Source of the DNA: Fluviicola sp. XM-24bin1
Lineage (GTDB): Bacteria > Bacteroidota > Bacteroidia > Flavobacteriales_D > Crocinitomicaceae
Direction: 5' to 3'
DNA: 64,000 nucleotides
Assembly (NCBI GenBank): GCA_003149635.1
Contig: QCWI01000002.1
Location: 87,188 to 151,187, forward strand
The first letter of the stretch is position 1. Each line of letters opens with the position of its first letter. A program made the translations under genes and the position numbers. Shown here piece by piece: positions 1 through 64,000 of the stretch. The notes beneath the pieces were generated by a model. That model saw nothing but the letters and a program-made list of their open reading frames with translations. It made no database searches and had not been told where the DNA came from.

Positions 1-1
1 T

Positions 2-604
2 GCAAGCAAGATTTTCCTGAAAGATCCTAATCAGTACAGCGGAGATGATTTGGTACAGGGAACCATTGGTAAAACGGATGTCAGCTTTTCTGAGCTTAAT
101 GCAATACGCGTAAATCGATCTAAGAAGAACAATCAGTCTGAGCAGATCTTCAAAGGGATTTTCTTTATCGCTGATTTCCATAAAAATTTTATCGGCGAAA
201 CATTCGTTCTTCCTGATACCGCTGAGAAAATGTTTGGAAAGTTTGGAACCTTCCTTCAGAAAATGAATGTTTCTCGACCCAAGCTAGTGAAGCTTGAAAA
301 TCCAGAATTTGAAAGAACTTTTGCCGTTTATGGAACAGATCAGGTTGAAGCACGATATATTCTTACACCGGCTTTGATGGAACGGATCATGGATTTTAAA
401 CGAAAATCAGGCAACGTTCATCTTTCATTCCTTCATTCCAAGGTTTATATCGCTATTGAAGTCAATAAAAATCTCTTCGAGCCACCTTTTTTCAAATCCA
501 TGCTTGATTACAGCCTCATTTCGGAGTACTTCAGCTATTTGATTCTAACGGTGAATATTGTCGAGGATTTAGACCTCAATACCCGCATTTGGAGTAAGGA
601 ATAA
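2..604 (+). CDS. DUF3137 domain protein, 5' end cut by window edge
   Basis: The reading frame is open from base 2, so the start lies outside the window; the TTG at 50 is only an internal codon. The visible 200 residues match the C-terminal part of DUF3137 proteins: FKGIFFIADFHKNF, then FERTFAVYGTDQVEARYILTP, then a final segment with SKVYIAIEV and KSMLDYSLISEYF. Members of this family usually have one or two N-terminal membrane segments, which would be in the missing part. The function of the family is not known. The gene ends 11 bases before the convergent gene at 616. Confidence 0.8.
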   Translation, partial: ASKIFLKDPNQYSGDDLVQGTIGKTDVSFSELNAIRVNRSKKNNQSEQIFKGIFFIADFHKNFIGETFVLPDTAEKMFGKFGTFLQKMNVSRPKLVKLENPEFERTFAVYGTDQVEARYILTPALMERIMDFKRKSGNVHLSFLHSKVYIAIEVNKNLFEPPFFKSMLDYSLISEYFSYLILTVNIVEDLDLNTRIWSKE

Positions 605-615
605 GTCCGCTCAAT

Positions 616-2244
616 TTAGAGCAATTTAAAGGAGGCTCCGTTAAAAGTGTATGTAGATTCGGCGATTGTAATGCGACCTCCCTTTCGAACATTTTCCAAA
701 TTGATTCGTCTTCCGTTGACAAATACATTGCCTCCAGTTGCCTTTGCCAAATTGAGGTAACACTCGCGAACGGTCGTCACATCTCCCGCCACCAATACAT
801 GTGTCTTCATTCGAATCTGAGAAAGTAAGTTCTCGTCTCGGACATCAGAGAAATTATCTACAATCAGTAGAAGCGCATCGGCATTCGATTGATGATTTTG
901 TGCGGCTAGAACTGCTTCAAAGTCGTTTTCAACAATATCGCCTCCATTTCCATTGCGCATTGCTTCCATAAGCGTGGCGGGTAAATCTCTCAATTCTGTT
1001 CCGTGATAAATTCCTCCTGTTTTTCCCGACTTCTTTTTCTTATCGTCAATATTATCGCCATCATTGAAGAAAGTGTAATGAACTACGTTCAAACTATCGG
1101 CGCTATTTGCAACCCACCAGTTCATTGCGGCCAAATGAAGCGTCATACTAGAAGTTACATCCATAACCATGGCGACTTTTTCTCTGGTAATTACCTTCTC
1201 CATTGATTTGAATACGGAACTATTTTCCGCAGTTTCAATGCGTTTTTCTGCCTGTTCATCTTGCACTTCGTTGATGGCCGCAGCCCGAGCCGCTTCATCC
1301 TGTGAAAAACTTGGTTTTTTTCCATCTCGATAATACATTCCTCGTACGATGGGTGAATAGCTCAAACGTACATCCAAATTGACTTTAGAAGTAGTCGGTT
1401 TTCCATCCTTTAAGGCAGGTTTCCATTTGGGCATTTCTGATAAAATCTTGAGAATTGGTTCTTGATGGTAATCTTTGGGGTTTTCCCGAAATTGAATGTT
1501 GCTTATTTCTCCACTTTCGTCCACATCAAAAGTGAATTTCACCCAAATATCCTCTCGATTCAAAGAAACTTTTCCGCCCGCCGGCAGGTTTTTATGAAAG
1601 TATTGAAATAGTGCAAGGTTACCATCCGCGAAGTTGGCTTCGCTATCTTCTCCTGTAGTTACTTCAAGGGTAGATTCAGTTTTAGAAGACTCCGCTTGAG
1701 AAACTTGTTCAAAAATGGCGGAAGTTCCGGGATCGTTCTGCATTACAAATCCAGCGCTTGGATTTTTTAGAAAGGCCTCTAAATTGGCGATTTCTTTTTC
1801 ACGATCTTTCGCTGAAACTGCGGGTCTGTATTCCAAAACAAAACCGTGGAAGAAGGTTCTGCCCATTTTCGGTGAGGAGCATGCGGTTTGTTCAATGATT
1901 TTCCATTCCACGTATCGATTTTCCAGCACCTCTGGAATTTGCTTCGACAGTCTTCCAATACGTTGCCGGTTCAATGCTTTCTGATCGAAGGAAGAACTCT
2001 GTCGATATCCAGTATAGATATAGTACACCGTTTGCAGTGCTCCCTTGGATTGAGCCGTCACATTTTTCAATGATTCTTCGGAGAAAGAAGAGGGAATTAT
2101 GACAGTATTGGCTTCCTGCTGCGGTTGCAATTGCGCAATTTTCCGGGGTTCTAAATTCAGGATGCGATCCAAGGCGTTTGATTGCGAAAAAACGGAGGAT
2201 GCGCAAAGGAGAAATGAGGAGAGAATAGTAACAGTTCGTATCAT
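616..2244 (-). CDS. Secreted TonB-C/VWA-like protein
   Basis: This 542-residue protein begins with a signal peptide (MIRTVTILSSFLLCASSVFSQ). The middle (about residues 215-300) resembles a TonB C-terminal fold: VKFTFDVDESGEISNIQF, a run ending in MPKWKPALKDGKP, and VNLDVRLSYSP. The last 190 residues look like a von Willebrand A domain with an atypical metal site, VMDVTSSM (DxTSS instead of DxSxS), followed by DALLLIVDNFSDV. It therefore probably works in the periplasm or outer membrane as a binding module; no enzyme activity is suggested. It is transcribed away from the promoter region at 2245-2413, which it shares with the divergent gene at 2414. The domain calls are by eye. Confidence 0.65.
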   Translation of the reverse strand: MIRTVTILSSFLLCASSVFSQSNALDRILNLEPRKIAQLQPQQEANTVIIPSSFSEESLKNVTAQSKGALQTVYYIYTGYRQSSSFDQKALNRQRIGRLSKQIPEVLENRYVEWKIIEQTACSSPKMGRTFFHGFVLEYRPAVSAKDREKEIANLEAFLKNPSAGFVMQNDPGTSAIFEQVSQAESSKTESTLEVTTGEDSEANFADGNLALFQYFHKNLPAGGKVSLNREDIWVKFTFDVDESGEISNIQFRENPKDYHQEPILKILSEMPKWKPALKDGKPTTSKVNLDVRLSYSPIVRGMYYRDGKKPSFSQDEAARAAAINEVQDEQAEKRIETAENSSVFKSMEKVITREKVAMVMDVTSSMTLHLAAMNWWVANSADSLNVVHYTFFNDGDNIDDKKKKSGKTGGIYHGTELRDLPATLMEAMRNGNGGDIVENDFEAVLAAQNHQSNADALLLIVDNFSDVRDENLLSQIRMKTHVLVAGDVTTVRECYLNLAKATGGNVFVNGRRINLENVRKGGRITIAESTYTFNGASFKLL

Positions 2245-2355
2245 ATTTCTATAACACCATCTTCCCGTTTTCGTAACACCTATTATATGGTTACGAGACC
2301 CAATTTGCTGGTTAGGAATGTATAATTCTAAAATATTTAACAGATTACCTAACCT

Positions 2356-2383
2356 TTTGTGAAGTATTTACGATATATATTTG
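2356..2383 (+). promoter_or_regulatory. Bacteroidetes-type promoter for the T9SS gene at 2414
   Basis: TTTG at 2356-2359 and TATATTTG at 2376-2383 match the phylum consensus TTTG/TAnnTTTG with a 16-base spacer. Transcription would begin near 2389, leaving a short A/T-rich leader before the ATG at 2414. Confidence 0.6.
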
Positions 2384-2413
2384 TACCCGTTATTTATTAA
2401 TAAATAAGAACTA

Positions 2414-4201
2414 ATGAAAAAATTTTACGTAACTCTACTTTCGTTGGCTGTAGTTGGAACTGCTTCTGCTCAGGTAACGAATACTACTGTTGTCGGAAAA
2501 ACATTGCAATCGCCAGTGCACAACACAAAAGCACCGGTTGAAAATCCGACAAACGCTCAAAAAGCAACGCTTTGGGGGCCTAACACATTCTCAAATCCAG
2601 CTGATTGGACATTCGTTGACAACTCTGGATCTGGTGATGACTGGGTAATTGGTACTACTGTACCTTCTGGAGCATTTGCTATCCCAGGAATTCAGTCTAC
2701 TACTGCAGGAGATGGATTCGCTCTTTACGATTCTGACCTTATGTGTTCAGGAAACCAAAATGCTGACGTGATCGTTGCTCAGTCAATTGACTTGACAGGA
2801 AACGCGTCTGTTGCGGTTCAATTTGAATCATACTACCGTGCGTACCAAGGTGCTTGTTACGTAATCGCAAGTGCTGATGGTGTTAACTGGACAGAAATTC
2901 CGGTACACTCTAACATCGCATTGAACAGTTCTACAGCGAACCCGGTAACCGTACAAGCAAACGTTTCTGCTGTTGTTGGTGATTCTGCTACCGCTTGGAT
3001 CGGATTCCGCTACGTTGGTGGATGTGATTACGCGTGGATGGTTGACGATGTATGTATCGTAACGCTTCCAGACAACGATATGGCGTTGATTCGTGGATGG
3101 CACGCTGACATCATCACAGATTACGAATACTCTATGACTCCATTGACACAAGCACGTGAAATGATCGCTGGTGTTGTTGTTGAGAACCAAGGAGGTATGG
3201 CACAAACTGTTGATGTAACTTGTGACGTTACTGACGGATCAAGCACATTGGCTACTTCAATGCAGACTGTAACATTGAACCCAGCTGAGATGGACACATT
3301 GTGGTTCAGCACTGGATTTACTCCATCTGCAAACGGAAACTACCGCGCAGAATTCAGTATCCCAGCGGATATGGTAACTACAAACGATCAGTTCACGACT
3401 TCTGAATTGGACGTGAACGACAACTACATGGCGCACGATTACGGTGCAACTACAGCACTTGGATGGGATCCAGGAGCACAAGATCCTACAAACGCGCAGG
3501 CGTCTCACTCTTGGGGTAACGTTTACTACCCAGAGGTGAACCAGGAAATCCGTGGAGTTGATGTAAACTTCGCTTCTGGAACAACTGCTGGATTATACTT
3601 ATTGGTTCGTGTTCAGGAAATGGATCCAAGTGGTTCAATTCAAGATCCATTGATCTTCAACAACGAAATCGATCACACAATCGATCAAAGTGAAATCGGT
3701 TCTCAAATCACAACAATTGTATTCCCTGTACCTTCTATCTTGGAAGCTGGCAAAGGATACATGATTGATGTACTTAAAGTAGACGGAACAAGTGGAAACG
3801 AAACATTCAACATCGGTGCCTCTGAAGGAAATGATGAAGATGCTGACTTCGGTGCATTTGGATTCGGGCCTTACGGTGTAAACGATGCTGTAAACTACTA
3901 CCTAGGATGGGATGCTTCTCCAATCGTACGTGCGAACTTCGATCCAACTTTGGCTGTTGAAGTAAACACTTTGGAAGGTGTTCAGGTGTACCCGAACCCA
4001 TCTACTGGTGTAATCACAGTATCTAACGATAACGGATTGGCTAACTCTATCCGCATCGCGAACACTGCTGGTCAGATTGTTTACACACAGGATGTTAATT
4101 CTGAAGTAACTATCGATTTGGCTGCTTTCGGTGCTGGAATGTACGTTGTAACTGTAGAAGGTGAAAACGGATCATTGGTAGAGAAAGTAGTGATTAAGTA
4201 A
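2414..4201 (+). CDS. T9SS-secreted protein with type A sorting domain
   Basis: The 595-residue product starts with a clean signal peptide (MKKFYVTLLSLAVVGTASAQ). The N-terminal half resembles the choice-of-anchor/cleaved-adhesin beta-sandwich found in many Bacteroidota exoproteins (ADWTFVDNSGSGDDWVIGT, then FESYYRAYQGACYVIASADG and WMVDDVCIV). The C-terminus is a type A T9SS sorting domain: VQVYPNPSTGVITVSN, then GMYVVTVEGENGSLVEKVVIK. It should be exported by Sec, passed through the type IX translocon and fixed to or released from the cell surface. Codon use is notably uniform (aac, gga, gtt, cgt/cgc), unlike the gene downstream, which suggests strong expression. It has its own promoter and terminator and looks monocistronic. 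No catalytic motif was seen. Confidence 0.85.
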   Translation: MKKFYVTLLSLAVVGTASAQVTNTTVVGKTLQSPVHNTKAPVENPTNAQKATLWGPNTFSNPADWTFVDNSGSGDDWVIGTTVPSGAFAIPGIQSTTAGDGFALYDSDLMCSGNQNADVIVAQSIDLTGNASVAVQFESYYRAYQGACYVIASADGVNWTEIPVHSNIALNSSTANPVTVQANVSAVVGDSATAWIGFRYVGGCDYAWMVDDVCIVTLPDNDMALIRGWHADIITDYEYSMTPLTQAREMIAGVVVENQGGMAQTVDVTCDVTDGSSTLATSMQTVTLNPAEMDTLWFSTGFTPSANGNYRAEFSIPADMVTTNDQFTTSELDVNDNYMAHDYGATTALGWDPGAQDPTNAQASHSWGNVYYPEVNQEIRGVDVNFASGTTAGLYLLVRVQEMDPSGSIQDPLIFNNEIDHTIDQSEIGSQITTIVFPVPSILEAGKGYMIDVLKVDGTSGNETFNIGASEGNDEDADFGAFGFGPYGVNDAVNYYLGWDASPIVRANFDPTLAVEVNTLEGVQVYPNPSTGVITVSNDNGLANSIRIANTAGQIVYTQDVNSEVTIDLAAFGAGMYVVTVEGENGSLVEKVVIK

Positions 4202-4222
4202 TCACAGAACTTAAAATACGAA

Positions 4223-4252
4223 AGCGTCCTGAGCAATTAGGGCGCTTTTTTT
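4223..4252 (+). terminator. Intrinsic terminator
   Basis: Arms AGCGTCCT (4223-4230) and AGGGCGCT (4239-4246) form 8 pairs with one G-T, around an 8-base loop, followed by seven T. It lies 22 bases after the stop codon of the T9SS gene. Confidence 0.85.
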
Positions 4253-4312
4253 ATGCTCTTGATTAAACCCTATTGCTTGCTACGCATCTAATTCCTACAT
4301 TTTAGCTCTGAT

Positions 4313-5993
4313 ATGAAAATTCAACTTGTTCTTTTGCCGCTGTTTTTTGGAAGTTTTACTTTCGCTCAATCGCCAACATCACCATGAGGTGACGACTATG
4401 GATCGGCACAAGACGAGGCGAACATCATTCAGCAAATGCGCTTCGGTTCTATTACGGATGCGCAAAATGCCATTGAACAAGCTAAAAATTCTCGGGGAAC
4501 GAGTTTGGGATGTCCACAATTGGCGTACAATTACAATCCCGCCAATTACAATCAACCAACACTGGCAGAAGTAGGGAATATTTGGAATACGGTACATCTT
4601 CCTGCGATAGAATCCTACACAAACGATTGTCCGAGAATCGGTCGGTATGAGAACAATTCAGCGCTGGGTGCCTATTACGCTCGAATCGCCGGGTATTCAG
4701 CGGATCTGGACGTTTTAAATGATATCGCAGTGATGCAAATGGCGCAACAATACACCAACTCCAATGTAATTACACCCGATCCTCAACACGAAGGCGTTTA
4801 TGCATACGTGCACGTGCCTTCGAACGATCCTTGTTATCCTGGCGGCGTTGTCGGATCTTCGGTTTCAGCAGTTTGTGCCAATATACCTTCTTATTGCATT
4901 GCGCATGACAACGGTCTGTTTGCAGGAGAAAATTTTCTGATTGGTGACCAATACGATCCCTTGTCCTTTTATGATGGGGGCATTGCCTATGATCATGGTT
5001 GGATTGGCGTTCAGATGATTGAAACGGGGATCCAGCAATTCGACATGAACCGAAAAGTCGATGCGCGCAATTCCGTGGTAAAAGCATCGGAATGGGCCCT
5101 GAATCAAGAGGTTGTGAAGAATCACAATTACACGGCAAAGCTCATTTGTTATTGGCCCAGATGTATAATTGGACGAATGACACGATCTATCGAAATGAAC
5201 TCAATTACAAACTGGATAAAAACCTACTTCCTTCGGTATTGATGGATGCCGATACCGACGGATTGGTCGATGGAACCAATCCAGCGATTGCGTTTCAAGA
5301 TTTGACATTGACCGCACAAACTCCGGGTAGAAACTGGGATGGACACAACTCTCTTCCGTGGTACAATGCCATGAATGCTTGGGCAATCACCGATGCCTAT
5401 GTCGCATTTAGAGATCGGGGAGATATTCAACGAGCACAAGAATTGAAACCCTACGTTCTTGCGATGTTGGACAATCTCTCTTGGGAAATTAATAACCTTG
5501 GAATCATTGACGATCAATTGGGCGTTCGGGATTTGACGTACGCACTTCTCAATGGCATTTGGAAAGTGGCGCGCTACGAAAATGAGTCACATCCGGAATG
5601 GGAAACCGCCGCTTGGGCCATGTGGAATTCGGGCTATTTTGACGTCTACTCCACCCATAGCGTTTGCGTTGAATTGTATTTGTGCATTCTTACGGATACT
5701 CCGTATGAACCACCTTTTGTACGTGAGTTCTTTGCCTCAATAGACGAGAATACGATGGCATCTGTCCGGCTTTTTCCCAATCCAGCAGAGAATGAAATCC
5801 GTGTCAAATTGGAGTCGAATGAAATCTATACCGTTGAGATTTACGACTTGAACGGGCGCAAAGTTCTATCCAAAGAAAACGTTCAAAATTCAGATCAACT
5901 GAATGTTTCCAAACTTGAATCGGCACTTATCAATGTGTACTAAGAAATGTAGATGATACGGCCGTTCACTCGGAGTTGATCGTTGTTCGATAA
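4313..5993 (+). pseudogene. Broken T9SS-secreted protein gene (one stop, two frameshifts)
   Basis: The ATG at 4313 opens a signal peptide (MKIQLVLLPLFFGSFTFAQ), but an in-frame TGA follows at 4385-4387. The same frame then continues (GDDYGSAQDEANIIQQM) to about 5148, where one base appears lost and reading moves to the next frame (LLAQMYNWTNDTIYRNELN). A second apparent one-base loss near 5921 separates a truncated sorting domain from its true end, GTYQCVLRNVDDTAVHSELI, which ends at TAA 5991-5993. Rejoined, this gives about 560 residues with a type A sorting domain (VRLFPNPAENEIRVKLES). The body (WDGHNSLPWYNAMNAWAI) is not recognised; an alpha/alpha-barrel fold is only a guess. The TAA directly abuts the convergent stop at 5994, which supports the reconstructed end. 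Decay is recent, or the lesions are sequence errors. Confidence 0.8.
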
Positions 5994-7709
5994 TCATCGC
6001 TTCACAAATCGAACTCTTGCCGGGTGATTCGGGAACTCCTCTGAGTGAATGGAAAGAAAATACGTTCCTGCGTTAAGACGCTCCAAATTCATGGATACTT
6101 CGGATTGAGATGCCTTTTGGGAAGTAATCAGACGTCCCGCTACATCCAAAACTTCCACCTGAGAAATAATGGAAGCACTCGAAATGTTCAACATTCCAGA
6201 AGTTGGATTGGGAGCGACTGTAATACTTTCCTTCCAGATTTCTTCTAGTCCTACAGTCTGAGCGGTGATATCCGCGATTAGTTGACATCCTTCGGCATCC
6301 GTAACAACCACCTGATACGTTCCTCCGCAGAGATCCGTTGCATTGGCGGTCGTTTGAGATTGCGGATCGTTCCATTGATACGAATACGGCGGAACACCGC
6401 CTGAGATATTGAGGTAAATAATTCCGTTGCAATTATCAGTATCGGGAACGAGGAAGGTACTGTAAGCCATTGCTGGTGGGTCAGCGACATACACGCAGTG
6501 ATTGTCAACCTGCCCCAGATTGTCCGTGACCTGAACGCAATACACGCCACCCGGAAGTCCCGTTACGGTTGCAGTAATCGCATTTCCTGCGGCTGCATCC
6601 CATTGATAGGTATATGGTGGTTGTCCTTGATTGGCATTGATGGTCGCCACTCCGTCTGAGGCTCCCGCACACGTCGGAGATTGCACTGTTGGATATAGCG
6701 CCAATCCGTTGCTCGTTGGATACGTCACCAACACTTCCATGGCAACTGGCAAGTGGTCGGACATGTAATACAATGCGCTTACCACAGAATCGGGATACGA
6801 GGAACTGGAAGCGTTCAATAGGTTGGTATTGAAATGATTTCCATCGTTCCCCACTGCATCGTAGGAATTATTGATGTATTGAACACTGTCGACGCCCGTC
6901 ATGACATTGGAAGACACTAAAATTTGATCAAAACGATCGTCTGAACCACCCTTGCTTCCGCAATCAAAATTTAAGCTAGCGCGTGTGGATTGCGTATGAA
7001 TTTCCGCGAACGAACTGTTATTGTTCCAACTTCCTGGTTCATTAATCGGATCTACCAAGGCAAACGGCCCAGTGATAAGATTTTGATATCCCGATTCGTT
7101 GGATGTATAAACGTTCAAGTCACCACATACGAAATGGTGATGATCGGTTGGCTGCGTTGCAATGTAATCCATCAATAATTGCGTTTGCGCAGCTCGGATA
7201 GTCACATTCGAACCGCCGTTTCCCGCTTTCAAATGGCACATGTACACATCGATGAAAGTGGTATCGTAGAACGTGGTCAAATTGGGATCGTTCAGATACA
7301 AAACGTAGTGATCAATATCGCGAGAGCTGGTTCCAATGACGTCTTGACTGTAGAAAATCAGTTTGTCGGAGTTGTAGAACATTTGATTATTCAAATTTCC
7401 TCCGTTTCCGTTGGCGTGCCATTGCGCCGATTGGAAACTCGTTACTCCATTTACGTTTAAAGAACGTGTTAGAATGCTATCTGCTCCGGCTTCCGTCTGG
7501 ATTTCACATGCAACGAAAATATCGGGTTGAAGGTAACTCAAAACTTTTCGTAAGGTGTCCGCTCTGTTCGGAACGACCGTATTGGTTCCACAATCGTCGC
7601 GACCATCTGGAAAATTCAATACGTTGTAAGCAACAATTTTAACCGTTTCGGTTTGAGAAAAAGAAGCAAATCCGAGGAGTGCAAAAGCGCAAAGGAGAAT
7701 GAATTTCAT
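5994..7709 (-). CDS. Secreted endonuclease/exonuclease/phosphatase with SprB repeats and T9SS domain
   Basis: The 571-residue protein starts with a signal peptide (MKFILLCAFALLGFASFSQ). Residues about 22-330 carry the endonuclease/exonuclease/phosphatase signatures: VKIVAYNVLNF near the start, HHFVCGDLNVY in the middle and MSDHLPVAMEV at the end, which supply the usual metal and catalytic Asn/Asp/His residues. Two SprB-like repeats follow (PTCAGASDGVATINANQGQP with YQWD, and GGVPPYSYQWNDPQSQ), then a type A sorting domain (ITVAPNPTSGMLNIS). It is likely a surface or released DNase or phosphodiesterase, useful for phosphate or nucleotide scavenging; the substrate is inferred. It converges with the broken gene upstream with no bases between the stops. 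Confidence 0.85.
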   Translation of the reverse strand: MKFILLCAFALLGFASFSQTETVKIVAYNVLNFPDGRDDCGTNTVVPNRADTLRKVLSYLQPDIFVACEIQTEAGADSILTRSLNVNGVTSFQSAQWHANGNGGNLNNQMFYNSDKLIFYSQDVIGTSSRDIDHYVLYLNDPNLTTFYDTTFIDVYMCHLKAGNGGSNVTIRAAQTQLLMDYIATQPTDHHHFVCGDLNVYTSNESGYQNLITGPFALVDPINEPGSWNNNSSFAEIHTQSTRASLNFDCGSKGGSDDRFDQILVSSNVMTGVDSVQYINNSYDAVGNDGNHFNTNLLNASSSSYPDSVVSALYYMSDHLPVAMEVLVTYPTSNGLALYPTVQSPTCAGASDGVATINANQGQPPYTYQWDAAAGNAITATVTGLPGGVYCVQVTDNLGQVDNHCVYVADPPAMAYSTFLVPDTDNCNGIIYLNISGGVPPYSYQWNDPQSQTTANATDLCGGTYQVVVTDAEGCQLIADITAQTVGLEEIWKESITVAPNPTSGMLNISSASIISQVEVLDVAGRLITSQKASQSEVSMNLERLNAGTYFLSIHSEEFPNHPARVRFVKR

Positions 7710-7863
7710 TATTCAAAAATACCCCATTTTTCATCAATCTCCGAATCGGAAACGCCCGTCATTGCTATAAAACGGTTTAGTCAGGGGAAGAATAAAGATG
7801 GAAAGAAGAAAGAGTAAAGACTAAATGAAGTTTAACATCTATTGGCGCATTCTTTCAGAATAA

Positions 7864-7895
7864 TTGGGTGCAGATTCAACGAATGACTACCTTTG
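7864..7895 (+). promoter_or_regulatory. Promoter for purN, nearly leaderless
   Basis: TACCTTTG at 7888-7895 fits the -7 box; TTG at 7864-7866 is a possible -33 element with a long 21-base spacer. The -7 box ends four bases before the ATG at 7900, so the mRNA would start at or next to the start codon unless translation begins elsewhere. Confidence 0.45.
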
Positions 7896-7899
7896 CGGC

Positions 7900-8475
7900 A
7901 TGCAAAAGAAACGAATTGCCATATTTGCCTCTGGTACAGGGAGTAACGCTGTGAATCTGATCCGCTTTTTTCGGGAAGATGCGCAGGTAGAAGTTGCTTT
8001 CGTATTGAGTAACAAAGCCGAGGCAAAAGTTTTGTCTTCTGCCAAAGAATTGGGGGTAGCTACCTTGCATTTCGACAATGCGCAAGTGGCGGATGGTAAT
8101 TTTCTGGTTCAACTGTGTCAAGAACATCAAGTTGATTGGGTGGTTTTGGCAGGATACCTTCGTTTGATTCCAGCTGAACTAATTCAAGCTTTCGATCGTA
8201 AAATGATCAACTTGCACCCTTCTTTGTTGCCAAATTATGGTGGTAAGGGAATGCATGGAAGAAACGTACACGAAGCGGTAATTGCCAACGGTGAATCGAA
8301 ATCTGGAATTACGATTCATTTCGTGAACGAGGAATTCGATAAGGGAGAAATTATCGCACAGTTTCATTGCAAATTAACTTCGGAGGATACTGTGGAATCT
8401 CTGGAGGGGAAGATCCGTTATTTGGAGCAAACATATTTGCCGACCGTTGTTCGCGGGGCAATCCTAAATCAATAA
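7900..8475 (+). CDS. purN: Phosphoribosylglycinamide formyltransferase
   Basis: PurN uses 10-formyl-THF to formylate GAR in de novo purine synthesis in the cytoplasm. The N-terminus KRIAIFASGTGSNAVNLIRF is the GAR-binding loop, and the formyl-transfer motif appears as MINLHPSLLPNYGGKGMHG (catalytic region Asn/His), followed by SGITIHFVNEEFDKGEII with its conserved Asp. The length of 191 residues is normal. I start at ATG 7900 because the 12 codons upstream are not like the family and overlap the promoter box. MarC follows after 7 bases, so the two are probably co-transcribed. Confidence 0.95.
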   Translation: MQKKRIAIFASGTGSNAVNLIRFFREDAQVEVAFVLSNKAEAKVLSSAKELGVATLHFDNAQVADGNFLVQLCQEHQVDWVVLAGYLRLIPAELIQAFDRKMINLHPSLLPNYGGKGMHGRNVHEAVIANGESKSGITIHFVNEEFDKGEIIAQFHCKLTSEDTVESLEGKIRYLEQTYLPTVVRGAILNQ

Positions 8476-8482
8476 GAACGTC

Positions 8483-9073
8483 ATGACAGCATTTTTTGGA
8501 GGATTCGATTTGGTCGAATTGTTTAAGGCGACCATGGTACTTTTTGCGGTAATCGATATTGTTGGTTCGATTCCCATTATCATCAAATTGAAGGAACAAT
8601 CGGGTGAAATTCACGCTTTGCGTACGAGTATTGTATCGTTGTTGATCATGGTCAGTTTTCTCTTTTTGGGAGAGAGCATTCTGAACTTATTTCATGTAGA
8701 TGTGAATTCATTTGCGGTTGCTGGTTCTTTGATCTTGTTTGCAATGTCCTTGGAGATGATCTTGGGCGTTCAACTCTTTCGTGATGAGCCTTCTGGAAAA
8801 ACGGCAAGTATTGTTCCCCTAGCCTTCCCGATTATCGCTGGGGCGGGATCGATGACTTCGATTATCTCCTTACGCGCTGAATACGAGAGTATTAACATCG
8901 TGCTGGCAATCATCATCAATATCGCATTGGTGTATTTGGTGTTGATTCTAACGAAGCATATCGAACGTTTGCTTGGGCCAGGTGGAATTGCTATTCTGAA
9001 GAAGGTATTCGGAATTATTCTATTGTCAATCGCCATTAAGTTGTTTAGCTCGAACGTAACGACCTTGTTTTAG
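8483..9073 (+). CDS. MarC family integral membrane protein
   Basis: The 196-residue protein has about six hydrophobic helices and the MarC family pattern: an early VLFAVIDIVGSIPIIIKLK, the central LEMILGVQLF, and PLAFPIIAGAGSMTSIISL. The family (UPF0056) is found in inner membranes. It was once linked to multiple antibiotic resistance, but its transported substrate is not established. It lies 7 bases downstream of purN and is probably read from the same promoter. The stretch after it (9074-9203) is noncoding. Confidence 0.9.
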   Translation: MTAFFGGFDLVELFKATMVLFAVIDIVGSIPIIIKLKEQSGEIHALRTSIVSLLIMVSFLFLGESILNLFHVDVNSFAVAGSLILFAMSLEMILGVQLFRDEPSGKTASIVPLAFPIIAGAGSMTSIISLRAEYESINIVLAIIINIALVYLVLILTKHIERLLGPGGIAILKKVFGIILLSIAIKLFSSNVTTLF

Positions 9074-9114
9074 GGAGGGCTTATTGTTGGTAGAAGATGG
9101 AAAGTTCCAAGTAG

Positions 9115-9198
9115 AAAGTAGAAGGATGATTTTCCTTCAGCCTTTAGCCTTCTACTTTATACCAACACAGCTCTTCTATCATCACAACACAGCTCTTC
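9115..9198. repeat. Intergenic inverted and direct repeats
   Basis: AAAGTAGAAGG (9115-9125) is repeated inverted as CCTTCTACTTT (9148-9158), an 11-bp hairpin between two convergent genes. Next to it CAACACAGCTCTTC occurs twice (9163-9176 and 9185-9198) with a 22-base period. The hairpin may act as a weak terminator, but no T-run follows. Confidence 0.6.
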
Positions 9199-9203
9199 CT
9201 TCC

Positions 9204-9932
9204 TCACAAAACCGCCTTCCGATATACCGTTACTGGCGAGCCATCGAATAGTTGAACAGATTCCGGTTGCGCATTGGATAGATGACTGAATTCATCGCCG
9301 AAGACAGTTCCAAAATCGAAGGAGACATCACTTTCTAGCGTTTCGTAAATCTTCCATTCCGAGCGATCGACTTCGTACACTGTACATTTTTTGTCGTTGA
9401 TTTGAGCGGTGCCCCAATAATGTTTTGAGAACAGATGTTCCGGCGTATCTTCCTTCACAGCTTGCGCCTCTTTCCCGGTAACAATGCTAATCTGATGCCA
9501 GCCTTGCTTCTTAATTCCGTAAGAAGTATGCAGTGCGTCGGCGTCTTCCGACCAGGAGTGTCGCATTCTACGTGTTTCGTAATTTTCTTTGTAAATGCTA
9601 TTGGCGACAATGCTTACAGCTCTTTTGGGAAAGTACAATTTGGGGAATACAACTTCTGAGCGCCATTCATTTTCATCGATTTTACGCTTTAAGTACACGC
9701 GCAAATTGATCTCTTCAAACTTCCGATGAAATGGAACCGGGACTTTCATCAACTTGGTGTTGGAATAAAGAAATGCCACCAAGCTCACATAACAGGTATC
9801 ATTGTAAAGCTCTAATTCAGTGCCCTTCGGAATGTACTTTTTGATCAAATCGGGATCAACCACATAATTGGCGGAGATCATTCGTCCCCAATCCGTTTCC
9901 AAGAATATTTTTCTGTCTTTCCTTCTGCTCAA
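9204..9932 (-). CDS. DUF2071 (YqjF-like) protein
   Basis: This is a 242-residue cytoplasmic protein of the DUF2071/YqjF type. It begins FLETDWGRMISANYVVDPDL with the 'W..M...NY.v.p' pattern, followed by LKRKIDENEWRSEVVFPKLYFPK and RRMRHSW. The family is distantly related to acetoacetate decarboxylase folds, but its activity is not established. It stands alone: a 233-base gap separates it from the next minus-strand gene. Confidence 0.75.
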   Translation of the reverse strand: MSRRKDRKIFLETDWGRMISANYVVDPDLIKKYIPKGTELELYNDTCYVSLVAFLYSNTKLMKVPVPFHRKFEEINLRVYLKRKIDENEWRSEVVFPKLYFPKRAVSIVANSIYKENYETRRMRHSWSEDADALHTSYGIKKQGWHQISIVTGKEAQAVKEDTPEHLFSKHYWGTAQINDKKCTVYEVDRSEWKIYETLESDVSFDFGTVFGDEFSHLSNAQPESVQLFDGSPVTVYRKAVL

Positions 9933-10165
9933 ACCCTTCTTAATTGATTGTTACACCCGACTGTTTAAAGGTAGGGAAAAGAAACTATACGTAGACGCTA
10001 GATCAAGAGACGCTAGACTTAATTACTTTTCCAATTTTACGATTCTTCCTTCTGTTTGGGTTTGATTTCTGCCTCATTTCGCGATGGCACTTGGGCATAA
10101 TCCTTTCTTTCAACATTCAAAAAAAACTAATCGAAACTCGAGGTGAGTTTAGATAAATTCACCTC
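9933..10165. other. Gene-free stretch with hairpin
   Basis: No coding region is seen. Around 9993-10018 there are two copies of an 'AGACGCTAGA' motif. GAGGTGA (10140-10146) pairs with TCACCTC (10159-10165) immediately after the stop codon of the minus-strand GDPD gene. A run of eight A (T on the minus strand) lies at 10122-10129, so this may be a loose terminator for that gene. Confidence 0.45.
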
Positions 10166-11113
10166 TTATTTGCAGTCCTTGCAATCGTCGCAGTCTTTGC
10201 ACCAGCGAGTCGGGATGATGTAAGGATCATTTGGATCATGCAGGCAGCAATCATTCGGACAATCCGTTGTGTAGGCAATTTGAAATTGATGCAAATAGTC
10301 TTTTTCGCCTTTGGTATTAGCGGTATAAGTGTTGATGAGTTTGTCGCGTTTCGATGCTCCCCACTTTTTGACAAATCGTTCTGATACCATGCACAGGTTC
10401 GGTTCAATGATTTCTGCACTCACGCGCTTCACTATTATCGGAGCCAAAAACACTCCAATTTTCGCCTTAAACTTTTTGTATGGAGGCGCATGATTGATCG
10501 CATAAGCCTTGACGATTTTTGGGTCTCTTTTTTCGATTTCCTTCAGTACGCCCGGAAAGAAACTGGAAACGAAAAAGTAATCATACAAGCCCTCACCGAA
10601 TTGTTCCAAGCGCGGTTTCAGCAGGGCGAATAAAGCGTCAACGCCTCGGGTCATGGATTCACCATTCGGCTTGAAATCCAGCTCCAGTAAAAACCCTTCG
10701 GCGTCCAATTCGGGAATCATGGCGCCGAGCGTATCCACCAATTCTGATAAGGTACATACATATTGAACTCCTTGCGACGAATCTCTCAACGGAATCGCCT
10801 TGATTTCTGCCAGCGTCATTTCGGTGATCAAGGTTTTCGCCTCTGTATCTAACAAACGATGAATGGTATCATCATGGAACAGCACCAGTTGATCGTCTTT
10901 CGTGAGGTGCACATCGACTTCAATCGCATTGATTCCATTTCGGACATTGTTTGTGATCGTCTGAAGCGTATTCTCAGGCCCATTGGCAAAACCGCCACGA
11001 TGCGCAAAGCGTTGTTTTTGGAAATATTCTCTATCGAAATGAGAGTTAAAATGCTGTGAGAAGACCACTCCTGCGGTCATTTGAAATACAATGAATAGTA
11101 TAAAGAGGCGCAT
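10166..11113 (-). CDS. Periplasmic glycerophosphodiester phosphodiesterase with Cys-rich tail
   Basis: After a signal peptide (MRLFILFIVFQMTAGVVFSQ), the 315-residue protein shows the GDPD signature: FAHRGGFANGPENTLQT, then AIEVDVHLTKDDQLVLFHDD with catalytic His residues and the metal-binding Glu/Asp, and later LLELDFKP. It should hydrolyse glycerophosphodiesters to glycerol-3-phosphate and an alcohol in the periplasm. The unusual part is the C-terminus: TDCPNDCCLHDPNDP and RWCKDCDDCKDCK add eight cysteines in about 37 residues, resembling a metal-binding tail that ordinary GDPDs lack. The tail is in frame and ends at a good stop. The next gene upstream on this strand also encodes a Cys-rich peptide. 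Confidence 0.85.
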   Translation of the reverse strand: MRLFILFIVFQMTAGVVFSQHFNSHFDREYFQKQRFAHRGGFANGPENTLQTITNNVRNGINAIEVDVHLTKDDQLVLFHDDTIHRLLDTEAKTLITEMTLAEIKAIPLRDSSQGVQYVCTLSELVDTLGAMIPELDAEGFLLELDFKPNGESMTRGVDALFALLKPRLEQFGEGLYDYFFVSSFFPGVLKEIEKRDPKIVKAYAINHAPPYKKFKAKIGVFLAPIIVKRVSAEIIEPNLCMVSERFVKKWGASKRDKLINTYTANTKGEKDYLHQFQIAYTTDCPNDCCLHDPNDPYIIPTRWCKDCDDCKDCK

Positions 11114-11147
11114 GCGCCAAAAGTAGCAATTCTGAACAGCTATAAAT

Positions 11148-11175
11148 AAAAAAACGACCCAATTGAATTGAGTCG
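11148..11175 (-). terminator. Intrinsic terminator (minus strand)
   Basis: On the minus strand CGACTCAA pairs with TTGGGTCG around a 5-base loop, followed by TTTTTTT (plus-strand A-run at 11148-11154). It closes the small Cys-rich gene and the damaged sigma gene. Confidence 0.75.
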
Positions 11176-11197
11176 CTTTGTTCGTTTCTACTTGCCA

Positions 11198-11284
11198 CTA
11201 GCAACAAGAGCAATTACATGTGCATGTGCAGTTACATGTGTTTTGACCTTCGCTTGGTTGGCAACATTGATTGTTCTTTTCCAT
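11198..11284 (-). CDS. 28-residue cysteine-rich peptide
   Basis: ATG at 11284 opens a 28-codon frame starting MEKNNQCCQPSEGQNT and ending in CNCTCTCNCSCC, followed by TAG. Nine of 28 residues are cysteine, in CxC steps, as in small metallothionein-like or metal-sensing peptides. It lies 67 bases downstream of the SigZ-like gene on the same strand and is followed by a good terminator, so it is placed as the last gene of that unit. The composition and the terminator are what make it credible; there is no homology evidence. It might bind a metal or report on metal or redox state for the sigma factor. Confidence 0.55.
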   Translation of the reverse strand: MEKNNQCCQPSEGQNTCNCTCTCNCSCC

Positions 11285-11351
11285 CTCTTTGTATTTTTAA
11301 TGAATATTTCTTTCACTTTTAGAGACGGGAGATTTCAAAAGGGACGCAAAA

Positions 11352-11890
11352 TCAGCAATTCTTTTTCTTGCAAACGTGAGAAATAATGTTCCCGTAGACA
11401 TCCGATTCGATATCACAACAACCTTCAAATGCCGCTCTCAATTTTTCTCTAGCCCTTTGGACGCGGGATTTTACCGCAGAATAAGAGAGATTATTTAATC
11501 GTGCATATTCTTTCTGACTCATTTCGCCGAAAGTCGTTTTCAGTAATACGTCCCGATCCGATTCTTTCAATTGATTGATAAAAGGAATCAGGCATTTTGA
11601 AAAGTCTGTTGAGACCTCATCGATCTTTTCAGGGAGCAAATCGTCGATGGGTAACTCGGTACCTTTTAGATGACTTTTGCGATACGAATCGATGATGGTA
11701 TTGCGCGTTATGTTGTACACCCACGAGGCAATTTTCTTCTCATCTTTCAGCGATGCGATATTCTTATGGATCTTCATAAAAACATCCTGAAGAATGTCTT
11801 CCGCCAAGACCTAATTGGAAACTCGTTTTTTTTGATGAATCCCAAAAGTCTTTCATTAAAATCAGACCATATGCGCTCCGTTAACTCCAT
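11352..11890 (-). pseudogene. SigZ-like ECF sigma factor, damaged N-terminus
   Basis: The region codes for an ECF sigma factor closest to SigZ. ATG at 11890 gives MELTERIWSDFNERLLGFIK. Reading then breaks in a run of eight A (plus-strand T at 11826-11833) and meets TAG at 11811-11813, where related proteins would read RVSNEVLAEDILQ. After that the frame is intact: AEDILQDVFMKIHKNI (sigma region 2), YNITRNTIIDSYRK, then region 4 with QKEYARLNNLSYSAVKSRVQ. The tail (EGCCDIESDVYGNIISHVCK) carries the cysteines typical of SigZ. An open frame exists from a TTG at 11807, but it lacks the first part of region 2. Either the gene is recently dead or the two lesions are sequence errors. It precedes the Cys-rich peptide. 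Confidence 0.75.
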
Positions 11891-11987
11891 TTTCTATTTA
11901 AAGACGTATAAGTTAAAAAAAGACGCAAAAAAATTAGATAGACCTTGGACTAAACACCGACAAAACGAATTAATAATTGAAAATCAA

Positions 11988-12356
11988 CTACCCGTTTTTA
12001 CGAATTGCAATTTCTATCAATGAATTATCAACCGGACTAGAGAGCATTCGATAAATCCATAGCAAATACCTGTAGACGACTAAAGATTGCGGATTGGAGA
12101 AATTCACTGCGTATTCTCCTGCATTTTCAACATCAATGTAATAGAAATATTTAGCCCTTTTCCCAAAACCAATACTTGTTGTCCATAACCTTTTTGCCCT
12201 CTTAACCGAAATCTTTTCGTTACTACGAACATCAATCAATGAAACCGAAAAACTATGTTCTTCTATGTAATAACCACCAACAATTAGTATGTAATATCCT
12301 CCCGGAGATAGATGAATTTTCTGATGATTTTGATTAACGTTCAGTAAAATATCCAC
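11988..12356 (-). CDS. Hypothetical 122-residue protein
   Basis: I do not recognise this protein. It is 122 residues, rich in Tyr, Val and Ile, with alternating hydrophobic stretches (GGYYILIVGGYYIEEHSFSV, KYFYYIDVENAGEYAVNF) that suggest a beta-sandwich; the 'aGeYaV.f' pattern is like domains of exported proteins. It has no signal peptide. It is more A/T-rich than the neighbouring MORN gene, which lies 38 bases upstream on the same strand. It could be a recent arrival or a fragment of a larger gene. Confidence 0.5.
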   Translation of the reverse strand: MDILLNVNQNHQKIHLSPGGYYILIVGGYYIEEHSFSVSLIDVRSNEKISVKRAKRLWTTSIGFGKRAKYFYYIDVENAGEYAVNFSNPQSLVVYRYLLWIYRMLSSPVDNSLIEIAIRKNG

Positions 12357-12394
12357 CCTTATTATCGAAAGATAAAAGCCTCAGCGTTCGTTTT

Positions 12395-14128
12395 TTAACG
12401 CCCTGGAGTAAACGATCCCGGTTGGTTCGTTTGCCCTTCGATGACCTGCATTCCGTAGGCATATTCACGCTCCTGAAGCACACGACCGCGTTTGTCGTAG
12501 ATGATGAACTTTCCGTGCTTGAGTCCATCTTTGTAATCCATTTCCTGAAGAAGTTTACCACGTCGACTGTACTGCTTCATCGAACCGTGGAGTTTCCCAT
12601 TCTTGTAATTTGAAATTACTGCAGGAAGACGTCCTCCTGGATGGTAGGCAATCCATTCACCGTCTTTTTCGCCTTCCTTGTATTCACCTTTCTCTGTGAG
12701 TTTGTAATCTTCTGCAGAATAGCTTTCCGCCGGGCCATGCTCTTTGCTTTCCATGTGAACACGATCACTCATGATTTTATCGTTGAACTTGTTCTTCTTC
12801 TTAAACAGTTTGTACGTGACGAGATCTTTCAAACGACCGTTTTCAAAGTACTCACGCCATTCACCCACTTTTTGATTGTCTTTGTATTCTCCCTGAACCA
12901 AAGGCTTTCCATTAGTGTAGAATGAATTCCACTCACCGTCCAGGTTTCCATTAGAAAACGTCGCTTTGTTTTTCAAATCTCCGGATTCCCAGTAGTTCTT
13001 CCATTCACCGTTTTCTTTTCCATCGACGTAATCACCTTCCATTAGCAAGGTTCCGTCTTCGTACCACGTTCTCCACGTACCGTTTTTCTCATCCTCGGCA
13101 AAGGTTCCTTTTTTGAACTCTTGTCCGTTTTTATAATAGTACGTCCATTCGCCAACACGATCGCCCATGTCGTATTGCGCGTAATACGAAAGCTCTCCGG
13201 TTGGATACCAATACACCCATTTTCCGTCTTGCTCTCCCTCGGTGAAGGTTCCTTCCATGTCTCGGTCACCTTTGTTGGTGTACCAAGTCCATTTGCCTTC
13301 CTTTATTCCGTTTTTGTATTTCCCTTCAACGTTCACTTGTCCGTTGTCATAGAAATATTGGTAATCACCATTCAGAACGCCGTCTTCGTAATGGCTGATT
13401 TTTTCTTTATCTCCGGTGTAGTAAAAGAACTCCCACTTTCCGTCTTTGTTTCCGTTCTTGAAACTTCCTTTAAGCGTTGGATACCCGTAAATACTGTATT
13501 CTATGAATTCACCGTGTTTGAGACCGTCTTTGTAATTGTACCATTCCTTGGTGGTTCCAGTTGTATAATAATCGGCCATTTCGCCGTTCCCGTCTTTTAC
13601 GGCTTGGGTATGTAATGAATCTGGATAATAATACTCCCAAAGGTAATTGTCTTCACCTTTGACCTCTTCCACCGATTTCAAGTGTCCATCGCGGTAATAG
13701 TACTCCCAACGCCCCACGGGAACATCCATGTCGTATTCTCCCTTTACTTTGACTTGACCGTTTTCGTACCATTCTGTGTAAATGCTGTCTTGTCGGTTCC
13801 AACGGAAAAAGCCCTCTGTTTTTTTATCGCCGTTATCGTAGTATTGAGTAACCTTTCCGAACAACATTCCTTTGTAATAGTTGCGCACTTCTTCCACCTC
13901 GCCACTTCGAGTGTAGTACTCCCATTTTCCGTGCTCATCAGTAGTTTCGCATGCCTCGTCATTACAGGTACTATCCTTGTAGTATTTTCCACGGGAAAGC
14001 ACGTGCTTTTTTTCGTAATCCCAGAACGTACGCTTGGATTTCGTCAGGTTGTATCGACTAATCTCAATGTCCTGAGCTTGGCTTCCGAAAGCCATCAAAA
14101 TTGCGAATATGAAGAGTATTTGTTTCAA
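12395..14128 (-). CDS. Secreted MORN-repeat protein (YwqK-like)
   Basis: The 577-residue protein has a signal peptide (MKQILFIFAILMAFGSQAQ) and then an almost unbroken array of about 20 MORN-type repeats of 20-25 residues, each with the core 'G.w.yYy.nGqlk..g.y..g...G', for example KEGKWTWYTNKGDRDMEGTF and KNGTWRTWYEDGTLLMEGDY. Such arrays are annotated in Bacteroidota as YwqK-family 'antitoxins' or MORN variants, but no toxin gene is adjacent here. A role as a periplasmic or surface scaffold is more plausible than an antitoxin. The repeats are in frame throughout. It ends 38 bases before the hypothetical gene at 12356. Confidence 0.85.
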   Translation of the reverse strand: MKQILFIFAILMAFGSQAQDIEISRYNLTKSKRTFWDYEKKHVLSRGKYYKDSTCNDEACETTDEHGKWEYYTRSGEVEEVRNYYKGMLFGKVTQYYDNGDKKTEGFFRWNRQDSIYTEWYENGQVKVKGEYDMDVPVGRWEYYYRDGHLKSVEEVKGEDNYLWEYYYPDSLHTQAVKDGNGEMADYYTTGTTKEWYNYKDGLKHGEFIEYSIYGYPTLKGSFKNGNKDGKWEFFYYTGDKEKISHYEDGVLNGDYQYFYDNGQVNVEGKYKNGIKEGKWTWYTNKGDRDMEGTFTEGEQDGKWVYWYPTGELSYYAQYDMGDRVGEWTYYYKNGQEFKKGTFAEDEKNGTWRTWYEDGTLLMEGDYVDGKENGEWKNYWESGDLKNKATFSNGNLDGEWNSFYTNGKPLVQGEYKDNQKVGEWREYFENGRLKDLVTYKLFKKKNKFNDKIMSDRVHMESKEHGPAESYSAEDYKLTEKGEYKEGEKDGEWIAYHPGGRLPAVISNYKNGKLHGSMKQYSRRGKLLQEMDYKDGLKHGKFIIYDKRGRVLQEREYAYGMQVIEGQTNQPGSFTPGR

Positions 14129-14161
14129 AGGATATTGTTTACTAACTATAACTTCAATGCA

Positions 14162-14806
14162 TTACTTGGTTACCAATCCGATGATTCCTTGGGTGACCAG
14201 TACCAACCCAAACCCGACAAAAACGAGGCCAACCATTCGATTCAGTCCCATGAGCAATCGTGGAGTCACTAATGATCGAAGTCGTTTAGCACCGAGAATT
14301 TTCAGAAAATCGATTGAGAAGAACGTCACTAGGATGTATGTCAGATAGAGGATCATCGACGCATCTTGATTGCTTCCTTCTCCTGCACCGAGCGTCATCA
14401 CCGAGAACCAATAGAACACCACTAGTGGATTCATCATGTTCAACAAAAATCCTTTCAAAGCCAAAATGATATACCCGGCGGCGTTCGGAACTACCTCAAA
14501 TTCTTTCGAGGCCTCACTTTTTTTCACTTTTTTGAAAAAAGTGTACACTCCATAGACTAAAAACAAGGTTCCTCCGACCAAACGAAGAATGGAATTGTCG
14601 TTTCCTTCAGCGAGATCGGCTACTTGCTTGAAAAACACGAACGCAATAATGATGTAGACAATATCGGAGATTAAAACTCCAAGGTCTACTGCTAGCGCGG
14701 CTTTTACGCCTTTACGGATACTGGTTTCAAGAAGGACAAAGAAGACAGGGCCAACCATAATGCTTAGCAAAAGTCCGGTAGCAACGCCTTTCAATAATAG
14801 ATCCAT
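14162..14806 (-). CDS. LysE/RhtB family exporter
   Basis: This 214-residue membrane protein has five to six hydrophobic helices and the LysE family N-terminal signature GLLLSIMVGPVFFVLLETSI followed by KGVKAALAVDLGVLISD. The family exports amino acids such as lysine, threonine or homoserine lactones across the inner membrane by proton exchange; the substrate here cannot be told. Its length is normal. It is transcribed divergently from the gene at 14971 and lies 33 bases upstream of the MORN gene, so the two may be one operon. Confidence 0.85.
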   Translation of the reverse strand: MDLLLKGVATGLLLSIMVGPVFFVLLETSIRKGVKAALAVDLGVLISDIVYIIIAFVFFKQVADLAEGNDNSILRLVGGTLFLVYGVYTFFKKVKKSEASKEFEVVPNAAGYIILALKGFLLNMMNPLVVFYWFSVMTLGAGEGSNQDASMILYLTYILVTFFSIDFLKILGAKRLRSLVTPRLLMGLNRMVGLVFVGFGLVLVTQGIIGLVTK

Positions 14807-14895
14807 TTTTATAGGGCTGATCTTCGTAACAAAAGTACGATTTCATTTAACTTTCCCCATTCACAATGCGCTTTTTATAAAATGTTCGCCGAGCG

Positions 14896-14928
14896 TTTGT
14901 CGATATTGGAGTAAGTTAATTACTTTTG
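14896..14928 (+). promoter_or_regulatory. Candidate promoter for the gene at 14971
   Basis: TACTTTTG at 14921-14928 matches the -7 box TAnnTTTG exactly. TTTG at 14896-14899 could be the -33 box, but the 21-base spacer is slightly long. Confidence 0.45.
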
Positions 14929-14970
14929 TCTGCGAAGTAGATAAAAGGTATCATCCGCATTAACTAGATT

Positions 14971-15330
14971 ATGAAACTCGAAGCAGCTAATAAAAAACTC
15001 GAAGCGATCATTGCAAGCGTGGAAAAAGAAGGTCTTTCCGCTGACAATTTGATCGATAATTTGAAGGAACTTCGTGAGTATGCTTTGAAGGAGCAAGATC
15101 CTTTGGTAACAAAGGTATTGCGCCTGAGCTACGAGTATCTTGGCGAGAACAATGCATTTGATATTCAAGCACAGTTCGAAGAGGACGAAGAAGAAAATGA
15201 ATACCCAATTGAAATTGAGGATACCGAGAACTTCTTGTATTTGATGAATTTGCTAAAAAAGGCAGATCATAAAATCAACCGCGAAGAAATTAAAGATTAC
15301 CGCACAGCATTGAAATTGGAGCTGTACTAG
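14971..15330 (+). CDS. Conserved hypothetical 119-residue acidic protein
   Basis: A 119-residue cytoplasmic protein with no signal peptide. It is largely helical and charged: LDAxxKKLE-type start (MKLEAANKKLEAIIASVEKE), an acidic hinge (FEEDEEENEYPIEIEDTEN) and a helical end (YLMNLLKKADHKINREEIKD). No enzyme motif is seen, and I cannot assign a family with confidence. It has a good -7 box upstream and a strong terminator 23 bases after its stop, so it is an independent single-gene unit. Confidence 0.75.
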   Translation: MKLEAANKKLEAIIASVEKEGLSADNLIDNLKELREYALKEQDPLVTKVLRLSYEYLGENNAFDIQAQFEEDEEENEYPIEIEDTENFLYLMNLLKKADHKINREEIKDYRTALKLELY

Positions 15331-15352
15331 GAAATCTTTTCAAACGACATTG

Positions 15353-15391
15353 AAAACCGGCGCTTCGAGAACCTCAGCGACCGGTTTTTTT
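15353..15391 (+). terminator. Terminator with conserved TTCGAGAACCTCAG loop
   Basis: AAAACCGG plus CGCT pair with AGCG plus CCGGTTTT, with one bulged A, then a T-run to 15391. The loop TTCGAGAACCTC is shared with the terminators at 52895 and 50705 (inverted). Confidence 0.85.
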
Positions 15392-15710
15392 GTTTTCCTG
15401 AATTTGTTTTTGGGATAGATTGAGTTCATCACTCTCATTCTCTTCTTAATAAAATTTACTGGATACTTTATCGAAGCCCAACGTATATTAGCGACCGCAA
15501 AGAGGCAAAGATCGCGAAGCATTTCATTGAACTAGATTGTAAAGAGGTACGCAAGGGATTATGACGATGTCATAATCTAGTGTCCTCAGTTATCTGTTAC
15601 GCCAGTCCGATTTGCTCGTGTCTTTGTGCCTTCGTGGTTAAAAAACTTACTTTTTTCATTTTTTTCAAACAACGTTAATCCCAGTAAAATCAAGGGATTG
15701 AGCCTTCTTA
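15392..15710. other. Gene-free stretch with dispersed repeats
   Basis: No coding region is supported. 'ACCGCAAAGAGGCAAAGATCGCGAAG' -like sequence (15488-15520) and an inverted version near 15615-15645 (TTTGTGCCTTCGTGGTTA) belong to a repeat type also found at 29001, 43083 and 57473. At 15563-15585 there is an inverted copy of the 23-bp repeat found at 43139-43161. Confidence 0.6.
15563..15585 (-). repeat. Dispersed 23-bp repeat (copy 1)
   Basis: On the minus strand it reads GGACACTAGATTATGACA followed by TCGTC. It matches 43139-43161 on the plus strand with a single mismatch. Both copies lie in intergenic DNA next to 'CAAAGGCACAAAG'-type repeats. Confidence 0.7.
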
Positions 15711-15727
15711 CTTAGAATCATTCTAAA
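15711..15727. promoter_or_regulatory. Fur-like box
   Basis: CTTAGAATCATTCTAAA contains the perfect 7-1-7 palindrome TTAGAAT-C-ATTCTAA. It agrees with two weaker sites in front of the iron operons (29312-29328 and 35845-35861). The assignment to Fur is inferred from this architecture and shared context. Confidence 0.5.
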
Positions 15728-15739
15728 TTTTTTTCGTTT

Positions 15740-15888
15740 TGCGCCAACCTTTTTTCAAACAGGTGCGTCTTAGTAGTGAATATTGAAATTCTGGTTTATT
15801 CAATATTTGGTTTTATTTTCCTTGCAGGTACCTGAAAAGAGCTCCTACCTCGGACTTAAGTCATCGAGTTCTTTTCAGGTTTTTTTGT
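15740..15888 (+). ncRNA. Possible small RNA with terminator hairpin
   Basis: The gene-free DNA after the Fur-like box holds two hairpins: AATATTGAA (15779-15787) with TTCAATATT (15799-15807), and a 15-pair stem ACCTGAAAAGAGCTC (15830-15844) with GAGTTCTTTTCAGGT (15866-15880), with one G-T pair and a 21-base loop, followed by seven T. No reading frame precedes it: the nearest plus-strand gene ended 440 bases earlier at its own terminator. The 5' end is not defined; TCGTTTTG near 15733-15740 is an imperfect -7 box. The interpretation as an sRNA is inference. Confidence 0.4.
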
Positions 15889-16035
15889 GCTCGAAAACTT
15901 TTCCGCTAAGGCGCCATGAAAGCGGATTCTGACTCCAATGACATCTCAACTACGCTCAACGTGCGTGCTCATATTCAAGGTTTTACTTGTAACCGATTTT
16001 CTTTCGATGCATTATGAGGGAAACCAGAATTTATT

Positions 16036-18330
16036 ATGCAAGCATTATTTTACTCACTCATCACAGGGGCTTTCCTGCTATTACCCTTTGTGAACATCGC
16101 CCAAGACCAACCCGAATTTTCTTACGAACTACGCCTCACAAACACCAAAGGTCAACCCGACTCAGGAAGGGAAGTTGTCTTCGTTGAGACTGAAACTTTC
16201 GAACGACTTGTTTTCAAAACCAACTCCAGCGGAGAACTTTCCCTCACTTTTGATCACGGAAAAATTTGGCTCGGATCGGTTGGAGAAATGCGCAACTGTA
16301 TCGAAATTGATGTCTCATATGGAGGCCGCGGAAATCGCACCATGACGTACGATCCCGTTGCGTGGGAACGTGAAAATCAAAAACTTCCCGATCGAAGAAC
16401 GATTTCATTTACAGAGGTAGATCAAACACGATTAACTTCAGCTGAAAAGCCGACCACAACGGAGACTGTATTGACCCTCGTTCTTCAAGATCAGCAACGA
16501 AAAAGTTATTCTAAAGTAGAAGTGGCCCTCGTTTGTTTTGAAACAGCAACGAAATACATTTCCAAAACCGATGGAGCTGGAAAAGCAGTTTTCAAACTTC
16601 CAATCAATCAGAATTATGAAATTGATGTAGACGGCGTTGAATCTCTTAAGTACGTAGATCTTGGATCACGCGCGATGAAACAATCGATGCATATCATGTA
16701 TCAGCCTCGCACATTTACGGAGAAGAAAGACGATCGATTTATCGTTCAAAATGTTCCAGAAGGTACGAAGCCCAGTTCTTCTCATGCTAGAGTGAAACTG
16801 AAAGTTCGTAAGGACTACAACAAAGCGATCGACGAGGATGTTTACGTTCGTATGCTTAAATCGAATAAGGTGTATAAAGCAAAGACGAACGATCAAGGCG
16901 AAGTAACCTTCATGCTTCCCATTCGTGCTCAATACGCGGTAGATTTCAAGTACCAGCGCAGCGCCGATTTCATCGATTTATCGAAGGTGAAAGGAATCGC
17001 TTTCCAGAATATGGGCGTGAATTATATCGTAGATCCTCGCTTGGCCAATATTGAAGAATTCATTCCCGGTGTTGACGAATTGGTGGAATACGATATGCAT
17101 AGTTTCGTACATGCGCAATTCCCTGAACCGACTGTAAACGATGTCGATTTCCAACTGAAATGGGGGAATAAGTTCAATGAGAATTCCAAGGAAGCTCTGT
17201 TAGAAGTTGGAATGCGCGTGAAATCGAAAATGAATCGAAAATCACCAGATCCTTTGAACGTTTGCTTCGTAATCGATAAAAGTGGATCGATGTCGGGTGA
17301 AGATCGCATTGGGCAATTGAAGGAATCGTTGATCAAGTTTGTGGAGCAATTGCATACCGACGATATGGTCTCAATTGTGGTTTTCGATGGTGACTCGCGC
17401 GTTGCTGTTCCTGCATCGAAGTTGCGAAATAAAAAGGCAGTTATCGATATCATTCATGCCATTCAAGCGGGAGGAGGAACAAACATCTATTCCGGAATGG
17501 TAAAAGGATTCGAGGAGGTGAAAAAACTCAAAACTGCGAATTCTATTGATCGTGTAATTCTATTGACGGATGGTTACGGAAGTACGCCTCCAGAGGAAAT
17601 CATTGCCGAAGCGAAAAAGCACATTGCTAGTGGCGTCGAACTTTCGTGCGTAGGTGTTGGAATTGGCTACAATCAGGAATTGTTGTCCTTATTGGCATCT
17701 GCGGGAGGAGGATTGTTGCACCTCGCTTCGACATCAGAGGGAATCGAAGAAGTGTTCCAGCGTGAATTGGAAAGCATCTTGTATCCCATGGCGAAAGAGG
17801 CAACGTTAACCGTTCGTTACAACGACAAAATTGTTTACCGCCAATTGTATGGATACGCCAACGAAAAAGTAACGCCTGGAAAAATGAATGTGCAGATTCC
17901 GCATCTTTTCCCTGGGTTGAGTCAAATGGCGTTGATCAAGTTCGACCTTATCAATCCGACCAAAGCGATCATAAATGAAAAGGTGGTAGTAACGCTTGAG
18001 TACACCGATCCGGTCACGAATAAAGCGGTAAAGATTGAAAAGAAAATTTCGCCTGAATGGACGGACGCCACGGGTGAACTGGATATGGCCATCGATATGG
18101 AGCATAAGAAAGTTTTGGCCGTCGCAATCGCAAATCAATCGTTGAAACAGATGTCGAATTCGTTTGAATCGGGGAATAACGACGCTGCTAAGGTGGCTCT
18201 TGAAAGCGCAATATCACAGCTACAAAACTTGTTCCCGGATGCCACACCTTCTGAGTTGCTTGCAGTAGTGGATCAGTTACAGGTTTACGTTGATGCGTTC
18301 CAATTGTTGAAGGAACAAAGCAATTATTAG
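16036..18330 (+). CDS. Secreted von Willebrand A domain protein
   Basis: The 764-residue protein has a signal peptide (MQALFYSLITGAFLLLPFVNIAQ). Three beta-rich repeats of about 100 residues follow; each has a 'K(T)N..Ge..F.lp....y.vd' pattern (FKTNSSGELSLTF, SKTDGAGKAVFKLP, AKTNDQGEVTFMLP), like transthyretin/carboxypeptidase-type modules. A VWA domain at about residues 390-580 keeps the metal site VCFVIDKSGSMSGEDRI, GGGTNIYSGM and ILLTDGYGSTPPEE. The C-terminal part is beta-sheet plus helices. It is predicted to act outside the inner membrane as a binding protein. It stands alone, 700 bases after the previous gene and closed by a terminator. Confidence 0.85.
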   Translation: MQALFYSLITGAFLLLPFVNIAQDQPEFSYELRLTNTKGQPDSGREVVFVETETFERLVFKTNSSGELSLTFDHGKIWLGSVGEMRNCIEIDVSYGGRGNRTMTYDPVAWERENQKLPDRRTISFTEVDQTRLTSAEKPTTTETVLTLVLQDQQRKSYSKVEVALVCFETATKYISKTDGAGKAVFKLPINQNYEIDVDGVESLKYVDLGSRAMKQSMHIMYQPRTFTEKKDDRFIVQNVPEGTKPSSSHARVKLKVRKDYNKAIDEDVYVRMLKSNKVYKAKTNDQGEVTFMLPIRAQYAVDFKYQRSADFIDLSKVKGIAFQNMGVNYIVDPRLANIEEFIPGVDELVEYDMHSFVHAQFPEPTVNDVDFQLKWGNKFNENSKEALLEVGMRVKSKMNRKSPDPLNVCFVIDKSGSMSGEDRIGQLKESLIKFVEQLHTDDMVSIVVFDGDSRVAVPASKLRNKKAVIDIIHAIQAGGGTNIYSGMVKGFEEVKKLKTANSIDRVILLTDGYGSTPPEEIIAEAKKHIASGVELSCVGVGIGYNQELLSLLASAGGGLLHLASTSEGIEEVFQRELESILYPMAKEATLTVRYNDKIVYRQLYGYANEKVTPGKMNVQIPHLFPGLSQMALIKFDLINPTKAIINEKVVVTLEYTDPVTNKAVKIEKKISPEWTDATGELDMAIDMEHKKVLAVAIANQSLKQMSNSFESGNNDAAKVALESAISQLQNLFPDATPSELLAVVDQLQVYVDAFQLLKEQSNY

Positions 18331-18344
18331 TTCGTAGTAGATAG

Positions 18345-18378
18345 AAAGGGGCGGTTTTTGATCGCTCCTTTTCTTTTT
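18345..18378 (+). terminator. Intrinsic terminator
   Basis: AAAGGGGCG (18345-18353) pairs with CGCTCCTTT (18363-18371) with one G-T, followed by T-rich sequence. It lies 15 bases after the VWA gene. Confidence 0.75.
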
Positions 18379-18472
18379 AGGTTCAGCAGAATTTTTGGGA
18401 ATTCCAAAATATCCGAATGTTTTTACGTCGGGAAATGCCGACATTCCAACATTGAAGCTTGATTAAGATGCA

Positions 18473-18865
18473 TTATTCCTCAAAAGCCCCGATCTCCTGA
18501 TATCGCGTCCCTTCCACCGTCTTGCTCAACTTCACTTTCACCAAGATCTTCTTATCATTCGGGTTCTTCAAAAGGACAATTTCATTCGCACTAACGTAAA
18601 CGGTAGCCTCGCCTTTGCCATCCAATCCAAATCCCTGCGTTTGCTCGTTGAATTCTTTGTCCACGACACTCACCTGCATTGACTTATTACTCGTGTTGTT
18701 CAACTTCGCCTTGTAAGACGATTCCTGATATTCTCCCAATACAAATTCCTATCCAGCTGGGATGGTCACGTTGGCATTATTCGAATTGGGCATTACCCAA
18801 GTCAGTGAAAGCAGAAGAAAAAACACTCCGCTCAAAATCCCCGACACATACAATCTTGCTTTCAT
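18473..18865 (-). pseudogene. Small membrane-anchored or secreted protein gene with internal TAG
   Basis: ATG at 18865 opens MKARLYVSGILSGVFFLLLS, a signal peptide or membrane anchor, then WVMPNSNNANVTIPAG and TAG (plus-strand CTA at 18749-18751). The same frame continues without further lesions: EFVLGEYQESSYKAKLNNTS to the end QEIGAFEE at 18473. Rejoined it is about 130 residues and looks beta-rich (VYVSANEIVLLKN). The stop sits where a Lys or Gln codon would need one base change. The family is unknown to me. Its start lies within the readthrough tail of the flavin reductase frame; the two were probably adjacent, translationally coupled genes. Confidence 0.65.
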
Positions 18866-19522
18866 ACTTCTCTTTTTTTTAATTTGTGCCTGTCCGAACG
18901 GTGGCACTTCATTGACCCTAGCATACGGATACGTTGCGATGCGCTTCAGGCTATAATAATTATTCAAACCGCCGATTCCGACATCAAATATTTTATCCAA
19001 TCGAATGTATCCTTTGTCATCTACGCTATCATCTGGCAAGATGATTTCCTGAATTTCACCGATTATCATTCGGGTATCATTGGCTTCAATTAGAATCTCT
19101 TCTTTGAACTTCATCCCGATCTTCACATAACTCTCCTGAACAAAAGGTGCAGCGAAATCGTAGAGGTACTCTTCCGTTAGACCGCAACGCTCAAATTCCG
19201 ACTCACCATGATCGAACTTAGCGGAGGTATAATGTGATTTCTCTGCGATCGTCTCGTGTACATGATTGATAGTGTAATATCCAGTCTCCTTGATATTATC
19301 ATAGGTGTTTCTGTTGACCTCGCCTGTCGGTCGAAGAATGAACCCTAATAATGGCGGATTGCTTCCTAGATGCACCACCGAACTAAAAATACTTACGTTA
19401 CTACCATACTTTAGAGAAAACGTTCCGATCAAATTAGCCGGTTTAATACCTGTAACCCCGTTAATTAGGTTCAATCTTCGAACCCGGTGCATGTCTTCAA
19501 TGGATTTCCTATTCACTCGCAT
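18749..19522 (-). CDS. Flavin reductase-like FMN-binding protein, abnormal C-terminal fusion
   Basis: Residues 1-215 match the FMN-binding split-barrel flavin reductase family: LINGVTGIKPANLIGTFS, SNPPLLGFILRP, GYYTINHVHETIAEKSHYTS and FKEEILIEANDTRMIIGEIQ. Bacteroidota members bind FMN and are of unclear substrate. ATG at 19522 follows the small gene's stop by five bases. The natural end should be near 18868: after VNEVPPFGQAQI the frame runs through eight A (plus T at 18873-18880) into the next gene and its TAG at 18749. With seven A it would stop at a TGA overlapping that gene's ATG, a normal coupled junction, so a one-base gain in the A-run is the likely cause of the fusion. Confidence 0.75.
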   Translation of the reverse strand: MRVNRKSIEDMHRVRRLNLINGVTGIKPANLIGTFSLKYGSNVSIFSSVVHLGSNPPLLGFILRPTGEVNRNTYDNIKETGYYTINHVHETIAEKSHYTSAKFDHGESEFERCGLTEEYLYDFAAPFVQESYVKIGMKFKEEILIEANDTRMIIGEIQEIILPDDSVDDKGYIRLDKIFDVGIGGLNNYYSLKRIATYPYARVNEVPPFGQAQIKKKRSMKARLYVSGILSGVFFLLLSLTWVMPNSNNANVTIPAG

Positions 19523-19527
19523 ACCAA

Positions 19528-19707
19528 TCAATTTAAGTAAGCTACTTTCAACTCCTCAATCTGTTCCTGAAGATGCTTTGCCTTTAATAATTTTGCCTTG
19601 GAGGCGGGAGGATTTTGAATTCGTAACAATTGCGCATCTCGCACTAAAGCTTCATAACGATCGGAAAGCTCATCAATCCGACTTCTAAATCTGAAACGAT
19701 ACACCAT
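19528..19707 (-). CDS. DUF6435-like (Lacal_2735 family) small protein
   Basis: A 59-codon frame on the minus strand from ATG 19707: it begins MVYRFRFRSRIDELSDRYEA and ends with LQEQIEELKVAYLN. The organisation (basic start, 'l..rYe.L..eA..l...n...s..k...a..l..qIe.l') matches the short Lacal_2735/DUF6435 proteins of Flavobacteriia, which are of unknown function and probably form a helical hairpin. It ends five bases before the flavin reductase start and follows folE by 49 bases on the same strand, so it probably belongs to the same transcript. Confidence 0.7.
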   Translation of the reverse strand: MVYRFRFRSRIDELSDRYEALVRDAQLLRIQNPPASKAKLLKAKHLQEQIEELKVAYLN

Positions 19708-19756
19708 AACTCATCTATTTTGTTCCGGTGAATGATCCTCCACTGCTGGATTTAAC

Positions 19757-20473
19757 TCATTCCATCCGGATGTAATCCAAAAATTCTCTTTTCGTTGCCT
19801 TGTCCTGGAATTTACCACCATAAAAGGCAGTTACCGTTGCGGAATTTGTGTCTTCGATTCCGCGCGATGCCACACATAAGTGCTCGGCGTTAATCACTAT
19901 AGCAACATCTTCTGTACCCAAAATCTCCTTCAATTCATTCGCAATTTGATTGGTCAATCGCTCCTGCACTTGAGGGCGCTTTGCAAAATGACGTACAATG
20001 CGATTCAACTTGGAAAGTCCGATTACTTTTCCATTGGAGATGTAGGCTACATATGCTCTACCAATGATTGGCACGAAGTGATGTTCGCAGTTAGAAAATA
20101 AGGTGATATCCTTCTCAACAAGCATCTCATTGTACTTGTATTTGTTGTCGAACAACGCCACTTTCGGCTTGTTTCGATCGTCCAATCCAGAGAAGATTTC
20201 CTCTACATACATTTTGGCAACACGATCTGGAGTTCCGCGAAGGGAATCGTCCGTGAGATCCAGTCCCAAGGTCTCCATGATATCGCGGAATTTCTCAGCA
20301 ATGATTGCCTTTTTTTCTTCATTTGATAGCGCGAAGGCATCCTCGCGCATCGGTGTTTCTAATGACGTCCCGATATGTTGATCTCCAATCTCCTCAATCG
20401 TGTATCCACTCCCGCTCAAGGCACTTGTGCCGTCAACCTGCGGGATATTCAACAATGTTTCGTTCAGTTTCAT
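19757..20473 (-). CDS. folE: GTP cyclohydrolase I
   Basis: FolE converts GTP to 7,8-dihydroneopterin triphosphate, the first step toward folate, biopterin and queuosine. The zinc ligands and active site are present: LFSNCEHHFVPIIGRAYVAY, LSKLNRIVRHFAKRPQVQE and INAEHLCVASRGI. The length of 238 residues is typical, with a nonconserved first 50 residues. The ATG at 20473 lies within the upstream 6-pyruvoyl-tetrahydropterin synthase gene (41-base overlap); an internal ATG at Met41 (PMREDAFALSNEEKK) is an alternative start that would remove the overlap. The pairing suggests joint supply of a pterin pathway. Confidence 0.95.
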   Translation of the reverse strand: MKLNETLLNIPQVDGTSALSGSGYTIEEIGDQHIGTSLETPMREDAFALSNEEKKAIIAEKFRDIMETLGLDLTDDSLRGTPDRVAKMYVEEIFSGLDDRNKPKVALFDNKYKYNEMLVEKDITLFSNCEHHFVPIIGRAYVAYISNGKVIGLSKLNRIVRHFAKRPQVQERLTNQIANELKEILGTEDVAIVINAEHLCVASRGIEDTNSATVTAFYGGKFQDKATKREFLDYIRME

Positions 20474-20849
20474 ACAGTTTTACTTTTAATTCAAGTTCAT
20501 CGGGTAACGCTCCTCTCAACAATTCAAAAATTACCTTAGCTATGTTCTCTGCCGTCGGATTTACATTCTTGAATTCCTCTGTATCCAGGTTCAAATTTTT
20601 GTGATCGAACTTCTCCACTACGAGCTCCCGAATCAAGTTCTTTAAAATTTTAGCATCCATGACGTATCCCGAGTCCTCATCGATAAATCCAATCACTTTC
20701 ACCTCAAGATCGTAGTTGTGTCCGTGGTAATTTGGATTGTTGCATTTACCGAAGATTTCGCGGTTCTTTTCATCACTCCAATGCGGATTATGCAAGCGAT
20801 GTGCTGCATTAAAATGTTCCTTTCGAATGATTGCTGTTTTGTACGCCAT
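20433..20849 (-). CDS. 6-pyruvoyl-tetrahydropterin synthase / QueD family protein
   Basis: The 138-residue protein has the family's zinc and catalytic residues: KEHFNAAHRLHN, then FGKCNNPNYHGHNYDLEV (Cys and the HGH zinc pair), and the glutamate of VKLYETERN near the end. It acts on dihydroneopterin triphosphate, the FolE product, giving 6-pyruvoyl-tetrahydropterin (biopterin route) or 6-carboxy-tetrahydropterin (QueD, queuosine route); the sequence alone does not decide. It is transcribed just before folE and overlaps it by 41 bases. Confidence 0.9.
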   Translation of the reverse strand: MAYKTAIIRKEHFNAAHRLHNPHWSDEKNREIFGKCNNPNYHGHNYDLEVKVIGFIDEDSGYVMDAKILKNLIRELVVEKFDHKNLNLDTEEFKNVNPTAENIAKVIFELLRGALPDELELKVKLYETERNIVEYPAG

Positions 20850-20880
20850 TTGTGCTAATTACAAGACCAAGGTATAAAAT

Positions 20881-20908
20881 GTTTAACGATTAATGAAATT
20901 TGTTAAAC
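20881..20908. promoter_or_regulatory. Inverted repeat upstream of the pterin operon
   Basis: GTTTAAC (20881-20887) and GTTAAAC (20902-20908) are perfect inverted arms spaced by 14 bases, 32 bases upstream of the start codon at 20849 and close to a weak -7 box. It could be an operator; no regulator is identified. Confidence 0.35.
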
Positions 20909-20967
20909 AAAATATCTGTTAAAAAATTACCCGGGTAGATGTATTATACCCAATTAGAGGGTGCTAG

Positions 20968-23751
20968 TTAACAATACTTACAGAAGGAAATAAAACCGGA
21001 ATCGATGTGTTTGAAAGGAACCGAAGTGTCGTACACCTGTTCTAAAATGGTTTGCAAGTATTCAGGGAAAGCAGAAACGGCGTCGTTCAGTTCCACCGCC
21101 TTTGTATCTAAATAAAACGGCTCGCTTTTACCGGAAACGAGTGAAATAATTGTTGGATCGGCCAACTTTCCTTCGTTTTGTTGATACAAAAACGCGTATT
21201 GTAGGAGCTGGAGTACGTGCTTCTTATTCGCCATGGTCTCTACAAATTCTACCGCTTCGGAATCATTTCTTCGAGTTTCAACGTCAGTTTTCTGCACGCG
21301 ACCTGTCTTGTAATCTACAATACGCACACGATCTCCGATTCGGTCTACGCGATCAATAATTCCGCGCAAACGCACTTTCTTTTCAGTCCCGCCAATATTG
21401 ACGCTAATGGTCGATTCGTATTCTTTCTCGAGTGCTTCGATATATACCAATTCGGTTTGTTGAGAGATGAAGGACACTTCAGATTTCAGGAATCGTTCTG
21501 TTAATTCCATGGCCATTTTATAGGAGAGAAGATTTTTCCCCTTCATAAACGCCGATTCCTGCTGATTGAAATGTTTCATGAACTCGGCGTGCAATACCAG
21601 CGGATACTCCTTGAGCATCTTCTCAATATCAAAGGACGTGATGTTCTTACCTGATCCGGCGAATGGTTGATAGAGCTCCTCCAGGGTATTGTGAATGAAG
21701 GTTCCGAACGTGCTGTGCTCCACTTCCTCTTCCACCGCCGATGCCTCGCCAAAATCCATGACGTATCGGAAATAAAAATCAAGCGGGCAGGTCAGATACT
21801 TCTTCAACATGGAAGCCGAAGTCGATGCTTCGAACAGTTCATCCAAGCGGGAAATGAGTTCTGGCGTCTTTTCAATTTCACGATGCAATTCCTCCTTCTC
21901 CGCTTTGAGGGAATAAATGCGCTTGTTGACATTCATATTCGGATTTACCCTCGCCAATTCCATCTCCAATTGCATCAAATAGCGACTTGGCTCGTTGCTT
22001 CCGATGGATTCGTCCGCACTAGTATAGGTAACCAAAAGATCTTCGCAATCGTGGAGTAATCGGTAAAAATGATGTGCGAAAATTCCTTGCTTTTCCCTCG
22101 GAGTTGGCAATTCCAGGTAACGGCGTAAATCCATCGGGATTAAGGTCTGAATCGGATTGGTAGGTGGCAGCATTCCTTCATTCATTCCCAAACAAATAAT
22201 GCGTTTGAAATCCAAACCACGCGTCTCCAACATCCCCATAATCTGCAAGCCGTCTGTCGGGTTTCCGTGATACGCGATACTCTTCTTCGACCAATGCTGT
22301 TGGAACAACAAACGGAAGCTTTTCAATTGCATTTGTGGAAGTCCTTCATTGACTAAGTTTTCCATTTCCATCAGTGCACCATCAAAACATTGCAACATCG
22401 CTCTTTCGAAGGCCATGGTGTCCGTTAATCCGCCATATAATCGCTGATTCATATCTCGGAACAGTGCCAATGCATTATTCCAATTTCCGCTCCAATCGGA
22501 GGTTATGAGTTGCAAGAGGTCTTTGGCGATACCTCGTAATTCGATGGAATCGCTGTTTAGAAAAATTCGATTGCGTTCGATAATCTCATGCTCCAGTTTG
22601 AGCTGTTCGGCTTTTTCTTCATCGGAGCAAACGGCTTGTACCAAAGGATGATTCCAGAAGGCTTGTAAATCTTGAAAGTAGATGGCCTGTGTTCTGAATC
22701 GTGCTTTGTTTTCCTGAATTCCGAACACCAAATCCACCCACGTTTTGATGGCTGTATTGCGGATCGGAAGTCCGAGGGAAATGTTTGCTTTACCAATCGA
22801 TTTTGGTAAATTTTTGACCATTGGAGCAATCAAAGATTCATCCGCTAAAAGCAGGAGCGTATCGTTCAATTCCTCCTTGGATAATGTCGCCAAAGCCGTT
22901 GCCGCTACTTTCACCTGACCGGTTTTCTGCACCGATTCAATAATGTTCACATCCATCGCTTTCGATGCTAAAACATCCTGAACCCGCGTTAATTTTGGTT
23001 CCTCTAGGTATTGAGAAATATCTCGTAAGAAAGTTCCGGCTTCGTGCGTTTTCTTGTCGTAGTAAAAGCGATCAGCGTCCAATACGAAATGTCCTCGTCC
23101 ATAACGCACCAACTGGCGAATGATGCTCATCTCAGCTTTGGAAAGCGCGTTGAATCCCGCGAATACGAAATGACGTTCCTTGTCATCGGCAAAAGCCGGT
23201 TGGATGTCTTCGGCCAATGCCTTGTAGGCACTCCCCATGTAACATTGTTCATTAGCGTCCAGCTTTTGATTCAGCGCGTAATAATAACCGGGCAATCGAT
23301 CCCAGAACTCCATAAATCGCTTCTGACTCGCTGTTAATTCTTGCTGACCAAAGCTCCAGTTTTCAATCTCTTTGATGTCGGCTAGATTTCGGAATACTTG
23401 CTTCGCATCCAACAAGTAACGATCAATCTCATTGAAATCAGAAAGCAGGATATTTCCCCAATTCAGAAACTCTTCAAACGATCGATCTTCTTCCGTTTTT
23501 GCTTGATCTAACTGAATCTCGAAAAGGGATAACAAAGTTCTTGTGGAATCTATAACGGTACGTTTGGACAATCCGCGCACCCATCGATCCATCGTGATCA
23601 TCTCAGGCGCCAAAATGGGTTTGCCAGCTGCCTCCACCAAGGCAACCGAAACAAATTTTCGTATCCGTTCGGAGGGCAACACAAGTGTCACGTGAGCGAG
23701 GTCTAATTCCTTCTCTTCCAAATAATGCGCTATGTACTGAACAAATGTCAT
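20968..23751 (-). CDS. AddB-like PD-(D/E)XK exonuclease
   Basis: This 927-residue protein looks like the Bacteroidota AddB/RecB-nuclease type. An inactive helicase-like N-terminus (LVLPSERIRKFVSVALVEAA, ILAPEMITMDRWV) is followed by a C-terminal PD-(D/E)XK domain: LKKYLTCPLDFYFRYVMDFG, HSTFGTFIHNTLEELYQPF and RGIIDRVDRIGDRVRIVDYK (catalytic Asp and Lys). The terminal ISFCKYC could supply the last cysteines of an iron-sulfur cluster together with the TCPLDFYF Cys, as in AddB. It probably acts in double-strand break processing with an AddA helicase that is not in the window. It begins directly after the ATPase gene's stop (no gap), so the two are coupled. Confidence 0.8.
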   Translation of the reverse strand: MTFVQYIAHYLEEKELDLAHVTLVLPSERIRKFVSVALVEAAGKPILAPEMITMDRWVRGLSKRTVIDSTRTLLSLFEIQLDQAKTEEDRSFEEFLNWGNILLSDFNEIDRYLLDAKQVFRNLADIKEIENWSFGQQELTASQKRFMEFWDRLPGYYYALNQKLDANEQCYMGSAYKALAEDIQPAFADDKERHFVFAGFNALSKAEMSIIRQLVRYGRGHFVLDADRFYYDKKTHEAGTFLRDISQYLEEPKLTRVQDVLASKAMDVNIIESVQKTGQVKVAATALATLSKEELNDTLLLLADESLIAPMVKNLPKSIGKANISLGLPIRNTAIKTWVDLVFGIQENKARFRTQAIYFQDLQAFWNHPLVQAVCSDEEKAEQLKLEHEIIERNRIFLNSDSIELRGIAKDLLQLITSDWSGNWNNALALFRDMNQRLYGGLTDTMAFERAMLQCFDGALMEMENLVNEGLPQMQLKSFRLLFQQHWSKKSIAYHGNPTDGLQIMGMLETRGLDFKRIICLGMNEGMLPPTNPIQTLIPMDLRRYLELPTPREKQGIFAHHFYRLLHDCEDLLVTYTSADESIGSNEPSRYLMQLEMELARVNPNMNVNKRIYSLKAEKEELHREIEKTPELISRLDELFEASTSASMLKKYLTCPLDFYFRYVMDFGEASAVEEEVEHSTFGTFIHNTLEELYQPFAGSGKNITSFDIEKMLKEYPLVLHAEFMKHFNQQESAFMKGKNLLSYKMAMELTERFLKSEVSFISQQTELVYIEALEKEYESTISVNIGGTEKKVRLRGIIDRVDRIGDRVRIVDYKTGRVQKTDVETRRNDSEAVEFVETMANKKHVLQLLQYAFLYQQNEGKLADPTIISLVSGKSEPFYLDTKAVELNDAVSAFPEYLQTILEQVYDTSVPFKHIDSGFISFCKYC

Positions 23752-24891
23752 TTACGATCTACGTGTGAGAAAATTCCAATACGTTGTCTTATTGAGTACC
23801 GATGTTTTCGCCTCTGGATAACATCCTTCGAACGACTTCGGAATTCGGACTTTTTTGCGTGACGCATAACTGAACATCGACGGATCTGCCTTATATGCCA
23901 TCAAGGTATCCGATCCTTTTTCAATGAAATCCATTTGCTGGCGGGTGTGGGTTCTCCAGAAGTACAGATCTTTTTTAATTCGATGCGTTCGGAGCCATTT
24001 GACACGTTCCGAAATCATATAATTGCGCCATAGTGCATCCAAATCGTTGCGGAATTCAGGCTCATGGAAATTTTGAATTAAAGCATTTCGAATCCCGTTA
24101 TCCTGGAAATAAATGCAGTGCGTTTTCTTCAATTCGTAACGGTGTCCGTTGTGAAAAGATGGCAGGCGGATGAGTAAGAATGCCTTCTCGAACAAATCGA
24201 TGTAGCGTTCGATAGTTTCATTGTCAACTCCACAGCGTTGCGCGATATCATTGTAAGAAATAGGATCTCCGCATTGAAAAGCCAGAATCTTCAACATTTT
24301 CATCAACTTGTCCGCTTTGTTAACACGGTCTTTAGCTCCGAGTTGGGTCTGTAGAACGTCGTCAATCATCTCAGATAGATGGGTCGATGCGTTATCCAAA
24401 TCACTCAATACTTTCGGGTAATTTCCAAAGATCAAACGTTCTTCCATCAAATCAATTTCGTGATTCAAACCGAAGTGATGGGCCGCCTCACTGAACGATG
24501 GCGCATACAACGAAAACAACATGCCTTCGATTTCCAACGCTTCGCGTAATTCTGGATCCATCATGGGCGGATACGAACACGTGACAATTAAGGTCGCTTT
24601 CAATTTTCCCGTAAGCGTCATTTCCAAAATGGATTGCAAATTGGAAAGAAATTGCGCCTGTCGAAGAATTAAGAAAGGTTCATCGTATTCGGCCAATTGC
24701 TCTGGGTTTTCTTCTACCGATTTTCGGACGGATTTCTGAGACAAATCGATCAAGGCAAAGGACATGGATTTTAACTCCAATACCTTTCCAATTAAGGTTT
24801 GTTTTCCGGCTCCTTTCGGGCCTTCAATAAGTACCAGTTTGCTTTCGGAAAAGGCTTTGGAAACTGCCGCGTGAATACCGCGTTCTATCAT
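23752..24891 (-). CDS. AAA_14/DUF4143-type ATPase
   Basis: The 379-residue protein has a P-loop (LVLIEGPKGAGKQTLIGKVL), a Walker B-like segment (EYDEPFLILRQAQFLSN), a sensor (ATLIVTCSYPP), and a C-terminal DUF4143 region with a winged helix (ISYNDIAQRCGVDNETIERY) and HCIYFQDNGIRNAL. Members often resemble archaeal-type ATPases next to restriction-like nuclease folds; their role is poorly known. It starts the minus-strand unit leading into the AddB-like gene. The nuclease-like C-terminus (LYFWRTHTRQQMDFIEKG) keeps the 'WR...qqEvDfie' pattern, with Met in place of Glu. Confidence 0.8.
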   Translation of the reverse strand: MIERGIHAAVSKAFSESKLVLIEGPKGAGKQTLIGKVLELKSMSFALIDLSQKSVRKSVEENPEQLAEYDEPFLILRQAQFLSNLQSILEMTLTGKLKATLIVTCSYPPMMDPELREALEIEGMLFSLYAPSFSEAAHHFGLNHEIDLMEERLIFGNYPKVLSDLDNASTHLSEMIDDVLQTQLGAKDRVNKADKLMKMLKILAFQCGDPISYNDIAQRCGVDNETIERYIDLFEKAFLLIRLPSFHNGHRYELKKTHCIYFQDNGIRNALIQNFHEPEFRNDLDALWRNYMISERVKWLRTHRIKKDLYFWRTHTRQQMDFIEKGSDTLMAYKADPSMFSYASRKKVRIPKSFEGCYPEAKTSVLNKTTYWNFLTRRS

Positions 24892-25063
24892 GTTGTTGTT
24901 TTGAGTCGAAGATAGCTTTTTTGTACTAATTATCGCTTTTTACTATTGAAATTTGCGTTTTATCTGAATAAGCTGGAATGTTAGACGGATTAGATAAATT
25001 GGATGGACGGATAGTTGGACTGTCCAAAAGTGCAGCGATCCAACATGTCTAATTAATCCAATT
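24892..25063. repeat. Intergenic DNA with TTAGACnGATTAGAT repeat
   Basis: TTAGACGGATTAGATAAATT at 24981-25000 is nearly the same (two differences) as 45478-45497. TTGGAC-T-GTCCAA at 25015-25027 is a perfect small palindrome. No gene is seen. Confidence 0.5.
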
Positions 25064-26290
25064 CTACTTCATTCGCAACGTATCAAAAAAGCGAAAGGCA
25101 CGTGGGGAATTCATGAATTTATTTCCACCAGATGCTTTGAGAACGATCACATATTCCTCGGTCAATAAAACGCGCATCCAGATCATGGATTTGTCCCAAT
25201 ATTCTTGTCCTAATCCTTGAATGGCTTCACCTCCGTTTGACAACTCAATTTTCTGGTAAGGACTTTCTTCAGGACTCGGTAAATATTCGGCTGCCGCATC
25301 TTCCCAAGAATCGATATTGAGTCGATCGTACACCTCAACGGAGTATGAATTTCCCTGACCTAATTCTCGATAGATGCAGTTTACATGTTGTGTATCGTAT
25401 AATCCTAATTCCTGAGGTTTGCCCGGGAAGGAAATTACAAGTCCCAACGAATCGACAGAATACGGATAGGATCGCAATGCCTTCACGGCTTTCTCCTCTG
25501 AAGTTTTGAATTCGCTGTACGTCGCATCAATTTTTCGCACTTTATACCCTCGACTCAAAAGTAGACTAATGATCCCTTTCTCGCCTGCCAAATGTCCTGC
25601 GCCTACCGCGCAAAAAACAGACTTTTCAGTAAGCACTGTTTCCAAGGAATCCACCATTCCGACATTTCGATCGGTGATGAGTGTTTGGTAATAACTTGGC
25701 ACGATTGATAATGAAGTCTTGATGAAATCATTGAGGCTGTAGATGTCGCCTTCCAAATACAAGTCGACCATTTCTTCCTTACTGGATAACAGCGCTCCAA
25801 AATTTCCTTCTTCCAGATCGTAGGCCGAATAATCGAATACTTCCGAAACGGCATTCAATTGAAATTCGATGGACTCTAACGGATAAAATTCTTTACCAGC
25901 GTTATAGGAATATTGTTGGAAATAAGCATCCAGAAATTGCGGCATTCCGTCCTCGTCACCGTAGGCCGATTTACTCGCGCGCGCATTATTGGTGTAAGGC
26001 TTTCCTTCGCTATCGAACTTGAGTTTTACGTTTCCTTTTCTCCCATCAAACGTTTCGAAAATGGAGAAGATATCCGTTTCCAAAGAGATGACCTCTGCTC
26101 TATCCAATGCTACGTAGACACTATCCGGCAATTGGAACAAGCGCTTGTCGTTGGAATGCATGCTCCCAAACAGATAGGATTTTGTGCCATTTTTTGCCGT
26201 CACTTCCCACAACAATGCATAGTGTTCTTGCTGTCCGAACGTGGTTCCAGCGAACAAAATGAAGATGAGAAGGATGAACTTATTATTCAT
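25064..26290 (-). CDS. Secreted TraB/GumN family protein
   Basis: The 408-residue protein carries a signal peptide (MNNKFILLIFILFAGTTFGQ) and the TraB/GumN motifs: SYLFGSMHSNDKRLFQLPD near the N-terminus (GSMH) and CAVGAGHLAGEKGIISLLLS in the second half (GxGH). These GxH and His/Glu residues are thought to form a metal-binding, Tiki-like protease site; activity here is unproven. The last 120 residues form an additional beta-rich domain (VISFPGKPQELGLYDTQHVN). It is 15 bases downstream of hutI on the same strand and may be co-transcribed with it. Confidence 0.85.
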   Translation of the reverse strand: MNNKFILLIFILFAGTTFGQQEHYALLWEVTAKNGTKSYLFGSMHSNDKRLFQLPDSVYVALDRAEVISLETDIFSIFETFDGRKGNVKLKFDSEGKPYTNNARASKSAYGDEDGMPQFLDAYFQQYSYNAGKEFYPLESIEFQLNAVSEVFDYSAYDLEEGNFGALLSSKEEMVDLYLEGDIYSLNDFIKTSLSIVPSYYQTLITDRNVGMVDSLETVLTEKSVFCAVGAGHLAGEKGIISLLLSRGYKVRKIDATYSEFKTSEEKAVKALRSYPYSVDSLGLVISFPGKPQELGLYDTQHVNCIYRELGQGNSYSVEVYDRLNIDSWEDAAAEYLPSPEESPYQKIELSNGGEAIQGLGQEYWDKSMIWMRVLLTEEYVIVLKASGGNKFMNSPRAFRFFDTLRMK

Positions 26291-26305
26291 AGCATTTGGG
26301 TTGCA

Positions 26306-27538
26306 TCAAAAAATGAGCCGTTCAATAAGCTGATCTCCAAATGCATAGGGAATATACGCCAAATTTGGGATTTCTTTGGTAAGAATCACCGGTGTTTTTT
26401 TACCAAGTGAAATGGTGCCGTGAGTTTCGGATAAATCCATGGCATAAGCGGCATTGATGGTAAGTGCATTCAGCGCTTCCTCCGGGTTCATTTTCATCTT
26501 GACGCAAGCCAGAGACCACACAAAACTCAGGTTTCCACTCGGTGTTGATCCCGGATTGAAATCGCTTGCCAAAGCAACAGGTAGATTGTTGTCCATCAAA
26601 CGACGCGCATCACCAAATGGAATTGATAAGAAATGAGAACAGCTCGGTAAAATGGTCGGCATGGTATTCCCAGATTTCAGTGCGACTATATCCGCCTCTT
26701 CTAATTCTTCCAGGTGATCCACGGAAAGTGCGCCTAATTCAACCGCTTTTGCGATTCCTCCCAAGGCTGAAAATTGATTCACGTGCACCTTCGGTTTCAA
26801 TCCGATATTGATTCCGGCTTCTAAAATTTCCGCCATTTCCTCCACAGAGAAATAATTGCGTTCACAGAAAACATCGATGTAATCTGCCAGTCCTTCCTCT
26901 GCGATTTTCGGAAGCATTTCGTTTATAATCAAGTCGATATACCCTCTGTGGTTCTCTTTGTATTCGGTTGGAAAAGCATGCGCTCCCAAGAAAGTCGCTT
27001 TGATGGCAATTGGACATTCCTCTTTCAATCTTTTGATGACGCGGAGCATCTTTAATTCTGCATCTACCGAAAGTCCATATCCCGATTTTATTTCCAATGC
27101 ACCCGTTCCGTAAGACATCAATCGCTCCACTCGCACTTTTGAAGCTTCAAACAAATCATCCTCCGACATTTCTGCCAATCTTCGAGCCGAGTTCAAAATC
27201 CCACCGCCTTTCAGGGCAATTTCCTCGTAAGAAAGTCCATTGATACGATCGACGAATTCTTCTTCGCGAGATTTGGCAAACACCGTGTGCGTGTGCGAAT
27301 CACAAAAAGCTGGAAGTACGTATTTCCCTTCCGCATCGATAACTTCTAGATCTCGCCAATCGGTAATTCCACCCCATTCGGACATTGGCCCGTAAGCAAT
27401 TATTTCACCATCCTCCAAGGCGAGAAAAGCATCCTCCAAAATGGGTAGATTTTTCATGTCTGCACCTTTGCGAATCTGCGGTAAATCTTCTCCGCATTGC
27501 ACCAATCCTTTGATGTTTTTGATGAGTGTTTTTGCCAT
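26306..27538 (-). CDS. hutI: Imidazolonepropionase
   Basis: HutI hydrolyses 4-imidazolone-5-propionate to N-formimino-glutamate in histidine degradation. The metal-dependent amidohydrolase signature is clear: LPAFCDSHTHTVFAKSREEE, the family-specific INGLSYEEIALKGGGI, LEIKSGYGLSVDAELKML, FLGAHAFPTEY, KVHVNQFSALGGIAKAVELG and ALASDFNPGSTPSGNL. The length of 410 residues is normal. The other hut genes are not in the window. Confidence 0.95.
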   Translation of the reverse strand: MAKTLIKNIKGLVQCGEDLPQIRKGADMKNLPILEDAFLALEDGEIIAYGPMSEWGGITDWRDLEVIDAEGKYVLPAFCDSHTHTVFAKSREEEFVDRINGLSYEEIALKGGGILNSARRLAEMSEDDLFEASKVRVERLMSYGTGALEIKSGYGLSVDAELKMLRVIKRLKEECPIAIKATFLGAHAFPTEYKENHRGYIDLIINEMLPKIAEEGLADYIDVFCERNYFSVEEMAEILEAGINIGLKPKVHVNQFSALGGIAKAVELGALSVDHLEELEEADIVALKSGNTMPTILPSCSHFLSIPFGDARRLMDNNLPVALASDFNPGSTPSGNLSFVWSLACVKMKMNPEEALNALTINAAYAMDLSETHGTISLGKKTPVILTKEIPNLAYIPYAFGDQLIERLIF

Positions 27539-27596
27539 GAGACAATGTTAGTGAAAAAAGGTGGATTCCGCCGAGTACAAATATTTTGGTGAGTGC

Positions 27597-27626
27597 TTTG
27601 CTATTTTAATAAAATGGCTATCTTTG
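27597..27626 (+). promoter_or_regulatory. Promoter of tRNA-Leu
   Basis: TTTG (27597-27600), 18-base spacer, TATCTTTG (27619-27626): a full match to the Bacteroidetes consensus. It ends 22 bases before the tRNA. Confidence 0.8.
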
Positions 27627-27648
27627 CCCTCGCTCTATCAGAGAAAAT

Positions 27649-27730
27649 GCCTGGGTGGCGGAACTGGTAGACGCGCTGGATTCAAAATCCAGTTCCTTCG
27701 GGAGTGAGGGTTCGATTCCCTCCCCAGGTA
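27649..27730 (+). tRNA. tRNA-Leu (anticodon CAA)
   Basis: The acceptor stem GCCTGGG pairs with CCCAGGT, the anticodon stem CTGGA/TCCAG encloses the loop TTCAAAA (anticodon CAA), there is a long variable arm (TTCCTTCGGGAG), and the T-arm GAGGG-TTCGATT-CCCTC is present. The discriminator A is at 27730 and CA follows. It is driven by the promoter at 27597. The overlapping long frame from 27655 is only an artefact of reading the tRNA. Confidence 0.95.
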
Positions 27731-27731
27731 C

Positions 27732-27784
27732 AAAAACCAGTGTGAGTAAGAGAGCGAGAGCGATATTACGAACACTGGTTTTTT
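27732..27784 (+). terminator. Terminator of tRNA-Leu
   Basis: AAAAACCAGTGT (27732-27743) pairs with ACACTGGTTTTT (27772 onward), followed by T. The right arm and T-run reappear at 28466-28483, after the second GIY-YIG unit. Confidence 0.75.
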
Positions 27785-27804
27785 CTTTTCAACTATTCAC
27801 ACCG

Positions 27805-28056
27805 ATGTTCTACGTTTATATCCTGTACAGTCAAGCGAAAGATCGATTCTATGTTGGGCAAACCAATAATCTTGAAAATAGAATTGAACGGCATAATAAC
27901 GGGTATGTGAAATCGACAAAAGCTTACCGACCATGGATGGTGGCTTACACTGAAACATTTGAAGAAAGAGCTGCCGCTGTGCGCAGAGAAACTCAGATAA
28001 AAGGGTGGAAGTCTAAATCAAAACTAAAAGAACTGGTAGAAGCGTCCCGATTATAA
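27805..28056 (+). CDS. Small GIY-YIG endonuclease-fold protein
   Basis: The 83-residue protein is a single GIY-YIG domain of the UPF0213/YhbQ kind. MFYVYILYSQAKDRFYVGQT holds the 'YVYIL' and 'YVGQT' halves of the motif, NLENRIERHNNG supplies the conserved Arg and His, and ETFEERAAAVRRETQIKGW carries the catalytic Glu region. The family cleaves nucleic acids with one metal ion. I use ATG 27805; a longer frame would include translated tRNA. The stop codon lies inside an 18-bp palindrome (28045-28062) that is joined directly to a copy of the tRNA-Leu 3' part. This layout recurs with the next, broken gene. Confidence 0.9.
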   Translation: MFYVYILYSQAKDRFYVGQTNNLENRIERHNNGYVKSTKAYRPWMVAYTETFEERAAAVRRETQIKGWKSKSKLKELVEASRL

Positions 28057-28062
28057 TCGGGA
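28045..28062. repeat. Perfect 18-bp palindrome at end of GIY-YIG unit 1
   Basis: TCCCGATTATAATCGGGA, containing the stop codon of the GIY-YIG gene, directly abuts the duplicated tRNA tail at 28063. Confidence 0.9.
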
Positions 28063-28105
28063 TTCCTTCGGGAGTGAGGGTTCGATTCCCTCCCCAGGTA
28101 CAAAA
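28063..28105 (+). repeat. Duplicated tRNA-Leu 3' part (43 bp, exact)
   Basis: This stretch is identical to 27693-27735: variable arm, T-arm, 3' acceptor strand, discriminator and the following CAAAA. It lacks the 5' half, so it is not a tRNA gene. Such a direct repeat of a tRNA end is typical of an insertion that used the tRNA as its target. Confidence 0.95.
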
Positions 28106-28134
28106 CCTCTTCGAAATTCGGAGAGGTTTTTTTT
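28102..28134 (+). terminator. Terminator after the duplicated tRNA tail
   Basis: AAAACCTCT (28102-28110) pairs with AGAGGTTTT (28122-28130), followed by further T. Its sequence differs from the tRNA-Leu terminator. Confidence 0.8.
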
Positions 28135-28149
28135 GTATCTTCAGGTGTA

Positions 28150-28442
28150 ATGGCCACTGTTTATATTATTTATTCTAGGATAATTAACAGGTTCTACATT
28201 GGAAGTTGAACCTTGAGGAAAGATTGCTTCAGCATTATGAGGGATACTTTGAGGGTAGTTATACTTCCAAAACTAAGGACTGGACTTTGCACTTCTCAAT
28301 TGGAGACTTAAAATATCAGAAAACTAGAAAAATAGAAAATCACATTAAACGAATGAAAAGCAGAAGGTACATTGAAAATCTGAAACGCTATCCGGAAATT
28401 TCCTGCAAGCTTATTCAGAAATATTCGAGTTCGTTCCGATAG
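28150..28442 (+). pseudogene. Second GIY-YIG gene, frameshifted
   Basis: ATG 28150 reads MATVYIIYSRIINRFYIGS and then meets TGA at 28207. Loss of one base there explains it: the next frame continues NLEERLLQHYEGYFEGSYTS to KYSSSFR, ending at TAG 28440-28442. Rejoined it is about 97 residues with GIY-YIG motifs (VYIIYS, FYIGS) and a basic C-terminal helix. Protein identity with the first unit is low, so it is not a simple tandem copy. As in the first unit, the stop lies within an 18-bp palindrome. Confidence 0.8.
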
Positions 28443-28483
28443 CTATCGGAACCCTCCCCAGGTACGAACACTGGTTTTTTCTT
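28434..28483. repeat. Palindrome 2 plus third tRNA tail remnant
   Basis: TTCCGATAGCTATCGGAA (28434-28451) is a perfect palindrome of the same length as palindrome 1. It is followed at once by CCCTCCCCAGGTAC (28452-28465), the last 14 bases around the tRNA-Leu 3' end, and then by GAACACTGGTTTTTTCTT (28466-28483), identical to 27770-27787 in the tRNA-Leu terminator. Confidence 0.85.
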
Positions 28484-28562
28484 CTACACTCACACTCTAA
28501 CTCAATCTGCGACATTTTCTAAGCTTTTTGACTAACTTATATGGTGAAGTAACAACTACACT

Positions 28563-28812
28563 ATGTTTCATTTTGATATACTCGAAAAGGCGGGAAAGAA
28601 AAATTTGAATGGTTTCATGTTGGATGTGCCGCTATAAAAACAAAGATCACTGTCTATTTGACTTTTGATATCGGGAAAGAAGAGGACACCCTCAAGAAAC
28701 TCGGGAAATGCAAATGGGAAAAGGATGTTTGTACATCAATAAATTGGCCGATGTCGACTTAGAAGTTTTAAAATTATTCAATCAAAAAAGCAAAGACGCT
28801 ACTTGGCACTAA
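28563..28812 (+). pseudogene. DUF1801-type gene relic
   Basis: Fragments of a DUF1801 protein are readable in shifting frames: EWFHVGCAAIKTKITVYLTF and KEEDTLKKLGK, then after a one-base shift near 28713 MGKGCLYINKLADVDLEVLK to the stop at 28810-28812. The N-terminal half is not recoverable. This is a clearly dead gene, older than the lesions elsewhere in the window. Confidence 0.7.
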
Positions 28813-28813
28813 G

Positions 28814-28951
28814 CTCAATTTCGAATTAACTTTATCGTATGGAATTGGGGACAATGACGACAAAGCATTCCGAAATAACTTTCGAAAATATTCGGGTGTT
28901 TCTCCGAAGGCCTATTGACAGAAGTATAATAGAGAGATGACGATGGTGTGA
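28814..28951 (+). pseudogene. AraC-type regulator C-terminal relic
   Basis: One frame reads GDNDDKAFRNNFRKYSGVSP followed by KAY, TGA, QKYNREMTMV and a stop. This is the end of an AraC-type helix-turn-helix domain ('F.r.FrKy.G.sP..YR..yn'), with the Arg codon of 'YRQKY' changed to TGA. Only the last 45 residues remain. Confidence 0.65.
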
Positions 28952-29215
28952 TGAGGGACTACGTTCTTCAGAGAAATTATGGAAGTCCATATTGTGTTTT
29001 TAACCACAAAGTTCGCGAGAAGCACAAACAGAACTACAGGTATACGCAAAGTGATCTCTTCGAGATCTTAATCGAACCAGAAGAAAGTTGATATTGGAGA
29101 AATATTCTTCTCTCTTTTCGCTTATCCCTTCCCACTATCAAGGTTACATTTATTACGCACTTTTAGCACTCGAGAGAAGCCAACCTACAAAGATATTAGC
29201 GGATTTTTTGAGATC
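28952..29215. other. Gene-free stretch with dispersed repeat
   Basis: No gene is seen. ACCACAAAGTTCGCGAGAAG (29001-29020) and the following CACAAACAGAAC... belong to the 'accgcaaaggcgcaaag' repeat type also present near 15488, 43083 and 57473. Confidence 0.5.
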
Positions 29216-29235
29216 AATACCACAAACAAGGTATT
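29216..29235. promoter_or_regulatory. AATACC-N8-GGTATT box (copy 1)
   Basis: AATACC-ACAAACAA-GGTATT, a perfect 6-8-6 palindrome 181 bases upstream of the haem operon's first ATG. It shares arms, spacing and an 'AC' start of the spacer with 29281, 35737 and 35860. Confidence 0.6.
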
Positions 29236-29280
29236 CTGTATCCCTTTATTAACAACGGTTGCGACTAATATAAATGGCCT

Positions 29281-29300
29281 CATACCACAAACATGGTATT
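29281..29300. promoter_or_regulatory. AATACC-N8-GGTATT box (copy 2)
   Basis: CATACC-ACAAACAT-GGTATT, one mismatch in the left arm. It is 46 bases downstream of copy 1 and just upstream of the Fur-like box. Confidence 0.6.
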
Positions 29301-29311
29301 TTTTATTTTTA

Positions 29312-29366
29312 TTTAGATTAATTCTACATAAGATGCTAATCATTTCACATTCCTGCCTTAGTTTTG
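29312..29366 (+). promoter_or_regulatory. Fur-like box and -7 element of the haem operon
   Basis: TTTAGATT-A-ATTCTACA (29312-29328) is an imperfect 8-1-8 inverted repeat that agrees with the sites at 15711 and 35845. TAGTTTTG (29359-29366) fits the -7 box; no good -33 box lies at the expected distance. The start codon is at 29397. Confidence 0.45.
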
Positions 29367-29396
29367 TTCCAACAACAATTCAAAACCAATTCAAAA

Positions 29397-30302
29397 ATGA
29401 AAAAAGGAATACTACTGGGAGCGCTGCTAATTGCAGGAACAAGTTTCGCTCAAGACAGTAAAATGGATCAGGATAGAAATGCTATCAAAAGCATGTGTGG
29501 ATGCTACGAAGTAAAATTCAATTTCTCGGAAACATTCTCTTACAGCGATGACTCAACTTACACGCCATCACCGGATAAGCACAGTGGCGGTTTGGAATGG
29601 GTACAATTAGTAGAAGATGAAGAAGGTCGTATTGTAATGCAGCACCTTCTGATCGTTGGAAGCGAGAATGATCCTATCATTATCAAACACTGGCGGCAGG
29701 ATTGGCTATTTGAAAACACCGATCTCTATACGTACAATCACGACAACAAATGGACATTTCAGCAATTTAGCAAAGACCAAGTTGCCGGGCAGTGGACGCA
29801 AAAAGTATATCAGGTGGATGATAGTCCACGCTATGAAGGTTCCGCTAGTTGGGTGCACGTGGACGGGAAAAGCTATTGGGAGAACACAACCGATGCTCCG
29901 CTTCCACGCCGTGAATATACACAACGAAGCGACTATAATGTGACCGTTCGCGGTAATCGTCATGAAATCACAAAAGACGGTTGGATTCACGATCAAGACA
30001 ATCAAAAGGTAATTCGAGCAGAAGGTAAAGAAGATGTAATCCTAGCCGAAGAAAAAGGATACAACACTTATACGAAAGTGGCCGACTTTAAATGTCAAGC
30101 GGCACAAGATTGGTGGGCGGAAAACCATGAGTTCTGGTCGGCAGTACGTGATTCTTGGGATGAAATTTTCGAGAGCAATCAAAACGTGGAACTGGCGCAT
30201 AAAGTAGACGGGAAAGCCCTTTACGAAATCCTCTTCGACATGGATCCAAAATCGACAAAACCGAAAAAGGTGGACGCAACAATCAAATCATTTGTGCAAT
30301 AA
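29397..30302 (+). CDS. DUF6607 family secreted protein
   Basis: After a signal peptide (MKKGILLGALLIAGTSFAQ) the mature protein begins DQDRNAIKSMCGCYEVKFNF, the hallmark opening of DUF6607. It continues with QHLLIVGSENDPIIIKHWRQ, WTQKVYQVDDSPRYEG and TTDAPLPRREYTQRSDYN. Members are often encoded beside HmuY and TonB-dependent receptors; their function is unknown. I use ATG 29397 because the upstream 11 codons overlap the -7 box. It is the first gene of the haem operon, 16 bases before the HmuY gene. Confidence 0.85.
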   Translation: MKKGILLGALLIAGTSFAQDSKMDQDRNAIKSMCGCYEVKFNFSETFSYSDDSTYTPSPDKHSGGLEWVQLVEDEEGRIVMQHLLIVGSENDPIIIKHWRQDWLFENTDLYTYNHDNKWTFQQFSKDQVAGQWTQKVYQVDDSPRYEGSASWVHVDGKSYWENTTDAPLPRREYTQRSDYNVTVRGNRHEITKDGWIHDQDNQKVIRAEGKEDVILAEEKGYNTYTKVADFKCQAAQDWWAENHEFWSAVRDSWDEIFESNQNVELAHKVDGKALYEILFDMDPKSTKPKKVDATIKSFVQ

Positions 30303-30318
30303 TAAAAGATCAGAAATC

Positions 30319-31542
30319 ATGACAAAGTACTTTTTTGCAGCTCTTTACTTTAGCGCCGCATACTCCTCAATGGCTCAGGTGGAAGATTCCATCACGATGC
30401 AAGCTGGGAGAACACATGAATCGTATTACAACTTGAATTCCGGGGAGGTGGCCAATGTCGATAATATGGACTGGGATCTCGCTTTTGAATTGAGCGGTTT
30501 GGGCTCTTCAATACGATCCAACGGACACATTGGAACTGAAGTATTCGTATATCCCAACGGAACGGATTGGAACTCGGTAGATACTACCGGAATGCAATGG
30601 GAAGCTCTGCATAACAGCGAAACTTCTTGGGAAACTGGAGCATTTGATCAAGATGCCGATCCTCAAGATCCGTTTGATACCGGTTGGGGAGAATACAACA
30701 TGATCACCCATTCTGTAACAGGTAACAGAATCTTTATTGTGACGTTGATGTCTGGTGATTACAAGAAGGTGGTTATTGACTCCCTCTCAGGAGGCGTTTT
30801 CTCCTTCCGTCATGCCAATCTTGATGGGTCGTCCGAAGTGATGCAAACCATTACAAAAGGCGATTATGTAGACAGGAATTTCGTTTATTACTCCGTAACG
30901 AACGATCAGATTATCGACCGCGAACCGGCGAACAATTCATGGGATCTTGTATTCACAAAGTACATGGCGACTTTGGCTCCTGGAGTTGTATATAACGTAA
31001 CAGGAGTCTTGTCAAACATTGGAGTTCACGTGCGTCAAGCAGATGGAGTGGATCCAACGGTGGCAGACTACAACAATTTTGCAGTTGATTCTGTGATTGA
31101 CGTAATTGGACACGATTGGAAATCGTTCAACGGAGTAACAGTTTCGTACGATATCACATCGGATCTTTCCTACTTCGTTGAAGATTTGAACGGAGATTTG
31201 TGGCACATCGTGTTTACGCGTTTCGACCTAGGATCATCGGGTAAAACTGTGTTTTCGAAAGAGCGAATTTCCCAGGCGGATGTTTCCGAAATTGCAGATC
31301 TCCAATCCTTTGGAATGTATCCAAATCCTACAAACGATTTCGTAACTATCGCATTTAACTCGGAGGGTAATTCGACCGTAACGATCACGGATATGAACGG
31401 CTCCATTCTTGCGCGGGAATCGATGTCATCTTCCGGTTTCCATACCAAAACAATCGCCGTTCAAGATTTTCCAGCGGGAGTTTACTTAGTGCGTATTTCC
31501 ACCCAAAACGGAACCGCCACGGAAAAGTTAATTATCAATTAA
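30319..31542 (+). CDS. HmuY-type haem-binding protein with T9SS sorting domain
   Basis: The 407-residue protein has a signal peptide (MTKYFFAALYFSAAYSSMAQ) and an HmuY-like body: MQAGRTHESYYNLNSGE, DNMDWDLAFELSGLGSSIRS and, later, NNSWDLVFTKYM and VIGHDWKSFNG. It ends in a type A sorting domain (FGMYPNPTNDFVTIAFN ... EKLIIN). In Porphyromonas, HmuY is a haem-scavenging lipoprotein; here the protein would instead be secreted and surface-attached through T9SS. It lies between DUF6607 and the TonB receptor, the expected partner for haem transfer. Confidence 0.85.
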   Translation: MTKYFFAALYFSAAYSSMAQVEDSITMQAGRTHESYYNLNSGEVANVDNMDWDLAFELSGLGSSIRSNGHIGTEVFVYPNGTDWNSVDTTGMQWEALHNSETSWETGAFDQDADPQDPFDTGWGEYNMITHSVTGNRIFIVTLMSGDYKKVVIDSLSGGVFSFRHANLDGSSEVMQTITKGDYVDRNFVYYSVTNDQIIDREPANNSWDLVFTKYMATLAPGVVYNVTGVLSNIGVHVRQADGVDPTVADYNNFAVDSVIDVIGHDWKSFNGVTVSYDITSDLSYFVEDLNGDLWHIVFTRFDLGSSGKTVFSKERISQADVSEIADLQSFGMYPNPTNDFVTIAFNSEGNSTVTITDMNGSILARESMSSSGFHTKTIAVQDFPAGVYLVRISTQNGTATEKLIIN

Positions 31543-31601
31543 TCTGTTTATCGCCGAAGAGGGTCTTGAATTCGTTCTGGGCCCTTTCCAATCTTACTAG
31601 G

Positions 31602-33869
31602 ATGAAAGCAATTGTATCATGTATCGCCTTGATTTGTGCCATCGCAACGGTGCGCGCGCAAGTGAGAATTTCGTTCGTAGACGAATTAGAAGATCCGATC
31701 GTAGGCGTCAAAACACAATTTTTTCATTCCAACGGAACGCTCATTCTTAAATCCGTTTCTGATGAAAATGGAGTCGTTTTGATTCCCTCCGAAAAGGCGC
31801 ACAAATCATCTGTTATTCGCATCAATGCTGTAATGTTCGGCTTCGAGCATTTAGATACCGTGGTGCAAGTGGCATCCAACCTGCGATTCGCTCTGGAAAG
31901 TGACATTGCAGTACAGGACGAAGTGATTGTGACCGCTCAATATGGAACCAACACGGTTGAGAATTCCGTGCACCGCATCAAAGTGATTGACCGCGAAAAG
32001 ATGGATGCCATGGGGGCGGTAAATCTGCGTGATGTGCTCACAAACGAAATGGGCGTACGTCTCGCTCAGGATAATGTGCTCGGAAGCAGCATGTCCTTGC
32101 AAGGAATTTCAGGGGAGAATGTCAAAATTCTCATTGACGGTGTTCCCGTAGTTGGGCGATTGGACGGCAATATCGATCTTAGTCAAATCAATCTGAATGA
32201 AATTGAGCGCATCGAAATCGTGGAAGGCCCGCTGTCGGTGAACTACGGAACCAATGCCTTGGCGGGAGTGATCAACCTCATTACAAAAAAGCCAACGCGG
32301 AATCAAATTTCTTCTGGAGCCGGCAGTTACTGCGAAAGCATTGGTCACTATAACGCGAACGTTGATGTCGATTTTGGCAACAAGAATCACTCGTATGGAT
32401 TTTCAGTTGGTAGAAACTTTTTCGATGGTTGGGATCCCACACATGCCACCTTCCGAAATCCGATTCCAGTTGCGGATGAGCGACGTTCTATTTTGTGGAA
32501 TCCTAAGGAACAAATGTTTGGCAGCGCCTATTATCAATTCGTCAAATCAAAATGGAACATTCGATATAAATTCGACTTTTTTGACGAGTACGTTTTGAAT
32601 CGAGGACTGCCACGTCAACCGTATTTTAATACAGCTTTCGACGATGAGTACAACACGCGACGTGTCGATAATTCCGTGAATGTGAAACGTCGATTGGGAA
32701 CCAACGGCAAGTGGAACTCCATGTTTTCATACAGCAGATACGACCGTGTTAAGAATACGTTTTTCGTTGATTTGACCAACTTAGAAAGACAACTCACAGC
32801 TTCCGAATTGGATCAAGATACTTCCATGTTCGATCAGTGGGTATTCCGTGGGAGCTACGCGCACAGCAAGGACTCTTCGATTATTAGTTACCAGTTCGGT
32901 TACGACATCATGCTCGAAAGTGCTACGGGGCGACGCATTCTAAATCGCAGGCGGCAACAAGGCGATTTTGCACTCTTCACCATCGCTGAAATTCGCCCGC
33001 TTCAAAAAATGGTGATTCGTCCTGGATTGCGCTATTCGTATAACACAGCATACAACGCTCCGCTCCTTCCATCATTGAACATCAAATGGACATTGGCGAA
33101 GAATATTGACTGGCGGGCCTCCTATGCTCGTGGATTTCGAGCTCCGGGAATCAAGGAATTATACTTTGAGTTTGTCGACATCAATCACAACATTGTGGGA
33201 AATGACAATCTCAACGCTGAAAGTTCGCACAATCTATCTTCGGCCTTTTTACATAGGTTCAAAAGTGAAAAATGGAGTTTAAAATCGGAGCTCCTTGGGT
33301 TCTACAACACAATTTCGAATCGCATTAGTTTGGCTGCGGTAGATGCTACCCAATTCTCTTACGTCAACATTGGATCGTTTCAATCGACGGGAATTCGAGC
33401 ATCTTTTCAGTTTCGCAGGGATCAACTCTCGGTAAATGCGGCAATTGGTTGGATTGGAACGGCAAGCGATGTCTTCTCAGATGCATTACGTAATGAATTT
33501 TTATTCTCCCGAGAAGTTCAAGGATCTCTGATGTACGGCATTCAAAAGACCAAAACATCGTTGGGCATCTTCTACAAATATCAAGGACAATTACCGCAGT
33601 TCATTTTAGATGATGACGGCAACGTGGCACAAGGATTTACAGCCGATTTCCATACGCTAGATTTCAGCGTCACTCAGAAATTCTGGAACGAATCTTTTCA
33701 TTTAACCTTAGGAGTCAAGAATCTGTTTGATATAACAAATGTTGCTACGAATGTAGGAACGGGTGGCGTTCACTCCTCAGGAGCGAATGCAATCGCCATA
33801 GGAACTGGTCGCAGTTACTTCACCTCCCTTCAATACCGTTTCAAACACAAGAAAAAACTGAAAAAATGA
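31602..33869 (+). CDS. TonB-dependent receptor (HmuR-like, haem or iron uptake)
   Basis: The 755-residue protein has a signal peptide (MKAIVSCIALICAIATVRAQ), a short carboxypeptidase-like domain (VRISFVDELEDPIVGVKTQF), a plug domain (VNLRDVLTNEMGVRLAQDNV, then GENVKILIDGVPVVGRLDGN and IERIEIVEGPLSVNYGTNAL), and a beta-barrel ending in FTSLQYRFKH. It should import haem or an iron complex across the outer membrane using TonB. I use ATG 31602; the 12 codons before it are not signal-like. Its stop overlaps the next gene's start (ATGA), so translation is coupled to the second HmuY gene. Confidence 0.9.
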   Translation: MKAIVSCIALICAIATVRAQVRISFVDELEDPIVGVKTQFFHSNGTLILKSVSDENGVVLIPSEKAHKSSVIRINAVMFGFEHLDTVVQVASNLRFALESDIAVQDEVIVTAQYGTNTVENSVHRIKVIDREKMDAMGAVNLRDVLTNEMGVRLAQDNVLGSSMSLQGISGENVKILIDGVPVVGRLDGNIDLSQINLNEIERIEIVEGPLSVNYGTNALAGVINLITKKPTRNQISSGAGSYCESIGHYNANVDVDFGNKNHSYGFSVGRNFFDGWDPTHATFRNPIPVADERRSILWNPKEQMFGSAYYQFVKSKWNIRYKFDFFDEYVLNRGLPRQPYFNTAFDDEYNTRRVDNSVNVKRRLGTNGKWNSMFSYSRYDRVKNTFFVDLTNLERQLTASELDQDTSMFDQWVFRGSYAHSKDSSIISYQFGYDIMLESATGRRILNRRRQQGDFALFTIAEIRPLQKMVIRPGLRYSYNTAYNAPLLPSLNIKWTLAKNIDWRASYARGFRAPGIKELYFEFVDINHNIVGNDNLNAESSHNLSSAFLHRFKSEKWSLKSELLGFYNTISNRISLAAVDATQFSYVNIGSFQSTGIRASFQFRRDQLSVNAAIGWIGTASDVFSDALRNEFLFSREVQGSLMYGIQKTKTSLGIFYKYQGQLPQFILDDDGNVAQGFTADFHTLDFSVTQKFWNESFHLTLGVKNLFDITNVATNVGTGGVHSSGANAIAIGTGRSYFTSLQYRFKHKKKLKK

Positions 33870-34828
33870 AGAAGCAATTCATTGTTCTAATCGCTGTAAC
33901 GTCGGTTTTCTTAACGTCTTGCTTGAAAGATGAAATTCCGGTACCTCAGCACAACCCAGGAGATGTCATTCTCAATTCTTATGAGATGGGAACTGACTAC
34001 CGTTATAATGCTTACTACGATTTCGAGACGAATACCTTCGTGAAAGAGCACCTAAAAACGGATTGGGATTTGGGGTTTGAAACGGGCATTCTCGGCTGGC
34101 GTATCGTACTCAACAATTCCAAAGCGATGAATGCTGGAGCGTCACCTATTTCAGATTTTGAGATGGTCTCGGATACCATGGGCGTTGTTTGGAAGAGCGA
34201 CGCAAGTTCTTGGAATTTGGACACTACAGCCATTGGAGATTGGCGAGATTTCCCTGCGGTATATTGTATCGACAGAGGATTTTCATTCGACGGCACACAT
34301 CTCGGTTATAAAAAACTTGAAATTGAATCAGTGAATTCAGATTTCTATGCCATCCGATATTCGAATTTGGACGGAAGCGATGAGATCACAACCGAAGTCC
34401 CAAAAAATGATGACAATTTTAATTTCTCATTCTTCTCTTTCGATTCAAACGATGTTGCATCCATCGAACCAGAGAAAGAATCTTGGGATCTCGTTTTTCG
34501 GCAGTACACACATACCTTTGACGATGGCATCAGCTACCTCGTCAATGGTGTTTTATCCAACAGTCATGAAGTTGAGGTCGCGGAGATCTTTCACAAAGAA
34601 TTCGAAGACGTACAATTTGAAGACATCAACACGGTAGCATTCAGTTCGGACATTGATGTGATCGGCTATGATTGGAAAACTTTCAATGGAGCCGACTTCG
34701 ATATCCATCCTGAGCAAGTCTATATCGTAAAAACTACGGAAGGGCTTTTTTACAAATTACGTTTCGTAGATTTCTATAACGCTCAAGGAGAAAAAGGAAC
34801 ACCGACTTTTGAGATGCAGGCACTTTGA
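33866..34828 (+). CDS. HmuY family lipoprotein
   Basis: MKKQFIVLIAVTSVFLTSCL is a lipoprotein signal with the lipid-bound Cys at position 19. The body has the HmuY pattern twice: KTDWDLGFETGILGWRIVLN and KESWDLVFRQYTHTF, and VIGYDWKTFNGADFDIHPEQ. The same KxWDL and GxDWKxFNG motifs occur in the first HmuY protein, so these are paralogues: one lipid-anchored, one T9SS-anchored. The 320-residue product probably hands haem to the receptor just upstream. It is the last gene of the operon. Confidence 0.85.
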   Translation: MKKQFIVLIAVTSVFLTSCLKDEIPVPQHNPGDVILNSYEMGTDYRYNAYYDFETNTFVKEHLKTDWDLGFETGILGWRIVLNNSKAMNAGASPISDFEMVSDTMGVVWKSDASSWNLDTTAIGDWRDFPAVYCIDRGFSFDGTHLGYKKLEIESVNSDFYAIRYSNLDGSDEITTEVPKNDDNFNFSFFSFDSNDVASIEPEKESWDLVFRQYTHTFDDGISYLVNGVLSNSHEVEVAEIFHKEFEDVQFEDINTVAFSSDIDVIGYDWKTFNGADFDIHPEQVYIVKTTEGLFYKLRFVDFYNAQGEKGTPTFEMQAL

Positions 34829-34894
34829 TTCAGACTCTAGAACGCTTCGCCACTAGAAACAGAATGCTAGACTACGAATAACATCATCTAGTGT

Positions 34895-35371
34895 CTACAA
34901 CATCAACAAATTCTCCTCGATCCAAGCGTGTAATCGAAGGTCTTCGTCAAAGCGTTTCAAGCCGTCAATCAGCATACGCCCGAAAGGATTTTTCACGTAA
35001 CGACCGCTTTCCAATAACTGAATGATTTCGGTGAGAAACGGCTCCTGATCTTCATGAGAAATAACATGCGTATTTTCCTCTTTAATTCCTGAAATGGCTT
35101 GTGGGTATAACACTTGCTCTTCGTGCTTCATGTGCCACTGCATTTCCAATTGAAACTTCTGGAACAAATTAAAAACCGCACCCAAGGCCGGAGCGTTAGG
35201 ATACAATTTCATCAAGCCTAAAAACTGTTGTTCAATTTTCGGGATTTTGACATCGCGGTACGCCACGTGCGAAGCCATTAGGTAATCGACAATTTCTTGT
35301 TTGGTTCCTTCAAGAAGGTGTAGAGGAACATCAATGAATTGCACCTGGTGTTGAACGTGTGGATTTGGCAT
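34895..35371 (-). CDS. Hemerythrin-like HHE protein
   Basis: The 158-residue protein resembles the hemerythrin domain of RIC/YtfE-type iron-repair proteins: EIVDYLMASHVAYRDVKIPK, MQWHMKHEEQVLYPQAISGI (HxxxH/E ligands), THVISHEDQEPFLTEI and RLHAWIEENLLML. A four-helix di-iron site is expected, used for oxygen or nitric-oxide sensing or repair of iron-sulfur clusters. The N-terminal ScdA-type domain is absent. It is divergent from the imelysin operon region and lies between the two iron operons. Its promoter carries the same palindrome as those operons. Confidence 0.75.
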   Translation of the reverse strand: MPNPHVQHQVQFIDVPLHLLEGTKQEIVDYLMASHVAYRDVKIPKIEQQFLGLMKLYPNAPALGAVFNLFQKFQLEMQWHMKHEEQVLYPQAISGIKEENTHVISHEDQEPFLTEIIQLLESGRYVKNPFGRMLIDGLKRFDEDLRLHAWIEENLLML

Positions 35372-35396
35372 GAAGAACAGATTAAAGCGTGTTTCT

Positions 35397-35445
35397 CAAA
35401 TTTAGACGATTTGATCATCCATCGCAATACCCTGTTTGGGGTATA
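35397..35445 (-). promoter_or_regulatory. Hemerythrin gene promoter with AATACC-N8-GGTATT box
   Basis: On the minus strand TAAATTTG (plus 35397-35404) is the -7 box, and TTG (plus 35425-35427) is the -33 box with a 20-base spacer. The palindrome AATACC-CTGTTTGG-GGTATA at 35426-35445 overlaps the -33 element, so its 3' half reads GGTATTG on the minus strand. Confidence 0.6.
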
Positions 35446-35736
35446 ATTAATCGTGATACTGAAAGAGGTAAGAGATTTAATATACGAATCGTTGACTTAA
35501 TATCTTTCTGTTATCACCCTCCGCCTGCGGTCATCGAAAACTCCAGAGTCGTTTCCTCTTCTCAAGGGAGGAGGGAATGAACGCCCTCTCCCCTTTGAGG
35601 GGAGAACCAAAGAGGGGTGACAACCTTAAAGCAGAAAATAAATTATGAAATACGTGCATTGGCGCCTTTCTCTATGAAATCTCCCTCCCAAATCACGGTA
35701 GGGCCAGGGGGAGGACTATCCTAAATCCAAGTCAAT
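35446..35736. repeat. Gene-free DNA with CTCTCCCCTTTGAGGGGAGA repeat
   Basis: No gene is seen. CTCTCCCCTTTGAGGGGAGA, followed by AAAGAGGGGTGAC (about 35584-35620), closely matches 42934-42966. 'CCCTCCGCCTGCGG', 'AAGGGAGGAGGG' and 'GGGCCAGGGGGAGGA' are further parts of the same composite repeat. Confidence 0.6.
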
Positions 35737-35756
35737 ACCACTTTTATGGTATTCTT
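35737..35756. promoter_or_regulatory. AATACC-N8-GGTATT box (copy 4)
   Basis: AATACC-ACTTTTAT-GGTATT, a perfect 6-8-6 palindrome 186 bases upstream of the DUF4856-imelysin operon. Confidence 0.6.
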
Positions 35757-35844
35757 GATTAAATCCTGATTAAGTCTTTGTGAAACACACTTTTGAATGT
35801 TTCATTTAACATGCTGATTATCTGTTCATTATAGAAATTTCTTA

Positions 35845-35908
35845 TTTAGAACAATTTTAAATACCACATTTAGGGTATTGTGAAAAATACGCTTCGTTCA
35901 TTTCTTTG
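35845..35908 (+). promoter_or_regulatory. Fur-like box, AATACC box and promoter of the imelysin operon
   Basis: TTTAGAAC-A-ATTTTAAA (35845-35861) is a Fur-like site. It overlaps AATACC-ACATTTAG-GGTATT (35860-35879). The 3' half reads GGTATTG, whose TTG (35878-35880) serves as the -33 box. TTTCTTTG (35901-35908) lies 20 bases further on as a slightly imperfect -7 box. The geometry equals that of the hemerythrin promoter. Confidence 0.6.
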
Positions 35909-35941
35909 CAGTGCATTTAACTACAATAAACACTTTCAAAT

Positions 35942-37093
35942 ATGAAGCTGACTTATATCACATTGATTCTAGTAGCAGGGGCGTTGACATTTACGAGTTG
36001 TAAAAAGAAAGGATGTACGGATCCAAATGCTCTTAATTACGATGCTAGCGCTGAAAAAGACGATGGGTCTTGTCAAGAAGATCCAGGGCCGACTTATACG
36101 ATTCCAACTACCTATTTGTTTACGGACGCTAACGGAAATAACACTGTTGTGTATCAAGGGCAAACAGATCGTTTGAATCAGTTGAGCGAAATGACAGCAT
36201 TGATGGGAACAGGAACTTCGGCTGCTGTTTCTGCACAAGACTTGAAAGATATGTTCGCGAATGTAGGTGATAATGGAAACGGAAACTTCTCGTTCTCTAC
36301 AACCAAACAACTAAAGGACAAAACATTCCCGGTAGACCAAACATTGTTTGAAGGTTGGATGGATGATTTTGCATTAGCAAGTCAATCCTTTGCATCCACA
36401 GCATCTGACGGACAAGCAGGTACTTTGACTACAGGTTCGGGGTCGACATACTTGTTCGATGCGAACGGAATTGAGCACAAACAATTCATCGAAAAAGGAT
36501 TGATGGGAGCTACTTTCTTGTACCAAGCATTGGTGGTGTACTTTGGAGAAAGCAAAATGGATGTAGACAACACAACTGCGGTTGATCCAGCGAATGGAAA
36601 GTACTACACAACCATGGAGCACCACTTCGATGAAGCTTTCGGATACTTTGGAGTTGACACCGATTTCCCTGCTAACATTCCAGATCGATTCTGGGGGAAA
36701 TACTCGAACCAACAAGACCCTATCATCAACTGCAATGCCGATATGATGAACAACTTCCTGAAAGGTCGTGCAGCGATCACTGGTAACGTGATGGCAGATC
36801 GTGATGCTGCAATTGCTGCGATTCGCACAGAGTGGGAAGACATTTCAGCATACCAAACAGTGAAATATATCAACGACTGTTTGGGATACTTCGGATCGGA
36901 TCAAGCGGCTTTCTTGCACGCATTGGCTGAAGCGTATGCATTTGCATGGAACCTGCGTTACGCTCCGACGGAAACACGTCGCATGACAACTACAGAACAT
37001 AACGATTTGATGGCCTTGTTCCCAACGAACTTCTGGAACACAACCATCACTGACTTGAACAATATCAAGAACGCGATTGAAGCGAAATACTAA
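35942..37093 (+). CDS. DUF4856 lipoprotein
   Basis: The 383-residue protein begins MKLTYITLILVAGALTFTSC with the lipobox Cys. Next comes a 'KGCTDPNALNYDASAEKDDG' motif, a short Cys-containing linker common in Bacteroidota outer-surface proteins. The rest matches DUF4856: TTYLFTDANGNNTVVYQGQT, GMATFLYQ-like KGLMGATFLYQALVVYFGES and HHFDEAFGYFGVDTDFP. DUF4856 proteins are typically encoded just before imelysin in iron-responsive loci, and they probably bind metal at the outer membrane. It is the first gene of the operon, 4 bases before imelysin. Confidence 0.85.
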   Translation: MKLTYITLILVAGALTFTSCKKKGCTDPNALNYDASAEKDDGSCQEDPGPTYTIPTTYLFTDANGNNTVVYQGQTDRLNQLSEMTALMGTGTSAAVSAQDLKDMFANVGDNGNGNFSFSTTKQLKDKTFPVDQTLFEGWMDDFALASQSFASTASDGQAGTLTTGSGSTYLFDANGIEHKQFIEKGLMGATFLYQALVVYFGESKMDVDNTTAVDPANGKYYTTMEHHFDEAFGYFGVDTDFPANIPDRFWGKYSNQQDPIINCNADMMNNFLKGRAAITGNVMADRDAAIAAIRTEWEDISAYQTVKYINDCLGYFGSDQAAFLHALAEAYAFAWNLRYAPTETRRMTTTEHNDLMALFPTNFWNTTITDLNNIKNAIEAKY

Positions 37094-37097
37094 GAAC

Positions 37098-38159
37098 ATG
37101 ATGACATTTAAACGTCTTTCAATCTTAGGCTTAATGGCTGTGCTCATATTGGGGACAGCCATTAGCTGTAAAGAGGACCCGCAACCAACACCAGAATTCG
37201 ACAAGGCTTCGTTATTGGTCAACATTGCTGACAATCAGATTATTCCTGCCATTAATGATTTCGAAACGAAAATCAATACGTTGGAAACGGATTACCTGGC
37301 ATTTCAAGCGAATCAAAATGCAACGACTTTCGAGGCCGTGCGCAACAGCTGGAAAGCAGCCTACATTTCATGGCAAACAGTAAAAATTTACGATTTCGGC
37401 CCTGTGCGTGATTACGCATTGAAAGGAGCCACAGCTACCTATCCAACGGATACGGCGAAGATCAACGCTAACATTGCTTCAGGTTCGTACACTTTGGGTA
37501 CGGCAGCAAACGTAGACGCCATCGGCTTGCCTTCATTGGATTACTTACTTTACCGTTCGGATGCTTTGAACGAAATGATTAACAGCACCAATGCTACTCA
37601 GTACGGATTGGACGTGATACAAAAGATGAAAACGGAAATTGGAACGGTGAAATCACAATGGACTTCTTACCGTTCAACGTTCATCGCTTCAACGGGAACT
37701 GAAACGACATCATCTTTTTCTGAGTTCGTGAATGAATTCAACCGTGATTATGAATTGGCTAAGAATGCCAAAGTGGGAATTCCGATTGGGAAACAGAGCT
37801 TGGACATTGCCTTGCCGGAATACTTCGAAGCACGGTACTCTGGATTCTCATTTGAATTGTTGGAGGCGAGCATCATCGCATTGAGAGATGCGTACACCGG
37901 TGGTTCAGGCGTTGGATTCGACGATTACCTGTTGCATTTGGAGCGCAGTGCATTGAACAATACCATCAATACCAACTTTGCTGGAATTTTGACAAAAATT
38001 GGAACGTTCAACGGAACCATGGAGGAAGAAACTGCCAACAATTGGGCCGATATGAACGATTTGTACACGCTGTTACAAGGACAGGTAGTGTATTTGAAAA
38101 CAGATATGACTTCCGCATTTGGGGTCTTAATAACATATCAGGACAACGACGGTGATTGA
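37098..38159 (+). CDS. Imelysin family (M75-like) lipoprotein
   Basis: Starting at ATG 37098, the 353-residue protein has a lipoprotein signal (MMTFKRLSILGLMAVLILGT ... ISC). It has the imelysin two-half helical layout: WKAAYISWQTVKIYDFGP, ANVDAIGLPSLDYLLYRSDA, and the second half with ALPEYFEARYSGFSFELLEA and GFDDYLLHLE. Imelysin-like proteins are periplasmic or outer-membrane iron-regulated factors related to EfeO; their peptidase activity is doubtful. It follows DUF4856 by 4 bases and its stop overlaps the start of the HTTM gene by 8 bases. Confidence 0.9.
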   Translation: MMTFKRLSILGLMAVLILGTAISCKEDPQPTPEFDKASLLVNIADNQIIPAINDFETKINTLETDYLAFQANQNATTFEAVRNSWKAAYISWQTVKIYDFGPVRDYALKGATATYPTDTAKINANIASGSYTLGTAANVDAIGLPSLDYLLYRSDALNEMINSTNATQYGLDVIQKMKTEIGTVKSQWTSYRSTFIASTGTETTSSFSEFVNEFNRDYELAKNAKVGIPIGKQSLDIALPEYFEARYSGFSFELLEASIIALRDAYTGGSGVGFDDYLLHLERSALNNTINTNFAGILTKIGTFNGTMEEETANNWADMNDLYTLLQGQVVYLKTDMTSAFGVLITYQDNDGD

Positions 38160-39525
38160 TACACTGAAAGACAAATTATCCTTTCACAAAGAGGTTTCCA
38201 TCGCCCCACTAGTTATTTTCAGAATAATTTTTGGGGCTTTGATGCTTTTTGGCGTTTTACGTTTTATCAGTAAAGGCTGGGTGTATCAATTGTACATTGA
38301 GCCACAATATTTCTTCGGTTATCTGGGCTTCGAATGGGTAAAACCACTAGACGGAAACTGGATGTATCTACCCTTCATTTTGATGGTGATCGCTGCCATT
38401 GGAATCATTCTTGGAGCCTTCTACAGAGTATCCGCATTTGTCTTTTTCATCTGCTTCACCTACGCTGAATTATTGGACAAATCCAATTACCTCAACCATT
38501 ACTATTTCGTGAGTCTGATGAGTTTCCTCATGATTCTCGTTCCGGCGCACAGACGTTTTTCTATCGATAGTTGGATCAATCCGAACATCCTCCAAAAAAC
38601 CACCGAGCAATGGCACATCGGCATCCTGAAATTTCAATTGGCGGTGGTGTACATTTTTGCCGGAATTGCCAAACTGAATGCCGATTGGCTCTTTGAAGCG
38701 CAACCGCTCAGAACATGGCTTCAGGCACATCACAATATTCCTATCCTTGGTGGATTGATGCAAGAGAAATGGTTGGCATTTGCTTTCAGTTGGACGGGCT
38801 GCATCTACGATCTGTTCATCGTGTTCTTCCTTCTGAGCAACCGATTCCGACCGTACGCTTATTTCTTTGTCATCTTCTTCCATCTGGTGACTTGGTACCT
38901 CTTCCCTATTGGCGTTTTCCCATGGGTGATGATCTTCTCTACATTAATTTTCTTCCATACAGAAACGCATCAAAAAGTATTGAATTGGTTGGAGGGACTG
39001 TTCACCAAAAAAGAACGAAAAACGCTTATCACAAAACCACGAGCGACTTCTCCTGTCTTGCGTTATTTCTTGATCGTTTTCATCGCAGCGCAATTGCTCA
39101 TCCCTTTCCGATATGTATTGTACCCCGGCGATCTTTTCTGGAACGAAGAAGGGTTCCGATTTTCATGGCGCGTCATGTTGATGCACAAGGAAGGATACGC
39201 AACATTCTACCTGCATGACAAAGCAACCGGACGCGAATCGGAGATCAACAATGCGAAATTCTTGACACGAACGCAAGAAGATCAAATGGCGACGCAACCC
39301 GATATGATTTTGCAATACGCACGGATTTTGAAAAAGCATTACGACGGAAAAACATTGCATTATGGCGATCAAAAATTCAAGATTGAAGATCCCGCCATTT
39401 ATGCACGCATTTACGTGACTTTGAACGGACGCCCATCGCAATTGTTCGTGGATAAGAAACATGATTTGGCATCTTTGCCGTATAACTTGAAACACCGTGA
39501 GTGGATAGAACCATTTGCCCCTTGA
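38152..39525 (+). CDS. HTTM domain membrane protein (gamma-carboxylase-like)
   Basis: A GTG start overlaps the imelysin stop. The 457-residue protein has several membrane helices and the HTTM/vitamin K-dependent gamma-carboxylase-like features: APLVIFRIIFGALMLFGVLR, AELLDKSNYLNHYYFVSLMS, QLAVVYIFAGIAKLNADWL, RFSWRVMLMHKEGYATFYLH. Bacterial HTTM enzymes are of unknown substrate. Placed in this iron operon between imelysin and the receptor, it might modify one of the exported proteins; that is an inference. Its TGA overlaps the TTG start of the next gene. Confidence 0.85.
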   Translation: MIDTLKDKLSFHKEVSIAPLVIFRIIFGALMLFGVLRFISKGWVYQLYIEPQYFFGYLGFEWVKPLDGNWMYLPFILMVIAAIGIILGAFYRVSAFVFFICFTYAELLDKSNYLNHYYFVSLMSFLMILVPAHRRFSIDSWINPNILQKTTEQWHIGILKFQLAVVYIFAGIAKLNADWLFEAQPLRTWLQAHHNIPILGGLMQEKWLAFAFSWTGCIYDLFIVFFLLSNRFRPYAYFFVIFFHLVTWYLFPIGVFPWVMIFSTLIFFHTETHQKVLNWLEGLFTKKERKTLITKPRATSPVLRYFLIVFIAAQLLIPFRYVLYPGDLFWNEEGFRFSWRVMLMHKEGYATFYLHDKATGRESEINNAKFLTRTQEDQMATQPDMILQYARILKKHYDGKTLHYGDQKFKIEDPAIYARIYVTLNGRPSQLFVDKKHDLASLPYNLKHREWIEPFAP

Positions 39526-41912
39526 AATACATACTTCACATAGCGTTCCTTTTCTTTGCTTTCTCCGGATGGAGTCAGCTTTCGGGTATCGTAAAAGATG
39601 CCAAAGGAGGTACAATTCCAAGTGTGCATATCAAGGACATGAACAACGGTAAGATGTGTCGCGCTGATCTGGACGGAAATTTCCGATTGGAAGGGAATGT
39701 TGGTGATACGCTACGTTTCTCAATGATCGGGTTCGACACCTTATTCGTCGCATTTGACGAAGCATTCAAATCGATTACGCTTCCAAGCATTCAGGAGATT
39801 GGAGAGGTGAACATCATTCGTAAACGATTAGCGGATTTCGACGTGGGTTATCTACCTCCGATCAAAGGCGTTCAGATTTATACAGGAACCGGACAGATCA
39901 TCAAAATGGATCATCTGAACGGGGCGAAATCAGCAGCAAATCCACGTGAGATGTTTGCGAAAATTCCCGGATTGAATATCTGGGAAAGCGACGGTGCCGG
40001 AATTCAGATTGGAATCGGTGGACGTGGTTTGAGTCCGAACCGAACGGCGAATTTCAATACCCGCCAAAACGGACACGACATCAGTGCCGATGCCCTAGGC
40101 TATCCCGAAAGTTATTACACGCCTCCGTTCGAAGCATTGGAATCCGTAGAGATCATCCGTGGGTCGGCAGCACTTCAGTTCGGAACGCAATTCGGAGGAT
40201 TGTTGAACTTCATCATCAAAGAGCCGCCAACGACAACTCCGTTTGAATTCACATCCAGAAACACCGTTGGAACCTATGGTTATTTCGGAACTTTCAATCG
40301 TATTGCAGGATCGAAAAATCGTTTCTTTTATCAGATCTATCATCAATACAAACGAGGCGACGGATACCGTGAAAACAGCGAGTTCGATCAACACCAATTG
40401 TTCGGTCAAGTTGGGTACCACATCTCTGAAAAAACGAAAGTTCGATTGGAGTACACCCACATGAATTACCTCGCACGACAAGCCGGCGGACTTTCAGATT
40501 TGCAATTTGAAGAGAATCCGAGACAAAGTCTTCGCGATCGCAACTGGTTCAATGTGGATTGGAATACGCTCGCTTTGCACTTCGATCATGAATTTTCGGA
40601 ACGTGCGTATTTGAATGTTCGCGCCTTCGGAATGCACTCCAGTCGTAAAACGCTTGGATTCCTTGGGAAGATCACACAACAAGATCCGGGAGGAAGACGA
40701 GAAATGCTTGCGGGAGACTTCCGAAATGCCGGAGTTGAAGCGCGATTCTTGCGTCGTTATATTCCAAGTTTGGGGAAAGACATTCGCGGTGCGGTACTAA
40801 TCGGAGGGCGTTACTATCAAGGGAAAACAATTGCCAATCAAGGAACCGCAACTGATGGAACCGATGCTGATTTCACCTATCAAAATCCAAACGATCTAGA
40901 AGGTTCATCGTTTACGTATCCTTCTCAAAACGCCTCGTTGTTTGCTGAGAATATTTTGTTCATCGGGAAGAATTTGACCTTGAATGCTGGAATTCGTTTG
41001 GAGCACATCAACAGTGGATCAGGTGGATATTACAAGCAGTATCTCATTCACCCTATCAACAACGATACGCTGAACATATACACGAGAACGGATTCGAATC
41101 TGGTTTCGCGTCAAGTGCCGTTATTCGGAGGGGGATTGTCCTATAAAGTTTCGAAACGAACAAAATTGTATTCGAACTTTACGCAGAATTACCGAGCGAT
41201 CAACTTTACAGACATCCGCGTGAACAATCCAAATGTGGTGGTTGATAGCATGATGCAAGACGAATACGGATATACGGCCGAACTTGGATTCCGCGGAATG
41301 AAAGATGATTTTTGGATTTACGATTTGGCTGCATTTTACGTTTTCTACGGTGATAAAATTGGATTGGCGCCGAAGCCAGGAACAGTCTTGAAAGAACGCA
41401 CGAACATTGGAGATGCACGCAATTTTGGATTGGAGATTTTCAGTGAGTTTGATTTCGTGAAAGCGCTTACCGATTCATCTGATCATTCTTTATCGTTGTT
41501 TGTCAATGCCGCGTACATCAACGCGAAATACATCCGCTCGAAAGAACCAAATTTCGTGGACAAAAACGTAGAGTATGTAAGTCCTGTAATTGTGAAAACT
41601 GGAATACGGTATAGATACAAAAGCTGGAGTTTCCAAGTGCAAGGAAGTTACAATGCGGCACAATTTGCCGATGCTTCCAACTCGGTAATTCCTTCGGGAG
41701 ATGCTGTGATCGGCGAAGTGCCGGCGTACTATGTTTTCGATATGTCTGGCCGTTACGCTTTCCCGAAATATTTCCAGGTAGAATTTGGGGTAAACAACTT
41801 CACGAACCAATCCTATTTTACCCGCAGAGCGACGGGATATCCGGGGCCAGGAATTCTTCCATCCGATGGGATTACGGCGTATCTAACCGTTCAATTCAAG
41901 ATTAGTAAATAA
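39522..41912 (+). CDS. TonB-dependent receptor, FecA-like
   Basis: I start at TTG 39522, which overlaps the HTTM stop codon (TTGA) and gives the signal peptide KYILHIAFLFFAFSGWSQ; the longer GTG frame at 39501 does not. The protein of about 796 residues has a carboxypeptidase-like domain (LSGIVKDAKGGTIPSVHIKD), a plug (EMFAKIPGLNIWESDGAGIQ, FEALESVEIIRGSAALQFGT) and a large barrel ending TAYLTVQFKISK. FecA-type features (SPNRTANFNTRQNGHDI, GYPESYYTPP) suggest transport of ferric dicitrate or another ferric chelate. It is the last gene of the operon and overlaps the convergent kinase gene by 11 bases. Confidence 0.9.
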   Translation: MKYILHIAFLFFAFSGWSQLSGIVKDAKGGTIPSVHIKDMNNGKMCRADLDGNFRLEGNVGDTLRFSMIGFDTLFVAFDEAFKSITLPSIQEIGEVNIIRKRLADFDVGYLPPIKGVQIYTGTGQIIKMDHLNGAKSAANPREMFAKIPGLNIWESDGAGIQIGIGGRGLSPNRTANFNTRQNGHDISADALGYPESYYTPPFEALESVEIIRGSAALQFGTQFGGLLNFIIKEPPTTTPFEFTSRNTVGTYGYFGTFNRIAGSKNRFFYQIYHQYKRGDGYRENSEFDQHQLFGQVGYHISEKTKVRLEYTHMNYLARQAGGLSDLQFEENPRQSLRDRNWFNVDWNTLALHFDHEFSERAYLNVRAFGMHSSRKTLGFLGKITQQDPGGRREMLAGDFRNAGVEARFLRRYIPSLGKDIRGAVLIGGRYYQGKTIANQGTATDGTDADFTYQNPNDLEGSSFTYPSQNASLFAENILFIGKNLTLNAGIRLEHINSGSGGYYKQYLIHPINNDTLNIYTRTDSNLVSRQVPLFGGGLSYKVSKRTKLYSNFTQNYRAINFTDIRVNNPNVVVDSMMQDEYGYTAELGFRGMKDDFWIYDLAAFYVFYGDKIGLAPKPGTVLKERTNIGDARNFGLEIFSEFDFVKALTDSSDHSLSLFVNAAYINAKYIRSKEPNFVDKNVEYVSPVIVKTGIRYRYKSWSFQVQGSYNAAQFADASNSVIPSGDAVIGEVPAYYVFDMSGRYAFPKYFQVEFGVNNFTNQSYFTRRATGYPGPGILPSDGITAYLTVQFKISK

Positions 41913-42789
41913 GCGGCAGTTTGTTCGAAATGACGCGCAGTCGTTTCACTTGATCGGTGACCAATTCTCCATCTACCTCCATGTGCAGCGTTGGGTGTAA
42001 ATCCTGAAACTCAATGTCCGATGCTGATGCGTAGGTCAATTGCTTGTGTCGAATGTGACGCCCATTTTTCAAATCACCCAATTTTGAAGCGTATGTGAGT
42101 AAGGAAACATCTCCAACAATGGTGATGCCCAAATCGCCGCTATTCAGTGATGCCTCCGGGTGAATGGTCAATCCATAACCAAAATCACGACCGTTGCAGA
42201 ACGCGATCAATAAGGCCTTCCCCTCCCAAGATTCACCGTTCAATAAGAGCTGCACTTTTCGCTTTCGATAGCTTAGAAAAGCACGAACGATCGCCATGGA
42301 GTAGGACAATTTTCCGCGCAAGCCTTTGTTGCGTTGCCGCTCCAAAAGCTGAACCACTTTGGCTCCAAAACCGAGATCGGCAATGTTGAGAAATACCCGT
42401 TCGCCTGAGTTCATTTCTACCAATCCGTAGTCGACTTGTTTGACGTTGAGCGCTTCCAGATTGTACACAAATACGCGCGGATCGAAAGGGTTGAGCATGC
42501 GTTGAAAATCATTTCCGGTTCCGTCAGGAAGTACGCCTATGGCACAGCATTCTGGTTGCGTTTGATGCCAGCCGTTCAAGACCTCGTTGCAGGTGCCATC
42601 GCCTCCAACGGCAATCAATACTTGTTTGGATTTCGACCAGTTTTTTGCGAGTTCAATGGCATGGCGCGGATATTCAGTGGTCGCCACTTCGACTTCCAAT
42701 CGGGGAGATTTTTGAGCCAGTTCAATGGTGTTCAAAGCGCGTTCGCTCTGTTTTTTGGCACCATTTACTATGAACCCAACCCGTATCAT
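41902..42789 (-). CDS. Diacylglycerol kinase-family lipid kinase
   Basis: The 295-residue protein has the YegS/DagK-type catalytic signature: VLIAVGGDGTCNEVLNG (GGDGT), then AIGVLPDGTGNDFQRML (ATP-binding) and later FCNGRDFGYGLTIHPEASLN. It phosphorylates diacylglycerol or a related lipid such as sphingosine at the inner membrane; the exact lipid is not decidable. The end LHMEVDGELV matches the family's last conserved strand. It converges with the FecA-like receptor. Confidence 0.9.
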   Translation of the reverse strand: MIRVGFIVNGAKKQSERALNTIELAQKSPRLEVEVATTEYPRHAIELAKNWSKSKQVLIAVGGDGTCNEVLNGWHQTQPECCAIGVLPDGTGNDFQRMLNPFDPRVFVYNLEALNVKQVDYGLVEMNSGERVFLNIADLGFGAKVVQLLERQRNKGLRGKLSYSMAIVRAFLSYRKRKVQLLLNGESWEGKALLIAFCNGRDFGYGLTIHPEASLNSGDLGITIVGDVSLLTYASKLGDLKNGRHIRHKQLTYASASDIEFQDLHPTLHMEVDGELVTDQVKRLRVISNKLPLIY

Positions 42790-43161
42790 GTCATTACAAT
42801 GTAACCATTTCCATTAATTAGACTGGAAATTGGGGGTTGGGTTGCGTTGTTCTGTTCGTCCGTGTCCTCCCCCTAGCCCCCTCCAAAGGGGGAACAATTC
42901 TTTCATTCGGATTTACAACCTACCGAAAACCTCTCTCCCCTTGAGGGGGAGAAAAAGAGGGGTGACCCCTATTCACTGCATTTCTAACCCCATCAGCTTA
43001 TTCAAACGATTTATAATCTCCCGAAATCCACTTCCCCTTTGGAGGGTGACTTCCTAGATAACGTCAAAACACTCTTTTTTTTTGCACCACAAGGGCACAA
43101 GGTCCAAGAAGATTTGTTTTGCAAGCGCACTAGATAAAGGACACTAGATTATGACAACGTC
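42790..43161. repeat. Gene-free stretch with composite repeats
   Basis: CCTCCCCCTAGCCCCCTCCA and AAGGGGGAAC (about 42868-42898) and CTCTCCCCTTGAGGGGGAGA with AAAGAGGGGTGAC (42934-42966) match the repeat at 35584. CACCACAAGGGCACAAGG (43085 onward) is of the 'accgcaaaggcgcaaag' type. 43139-43161 is the second copy of the 23-bp repeat at 15563. I see no gene here. Confidence 0.65.
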
Positions 43162-43281
43162 GATAAGCAACTTGCCGAAATTGTAGCATCCATGCCTGAA
43201 AAATGGACGCCTGCTGAGAATTCAAAAGACGAAAAAGTAGATCAGGAATTGGTCTTTTTCTATGGACTGATTGGTTGCTAA
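43162..43281 (+). pseudogene. TonB-C-like gene fragment
   Basis: Forty codons from the edge of the 23-bp repeat read DKQLAEIVASMPEKWTPAEN, then KVDQELVFFYGLIGC and TAA. It resembles the end of a TonB C-terminal-type domain ('..m.kWtPa....kpv......f.'). There is no start codon suited to the frame and no 5' part, so it is read as a relic. Confidence 0.4.
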
Positions 43282-43287
43282 AAAACA

Positions 43288-43315
43288 AAGACGCATCACT
43301 TTCATGATGCGTCTT
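43288..43315 (-). terminator. Hairpin terminator (minus strand)
   Basis: AAGACGCATCA pairs with TGATGCGTCTT around a 6-base loop. On the minus strand the sequence continues TTTGTTTTTTAG, so it can terminate the small gene at 43339-43488. Confidence 0.75.
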
Positions 43316-43338
43316 CTTATTTGTATTTAGGGATCTTC

Positions 43339-43488
43339 TTATCCGAATACTCCGTCAATTTCAGTCATTACCCAAGCGTATCCACCTCCGGCTAAGGCCA
43401 CATTTTGAGTTTGACCTTTGAATGCCACAATGGATTGTCCAGAGGGTGCGGAAACTTCGTGTGTTTGCGTTCCTGAAACTGCCTTCAT
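43339..43488 (-). CDS. 49-residue hypothetical small protein
   Basis: ATG 43488 opens a 49-codon frame beginning MKAVSGTQTHEVSAPSGQSI and ending YAWVMTEIDGVFG, followed by TAA. The composition (GGG, VAL, TQ-rich) looks like a beta-rich folded peptide rather than random sequence, and a convincing terminator follows 23 bases later. Upstream is a 9-bp inverted repeat (43490-43531) immediately in front of the ATG. It lies between recA's terminator and its own. I know no family for it; it could also be the remnant of a longer gene. Confidence 0.45.
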   Translation of the reverse strand: MKAVSGTQTHEVSAPSGQSIVAFKGQTQNVALAGGGYAWVMTEIDGVFG

Positions 43489-43489
43489 T

Positions 43490-43531
43490 TCAGGTATTTG
43501 TGACTAATGATGCATGCGTACTAATACCTGA
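43490..43531. promoter_or_regulatory. Inverted repeat before the small gene
   Basis: TCAGGTATT (43490-43498) and AATACCTGA (43523-43531) are perfect inverted arms with a 24-base spacer, directly upstream of the ATG at 43488. Transcribed, it would form a leader hairpin; as DNA it could be an operator. Confidence 0.45.
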
Positions 43532-43538
43532 TAAACGC

Positions 43539-43585
43539 AAAAACGGCACCCTGACTTCCGATTTTCATCGGGTCAAGACACCGTT
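43539..43585 (-). terminator. recA terminator
   Basis: On the minus strand AACGGTGTCTTGAC pairs with GTCAGGGTGCCGTT (several G-T pairs), capped by CCGAT-GAAA-ATCGG and followed by TTTTT. It lies 75 bases after the recA stop. Confidence 0.75.
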
Positions 43586-43660
43586 TCCTACGATATGCTT
43601 GTGCCGTCATCCGCCGAGGCGAATTGCCTGCAACTTCAGGTTAGCACTATGCAGTAAGTC

Positions 43661-44686
43661 TTACTCCGCCAGTTCAACCTCACCTGACGGTGCAAGAGCA
43701 TCTTTAATACGTGCTTCCAGTTCTTCCATCAACTCTGGGTTGTCTTTGATGATTGCTTTTACTGCATCGCGACCCTGTCCCAAACGCGTTTCCCCGTAAG
43801 AGAACCATGAACCGCTTTTGTTGATTATACTCATTTCAACTCCCAAATCGAGGATCTCTCCTACTTTGGAAATTCCTTGTCCGTACATGATGTCGAACTC
43901 CGCTCGTCTAAACGGTGGTGCTACTTTGTTCTTCACAATTTTCACTCGCGTGCGGTTCCCGATCACTTCTTCTCCATCTTTGATTTGGTTGGCACGACGG
44001 ATATCGATACGAACCGATGAATAGAATTTCAAGGCATTACCTCCTGTTGTTGTTTCCGGGTTTCCGAACATCACACCAATTTTCTCACGCAATTGGTTGA
44101 TGAAAATGCAACAACAATTTGCTTTGTTAATTGACGCGGTTAGTTTACGTAGTGCTTTTGACATCAAACGTGCCTGCAATCCCATTTGGGAATCACCCAT
44201 TTCTCCTTCAATCTCTGCCTTTGGTGTCAAGGCTGCTACGGAGTCAACTACCAATAGATCGATAGCTCCCGAACGAATCAAATTGTCTGCAATTTCAAGG
44301 GCTTGCTCTCCATTATCAGGCTGTGAAATCAAAAGGTTTTCAGTATCCACACCCAATTTCTCTGCATAAAACTGATCGAATGCGTGCTCTGCATCGACAA
44401 TCGCAGCGATTCCTCCTTGCTTTTGTACTTCTGCAATTGCGTGAATTGCCAAAGTTGTTTTACCTGAAGATTCCGGCCCGTAGATTTCTACAATACGCCC
44501 CTTTGGTAATCCGCCTACTCCGAGTGCAAGGTCTAATGTCAAAGATCCAGTTGGGATTACTTCTACAGTTTCTACTGCTTCATCTCCCAATTTCATTACA
44601 GTTCCTTTCCCATACGTCTTATCTAACTTATCCATTGTTAGCTTCAACGCTTTCAATTTGTCCGGGTTAATTTCTTTTCCTGCCAT
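43661..44686 (-). CDS. recA: Recombinase A
   Basis: RecA forms filaments on single-stranded DNA for homologous recombination and stimulates SOS responses. Canonical motifs are present: [20 protein letters not shown] (Walker A), [40 protein letters not shown] (Walker B), [20 protein letters not shown] and [21 protein letters not shown] start at ATG 44686 ([20 protein letters not shown]), giving 341 residues; a start at 44716 would add ten residues not usual for the family. CCC in 'NKANCCCIF' is slightly unusual. Confidence 0.95.
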
Positions 44687-44830
44687 ATCGTAATTAATTT
44701 TTATTTGCGCTGACATCGATACTGTCTATGAGGTTGTGGCACTATTGCCGTTGATATCTAAGCCTGCGCTTTCGTTATTGTATGATACAAAGTTGCAATC
44801 GCAGATCGTAAACTATTTACGTTCTACTTT

Positions 44831-45295
44831 TTAACCGTTGTATATTTCCAAAATCTCACGCGTGTGATCCTTTGTTTTAGGTTTCTCAATAATCCCAACG
44901 ATGGTATGTGATTCGTCCATCACAAAAGTGGTACGGTGAATTCCGTCATATACTTTCCCCATGAATTTTTTCTCGCCCCAAACGCCATACAATTCAATCA
45001 GCTCTTTTTCAGTATCCGCTAACAACGGAAACGGCAAATCAAATTTTTCGATAAAGTTCTGGTGCTTCTTTTCAGAATCCATGCTTACACCCAAGATCGC
45101 GATCCCAGCATCCTGAATGGCGCTGTAATTATCACGAATGTTACACGCCTGCGCGGTACATCCCGGTGTATTGTCCTTAGGATAAAAATAGATCACCACA
45201 CGTTTTCCTGCGTAATCTTCCAACTTCACTTCCGCCCCGTTCTGATCTACCGAAGTAAATGCCGGTGCTTTGTCTCCTACTTTCAAATGTTTCAT
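44831..45295 (-). CDS. bcp: Thioredoxin-dependent thiol peroxidase (Bcp/PrxQ)
   Basis: The 154-residue peroxiredoxin reduces hydrogen and organic peroxides using thioredoxin. The peroxidatic and resolving cysteines are in DNTPGCTAQACNIRDNY, five residues apart as in the PrxQ type. The usual start (LKVGDKAPAFTSVDQNGAEV), VVIYFYPKD and RTTFVMDESHTIVGI are present. It has its own promoter (45334-45363). Confidence 0.95.
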   Translation of the reverse strand: MKHLKVGDKAPAFTSVDQNGAEVKLEDYAGKRVVIYFYPKDNTPGCTAQACNIRDNYSAIQDAGIAILGVSMDSEKKHQNFIEKFDLPFPLLADTEKELIELYGVWGEKKFMGKVYDGIHRTTFVMDESHTIVGIIEKPKTKDHTREILEIYNG

Positions 45296-45333
45296 TGATC
45301 AATTTTTAGTCACGTTAATGACGAATTATTAAT

Positions 45334-45363
45334 CAAATATAATGGCTATTTCTAAAATGGCAA
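45334..45363 (-). promoter_or_regulatory. Promoter of bcp
   Basis: On the minus strand TTG (plus 45361-45363), a 19-base spacer and TATATTTG (plus 45334-45341) fit the consensus; the start codon is about 38 bases further. Confidence 0.6.
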
Positions 45364-45737
45364 GTGAAAATGATTAGTTTTTAGACAACAGATCGTTCCC
45401 TTCGGTCACTCTTAGACAATAGACCGCTTGCTGCGCTTCGCTTTTAGACGTTTGGATAGTTTTATAAAATAGATGGATTAGACAGATTAGATCAATTAGA
45501 CCATCTAATCTGTCTAAGCTGTCTAATATCTACCCATTTACCCTCTTATTGTCAAAATCACGTTTTCAAAATGAAAATGGTGATCGTGCCAAAAGGCCAA
45601 AAATCCGACCACAATTTACCAACAGGGTTTTGAAGTCGTTCGTGAATAAAAACACGCTGAAACCGCCTAGTTATGGGGTTCTTATTCCATATCTTTATAA
45701 TTGCTAAAACAATTAAACTCACTTAGAACTCCTTATT
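45364..45737. repeat. Gene-free stretch with 14-bp inverted repeat
   Basis: TTAGACAGATTAGA (45478-45491) and TCTAATCTGTCTAA (45504-45517) are perfect inverted arms around 12 bases. The left arm is close to 24981-25000. 'TTAGACAA' motifs recur at 45379-45420. TATCTTTA (45690-45697) may be the -7 box of the gene at 45738. No gene is seen. Confidence 0.65.
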
Positions 45738-48700
45738 ATGAAGTCTTTGAAAGGAACATTATGTGCTCTCCTTGCCTTCTGGGCTCTCTCCGCTTCTGCC
45801 CAGGATTGGCGCGAAATGATGCACGACGAAAATCCCAACTTTGCTGCCATACAAGCTAGTTTCTACGCCGAATTTGGCGATAGCGTAGGCCCCAAAGGTT
45901 CCGGTTGGAAACAATTCAAGCGCTGGGAATACTATTGGGAAAGCCGATTGGATGAAAACGGAAACATTCCAGATGCGACAGAACGCTACCAAATTTTTCA
46001 GGCATACGAAGCGTTGCAAACGGCGCAGGGTAAATACGCCGCTGGAACGGGAAACTGGACTGAACTAGGGCCGGTATCGCTTCCAAACAATGGTACGGGA
46101 CAGCCAAACGGTATGGGGCGAATCAGTTGTATCGCATTTCACCCAACGGATGCCAATACGCTCTATGCTGGAGCGGCTTCGGGAGGTTTCTGGATCTCCA
46201 CCAATAACGGAGCAACTTGGTCGAAATCAGTTACAGGATTGACGCGCCTCGGTGTTTCAAGCATCGTTGTGCATCCAACCACGCCTAATATTATATATAT
46301 AGGAACAGGCGATCGTGACGGGGGAGATGCTCCGGGATACGGTGTTTGGAGAAGTACAGACGGTGGTGCTACATGGGCATCATACAATTCTGGTATGGGA
46401 AACCGAACGGTGTACGAAATCCTAATGGATCCAACGAACTCGAATCGTTTGATCGCGGCAACTAATAATGGACGCATTTATCGATCTCTGGATGGAGGTG
46501 CAACTTGGACATACTCCAGCGGGTTGACCAATGCCAAAGACATCGCCTTCAAACCGGGTGATCCCAATACAATTTACGCAGCGGGAACACAGTTTTCTTA
46601 CTCCACAGACGGAGGAGTTACCTTTACTTTAAACGCAGGAATCCCATCGCAATCACGTTATGCTATTGGTGTAACAGCTGCTAACGCTAACTACGTATAT
46701 CTTATTGGAGGAAGCAATAGCACAGGATTGACAGGAATCCATCGTTCTACCAATAGTGGCGTTACATTTACGACTCAGGCCACAACACCTAACTTATTGG
46801 GTTACGGAACCACTGGAGGAACGGGAAGTCAAGCTTGGTACGATTTGGTAATGGTGGCGGATCCAGCCGATGCAAATACGGTGTATATCGGAGGGATCAA
46901 CAACTGGAAATCTACCGATGGTGGTGTCAACTGGTCTATTATTTCACATTGGACGGGATCTGGAGGAATTCCAGCGGTTCATGCCGATCAGCACGTTTTG
47001 GAGTTCTCCCCTTTGAACGGTGCTCTATATAATGGTCATGATGGAGGAATCCACATCACGGCAGATGGGGGAACTACATGGACGGAAATCTCCAGCGGAT
47101 TAGCCATTGCACAAGTGTATAAAATCGGCGTTTCGCAATCAGCGGAAGGAACAGTAATCAACGGATATCAGGACAACGGAACTGCGATTTACTACGATGG
47201 TACGTGGTCTACTGAAATCGGTGGTGATGGTATGGAATGTATCGTAGATCCAACAGATGCTAACTATATGTACGGTGCTTTGTACTATGGAGACATCCGG
47301 AGATCGACGAACAACGGAGCTAACTTCTCTCAAATTTCTGGCCCCGTTACGGAAAGTGGTGCTTGGGTAACGCCATATATTTTGGATCCCAACGATCCGA
47401 ACAACATGTACGCAGGATATGCAAATGTTTGGAGATCGACGGATGTAAAAGCGGGAACGCCTACTTGGACGCAAATTTCATCATTCTCTGGAAGTAATAC
47501 AGTCAGAACCATGGCCATGGCACCGTCGAATAGCGATGTATTGTACGTAGGTCGTGCCAATTCTTCGGAGCGTTTCTTAAAAACGACGAATGCATCAGCA
47601 GGTACTCCAACATGGACGAACTTGACAGGAAATCTACCAGTGAACAGCCAACTCAAGGCCATTGCAATTGATTTCACTGATGAGAACCACTTATTCATCT
47701 CGATTGGGAATGACATTTACGAAAGTACAGATGGAGGGCTGAATTGGACAAATTACTCCGGATCACTTCCGAACATCTCATTGAACACGATTGTTATTGA
47801 TTCGAATAGCCCAACAAATGCTATGTATGTGGGACACGATGTGGGGGTGTATTACCGAGATAATACTATGGCGGATTGGTCATTGTACTCGACAGGATTG
47901 CCAAACGTAGAGATTACCGAATTGGAGATTTACCAAAACCCATCTGAATGTAGGAGCAAATTGTACGCTTCTTCTTACGGGCAAGGATTATGGGTAAGCG
48001 ATTTGAAAGATCCAGGGAACGTGGCGCCAGCAGCTTGTTTTGAGGCATCATCCGAAACTGTTTGTGGAGCAAACACCGTTCAATTCACAGATCTTTCTGA
48101 CTTCACACCAACAACTTGGACTTGGAGCATTTCTCCAGGGACTCATACTTACGTGGGAGGGACAAGTGCTAGTTCACAAAACCCACAAGTGACATTCTCT
48201 GCACCAGGAACCTATTCGGTACAGTTGACCGCAACAAATGCAAACGGATCTGATGTTGAATCCAAAGCCTCATATATTACCGTTGTTGCTTCTACTGCAG
48301 CAAGTTCGTTCAATGAAGACTTTGAATCAGTTGCTACTTGTGGTACTTCGAACGACTGTGGGGTGACGGTGTGTAGCTTGACGCCAAGCCTATGGAAAAA
48401 CTTGACGAACGGAACGGATGATCAAATTGATTTCCGCGTAGATGAAAACGGAACGCCATCAGCTAATACAGGACCAAGTGTTGATTTTGATCCAGGAACG
48501 GCGACAGGAAATTACGCTTACACCGAGGCTTCTGCGTGCTTTGGAAATACTGCAATTTTGGAAGCAACATGTATTCTTCTTGACGTAGATTATTCCTTCG
48601 ATATGGGATACCATATGTTTGGTGGAAACATGGGAACATTGACTGTGGAATTGTTCGATGGAATCAACTGGAATACGCTTACGACTATTTCAGGAGATCA

Positions 48701-49385
48701 AGGAAGCACGTGGCAAACAGTGAGTTTGGACTTATCCGCTTGGACAGGAACCTCAGTAACGATGCAAATTCGCGGAGTGACCGGAAATGGATTTGAATCC
48801 GACATCGCCATTGATGATATTGCTTTCAATCCAACGTCTGGATTGCCGGTGGAACTGGTGGAGTTCAACGCGGAAAATGTTGAGGATCGTCACGTAGCTT
48901 TGGATTGGACAACAGTGACGGAGCAAAATGCCGATCATTATGTGGTTCAACGCGCTCAAGATTTGAATCTTTGGGAAGACGTTACGGAAGTCGAAGCAGT
49001 TGGAAATACTACCGAAACAACGAAGTATGAAGCATTGGATTTGCATCCTTACCCTGGACTTTCGTACTACCGACTGAAAGCAGTGGATACAGACGGTTCT
49101 TTTGAGCACTCTAACGTGCGATCTGTGAATCTTGGGAATGCGGTTATTGCAAAGGTATTCCCGAATCCAGTTATGGACGGAACATTGATCGTTTCGATGG
49201 AAGCTATTGAAGATGCGAATATTCGCATTGTAAGCGCTGTTGGACAACGATTAATCGTGAATTCAAATACACTAAGCGTAAGCGAAAAAGCATTTGAGGT
49301 AGGTCACCTAGGGAGCGGTGTTTACTTCGTAGAGATTGAACAAGACGGAATGGATATTCAACGTATTCGCTTCGTGGTTCGATAG
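45738..49385 (+). CDS. Large T9SS-secreted BNR/sortilin-like beta-propeller protein
   Basis: The 1215-residue protein has a signal peptide (MKSLKGTLCALLAFWALSASAQ). Residues about 100-770 form a sortilin/BNR-type propeller with many Asp-box repeats: STNNGATWSKSVTG, STDGGATWASYNSG, SLDGGATWTYSSG, STDGGVNWSIISH, STDGGLNWTNYSG. A PKD-like domain follows (PAACFEASSETVCGANTVQF, GTYSVQLTATNANGSDVES), then a MAM-like beta-sandwich and a type A sorting domain (AKVFPNPVMDGTLIVSM ... IRFVVR). It is probably a surface-attached carbohydrate- or protein-binding module; no glycosidase active site was found. The gene is monocistronic, closed by a terminator at 49420. Confidence 0.9.
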   Translation: MKSLKGTLCALLAFWALSASAQDWREMMHDENPNFAAIQASFYAEFGDSVGPKGSGWKQFKRWEYYWESRLDENGNIPDATERYQIFQAYEALQTAQGKYAAGTGNWTELGPVSLPNNGTGQPNGMGRISCIAFHPTDANTLYAGAASGGFWISTNNGATWSKSVTGLTRLGVSSIVVHPTTPNIIYIGTGDRDGGDAPGYGVWRSTDGGATWASYNSGMGNRTVYEILMDPTNSNRLIAATNNGRIYRSLDGGATWTYSSGLTNAKDIAFKPGDPNTIYAAGTQFSYSTDGGVTFTLNAGIPSQSRYAIGVTAANANYVYLIGGSNSTGLTGIHRSTNSGVTFTTQATTPNLLGYGTTGGTGSQAWYDLVMVADPADANTVYIGGINNWKSTDGGVNWSIISHWTGSGGIPAVHADQHVLEFSPLNGALYNGHDGGIHITADGGTTWTEISSGLAIAQVYKIGVSQSAEGTVINGYQDNGTAIYYDGTWSTEIGGDGMECIVDPTDANYMYGALYYGDIRRSTNNGANFSQISGPVTESGAWVTPYILDPNDPNNMYAGYANVWRSTDVKAGTPTWTQISSFSGSNTVRTMAMAPSNSDVLYVGRANSSERFLKTTNASAGTPTWTNLTGNLPVNSQLKAIAIDFTDENHLFISIGNDIYESTDGGLNWTNYSGSLPNISLNTIVIDSNSPTNAMYVGHDVGVYYRDNTMADWSLYSTGLPNVEITELEIYQNPSECRSKLYASSYGQGLWVSDLKDPGNVAPAACFEASSETVCGANTVQFTDLSDFTPTTWTWSISPGTHTYVGGTSASSQNPQVTFSAPGTYSVQLTATNANGSDVESKASYITVVASTAASSFNEDFESVATCGTSNDCGVTVCSLTPSLWKNLTNGTDDQIDFRVDENGTPSANTGPSVDFDPGTATGNYAYTEASACFGNTAILEATCILLDVDYSFDMGYHMFGGNMGTLTVELFDGINWNTLTTISGDQGSTWQTVSLDLSAWTGTSVTMQIRGVTGNGFESDIAIDDIAFNPTSGLPVELVEFNAENVEDRHVALDWTTVTEQNADHYVVQRAQDLNLWEDVTEVEAVGNTTETTKYEALDLHPYPGLSYYRLKAVDTDGSFEHSNVRSVNLGNAVIAKVFPNPVMDGTLIVSMEAIEDANIRIVSAVGQRLIVNSNTLSVSEKAFEVGHLGSGVYFVEIEQDGMDIQRIRFVVR

Positions 49386-49419
49386 CAGCCTACCCTGCAA
49401 AATTTAAATGTAAGTTAAG

Positions 49420-49456
49420 CCGGTCACCGAGACTCTCGAAATGACCGGTTTTTTTT
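49420..49456 (+). terminator. Intrinsic terminator
   Basis: CCGGTCA (49420-49426) pairs with TGACCGG (49442-49448), followed by eight T. The loop CCGAGACTCTCGAAA is a variant of the loop at 15361 and 52908. Confidence 0.85.
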
Positions 49457-49742
49457 GTGGATATCGTTGCAGGGAGATACTATAAAATAGCTAATATTTT
49501 TGATGCTTCCCAGAAAAATATGGGTTGGTAAATAACCAAATGGTTATATCGGAATATTGCCATTTCGTTATATAGTTAAATAGTGAATTAGTCATTTCGC
49601 TAATTGTCTAATTCACGAAATAATTGTTCCCTAACCCCACTCGCTAACATTCTTTCACCGATCCCAATATGCGGGTACCATCTATCCGCTTTTATCCCCG
49701 TTGATTCGAAGAAATTCTTACATTTAAGTAAAACACCAATAT
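49457..49742. other. Gene-free stretch with 16-bp palindrome
   Basis: ATAACCA-AA-TGGTTAT (49532-49547) is a perfect 7-2-7 inverted repeat about 195 bases upstream of the SPFH gene. 'GTTATATAGTTAAATAGTGA' repeats are nearby. TACATTTA (49719-49726) may be its -7 box. No coding region is seen. Confidence 0.45.
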
Positions 49743-50684
49743 ATGAATCCACAAGAATTAATTCCGATTGGTATAGCAGGACTCTTTGCTTTGGTTCTGA
49801 TATACAAAGCGGTAGTTATTACCAAACAAAAACAAGCCAACCTCATCGAACGTTTGGGGAAATTTAAGTCCATTCGAAGAGCCGGATTTTCATTGATCAT
49901 TCCGTTCATTGATAAAGTGGCCTACAACCAAGACTTGCGTATCAACGAGCTTACGGTTGACATCGAAACGATTACCAAAGACAAGGTATCGGTGCATATT
50001 TCCGTGGCCGTACAGTACTACATCAAGGACACACCTGAGAGCATCAAAAACTCTGCGTATGAGTTGTCCAATTTCCGTCAGCAGATTCGATCGTATGTAT
50101 TCGATGAAATTCGGGCAGAGGTTCCAAGAAAAGAGCTGGATCAAGTATTCGAAAACAAGGAGGATATTGAAAGAGCTGTAAAGACAGGGTTGTCCAGCGC
50201 CATTGAGCAGTACGGATTTATCATTCAGAATGCCCTAGTAGTAGACATCGATCCAGATCCAAATGTGAAGGACGCAATGAACCGAATCAACGCTGCGACG
50301 CGTGATAAAATTGCTGCCGAGGAAGAAGGGGAAGCTGCTAAAATCCGTAAGGTAAAAGCGGCGGAAGCAGAAGCGGAATCCAAGCGTTTGCAAGGACAGG
50401 GGATTGCCGATCAGCGTAACGCGATTATCAAAGGTTTCGAGGAGTCCATTAGTGCCTTCGGAGCGAACACGGATATCGATCAGAAAGAGATTATGAACTT
50501 TGTGATTTTGACGCAGTACTACGATACGATGCGCGAAATGGCGAAGGATAATCCGAATGTGATCTTCATGCCTCACTCACCAGAAGGACAACGATTCACT
50601 TCTGAGATGCTCGCCGCTGAATTGGCTGCAGAGCAATTGAAAAATTCGGGTGGCCATAGCGGAACCGATGTAGGAAACGGTTAA
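49743..50684 (+). CDS. SPFH/band 7 membrane protein (QmcA/stomatin-like)
   Basis: One N-terminal membrane helix (IPIGIAGLFALVLIYKAVVI) is followed by the SPFH domain: QANLIERLGKFKSIRRAGFS, LTVDIETITKDKVSVHISVA and ELSNFRQQIRSYVFDEIRAE. A coiled-coil rich in Ala/Glu (IAAEEEGEAAKIRKVKAAEA) follows, and the end is flexible. Proteins of this type form membrane ring scaffolds for proteases and quality control. The length of 313 residues is typical. No NfeD partner gene is next to it. Confidence 0.9.
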   Translation: MNPQELIPIGIAGLFALVLIYKAVVITKQKQANLIERLGKFKSIRRAGFSLIIPFIDKVAYNQDLRINELTVDIETITKDKVSVHISVAVQYYIKDTPESIKNSAYELSNFRQQIRSYVFDEIRAEVPRKELDQVFENKEDIERAVKTGLSSAIEQYGFIIQNALVVDIDPDPNVKDAMNRINAATRDKIAAEEEGEAAKIRKVKAAEAEAESKRLQGQGIADQRNAIIKGFEESISAFGANTDIDQKEIMNFVILTQYYDTMREMAKDNPNVIFMPHSPEGQRFTSEMLAAELAAEQLKNSGGHSGTDVGNG

Positions 50685-50704
50685 GCGAGTCATCCCATAC
50701 CATT

Positions 50705-50750
50705 AAAAAAAGCCGCTCCCTGAGGTTCTCGAAGGGAAGCGGCTTTTTTT
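50705..50750. terminator. Bidirectional terminator with conserved loop
   Basis: AAAAAAGCCGCTCCC pairs with GGGAAGCGGCTTTTTT, with T-runs on both strands, between two convergent genes. The loop TGAGGTTCTCGAA is the inverse of the loop in the terminators at 15353 and 52895. Confidence 0.85.
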
Positions 50751-51360
50751 AATTAAAGCGCCACCCAAGCGATACACTTGCTCTTGCTGATAAGCCAAAA
50801 TAACCGCTACCCCAAGAAGAATTGAGCGTTGGTTCATCTGACATCTCATCTCCTCTAAATAACTGATAATACCCTCCAAATCCGACATCTGAGGTGATGT
50901 ATAATTGTCCCCAAAACTTCCATTCAATTCCGTAACCCAAATGCAATTGATAAATGCGATTTAAGTACGTCCTCGTAATATCATGGGTTTCATTGGGTAT
51001 AGAAAAAGCGTCTGCATAGCTGAAAGATGTCTTTCTATAAAAGAACTCGTTATTGATCAGTAAGAAAGAGGAAAATGGAGTATGCTTTGAATTAGGATAA
51101 TACTTGTAATTCGCTTCTGCTCCTATGTGTGTACCTCCTCCGTTTGACACTCTTGTATAAAACTTTGGGCCTACTTCAAATTGATGCTTGTGATTGGAGT
51201 GTGTTATCAATGGATTGATCATGAACGTAAACTCATTGGAATTCAAAGAAGTTCCTAATTGGAAACCGAATTTGTATTCCCTCTCGCTATTTGTTGAATC
51301 GCTTTGTGCAAGAGTAGCAAAAGTCAAAAGCAGCGCGATAAAAGTTACAGATATCTTCAT
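50749..51360 (-). CDS. Outer-membrane beta-barrel-like protein
   Basis: The 203-residue protein has a signal peptide (MKISVTFIALLLTFATLAQ) and alternating aromatic strands (FGFQLGTSLNSNEFTFMINP, HQFEVGPKFYTRV, GAEANYKYYP, LHLGYGIEWKFWGQLYITSD), ending SARASVSLGWRFN with the usual terminal aromatic residue of barrels. It is probably a small outer-membrane protein of unknown function. The stop overlaps the right edge of the shared terminator. Confidence 0.7.
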   Translation of the reverse strand: MKISVTFIALLLTFATLAQSDSTNSEREYKFGFQLGTSLNSNEFTFMINPLITHSNHKHQFEVGPKFYTRVSNGGGTHIGAEANYKYYPNSKHTPFSSFLLINNEFFYRKTSFSYADAFSIPNETHDITRTYLNRIYQLHLGYGIEWKFWGQLYITSDVGFGGYYQLFRGDEMSDEPTLNSSWGSGYFGLSARASVSLGWRFN

Positions 51361-51467
51361 TCAAGTGGTTTCTAGAAGAACAAAACAGGGGTAAAATAAG
51401 TTACAACAAAACTAGTGAACGCTACACGTTTTTTCAACCCAAGCTACTGGGAGACATAAACAACGGA

Positions 51468-51902
51468 TTATTTTCCCTTCCCATACTTCTTTGCAAAAGC
51501 TCGCATTGCAGATTTCGCACCGTGAGAATCGCTGCTTGTGATTCGGATAACCTCACCAGATTCCAGATGAATCCGTAAAATCTCGTATCGTTGATTTCGT
51601 GTATGAACACAGTTTTGAATAGAATTCAGTGGAATACTTCTCTCTTTGAGGAGCGTTAATTTGGGTTTCTTCACCCATTCAATCTTCAACTCCTTACCGG
51701 TATTTTTAACGCTGACAATTCCTTTAGTAAGTTCCTTATTGCCCCACCAAACAATTACGAGTAAGATACCTCCAATCAATAACTTTAAGAGAAAAGGGAA
51801 CTCTGTTAGGATGGCCATTGCTCCAATGATTAATGAGGCAAAGACAATCCACAGTCCCATGAAGATGAGGCTAGATTCTACCTGTATTTCAACTTTTTTC
51901 AT
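51468..51902 (-). CDS. Hypothetical two-helix membrane protein with PH-like domain
   Basis: The 144-residue protein has two adjacent membrane helices (IFMGLWIVFASLIIGAMAIL and LLKLLIGGILLVIVWWG) and then a small beta-rich domain (KPKLTLLKERSIPLNSIQNC, YEILRIHLESGEVIRITSSD) resembling bacterial PH domains. The function is unknown. It starts 6 bases after the DUF1295 stop on the same strand, so the two are probably co-transcribed. Confidence 0.6.
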   Translation of the reverse strand: MKKVEIQVESSLIFMGLWIVFASLIIGAMAILTEFPFLLKLLIGGILLVIVWWGNKELTKGIVSVKNTGKELKIEWVKKPKLTLLKERSIPLNSIQNCVHTRNQRYEILRIHLESGEVIRITSSDSHGAKSAMRAFAKKYGKGK

Positions 51903-51908
51903 CCGGGA

Positions 51909-52835
51909 TTATTTCCCAAACTTCGTCCAGGGAACAAATCTTGGAACCGTGCGCTGATACTCTTTGTACTCAGGATATTTCTCAGCGGTAATCCCCTCAG
52001 AGAAATCAGAACTGGACTTAAACAGGATAACGAGCAATAACACTCCTGTGATCGACCAATGCAGCCATTGTCCGGTAGTTTCAATAGTGAACAGGTAGAA
52101 GATGATCCATACCAGTTGCTCCATTGCGTAATTCGGATGACGCATGATGCCCCACAGTCCAGTTCGTACAAATCCGTGGCTGTATTCTCCCAAATCTTCT
52201 CCGGCATTGATGCGGCGGTATTTCTCCGTTTGGAAATCGTATTGTTGTTGATCGGCTATGAACTCCAAAACGATGGCTCCGGTCATTAGAATGGCCAATC
52301 CCCAATCGATAAGAGTAATAGTCTCTGCTGATGGCTCTCCCGAAAGCGCTAAAATCGGTACTGTGAATAGGAAGATGAGCACTTGCTGGTATCCTGCAAT
52401 GAAAAACAAGTTGAATAGCATCCAAACGAATCGATTGTTGAATCCTGGTTTTTGACGCAGAATATCCCAACGATAGTCTTCTTCGCCATCCCAGAATTTC
52501 CAGGAATAACCACCACGCCGACCGAAATTGTAGGTGAGTCGAACGCCCCAAAGTGTCACCAAAACTGACATCAAAACCATTTTATCTGGCATTCCCGACA
52601 TCCATGTTGCGTACCACGCATAACCAATAGGTACGATGCTCCAGAGTTTGTCCGTTTGAGATGTGTTTCCTGAAATCTCACCAACAATAAAACAGTAGGC
52701 AATCACACCTCCGACAATGTAAATTAATTCGTGCATGATGTAATCCTGAGTGTAATTCAGCGGTTCGCCGTAAACAAAAGTTGCTAACGGTACCACAACC
52801 GCGGTAAGAACGAGAAGAAAAGCAGTTCCAAGCAT
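51909..52835 (-). CDS. DUF1295 family membrane protein (steroid-reductase-like)
   Basis: The 308-residue protein has about six to seven helices and DUF1295 signatures: SQTDKLWSIVPIGYAWYATW, GVRLTYNFGRRGGYSWKFWD, EFIADQQQYDFQTEKYRRIN and GLWGIMRHPNYAMEQLVWII. The family is related to 3-oxo-5-alpha-steroid 4-dehydrogenases and isoprenylcysteine methyltransferases; a lipid or sterol-like substrate is inferred. It ends 6 bases before the small membrane protein gene. Confidence 0.85.
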   Translation of the reverse strand: MLGTAFLLVLTAVVVPLATFVYGEPLNYTQDYIMHELIYIVGGVIAYCFIVGEISGNTSQTDKLWSIVPIGYAWYATWMSGMPDKMVLMSVLVTLWGVRLTYNFGRRGGYSWKFWDGEEDYRWDILRQKPGFNNRFVWMLFNLFFIAGYQQVLIFLFTVPILALSGEPSAETITLIDWGLAILMTGAIVLEFIADQQQYDFQTEKYRRINAGEDLGEYSHGFVRTGLWGIMRHPNYAMEQLVWIIFYLFTIETTGQWLHWSITGVLLLVILFKSSSDFSEGITAEKYPEYKEYQRTVPRFVPWTKFGK

Positions 52836-52894
52836 AGCTTAAAGTTAGTGAAAACAGTGCAGAGTTTGAGATGGGAGTGTAGAGATTTGGAAAC

Positions 52895-52934
52895 AAAAAA
52901 GCCGGTGCTTCGAGAACCTCAGCGACCGGCTTTT
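52895..52934 (-). terminator. Terminator of the M1 peptidase gene with conserved loop
   Basis: On the minus strand GCCGGTCGCT pairs with AGCACCGGC, followed by TTTTTT. The loop GAGGTTCTCGA equals the loop at 15361-15375 in inverse orientation. Confidence 0.85.
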
Positions 52935-52953
52935 CAATTTAGATCTATATTTG

Positions 52954-55578
52954 TTACTTCAGAAGCTCTTGGTATTTCTTCTGAACGTTTTCGAATGCTT
53001 CAATTTTCTTACGGGTTTGATCGGCGTAAGCGGCATCATTGTTTTCTTCGTAAGCTGCTAATTCTTCCTTCAATTCCACAATCGTTTTGGTGAAGTATTC
53101 ATTAAGGTAGTTTACGTTTTGTGGAATGAACATTTGCATGTAGTAACCTCCATTGTCCAATTCTGTTTGGTAAATTTCAATGGCTTTTTCCGCAACGGCA
53201 GCATCGTGGTTCGCAAGGTATAGGGTAGTTGCATTGATGGCTCCCAAGCGATCCCATCCTTGTAGCGTCGATCCTTTCATGGCATTCACAAAGAAGTCTA
53301 CTTTATCAGCGCTTCCATGCACCGCGTACAATTGCATAATTCCGAACAACATTTTCGAAGATTTCTCTCCTTCCAATTTCTTCGCTTCTGCCATTGCCAT
53401 ATCTGAGTCGATAGATGCCAAACCAGCCAAGGCCTCAGTTACTACATCGTACGATCGATCTGTCTTAACCACGCTTGCGTAGATTTCCTTGCGGGCATCT
53501 TCGCTTTCCATAATCGTTTCCAATACCGTAATGGCTCGTGAACGAACACGTGATTTTGGATCCATTTCTACCATGCTCTTAACGATTTTCATCGCTTCTT
53601 CGGCATTCGCCCCTGTCAATGAATTCACTTTGTCCAAAGCCAACTCACGAATGTGCCAGAATTTGTCTTTCAAGGCATCCAATACCATTTTCTCTGCATC
53701 TGGAGAACGATCGAATCCAAGCTTTAACCCTTCTTTGCGTGCATGGTAGCGCTCACCGTTGTAATATTGATAACGGTACATTTCAGCAGGCTTGTCCGTT
53801 ACCTTCTTCTCTCCCAACATCATTTGCTGGTTGTCGATGATGTACCCCTTCAATGTTCCTTTGAATGGAATCTTGAATTCTTCTTCCAATTCATCCATGA
53901 CCACTTTATGAATGTGCTTTCCTTCGTCATCGAATACAGCAACTTCCATCGGAAGTTTGTAGATCGGGCACAAATCCAAATCTTGTTTTTGGTAGGCTTG
54001 AATCACCAATTCCTGATTTTGCTGATCAGCGAAAGGAACAAACATCAAATTCGGGTGACCTGAACCAAGGAACCATTGATCGAAGAACCAGTTCAAATCT
54101 TCCCCGCAAATCTCTTCGAAAGACAAACGCAAGTGGTGGAACTCGGCCGCCTGGAACTTACGTGTTTCCAAGTAATGATTGATTCCCGCAAAGAATGCCT
54201 CATCTCCCAAATAGTTGCGCAACATGTGTAAGATACGTCCTCCTTTGTTGTACGAGTGGCCGTCGAACATCTGTTCTTTATCGTCGTAATCGAACCAGAT
54301 CAAATCGTGGTATCCCTGAATTCCAGCAGATTGATAATATCCATTCGCTTCTTGCTCTGCGTAGTAATCGGCTTCATCCACTCCGTAACGATGCTCATCC
54401 CACAAGTATTGAGAATAGTTCGCAAAAGATTCGTTCAATGGAAGGTTTGACCACGATTCACACGTTACCAAATCTCCAAACCAGTGGTGGAACAATTCGT
54501 GTGCAATGGTCGATTGATCGTTACCATCCAACAATTCACGATCTGTTCTGTAAACGAAATCACCAAAGATTACCGCTCCCGTATTTTCCATCGCCCCTGA
54601 TACGTAATCGCGTGTTACGATCTGGTGGTATTTGTCCCACGGATATTCAACTCCTAACAACTCAGAGAAGTATCGGATCATCTCAGGTGTTTCTCCGAAA
54701 ATGTCTTTTGCGTAAGGCTCCCACTCAGGTTCTACGTAGTAGTTTACCGCCATTTTCGATCCATCAGGGCGTGTGTAGCTGTCTTCTACCACTTTAAATT
54801 CTCCGACACCCATCATAAACAAGTACGGTGCGTGCGGCAATTCCTGACTCCAGTGATCGATGCGCATTCCATTCGCTACTTTCTTACTGGAAACCAATTT
54901 TCCGTTGGAAAGTGTTGTGTATTTATCATCTACTTTGATGAAAATTTCCTGCGTCGTTTTCGCATTTGGCTGGTCGATTGTTGGGAACCAAACAGAACTT
55001 GCTTCTGTTTCCCCTTGCGTCCAGATTTGCGGCATTTTGTTCGGGTCTTCTCCCGTTGGATTAATGAAGTATAATCCTTTATCTGAAGTAATAGCAGCAC
55101 TTCCTCCTTCTTCACGTTCCTCTGGCTTTGCCAAGTAATCAATGACAACGGTGTACTTGTCGTCACGTGTGTATGTCTTATTCAAAGTAATGTTCAAGAT
55201 ATCATCAGCGTATTCAAATGTCAAGTCTTTTCCATCCATTTTAACGCTGTTGATGTCCATTCCTTTGGCATCTAAAATCAAAGTAGATGAAGGATAGAAA
55301 TGGGGTTTCGCAGTGATGGTCGCTACACCTTTCATTTGAGATTTTTCCCAAACGAATTCTACTTCTAGTTTCGTGTGAACCAAATCCGTGAAGAGCGTTT
55401 CTGTAGCTCTGTAAATAGGACGAACAGGATCCACCCAATTGTCGTCGATAATCGTAACAGGCTCTTCGGGTGTGTCCGGAGCGATCGCTACTTCCGGTTG
55501 ATCTGGTGTGTCTACATCCTTGGGCGATTTACACGCAAACAACAAGGAAACAATAAATAACCACAGTAATTTCTTCAT
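52954..55578 (-). CDS. M1 family metallo-aminopeptidase lipoprotein
   Basis: I use ATG 55578, which gives a lipoprotein signal (MKKLLWLFIVSLLFACKSPK). The 874-residue protein has the M1 features GAMENTGAVIFGDF (substrate pocket GxMEN) and HELFHHWFGDLVTCESW (zinc HExxH), then the third ligand Glu 18 residues later in NLPLNESFANY. The C-terminal third is HEAT-like helical repeats. It removes N-terminal residues from peptides, probably in the periplasm or at the outer membrane. It is a single-gene unit with its own terminator. Confidence 0.95.
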   Translation of the reverse strand: MKKLLWLFIVSLLFACKSPKDVDTPDQPEVAIAPDTPEEPVTIIDDNWVDPVRPIYRATETLFTDLVHTKLEVEFVWEKSQMKGVATITAKPHFYPSSTLILDAKGMDINSVKMDGKDLTFEYADDILNITLNKTYTRDDKYTVVIDYLAKPEEREEGGSAAITSDKGLYFINPTGEDPNKMPQIWTQGETEASSVWFPTIDQPNAKTTQEIFIKVDDKYTTLSNGKLVSSKKVANGMRIDHWSQELPHAPYLFMMGVGEFKVVEDSYTRPDGSKMAVNYYVEPEWEPYAKDIFGETPEMIRYFSELLGVEYPWDKYHQIVTRDYVSGAMENTGAVIFGDFVYRTDRELLDGNDQSTIAHELFHHWFGDLVTCESWSNLPLNESFANYSQYLWDEHRYGVDEADYYAEQEANGYYQSAGIQGYHDLIWFDYDDKEQMFDGHSYNKGGRILHMLRNYLGDEAFFAGINHYLETRKFQAAEFHHLRLSFEEICGEDLNWFFDQWFLGSGHPNLMFVPFADQQNQELVIQAYQKQDLDLCPIYKLPMEVAVFDDEGKHIHKVVMDELEEEFKIPFKGTLKGYIIDNQQMMLGEKKVTDKPAEMYRYQYYNGERYHARKEGLKLGFDRSPDAEKMVLDALKDKFWHIRELALDKVNSLTGANAEEAMKIVKSMVEMDPKSRVRSRAITVLETIMESEDARKEIYASVVKTDRSYDVVTEALAGLASIDSDMAMAEAKKLEGEKSSKMLFGIMQLYAVHGSADKVDFFVNAMKGSTLQGWDRLGAINATTLYLANHDAAVAEKAIEIYQTELDNGGYYMQMFIPQNVNYLNEYFTKTIVELKEELAAYEENNDAAYADQTRKKIEAFENVQKKYQELLK

Positions 55579-55661
55579 TTTTTCGAATTTGGATTCATGC
55601 AAATCTCTGTATTTATATCTGATTCTCGTTCAAATTCTACAGCATCGGAAGTGTATTCTGT

Positions 55662-55669
55662 TATTTTTG
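55662..55669 (+). promoter_or_regulatory. -7 box of the biotin carrier gene
   Basis: TATTTTTG (55662-55669) fits TAnnTTTG, 17 bases before the ATG. No convincing -33 box was found. Confidence 0.35.
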
Positions 55670-55686
55670 TACGAAATACCGGATAA

Positions 55687-56154
55687 ATGGCAAACCGTAC
55701 CTGGACGATTGATAATAAGGAAGTAGGCTTTTCAGAAGGCGCTGTAGTTCGTTGGGACAATGAGAAATACTTTTCATTGGAGTACAACGGGAAAACGTTT
55801 TTTGGGGAGGTAATGGAAGATGCAACAGAGAGCAATCGCTTAAAGTTGAAAATCAATCACCGCGTATTTGAAGTTCACAAGAAAGGCTCTCTAGACGATT
55901 TGATCAAGGCGATGGGATTGGACAAACCGAAGGTGAAGAAATTGAAAGAACTTCAAGCGCCTATGCCAGGTCGAATTGTGAACGTCGCTGTTTCTATCGG
56001 AGACGAATTGAACGTAGGAGATGAAATCCTATCTCTTGAAGCGATGAAAATGGAAAACGTATTGAAGGCCGAAGGTGTCGGAATCGTGAAGTCCATCAAC
56101 ATCGGAACAGATGACGTTGTAGATAAAGGTGCCGTTTTAATCGAATTCGAATAA
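55687..56154 (+). CDS. Biotin/lipoyl carrier protein of an acyl-CoA carboxylase type
   Basis: The 155-residue protein ends in a biotinyl domain: LQAPMPGRIVNVAVSIGDEL and the biotin site LSLEAMKMENVLKAEG (Lys between two Met). The first 70 residues are beta-rich and resemble the N-terminal part of the carrier subunit of Bacteroidota propionyl- or methylcrotonyl-CoA carboxylase-type proteins. It should carry CO2 between carboxylase subunits, but none of the partner genes is adjacent. Confidence 0.85.
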   Translation: MANRTWTIDNKEVGFSEGAVVRWDNEKYFSLEYNGKTFFGEVMEDATESNRLKLKINHRVFEVHKKGSLDDLIKAMGLDKPKVKKLKELQAPMPGRIVNVAVSIGDELNVGDEILSLEAMKMENVLKAEGVGIVKSINIGTDDVVDKGAVLIEFE

Positions 56155-56161
56155 GACTCAA

Positions 56162-57427
56162 TTATCCTGCTGCCATTTTTTCCAAGGCGGCAACGAATTG
56201 ATCCAATTCTCTTTCTGTCGTATATAAATTGGGAGTGATGCGTACGCCGTGTACATTCGGTCGGTTAATTGCCACCGTCCAAATCTTGTATTCCTCCAAC
56301 AGCACTTTTGACATTTCAGAAGAAGTCATTCCTTTCACCAAAACATTCGCAATAGCGCACGATCTTTCGTCCTCGTGCGGCGTGTTCAGTTGAATGTTCG
56401 GATGATCTTTCACCTTCTGCGTCCAGTATTGTTTCAAATATTTCAATCGTGCTTCTTTGCGTTCTGCTCCGATAATATTGTGATAGGCGATCGCATCGGC
56501 AATTCCTAAATCCACGTGAACCGGTTTTGTTCCGGTGTGATTTAAGCGAAGAATATCATCGGGTTCTTTTTCGCTTTCCGCCATTAACGGCCACAGATTT
56601 TTAATCTTGTCTTTCTTGACATATAACATTCCGGCACCCATGGGAGTGCTTAACCATTTGTGCAAACTGGTTCCGTAGTAATCGCAGCCGAGATCTGCCG
56701 GCTTAACGTTCAAATGCGCGAAAGAATGGGCTCCATCCACCAAAACTTCAACTCCCTTGCTGTGTGCCATCTCACAGATTTTTTTGACCGGAAGCACCTG
56801 TCCATTGATGTTCACCACGTGGCACACCATCAATAATCTGGTTTTATCCGTGATCTGGGAAGCATACAAGTCCACGATTTCCTCATCGCTCTTCGGATGA
56901 TTGGGCAAATTGATCTTCTTGCTTACCACGCCATATCGCTCGCCCATCAATCGGAACATATTCAGCATGGCGCCATAATCTTGCTCTGCCATTATTGCTT
57001 CATCTCCTTTCTCCCAATGGATTCCGCCTATTACCAAATCCAACGCTTCCGTGGTGTTACGCGTAACGACTAACTCGTCGGTGGAGCACCCAGTCATTTC
57101 TGCCAACTTTTCACGCATCAACAAGTTGTTCTCATCTTGGACGGTTCGCATGTAATACGACGCTTCGTAATTCAACATCTTCACATGCTCCAAATAACGA
57201 TTCAGCGTATCCTGAGGCATCATGCAATAATATCCGTTCTCCAGATTGATGTAATCTTCTTTCAATTTATAATGTCGGCGAATGGACGACCAAAAATCCA
57301 TTGTGCGTGCGAGTTTGTTCGCTGGAAGCAACTTGTTTTCTTCCACCAATGCAGCGATGGCATTCATGGTCGGCGTGGCTGCGAGAAGTCCCAGTGAAAA
57401 TTGTTTCAGAAATGTGCGTTTGTCCAT
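56162..57427 (-). CDS. Class V aminotransferase-fold PLP enzyme with export signal
   Basis: I start at ATG 57427 (MDKRTFLKQFSLGLLAATPT), a signal with 'KRTFLKQF' that resembles a weak Tat motif but has only one Arg; export is likely. The protein of about 421 residues has the fold's landmarks: EMTGCSTDELVVTRNTTEAL, VEVLVDGAHSFAHLNV (aspartate pairing with the PLP nitrogen) and YYGTSLHKWLSTPMGAGMLY (Lys for the PLP Schiff base). Relatives are isopenicillin N epimerase-like enzymes of unclear substrate. It converges with the biotin carrier gene with 7 bases between. Confidence 0.85.
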   Translation of the reverse strand: MDKRTFLKQFSLGLLAATPTMNAIAALVEENKLLPANKLARTMDFWSSIRRHYKLKEDYINLENGYYCMMPQDTLNRYLEHVKMLNYEASYYMRTVQDENNLLMREKLAEMTGCSTDELVVTRNTTEALDLVIGGIHWEKGDEAIMAEQDYGAMLNMFRLMGERYGVVSKKINLPNHPKSDEEIVDLYASQITDKTRLLMVCHVVNINGQVLPVKKICEMAHSKGVEVLVDGAHSFAHLNVKPADLGCDYYGTSLHKWLSTPMGAGMLYVKKDKIKNLWPLMAESEKEPDDILRLNHTGTKPVHVDLGIADAIAYHNIIGAERKEARLKYLKQYWTQKVKDHPNIQLNTPHEDERSCAIANVLVKGMTSSEMSKVLLEEYKIWTVAINRPNVHGVRITPNLYTTERELDQFVAALEKMAAG

Positions 57428-57460
57428 GATAGCAGAATGTTGCTTTAAGATAAGAAACAT

Positions 57461-57652
57461 TCCTAATTATGCCTCACCGCAAAGGCGCAATAGACGCAAA
57501 GTGATAACCAGTATGTACATTACATAAGGCGCAAGGGCTTCTGAACAGTCAGAAGCTTCTGTTCAATTGTTCGAAAGGATAATAATCAATCTTCGTCGGA
57601 TAGCGTCTCATGGGTAAACTTAATCTCTCTAAATTGTGTAATTTCGAGTAAC
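57461..57652. repeat. Intergenic DNA with dispersed repeat and hairpin
   Basis: CTCACCGCAAAGGCGCAATA and the following GACGCAAAG (57471-57500) belong to the dispersed repeat type seen at 15488, 29001 and 43083. TGAACAG...CTGTTCA near 57541-57564 forms a hairpin around AGAAGCTTCT. No gene is seen; the region is a divergent promoter area. Confidence 0.5.
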
Positions 57653-58609
57653 GTGACGCGGACCTTAGAAACAACCCAGACTCAAGCAATCAAAACGGGG
57701 ATATTGAAGCATTTGCTTTACTCTGAGGTCTTCGCGCATCCATTAAATCAGGAAGAATTAATCCGATTTTCTTGCACCAAAGAATCGATTTCATTCGAAG
57801 AATTGCACGCTATTCTCGCAGAGCTAAAATCCGATGGATTAGTGGAACTTCACGATAATCACGCTTGTTTGTTTTCTGTTGATGATAAAATTGAACGTAG
57901 AAACGCGGCGGCAAAACGCGCTGATGGTTTATTCGATCGGGCTATTCGTGTTTCACGATTTATTCAAAAATTTCCATTCGTAGAAGGGGTCGGAATCTCC
58001 GGTTCTTTGTCTAAGGGAATCTTGCATGATGATGGCGATTTTGATTTCTTTATCATTGTAAAACCCCATCGGGTTTGGATCGCACGAACGCTGCTGATTT
58101 TATACAAAAAGATCTTTCTCCTCAATTCTCGAAAATACTTCTGCGTCAATTATTTCATTGACAGCGATCATCTGGAAATCGAAGAGAAGAATCGATTCAC
58201 GGCTGTTGAGGTCGCCACATTGATTCCCGCCTGTGGAGACATTTTCGACGCATTTTACGAGGCCAACAATTGGGTCGATGATTTCTTCCCTGGGAAAGGG
58301 CGCACGGCATTCGAAACGCATCAAATAAAGAAACCCCTTTGGAGTCGAATCTTGCAAAGCATCTTCAGCGGCGCTTTCGGAAATTGGACGGATCAAAGAG
58401 CGATGAAAATCACTTTAAATCGTTGGAAGAAGAAGTTCGGTGATTTCGATAATGAGAAGTTTGAATTAACGATGAAATCCAGAAGATACGTATCGAAACA
58501 TCATCCGAACGATTTTCAGAATAAGGTGTTGTCGAAGTACGAAGAATTACGATCTCGCTACACGGAACAACACGCGCAAGGATTGAAAAAACAAGGCATA
58601 GAACTGTGA
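57653..58609 (+). CDS. Nucleotidyltransferase-domain protein
   Basis: The 318-residue protein starts with GTG 57653. An N-terminal region (KTGILKHLLYSEVFAHPLNQ) is winged-helix-like. Next comes a nucleotidyltransferase-fold core, FVEGVGISGSLSKGI followed by HDDGDFDFFIIV, with the GSxxxG and DxD metal residues. The function is unknown; such proteins occur in surface-polysaccharide and modification loci. Its stop overlaps the GTG start of the radical SAM gene (GTGA), so translation of the two is coupled. Confidence 0.75.
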   Translation: MTRTLETTQTQAIKTGILKHLLYSEVFAHPLNQEELIRFSCTKESISFEELHAILAELKSDGLVELHDNHACLFSVDDKIERRNAAAKRADGLFDRAIRVSRFIQKFPFVEGVGISGSLSKGILHDDGDFDFFIIVKPHRVWIARTLLILYKKIFLLNSRKYFCVNYFIDSDHLEIEEKNRFTAVEVATLIPACGDIFDAFYEANNWVDDFFPGKGRTAFETHQIKKPLWSRILQSIFSGAFGNWTDQRAMKITLNRWKKKFGDFDNEKFELTMKSRRYVSKHHPNDFQNKVLSKYEELRSRYTEQHAQGLKKQGIEL

Positions 58610-60027
58610 AGATATTCGTCACACATAGCTATTTCTATCAGTTGGATCCGAAACAATGGATCAACAAAACGCCATATCCGCCTCTGGCAACGATTACGGC
58701 ATTGGCGCATTTGGAAGCGAACGATTTCGCGTCGGATTTCTACGATGTTGCACTTGATCCTTCCCCTGCTAATTGTCAGGAAAAAATCGCTGAGGCAAAT
58801 CCGGATGTGGTGGTGATCTACGAAGATGGATTTAACTATCTCACCAAAATGTGTTTGACCAATATGCGTCATGCGTGTTTTGATATCATTGAGACCGCAA
58901 AATCGAAAGGCGCTACGGTGATTGTTTCCAGCTCCGATTCAACCGATCATTGGGAATTGTACCATGAAAAAGGGGCCGATGTCATTATCCATGGCGAAGG
59001 GGAACATTCGCTTTTAGAAGTTGTTCAGAAATTGGAAGAAGATGCTGATCTCTCCACAGTTAACGGAATCAGCACAAAGACTTCAGGTACCCCCATAAAA
59101 CACGCACCAAGAACGAATGAACGTGATTTGGATGTGTTTGCTCAAGCGAAATGGGAGGTTATAGATTTGGAATCCTACCGTTCGATTTGGAATCAAGGGA
59201 AATTTCCTTTCACGCTGAACATTAGCACGACGAGAGGCTGTCCTTTCAAATGCAATTGGTGTGCGAAGCCTATTTACGGCAATCGATACAACTCCCGATC
59301 GCCCGAACGTGTAGTCGAAGAGATGAAAATGCTCCAGGAAAAATGCGGAGTGAAGCATTTCTGGATCACTGATGATATTTTTGGTTTAAAGCCGGGTTGG
59401 GTAACAAAATTTAACGATCTCATTCAGGAAAGCGGGTTACATTTGAAGTACAAGATTCAAAGTCGCGCTGACTTATTGATGCAAGACAAAACCATCGATG
59501 AATTGGCGGCTTCAGGATTGGAAGAAGTTTGGATTGGTGCAGAAAGTGGATCCCAGAAAATTCTTGATGCGATGGACAAGGGAATCACCCTAGATCAAAT
59601 CAAGAAGAGTACGAAATTCCTTCAAAGCAAAGGGGTTCGCGTTGCATACTTTCTTCAGTTTGGTTACCTCGGTGAAACGAAGGAAGATGTGCAATCGACC
59701 TTGGACATGGTTCAAGAAAATGCTCCAGATGACATCGGAATTTCAGTTTCGTATCCGCTTCCAGGAACCAAATTTTACGATACAGTGAAAGCACAAATGG
59801 GAGAGAAATCGAACTGGGAAGATTCAGACGATTTGGACTTGATGTTCGAAGGTACGTTTTCACCAGATTACTACCGAGCACTGCAACGATTTGTGCATCA
59901 TCGCTTCCGCATGAAACAAGGATGGCGAAAATTATTTGGGGGGCGCTCGTACGTTTCATGGCGCTATGTAGCGTTGATTCCGTATAATTGGATGAAAGCG
60001 ACCACACTCAAACGAAAGTTAGGATAA
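58606..60027 (+). CDS. B12-binding-type radical SAM protein (paralogue 1)
   Basis: The 473-residue enzyme starts with GTG overlapping the previous stop. An N-terminal Rossmann-type region (KIFVTHSYFYQLDPKQWINK, PPLATITALAHLEA, then DVVVIYEDG and GADVIIHGEGEHSLLEVVQK) is like cobalamin-binding domains. The radical SAM core has the cluster motif GCPFKCNWC (CxxxCxxC) and later EEVWIGAESGSQKILDAMDK. The DxHxxG cobalamin motif is not visible, as in the BchE-like subgroup. The enzyme probably performs a difficult methylation or rearrangement; the substrate is unknown. It ends with TAATG into the methyltransferase. Confidence 0.85.
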   Translation: MKIFVTHSYFYQLDPKQWINKTPYPPLATITALAHLEANDFASDFYDVALDPSPANCQEKIAEANPDVVVIYEDGFNYLTKMCLTNMRHACFDIIETAKSKGATVIVSSSDSTDHWELYHEKGADVIIHGEGEHSLLEVVQKLEEDADLSTVNGISTKTSGTPIKHAPRTNERDLDVFAQAKWEVIDLESYRSIWNQGKFPFTLNISTTRGCPFKCNWCAKPIYGNRYNSRSPERVVEEMKMLQEKCGVKHFWITDDIFGLKPGWVTKFNDLIQESGLHLKYKIQSRADLLMQDKTIDELAASGLEEVWIGAESGSQKILDAMDKGITLDQIKKSTKFLQSKGVRVAYFLQFGYLGETKEDVQSTLDMVQENAPDDIGISVSYPLPGTKFYDTVKAQMGEKSNWEDSDDLDLMFEGTFSPDYYRALQRFVHHRFRMKQGWRKLFGGRSYVSWRYVALIPYNWMKATTLKRKLG

Positions 60028-60791
60028 TGGAAAATTTTGATCATGCCGCAAGAAATTATGACGAGGCCTTCACGAATAGTTGTGTAGGCGTTGCACAGCG
60101 CGAGCAAGTATGGAAATATGTGGATAAGCATTTGAACAAGTTTCAGAATGTATTGGAGGTGAATTGCGGTACTGGTGAAGATGCCCATCGCTGGGACTTC
60201 CGCGGGAAAGGAGTGGTAGCCACGGACGTTTCTCCAGAGATGATTCGCATCGCTGAATCCAAGTTTCCTGAGCTTCATTTTCGCGTACTAGACGTCAACA
60301 ATTTATGTAGTTATGACAATACCTTTGATACACTTTTCTCCAATTTCGGTGGCTTGAATTGTCTCTCGCCAGCGCAACTCAAAAAGTTCTTTGCCAATGC
60401 CTGCGATGAGTTGGATAAAAACGGTCACCTGGTGGTTGTCATGATGGGTAAGAAGTGCGTTTGGGAACGATTTTATTTTGGGTTCCGCGCCAAATTTAAA
60501 AAGGCAGGAAGACGAAATACCAAGGAATGCGTGGATGTACACGTGGAAGGAGAAACTGTAAAAACGTGGTACTTTTCTCCAAACGAAATCAAATCCATGG
60601 CTTCCGAAAAGTTCGAATTGGTGAAGCAGAAGCCCATCGGTTTGTTCATTCCGCCTTCCTACCTCGCATCAAAATTTGAGAAGCGCAAACGTACTTTCGC
60701 CTTTTTGAAATGGTTGGATGGCATCTTTACCCATGCGCGTTTCAGTAATAACGCCGATCACTATCTTATGATTCTTAAAAGTCGTGGATGA
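60027..60791 (+). CDS. Class I SAM-dependent methyltransferase (1)
   Basis: I start at ATG 60027, overlapping the radical SAM stop by one base. The 254-residue protein has motif I VLEVNCGTGEDAHRWDFRG, then GVVATDVSPEMIRIAES and DTLFSNFGGLNCLSPAQLKK. It is a small-molecule or glycan methyltransferase of unknown acceptor. Its stop overlaps the GNAT start (ATGA), so all four genes from 57653 are translationally coupled. Confidence 0.85.
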   Translation: MENFDHAARNYDEAFTNSCVGVAQREQVWKYVDKHLNKFQNVLEVNCGTGEDAHRWDFRGKGVVATDVSPEMIRIAESKFPELHFRVLDVNNLCSYDNTFDTLFSNFGGLNCLSPAQLKKFFANACDELDKNGHLVVVMMGKKCVWERFYFGFRAKFKKAGRRNTKECVDVHVEGETVKTWYFSPNEIKSMASEKFELVKQKPIGLFIPPSYLASKFEKRKRTFAFLKWLDGIFTHARFSNNADHYLMILKSRG

Positions 60792-61237
60792 TCCAAATTA
60801 AACGCACCGATTCTACGAATGCCGACTTTGTCGCTTTAGTAAAAGAATTGGACGCATTTCTGGCCAAAGTTGATGGTGATGATCATGATTTCTACAATCA
60901 GTTTAATGGAATAGATTCATTGAAGCATGTCGTTGTTGCTTATGATAATGATGTGCCTGTCGCTTGCGGTGCGATTAAATCGTTTGATGCACAAAGGATG
61001 GAAGTCAAACGGATGTTTACTTTGCCAAAGGTTCGCGGAAGAGGCATCGCGAGTCAAGTTATGAATGAGTTAGAAATTTGGGCGGCTGAGCTTGGGTATG
61101 AGTATTGTGTACTAGAGACAGGGATTAACCAGCAGGAGGCGATTTGGTTGTATGAGAGATTGGCGTATGAGAGGATAGCGAATTATGGGCAGTATGTTGG
61201 GGTGGAGAATAGTTTTTGTTTTGAGAAAAAGGTGTGA
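60788..61237 (+). CDS. GNAT family N-acetyltransferase
   Basis: The 149-residue protein has the acetyl-CoA-binding A motif KVRGRGIASQVMNELEIWAA and the B region with CVLETGINQQEAIWLYERLA. It should transfer an acetyl group to an amine, the acceptor being unknown. It is the last gene of the coupled unit 57653-61237; the 3' end of this gene is locally G/T-rich. A 107-base gap separates it from the ArsR gene. Confidence 0.85.
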   Translation: MIQIKRTDSTNADFVALVKELDAFLAKVDGDDHDFYNQFNGIDSLKHVVVAYDNDVPVACGAIKSFDAQRMEVKRMFTLPKVRGRGIASQVMNELEIWAAELGYEYCVLETGINQQEAIWLYERLAYERIANYGQYVGVENSFCFEKKV

Positions 61238-61344
61238 AATACATTTCTCAAATTCTACAATTCTCGAATTACCAAATTGTACATTTCTAGTAATGTTGAA
61301 TTTTTTTCGCTATCTTAAGTAGTATAACCTAAACACTATTTATT

Positions 61345-61716
61345 ATGGCTTCAATCCAAAGAATCGGGTTCACCCGTGACCAAAACGACCTATCTAAAAT
61401 TTTCAAAGCACTCGCCCACCCAGCGCGAATCGCTATTATCGATTTACTTCTTGAAACCAACCGAATCAACTGCAAACAACTCGCATCTGAAATAGGCTAC
61501 GGCTCCCCAACAGTAACCCACCACCTCAAAATCCTAATGGAATCCGGCCTGATCGGTTACGAGAAAATTGCCAATCTATCCTTCTATGCCGTGAACCCAA
61601 TTCTTATCGACAAAGCACAAAATGCCCTCAAAGTTGTCAGCAACAAAGCCGACGATCAACAAACCGATTTTCGCAACATCATTTTTTGCCAACAACCCCT
61701 CCCCGATAGTTTTTAG
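61345..61716 (+). CDS. ArsR-type winged-helix regulator
   Basis: The 123-residue protein has an ArsR-like HTH: LSKIFKALAHPARIAIIDLL, NCKQLASEIGYGSPTVTHHL and KILMESGLIGYEKIANLSFY. No CxC metal site is seen, and only two Cys are present, so metal sensing is unlikely; redox or other signals are possible. It sits between the first coupled unit and the second radical SAM gene, 44 bases before the latter, and may control the locus. Confidence 0.85.
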   Translation: MASIQRIGFTRDQNDLSKIFKALAHPARIAIIDLLLETNRINCKQLASEIGYGSPTVTHHLKILMESGLIGYEKIANLSFYAVNPILIDKAQNALKVVSNKADDQQTDFRNIIFCQQPLPDSF

Positions 61717-61760
61717 TATTTCCGTAACTTTAATCTCCTTCAAACGAGCCGTAAGTTGCT

Positions 61761-63110
61761 ATGAAAATTGTCTTAACCCACGCGTATTTCATCTATGAAG
61801 ATGTCAAGGAGCAAGAAATTATGCGACCCTACCCTACTCTTGGATTGCTATACATCAGCGCCTTTCTGAAAGATCAACAAAAAGATGTTACCCTTATCGA
61901 TAGCACCTTCTCGACTATTTCCGATTGGCAGCAACAAATTCTCAGCGAAAATCCAGAGATCATTGCGTTTTATACCAACCTCATGACGAAAGTGGAGGTG
62001 CTGCAACAACTGCAATTTTTGAAGAAGGAACTTCCAAAAACGACGTTTGTGGTGGGTGGGCCCGATGTTACTTACAATCAAGAGAACTATCTCAACACGG
62101 GATTTGACATTGCAGTGATCGGTGAAGGGGAGCAGACGATGTTGGAATTGGTCGATGCCCTCGAAAACAAAGGTGATTTGACAGCAGTTCCAGGAATTTC
62201 GTTTTTGAAAGATGGGAATTTGCATGAAAACGAAGCCCGAGTAAAAATCAAAGATTTACCATCACTACCTTTTCCTGATCGAAGCGCAATTCCTTTTGAA
62301 AAGTACCTATCCGTTTGGAAAGAGCATCACGGGAAACGCACCGCAAATATCAGCACCCAGCGTGGTTGTCCGTACACGTGTAAATGGTGTAGTACGGCGG
62401 TTTACGGACAAAGTTATCGCAGGAATGATCCTAAAAGAGTAGTGGATGAAATTTTTCACTTGAAAGAAGATTTTGGCGTGGAAGCCCTTTGGTTTGTAGA
62501 TGACGTTTTCACCGTAAGTCATAAATGGTTAGGGAACTTACATGCCGAATTTGCAAAGCAAAACCTCACCATTCCTTTCGAAATTATCACACGGGCCGAA
62601 CGCTTAAACGAAACCGTATTGTCCCAGCTCAAAGACATGGGATGTTTCCGAATTTGGATCGGGGCGGAAAGTGGATCTCAACGCATTATTGATAAAATGG
62701 ATCGAAGGGTGACACTGGAGACGGTTCAGGAAATGATGCAGCTAACTCGAAAATTTGGAATGGAAGCCGGAACTTTCATTATGGTCGGATATCCCGGTGA
62801 AACGCACGAAGACATCACAGCGACCATGGATCATATAGAGAAATGCAATCCAGATTTGCTTACCATTACGCGGGCGTATCCTATCAAAGGAACGGCATTG
62901 TACACGGAAATTGAGAATGAAATTACTGTGAAACCCGATTGGAATACGAGTACCGACCGAGACATCCGTTTCAAACTTCCCTACTCCGATGCCTATTACG
63001 AAAATGCGATTCGATATCTCGTAAATGGTTGGCAGGCGCATAAGAACAAATCACTCAAAAACAAAGTAAAAAGTAAAGCGGCTTATCAAATGATGCGCGT
63101 TGCGAAATGA
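61761..63110 (+). CDS. B12-binding-type radical SAM protein (paralogue 2)
   Basis: The 449-residue protein is a paralogue of the enzyme at 58606: KIVLTHAYFIYEDVKEQEIM, PYPTLGLLYISAFLKDQQKD, the cluster motif GCPYTCKWC and later FRIWIGAESGSQRIIDKMDR. Both share the extension with VYGQSYRRNDPKRVVDEI / IYGNRYNSRSPERVVEEM after the cysteines, so they are likely to act on related substrates. It is followed after 13 bases by a second methyltransferase, repeating the radical SAM-methyltransferase pairing. Confidence 0.85.
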   Translation: MKIVLTHAYFIYEDVKEQEIMRPYPTLGLLYISAFLKDQQKDVTLIDSTFSTISDWQQQILSENPEIIAFYTNLMTKVEVLQQLQFLKKELPKTTFVVGGPDVTYNQENYLNTGFDIAVIGEGEQTMLELVDALENKGDLTAVPGISFLKDGNLHENEARVKIKDLPSLPFPDRSAIPFEKYLSVWKEHHGKRTANISTQRGCPYTCKWCSTAVYGQSYRRNDPKRVVDEIFHLKEDFGVEALWFVDDVFTVSHKWLGNLHAEFAKQNLTIPFEIITRAERLNETVLSQLKDMGCFRIWIGAESGSQRIIDKMDRRVTLETVQEMMQLTRKFGMEAGTFIMVGYPGETHEDITATMDHIEKCNPDLLTITRAYPIKGTALYTEIENEITVKPDWNTSTDRDIRFKLPYSDAYYENAIRYLVNGWQAHKNKSLKNKVKSKAAYQMMRVAK

Positions 63111-63123
63111 TTAACTTCCCACT

Positions 63124-63843
63124 ATGTCCAAAGCATTCGATCAAGTCACTTTTTTAACTCCTGCTGACAGCTCCTTTGAGTCGCAATACAAAACCGTTCG
63201 AGATCAAGAAGGTCGATGGCTTTCAGATAAGGCGGTTAAAAAACTACCCGAAGTCGATCGAAACAATCCGAAGTATTCAGAGTGGAAGAAACGCGCTTGG
63301 ATGCTCAATAAGTTCGAAACCTATATGAGTCTGGCCTCTACTCTCAATGTCTTGGATCTTGGATGTGGAAATGGTTGGATGACAAATCGGATTTCAAATC
63401 ATTGCGAAACGATTACCGGATTGGATGTTGGCGCTGAAGAATTGGAACAAGCCGCACGGTGTTTTGGAACAAAGGACGTTCAATTTGTGTGTTCTACCGA
63501 TTGGTCGTTACTACCTCAGGGATCATACAACTTGATCTATTTTGCTGGGAGTTTTCACTATTTCGAACCCGATGAAGCCTTTTGGGAAAGCTTGTTCTCG
63601 CTCTTGGCTCCTGAAGGTGAAATCCATATTCTGGAGACGCAATTCTACAGTAATGAAGACGTGGAAAACGCGCGTCAGCGATCAACAGAATATTTCCAAA
63701 ATCTCGGAACAGAAGTCGATTACTACAAACACCTGACTTGGGATGTACTACCAAAAAATCACGAGGTTTTGTATCAACCAGATTTTAGGAACAAGTTGTT
63801 TAAGAACCGATCGCCTTTCCCTTGGATCCGGATTCGTAAATAG
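63124..63843 (+). CDS. Class I SAM-dependent methyltransferase (2)
   Basis: The 239-residue protein has motif I NVLDLGCGNGWMTNRISNHC, then TITGLDVGAEELEQA and LIYFAGSFHYFEPDEAFWE. It belongs to the Methyltransf_11 type. It follows the second radical SAM gene after 13 bases. Its end overlaps the convergent partial gene at 63800 by 44 bases, which is longer than usual; the methyltransferase end (FPWIRIRK) is the better supported of the two. Confidence 0.85.
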   Translation: MSKAFDQVTFLTPADSSFESQYKTVRDQEGRWLSDKAVKKLPEVDRNNPKYSEWKKRAWMLNKFETYMSLASTLNVLDLGCGNGWMTNRISNHCETITGLDVGAEELEQAARCFGTKDVQFVCSTDWSLLPQGSYNLIYFAGSFHYFEPDEAFWESLFSLLAPEGEIHILETQFYSNEDVENARQRSTEYFQNLGTEVDYYKHLTWDVLPKNHEVLYQPDFRNKLFKNRSPFPWIRIRK

Positions 63844-64000
63844 TCTGATACGCCTTTACGGTTTCCGAAACTGAAAAGATTTGACTCTCTGGCTGATCTG
63901 ATTTCAAAAGCATTCGTAACATCGCTACATCCAATTGAGGATCACCAATCAAATGCGGAATTTCCAAATCTCTAGCAATCCCGACGGGCGTAGCCAAAAC
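63800..64000 (-). CDS. Probable glycosyltransferase, C-terminal part only
   Basis: The minus-strand frame is open to the window edge. It reads LATPVGIARDLEIPHLIGDP, then QLDVAMLRMLLKSDQPESQI and ends with KAYQTIYESGSKGKAIGS. The 'tpvGiarDl' and 'iG......la.Ml..LL' layout with a terminal 'ayqtiYes' helix resembles GT-B-type glycosyltransferase C-termini; the assignment is tentative because most of the protein lies outside the window. Confidence 0.4.
   Translation of the reverse strand, partial: VLATPVGIARDLEIPHLIGDPQLDVAMLRMLLKSDQPESQIFSVSETVKAYQTIYESGSKGKAIGS

Follow-up and report, generated by a model that had tools for sequence, protein, structure and literature searches.

Organization of the tRNA-Leu(CAA) locus

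The stretch of DNA analysed here, referred to as the window, is 64 kb long, and ARAGORN detected no second tRNA in it besides an intact tRNA-Leu(CAA). Behind this tRNA gene lie two small units, A and B (Table 1). An earlier note on this DNA had described the same layout occurring twice, and we confirmed both the exact 43-bp direct repeat and the 14-bp remnant joined to a copy of the terminator arm on which that description was built. A GIY-YIG unit, a palindrome and a tail are indeed present in both units, but the second gene is frameshifted. The stop codons of both genes lie inside perfect palindromes as claimed, but the second palindrome measures 20 bp and not 18 bp. Perfect palindromes of at least 16 bp number four in the window, and palindromes A and B are two of them. 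The unit B gene belongs to a different subfamily from the unit A gene; the window genome has one small GIY-YIG gene above the Pfam threshold, and unit B is detected by its own profile only.

Table 1 Features of the tRNA-Leu(CAA) locus, with positions in the window.
Feature	Position	Strand	Basis or remark
Intact tRNA-Leu(CAA), host gene and presumed target	27649..27731	+	ARAGORN
Left copy of the exact 43-bp direct repeat (tRNA 3' part)	27693..27735	+	Sequence comparison
Host terminator and leader	27732..27801	+	Homologous to the unoccupied tRNA-Leu site of congeneric genome G025
Unit A GIY-YIG gene	27805..28056	+	83 aa and stop TAA 28054-28056; PF01541 E=8.2e-19
5' piece of displaced tRNA copy (D-arm side)	28030..28044	+	GAACTGGTAGAAGCG, 14/15 to 27661-27675
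Palindrome A, TCCCGATTATAATCGGGA	28045..28062	+	Occupies the place of the anticodon arm; contains the unit A stop
Unit A tail, displaced tRNA 3' part	28063..28105	+	100% over 43 bp to 27693-27735
Second terminator T_B	28102..28133	+	32 bp identical to the terminator adjoining the tRNA in G018
Unit B GIY-YIG gene	28150..28442	+	Frameshifted remnant; stop TAG 28440-28442; profile A2 E=3.7e-28
Palindrome B, GTTCCGATAGCTATCGGAAC	28433..28452	+	20 bp, perfect; in the T-loop of the displaced copy
Unit B tail, 14-bp copy of the tRNA 3' end	28452..28465	+	Sequence comparison
Right half of host terminator and next host sequence	28466..28495	+	Copy of 27770-27802; 28463-28490 89% to 27767-27794

The last codons of the unit A gene serve at once as the 5' piece of the displaced tRNA copy. 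Since this piece matches the tRNA, palindrome A has tRNA sequence on both sides and replaces the anticodon arm, and palindrome B sits between a T-loop-like TTCG (28430-28433) and the tRNA 3' end. The leader, which ends a few nucleotides before the GIY-YIG start, was aligned with G025 from 27733 to 27801 with a score of 28, against a maximum of 13.5 in shuffled sequences. Because the leader is homologous to G025 and the right half is repeated downstream of unit B, the host terminator region flanks the unit pair on both sides. The sequence CCGATNNNNATCGG occurs three times where 0.04 occurrences are expected, and no unit traces were found at five other CCGATNNNNATCGG sites examined in the window's genome. 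Besides the GIY-YIG frames, units A and B contain no open reading frame longer than 54 aa and hence no integrase-sized frame, in agreement with the earlier statement that no integrase or transposase is present. On the left the locus is neighboured by genes for a TraB/gumN-type protein and an amidohydrolase, and on the right by genes for a DUF6607 protein and for a product bearing a Por secretion tail.

Linkage of small GIY-YIG genes to tRNA genes

To describe the arrangement beyond the window, we used a set of 261 small GIY-YIG open reading frames in 215 loci, obtained from 329 search matches. The frames were limited to 260 aa and had a Y.G motif; sequences already present in another locus were removed, and tandem copies within a locus, as well as the pieces of a broken gene, are counted as separate records. 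An exact match of at least 12 nt, located from 90 nt before to 260 nt after the stop codon, was scored as a tRNA copy. A partial copy of the tRNA of the same locus was found around the stop in 122 of the 261 records (105 loci), a count that includes the locus L183, where a whole second tRNA-Gly copy lies 172 nt past the stop. The copy-bearing records represent 22 tRNA kinds by anticodon, 21 of them named and one unnamed. The proposed link between a minimal GIY-YIG unit and tRNA genes is supported. In 114 of the 261 records, a tRNA on the same strand ends within 200 bp upstream. Because the queries behind most samples were tRNA-linked proteins, these proportions do not represent population frequencies. 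Within the genome-contig sample, 48 of 74 loci have a tRNA on the same strand that ends no more than 200 bp upstream, versus 22 of 3650 control positions taken from the same loci. Among the Pfam matches listed from relatives, none of 22 UPF0213-like genes was tRNA-linked, whereas other GIY-YIG proteins of the same sample were linked in 20 of the 50 matches listed.

The 40 genome-contig loci with a tRNA copy include 29 labelled Bacteroidota and two without a phylum. Single copy-bearing loci came from each of Cloacimonadota, Chloroflexota, Balneolota, Chlorobiota, Fidelibacterota, Methylomirabilota, Poribacteria, Giovannoniibacteriota and Pseudomonadota. The observation is confirmed as real and general across many tRNA genes and bacteria. 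The Pseudomonadota case (L171, labelled Glaciecola) had been considered as a transfer into Gammaproteobacteria; this was dropped because its promoter and terminator look like those of Bacteroidota, and the record may be misnamed. Carriage by plasmids or phages was represented by nine plasmid records, all below 60% identity, and one viral contig.

Break point and palindrome in the displaced tRNA copies

Of the junctions, 96 were distinct and had a 3' segment that could be used. Inverted repeats whose arms measure at least 6 bp were present at 73 of these 96, in support of a palindrome at the junction, and when random segments from the same locus served as the reference, 66 of the 96 reached p<=0.05. 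The arm test detected no palindrome at the 23 junctions outside the 73. TCCCGAT/ATCGGGA are the commonest arms, TCCGCC/GGCGGA arms appear at several tRNA-Met loci and ATGGCGAG/CTCGCCAT arms at three T-loops. A junction in the variable arm, as proposed in the earlier note, is not the sole site: of 91 junctions, the T-loop accounts for 22, and 56 of the remaining 69 fall 8-16 nt after the anticodon start.

The state of the displaced copies was assessed for 108 that have a tRNA upstream and whose matches extend no further than 110 nt past the stop; any mismatch was scored as a break. In none of the 108 were the anticodon region and the T-loop both unbroken. The T-loop was unbroken and the anticodon region broken or absent in 52, the reverse was found in one, and neither was unbroken in 55. 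An intact tRNA stands beside the unit in the loci counted, as the test itself requires one.

Origin of the duplicated sequence

It had been supposed in the earlier note that each incoming unit brings its own tRNA 3' part. We examined this with 75 junctions having arms of at least 6 bp, 62 of which could be compared within anticodon groups of three or more. The tail was closer to the tRNA of its own host than to the same-anticodon tRNA of other hosts in 61 of the 62 cases, with one tie and none worse. The 5' pieces matched the own host's tRNA better in 47 cases, worse in nine and equally in six. Since the 5' piece, which occupies the interval between gene and palindrome, is host-like as well, the gene and the palindrome are not obviously one inserted block.

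The sequence following the tail was then compared with that following the intact tRNA in 73 loci with a tRNA at most 160 bp upstream, using 50 shuffles for each. A repeat exceeding all 50 shuffles was found in 47 loci, and 26 of the 73 displayed no such homology to the host sequence. Sixteen of the 47 continue into a further GIY-YIG copy or remnant, i.e. an array unit, and in 31 the homology fades. Twenty-one of these 31 are colinear from the tRNA end; their match stops 0-41 nt (median 5) before the start codon, within 5 nt in 12 of the 21, and the direct repeat spans about 38-137 bp (median 58), with one ending at a contig end. The gene of the unit starts directly after the terminator of the tRNA itself, and at its 3' end it leads into a second, host-like partial copy of that tRNA, in which a palindrome interrupts the anticodon arm or the T-loop. 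On these comparisons the duplicated tRNA appears to be the host's own, and import by the unit is disfavoured.

The same data bear on homing by homologous recombination, in which an unoccupied tRNA gene would be cut and then repaired, in a SegB-like manner, from an occupied allele that brings along the donor's tRNA 3' part and terminator. Import would predict a foreign-looking terminator beside the tRNA, as met in G018, where the terminator adjoining the tRNA is unlike the one that follows the tail and is identical over 32 bp to T_B of the window. The 26 loci lacking terminator homology fit as well, and the available part of PMC13096335 states that tandem amplification by the phage nuclease SegB depends on homologous recombination. 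Nevertheless, we regard homing as unlikely, given the nearly uniform likeness of the tails to the host's tRNA, the 47 loci whose terminators repeat, and the presence of G018's own variable-arm letters in both its tRNA and its tail. The supposition of an imported 3' part is not supported by the same counts of tails and terminators, by a 58-bp host repeat described below, or by the homology of 27733-27801 in the window to the unoccupied G025 site, with the 26 loci and the two differing terminators of G018 remaining as the points in its favour.

Occupied and empty sites in relatives

A search for the tRNA-Leu region in 34 genomes of the window's genus gave matches in 29 and readable sites in 26, and a GIY-YIG gene is present at 6 of these 26 tRNA-Leu(CAA) sites. 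The gene lies within 900 bp in G000, G018, G027, G013 and G008; at the sixth site, in G024, the contig ends inside a GIY-YIG gene. Another of the 26 sites, in G003, stops 131 bp after the tRNA. G018 contains unit A with the palindrome TCCCGATCAGAATCGGGA, and both G008 and G013 contain unit B with the palindrome in the T-loop, G008 having additional gene-less copies of palindrome plus tail. At tRNA-Phe, for which 30 loci were read in the same genus, the gene occurs in G029 and G009 and is broken in G030, and gene-less copies of hairpin plus tail are found in G004, G032, G022, G013 and G025.

In the genus of G286, 81 genomes were searched at tRNA-Phe, 79 matched and 30 loci were read: five contain a GIY-YIG gene, one a gene-less tail and 23 neither, and one locus, ending 23 nt after the tRNA, was not assessable. 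Two of eight empty sites examined here retain just the first 23-25 nt of the gene, indicating that some absences are losses. The most direct comparison is that of L418 (occupied) and L413 (empty), from two species, which have a common flank right behind the terminator. L418 equals L413 plus the stretch from 1 nt before the GIY-YIG start codon to the palindrome plus a 58-bp host repeat, of which 18 nt come from the tRNA and 40 nt from the terminator. This flank looks repetitive in the genus of G286; that the two are the same site is supported by words shared beyond the flank, whose shifts of 342, 342 and 291 nt are nearly constant. Occupied and empty sites, the comparison that the earlier note had proposed between strains, were thus both found, between related species.

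Tandem arrays and selection

Stacking of units, which the window had suggested, was observed in arrays of up to ten. G166 has ten near-identical units of 457 bp at tRNA-Met, and four full units and one truncated unit of 379 bp at tRNA-Asn. In G223 there are eight units that have diverged from one another; their tails resemble tRNA-Met, the last unit is truncated, and the fetched stretch around this array contains no intact tRNA. Mirror arrangements, with a duplicated 5' half and the intact tRNA at the right-hand end, were found at L066, L213 and L170. Unequal crossing-over alone may account for arrays whose units are near-identical.

An explanation that needs no mobility would be that a tRNA and the GIY-YIG gene residing beside it underwent ordinary duplication in tandem and that the spare copies then decayed, with the palindromes being unrelated REP-type repeats. 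Near-identical array units, host-like duplicates and losses leaving truncated gene starts would all be expected from it. We consider it rather improbable, because the layout recurs at 21 named anticodon kinds in several phyla, a palindrome marks the break point at 73 of 96 junctions, and empty sites have an uninterrupted junction between terminator and flank. As to REP-type repeats, no Y1 transposase was found in the window genome or in G022 (15 palindromes), and no association with such transposases was found in the genus.

Among the tandem GIY-YIG copies of G223, dN/dS was 0.07-0.40, and for the unit A gene, compared between the window and G018, it was 0.08 with dS near saturation. These low values indicate that the protein is under purifying selection. 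Selection, together with the tight link to tRNA genes, could also be expected if the protein acted on tRNA molecules, as a toxin or in defence or processing, with the broken tRNA copy in the mRNA as its regulator. This is the least probable of the alternatives, and highly so: the many tRNA kinds, tandem stacking and empty sites are better suited to a DNA element, and Slx1 proteins, the nearest relatives of known function, cut branched DNA.

The GIY-YIG protein and related systems

The AlphaFold model of the unit A protein has a mean pLDDT of 95 and consists of a single domain with a C-terminal helix at residues 71-82. Y5, Y16, G18, R26, H30 and E62 are invariant in 31 sequences, and we take them to be the conserved catalytic residues of the GIY-YIG domain. 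By sequence profile, the closest solved relatives are 1zg2 (E=6e-14), 1ywl and SLX1 chains, with I-TevI more distant; the fold search with the model returned 1zg2 as the sole match at E<=0.001. The function given above for Slx1, a structure-specific nuclease, is taken from the chain titles; from this relatedness, structure-specific cleavage of flaps, junctions or hairpins would be predicted for the unit A protein. The UPF0213/Slx1-like nucleases therefore resemble the unit A protein in sequence and fold, and the UPF0213-like genes differ in their lack of tRNA linkage among the matches listed. The tRNA isotype follows the GIY-YIG tree: a tree of 51 proteins required 19 changes of isotype, compared with 33.3 after shuffling (0/200), a test inflated by Flavobacterium near-copies.

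Of the described systems, the free-standing GIY-YIG homing endonuclease SegB of T-even phages comes nearest. According to the available part of PMC13096335, segB lies beside tRNA genes, cleavage by the enzyme peaks inside these genes, SegB drives the tandem amplification of tRNA-Tyr plus segB, and the 5' end of the tRNA shares microhomology with the 3' end of segB. The likeness to our units consists of a GIY-YIG gene adjoining a tRNA, the amplification of tRNA and nuclease gene in tandem, and sites with and without the gene, which here are found between related species. The motif reported in that part of the source, RAWTSGAAC, corresponds on the other strand to what we read as the T-loop pattern GTTCSAWTY. 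This pattern is found in the window tRNA (27710-27718) and in tail A (28080-28088) and is missing from tail B; in the window as a whole the SegB-like motif was not enriched (16 versus 10.8 expected). SegB is a phage gene, whereas our units are on bacterial chromosomes, encode about 83 aa in a single domain, and are found beside tRNAs of 21 named anticodon kinds. The part of PMC13096335 that was available describes neither a palindrome within a displaced copy of the tRNA nor a duplication derived from the host. With regard to the proteins, we compared domain composition. SegB-type proteins are larger and have a separate C-terminal DNA-binding part, which the 83-aa, one-domain unit A protein lacks.

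Islands that integrate at tRNA genes through a tyrosine integrase are flanked by a direct repeat of the tRNA 3' part and leave the tRNA intact. Our units are alike in both respects; unlike the islands, they have no integrase-sized frame, a palindrome stands between insert and tail, and the tail, and often the terminator, are host-like duplications. A group I intron in a tRNA was also considered for a split match in G017 (L094), and rejected when the split proved to be a run of N; in L001, L074 and L089, Rfam at the gathering score returned solely the tRNA and no intron RNA.

A proposed minimal tRNA-dedicated mobile unit

Taken together, we propose that the arrangement is probably, with a probability of roughly 0.6, a minimal mobile unit dedicated to tRNA genes that comprises one single-domain GIY-YIG endonuclease gene and one palindrome. 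In our best reading, the element would work like phage SegB, but with a single-domain protein and a palindrome tag, cleavage and transposition both being putative. The enzyme would nick or cut the DNA of the tRNA gene at arms able to form hairpins, and repair by way of staggered breaks or the sister chromatid would insert the cassette. In the course of such repair the sequence lying between the two breaks would be duplicated, leaving one tRNA intact. The palindrome may be the terminal recognition site of the unit, and it would make the displaced copy unusable both as a tRNA and as a target. Further rounds at the intact tRNA would shift older units downstream, and recombination between tail repeats could grow, shrink or delete arrays.

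The extent of the unit, starting near the start codon and ending at a hairpin between direct repeats of about 40-140 bp, also invites a scheme of target-primed RNA copying, in which a reverse transcriptase supplied in trans would use the GIY-YIG mRNA, from close to its start codon up to the hairpin of the palindrome, as the template for synthesis into a nicked tRNA gene, with long target duplications. GIY-YIG nucleases are contained in Penelope retroelements, which counts towards such a scheme. It seems very improbable, as the unit has no reverse transcriptase and the fragments left behind come from the 5' end of the gene and not from its 3' end.

If the tRNA-dedicated mobile unit is true, Bacteroidota tRNA genes would be a standing target of a selfish nuclease that does not need to carry its own gene for a transposase, integrase or reverse transcriptase. 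It would explain the small GIY-YIG genes beside tRNAs, the tRNA-coded tails on GIY-YIG proteins, the broken tRNA copies, and the palindromes dispersed in hairpin loops, and it would link bacterial chromosomes to the tRNA-cutting phage enzyme SegB. It would also offer a small, readily tested nuclease whose target and immune product can both be predicted. The arrangement has the look of a minimal mobile element that has not been described before; a search of the open literature by title and the start of the abstract, with subscription journals and preprints mostly outside its range, did not find it, and an earlier description is possible.

Dispersed palindromes

The pattern TCCCGATNNNNATCGGGA is present in 22 of 60 relatives, 0-21 times in each, and its reversed control pattern is absent from all 60. 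Short palindromes, dispersed copies and a partner nuclease gene are features shared with the REP/RAYT systems, where the REP palindromes carry a GTAG or CGTC tetranucleotide at one end (as given in the available part of PMC3733652). We read 60 places (61 distinct palindromes) from eight genomes with several each. GTAG occurs within 6 nt of 1 of the 61 and CGTC of 10, so there is no constant tag. The partner here would be a GIY-YIG protein instead of a Y1 transposase: the window genome gave no Y1_Tnp match, no match at E<=0.001 was found in G000, G022 and G013 (with 2, 15 and 8 palindromes), and Y1 transposases were not associated with palindromes in the window's genus (Mann-Whitney p=0.48). 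Interpretation of the palindromes as REPs of a RAYT is disfavoured by the missing Y1_Tnp match and constant tag.

In a wider reading, which we put forward tentatively as possible rather than probable, the units would belong to a new mobile class in which a Slx1-like GIY-YIG protein and a palindrome move between hairpins, as tRNA units and as bare loop palindromes, and which would be the GIY-YIG counterpart of RAYT/REP. Full units would then enter tRNA arms and bare palindromes terminator-like loops, the long duplications at tRNA genes would restore the tRNA, and the class would be spread over Bacteroidota and several other phyla. At least one palindrome was present in all six genomes of the window's genus with a strong unit-B match (E<1e-25), versus 7 of 28 others (Fisher p=0.001, uncorrected for kinship), a comparison in which G014 and G020 (E about 1e-12) are counted as without a match and the unit's own palindrome can enter the counts. 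Of the 61 palindromes, 29 lie within the loop of a longer hairpin (p<=0.05), namely 29 of 42 in the window's genus versus 0 of 19 in two other genomes. Many of the palindrome-bearing hairpins look like terminators, with a T-run beside the stem.

Tandem arrays and tRNA-encoded protein ends

The units, each consisting of a small GIY-YIG gene, a palindrome at its end and a displaced partial copy of the tRNA as its tail, were also found in tandem arrays at three loci.

GIY-YIG tandem arrays and their tRNA tails
Locus	Units	Tails
L266	10	tRNA-Met
L265	4-5	tRNA-Asn
L267	8	tRNA-Met-like

At L265, gene-less repeats composed of the tRNA 5' half and the palindrome were additionally observed upstream of tRNA-Asn.

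The displaced copy of the locus's own tRNA encodes the C-terminal residues of many GIY-YIG ORF products (for example at L255, L214 and L058), giving ends such as ...VGSEHPD and ...AQLVRVPQLR, which in protein databases would resemble odd conserved tails.

Palindromes in hairpin loops and gene remnants

Within the window's genus, 29 of the 42 palindromes read were located in a hairpin loop. At L356-L395, from the genomes G028, G013, G022, G008 and G009, the loops of longer hairpins hold the palindromes TCCCGATNNNNATCGGGA, and the hosting hairpins are often terminator-like, as if the bare palindrome had been inserted at hairpin tips.

At five loci (L412, L419, L067, L070 and L188), the GIY gene was reduced to its first 23-40 nt, with the site otherwise empty or the remnant lying at a downstream position, suggesting from these sequences that deletions with similar end points have recurred.

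Doubtful records and the window locus

At 1200-1510 of L094 (G017, a relative in the window's genus), a run of N splits tRNA-Leu(CAA) into halves overlapping by 25 bp; this assembly gap may conceal a unit. The L171 record (CP034120.1), labelled Glaciecola amylolytica, carries an element similar to the Bacteroidota copies at tRNA-Val, together with a Bacteroidota-looking promoter and terminator, and may be misnamed.

In the window itself, the 32-bp terminator between the two units (28102-28133) is the one adjoining the tRNA in the related genome G018 (L074). Three-frame reading suggests that 28543-28930 is a decayed gene, with FRKYSGVSPKAY at about 28880-28915 presumably representing its AraC-like end.
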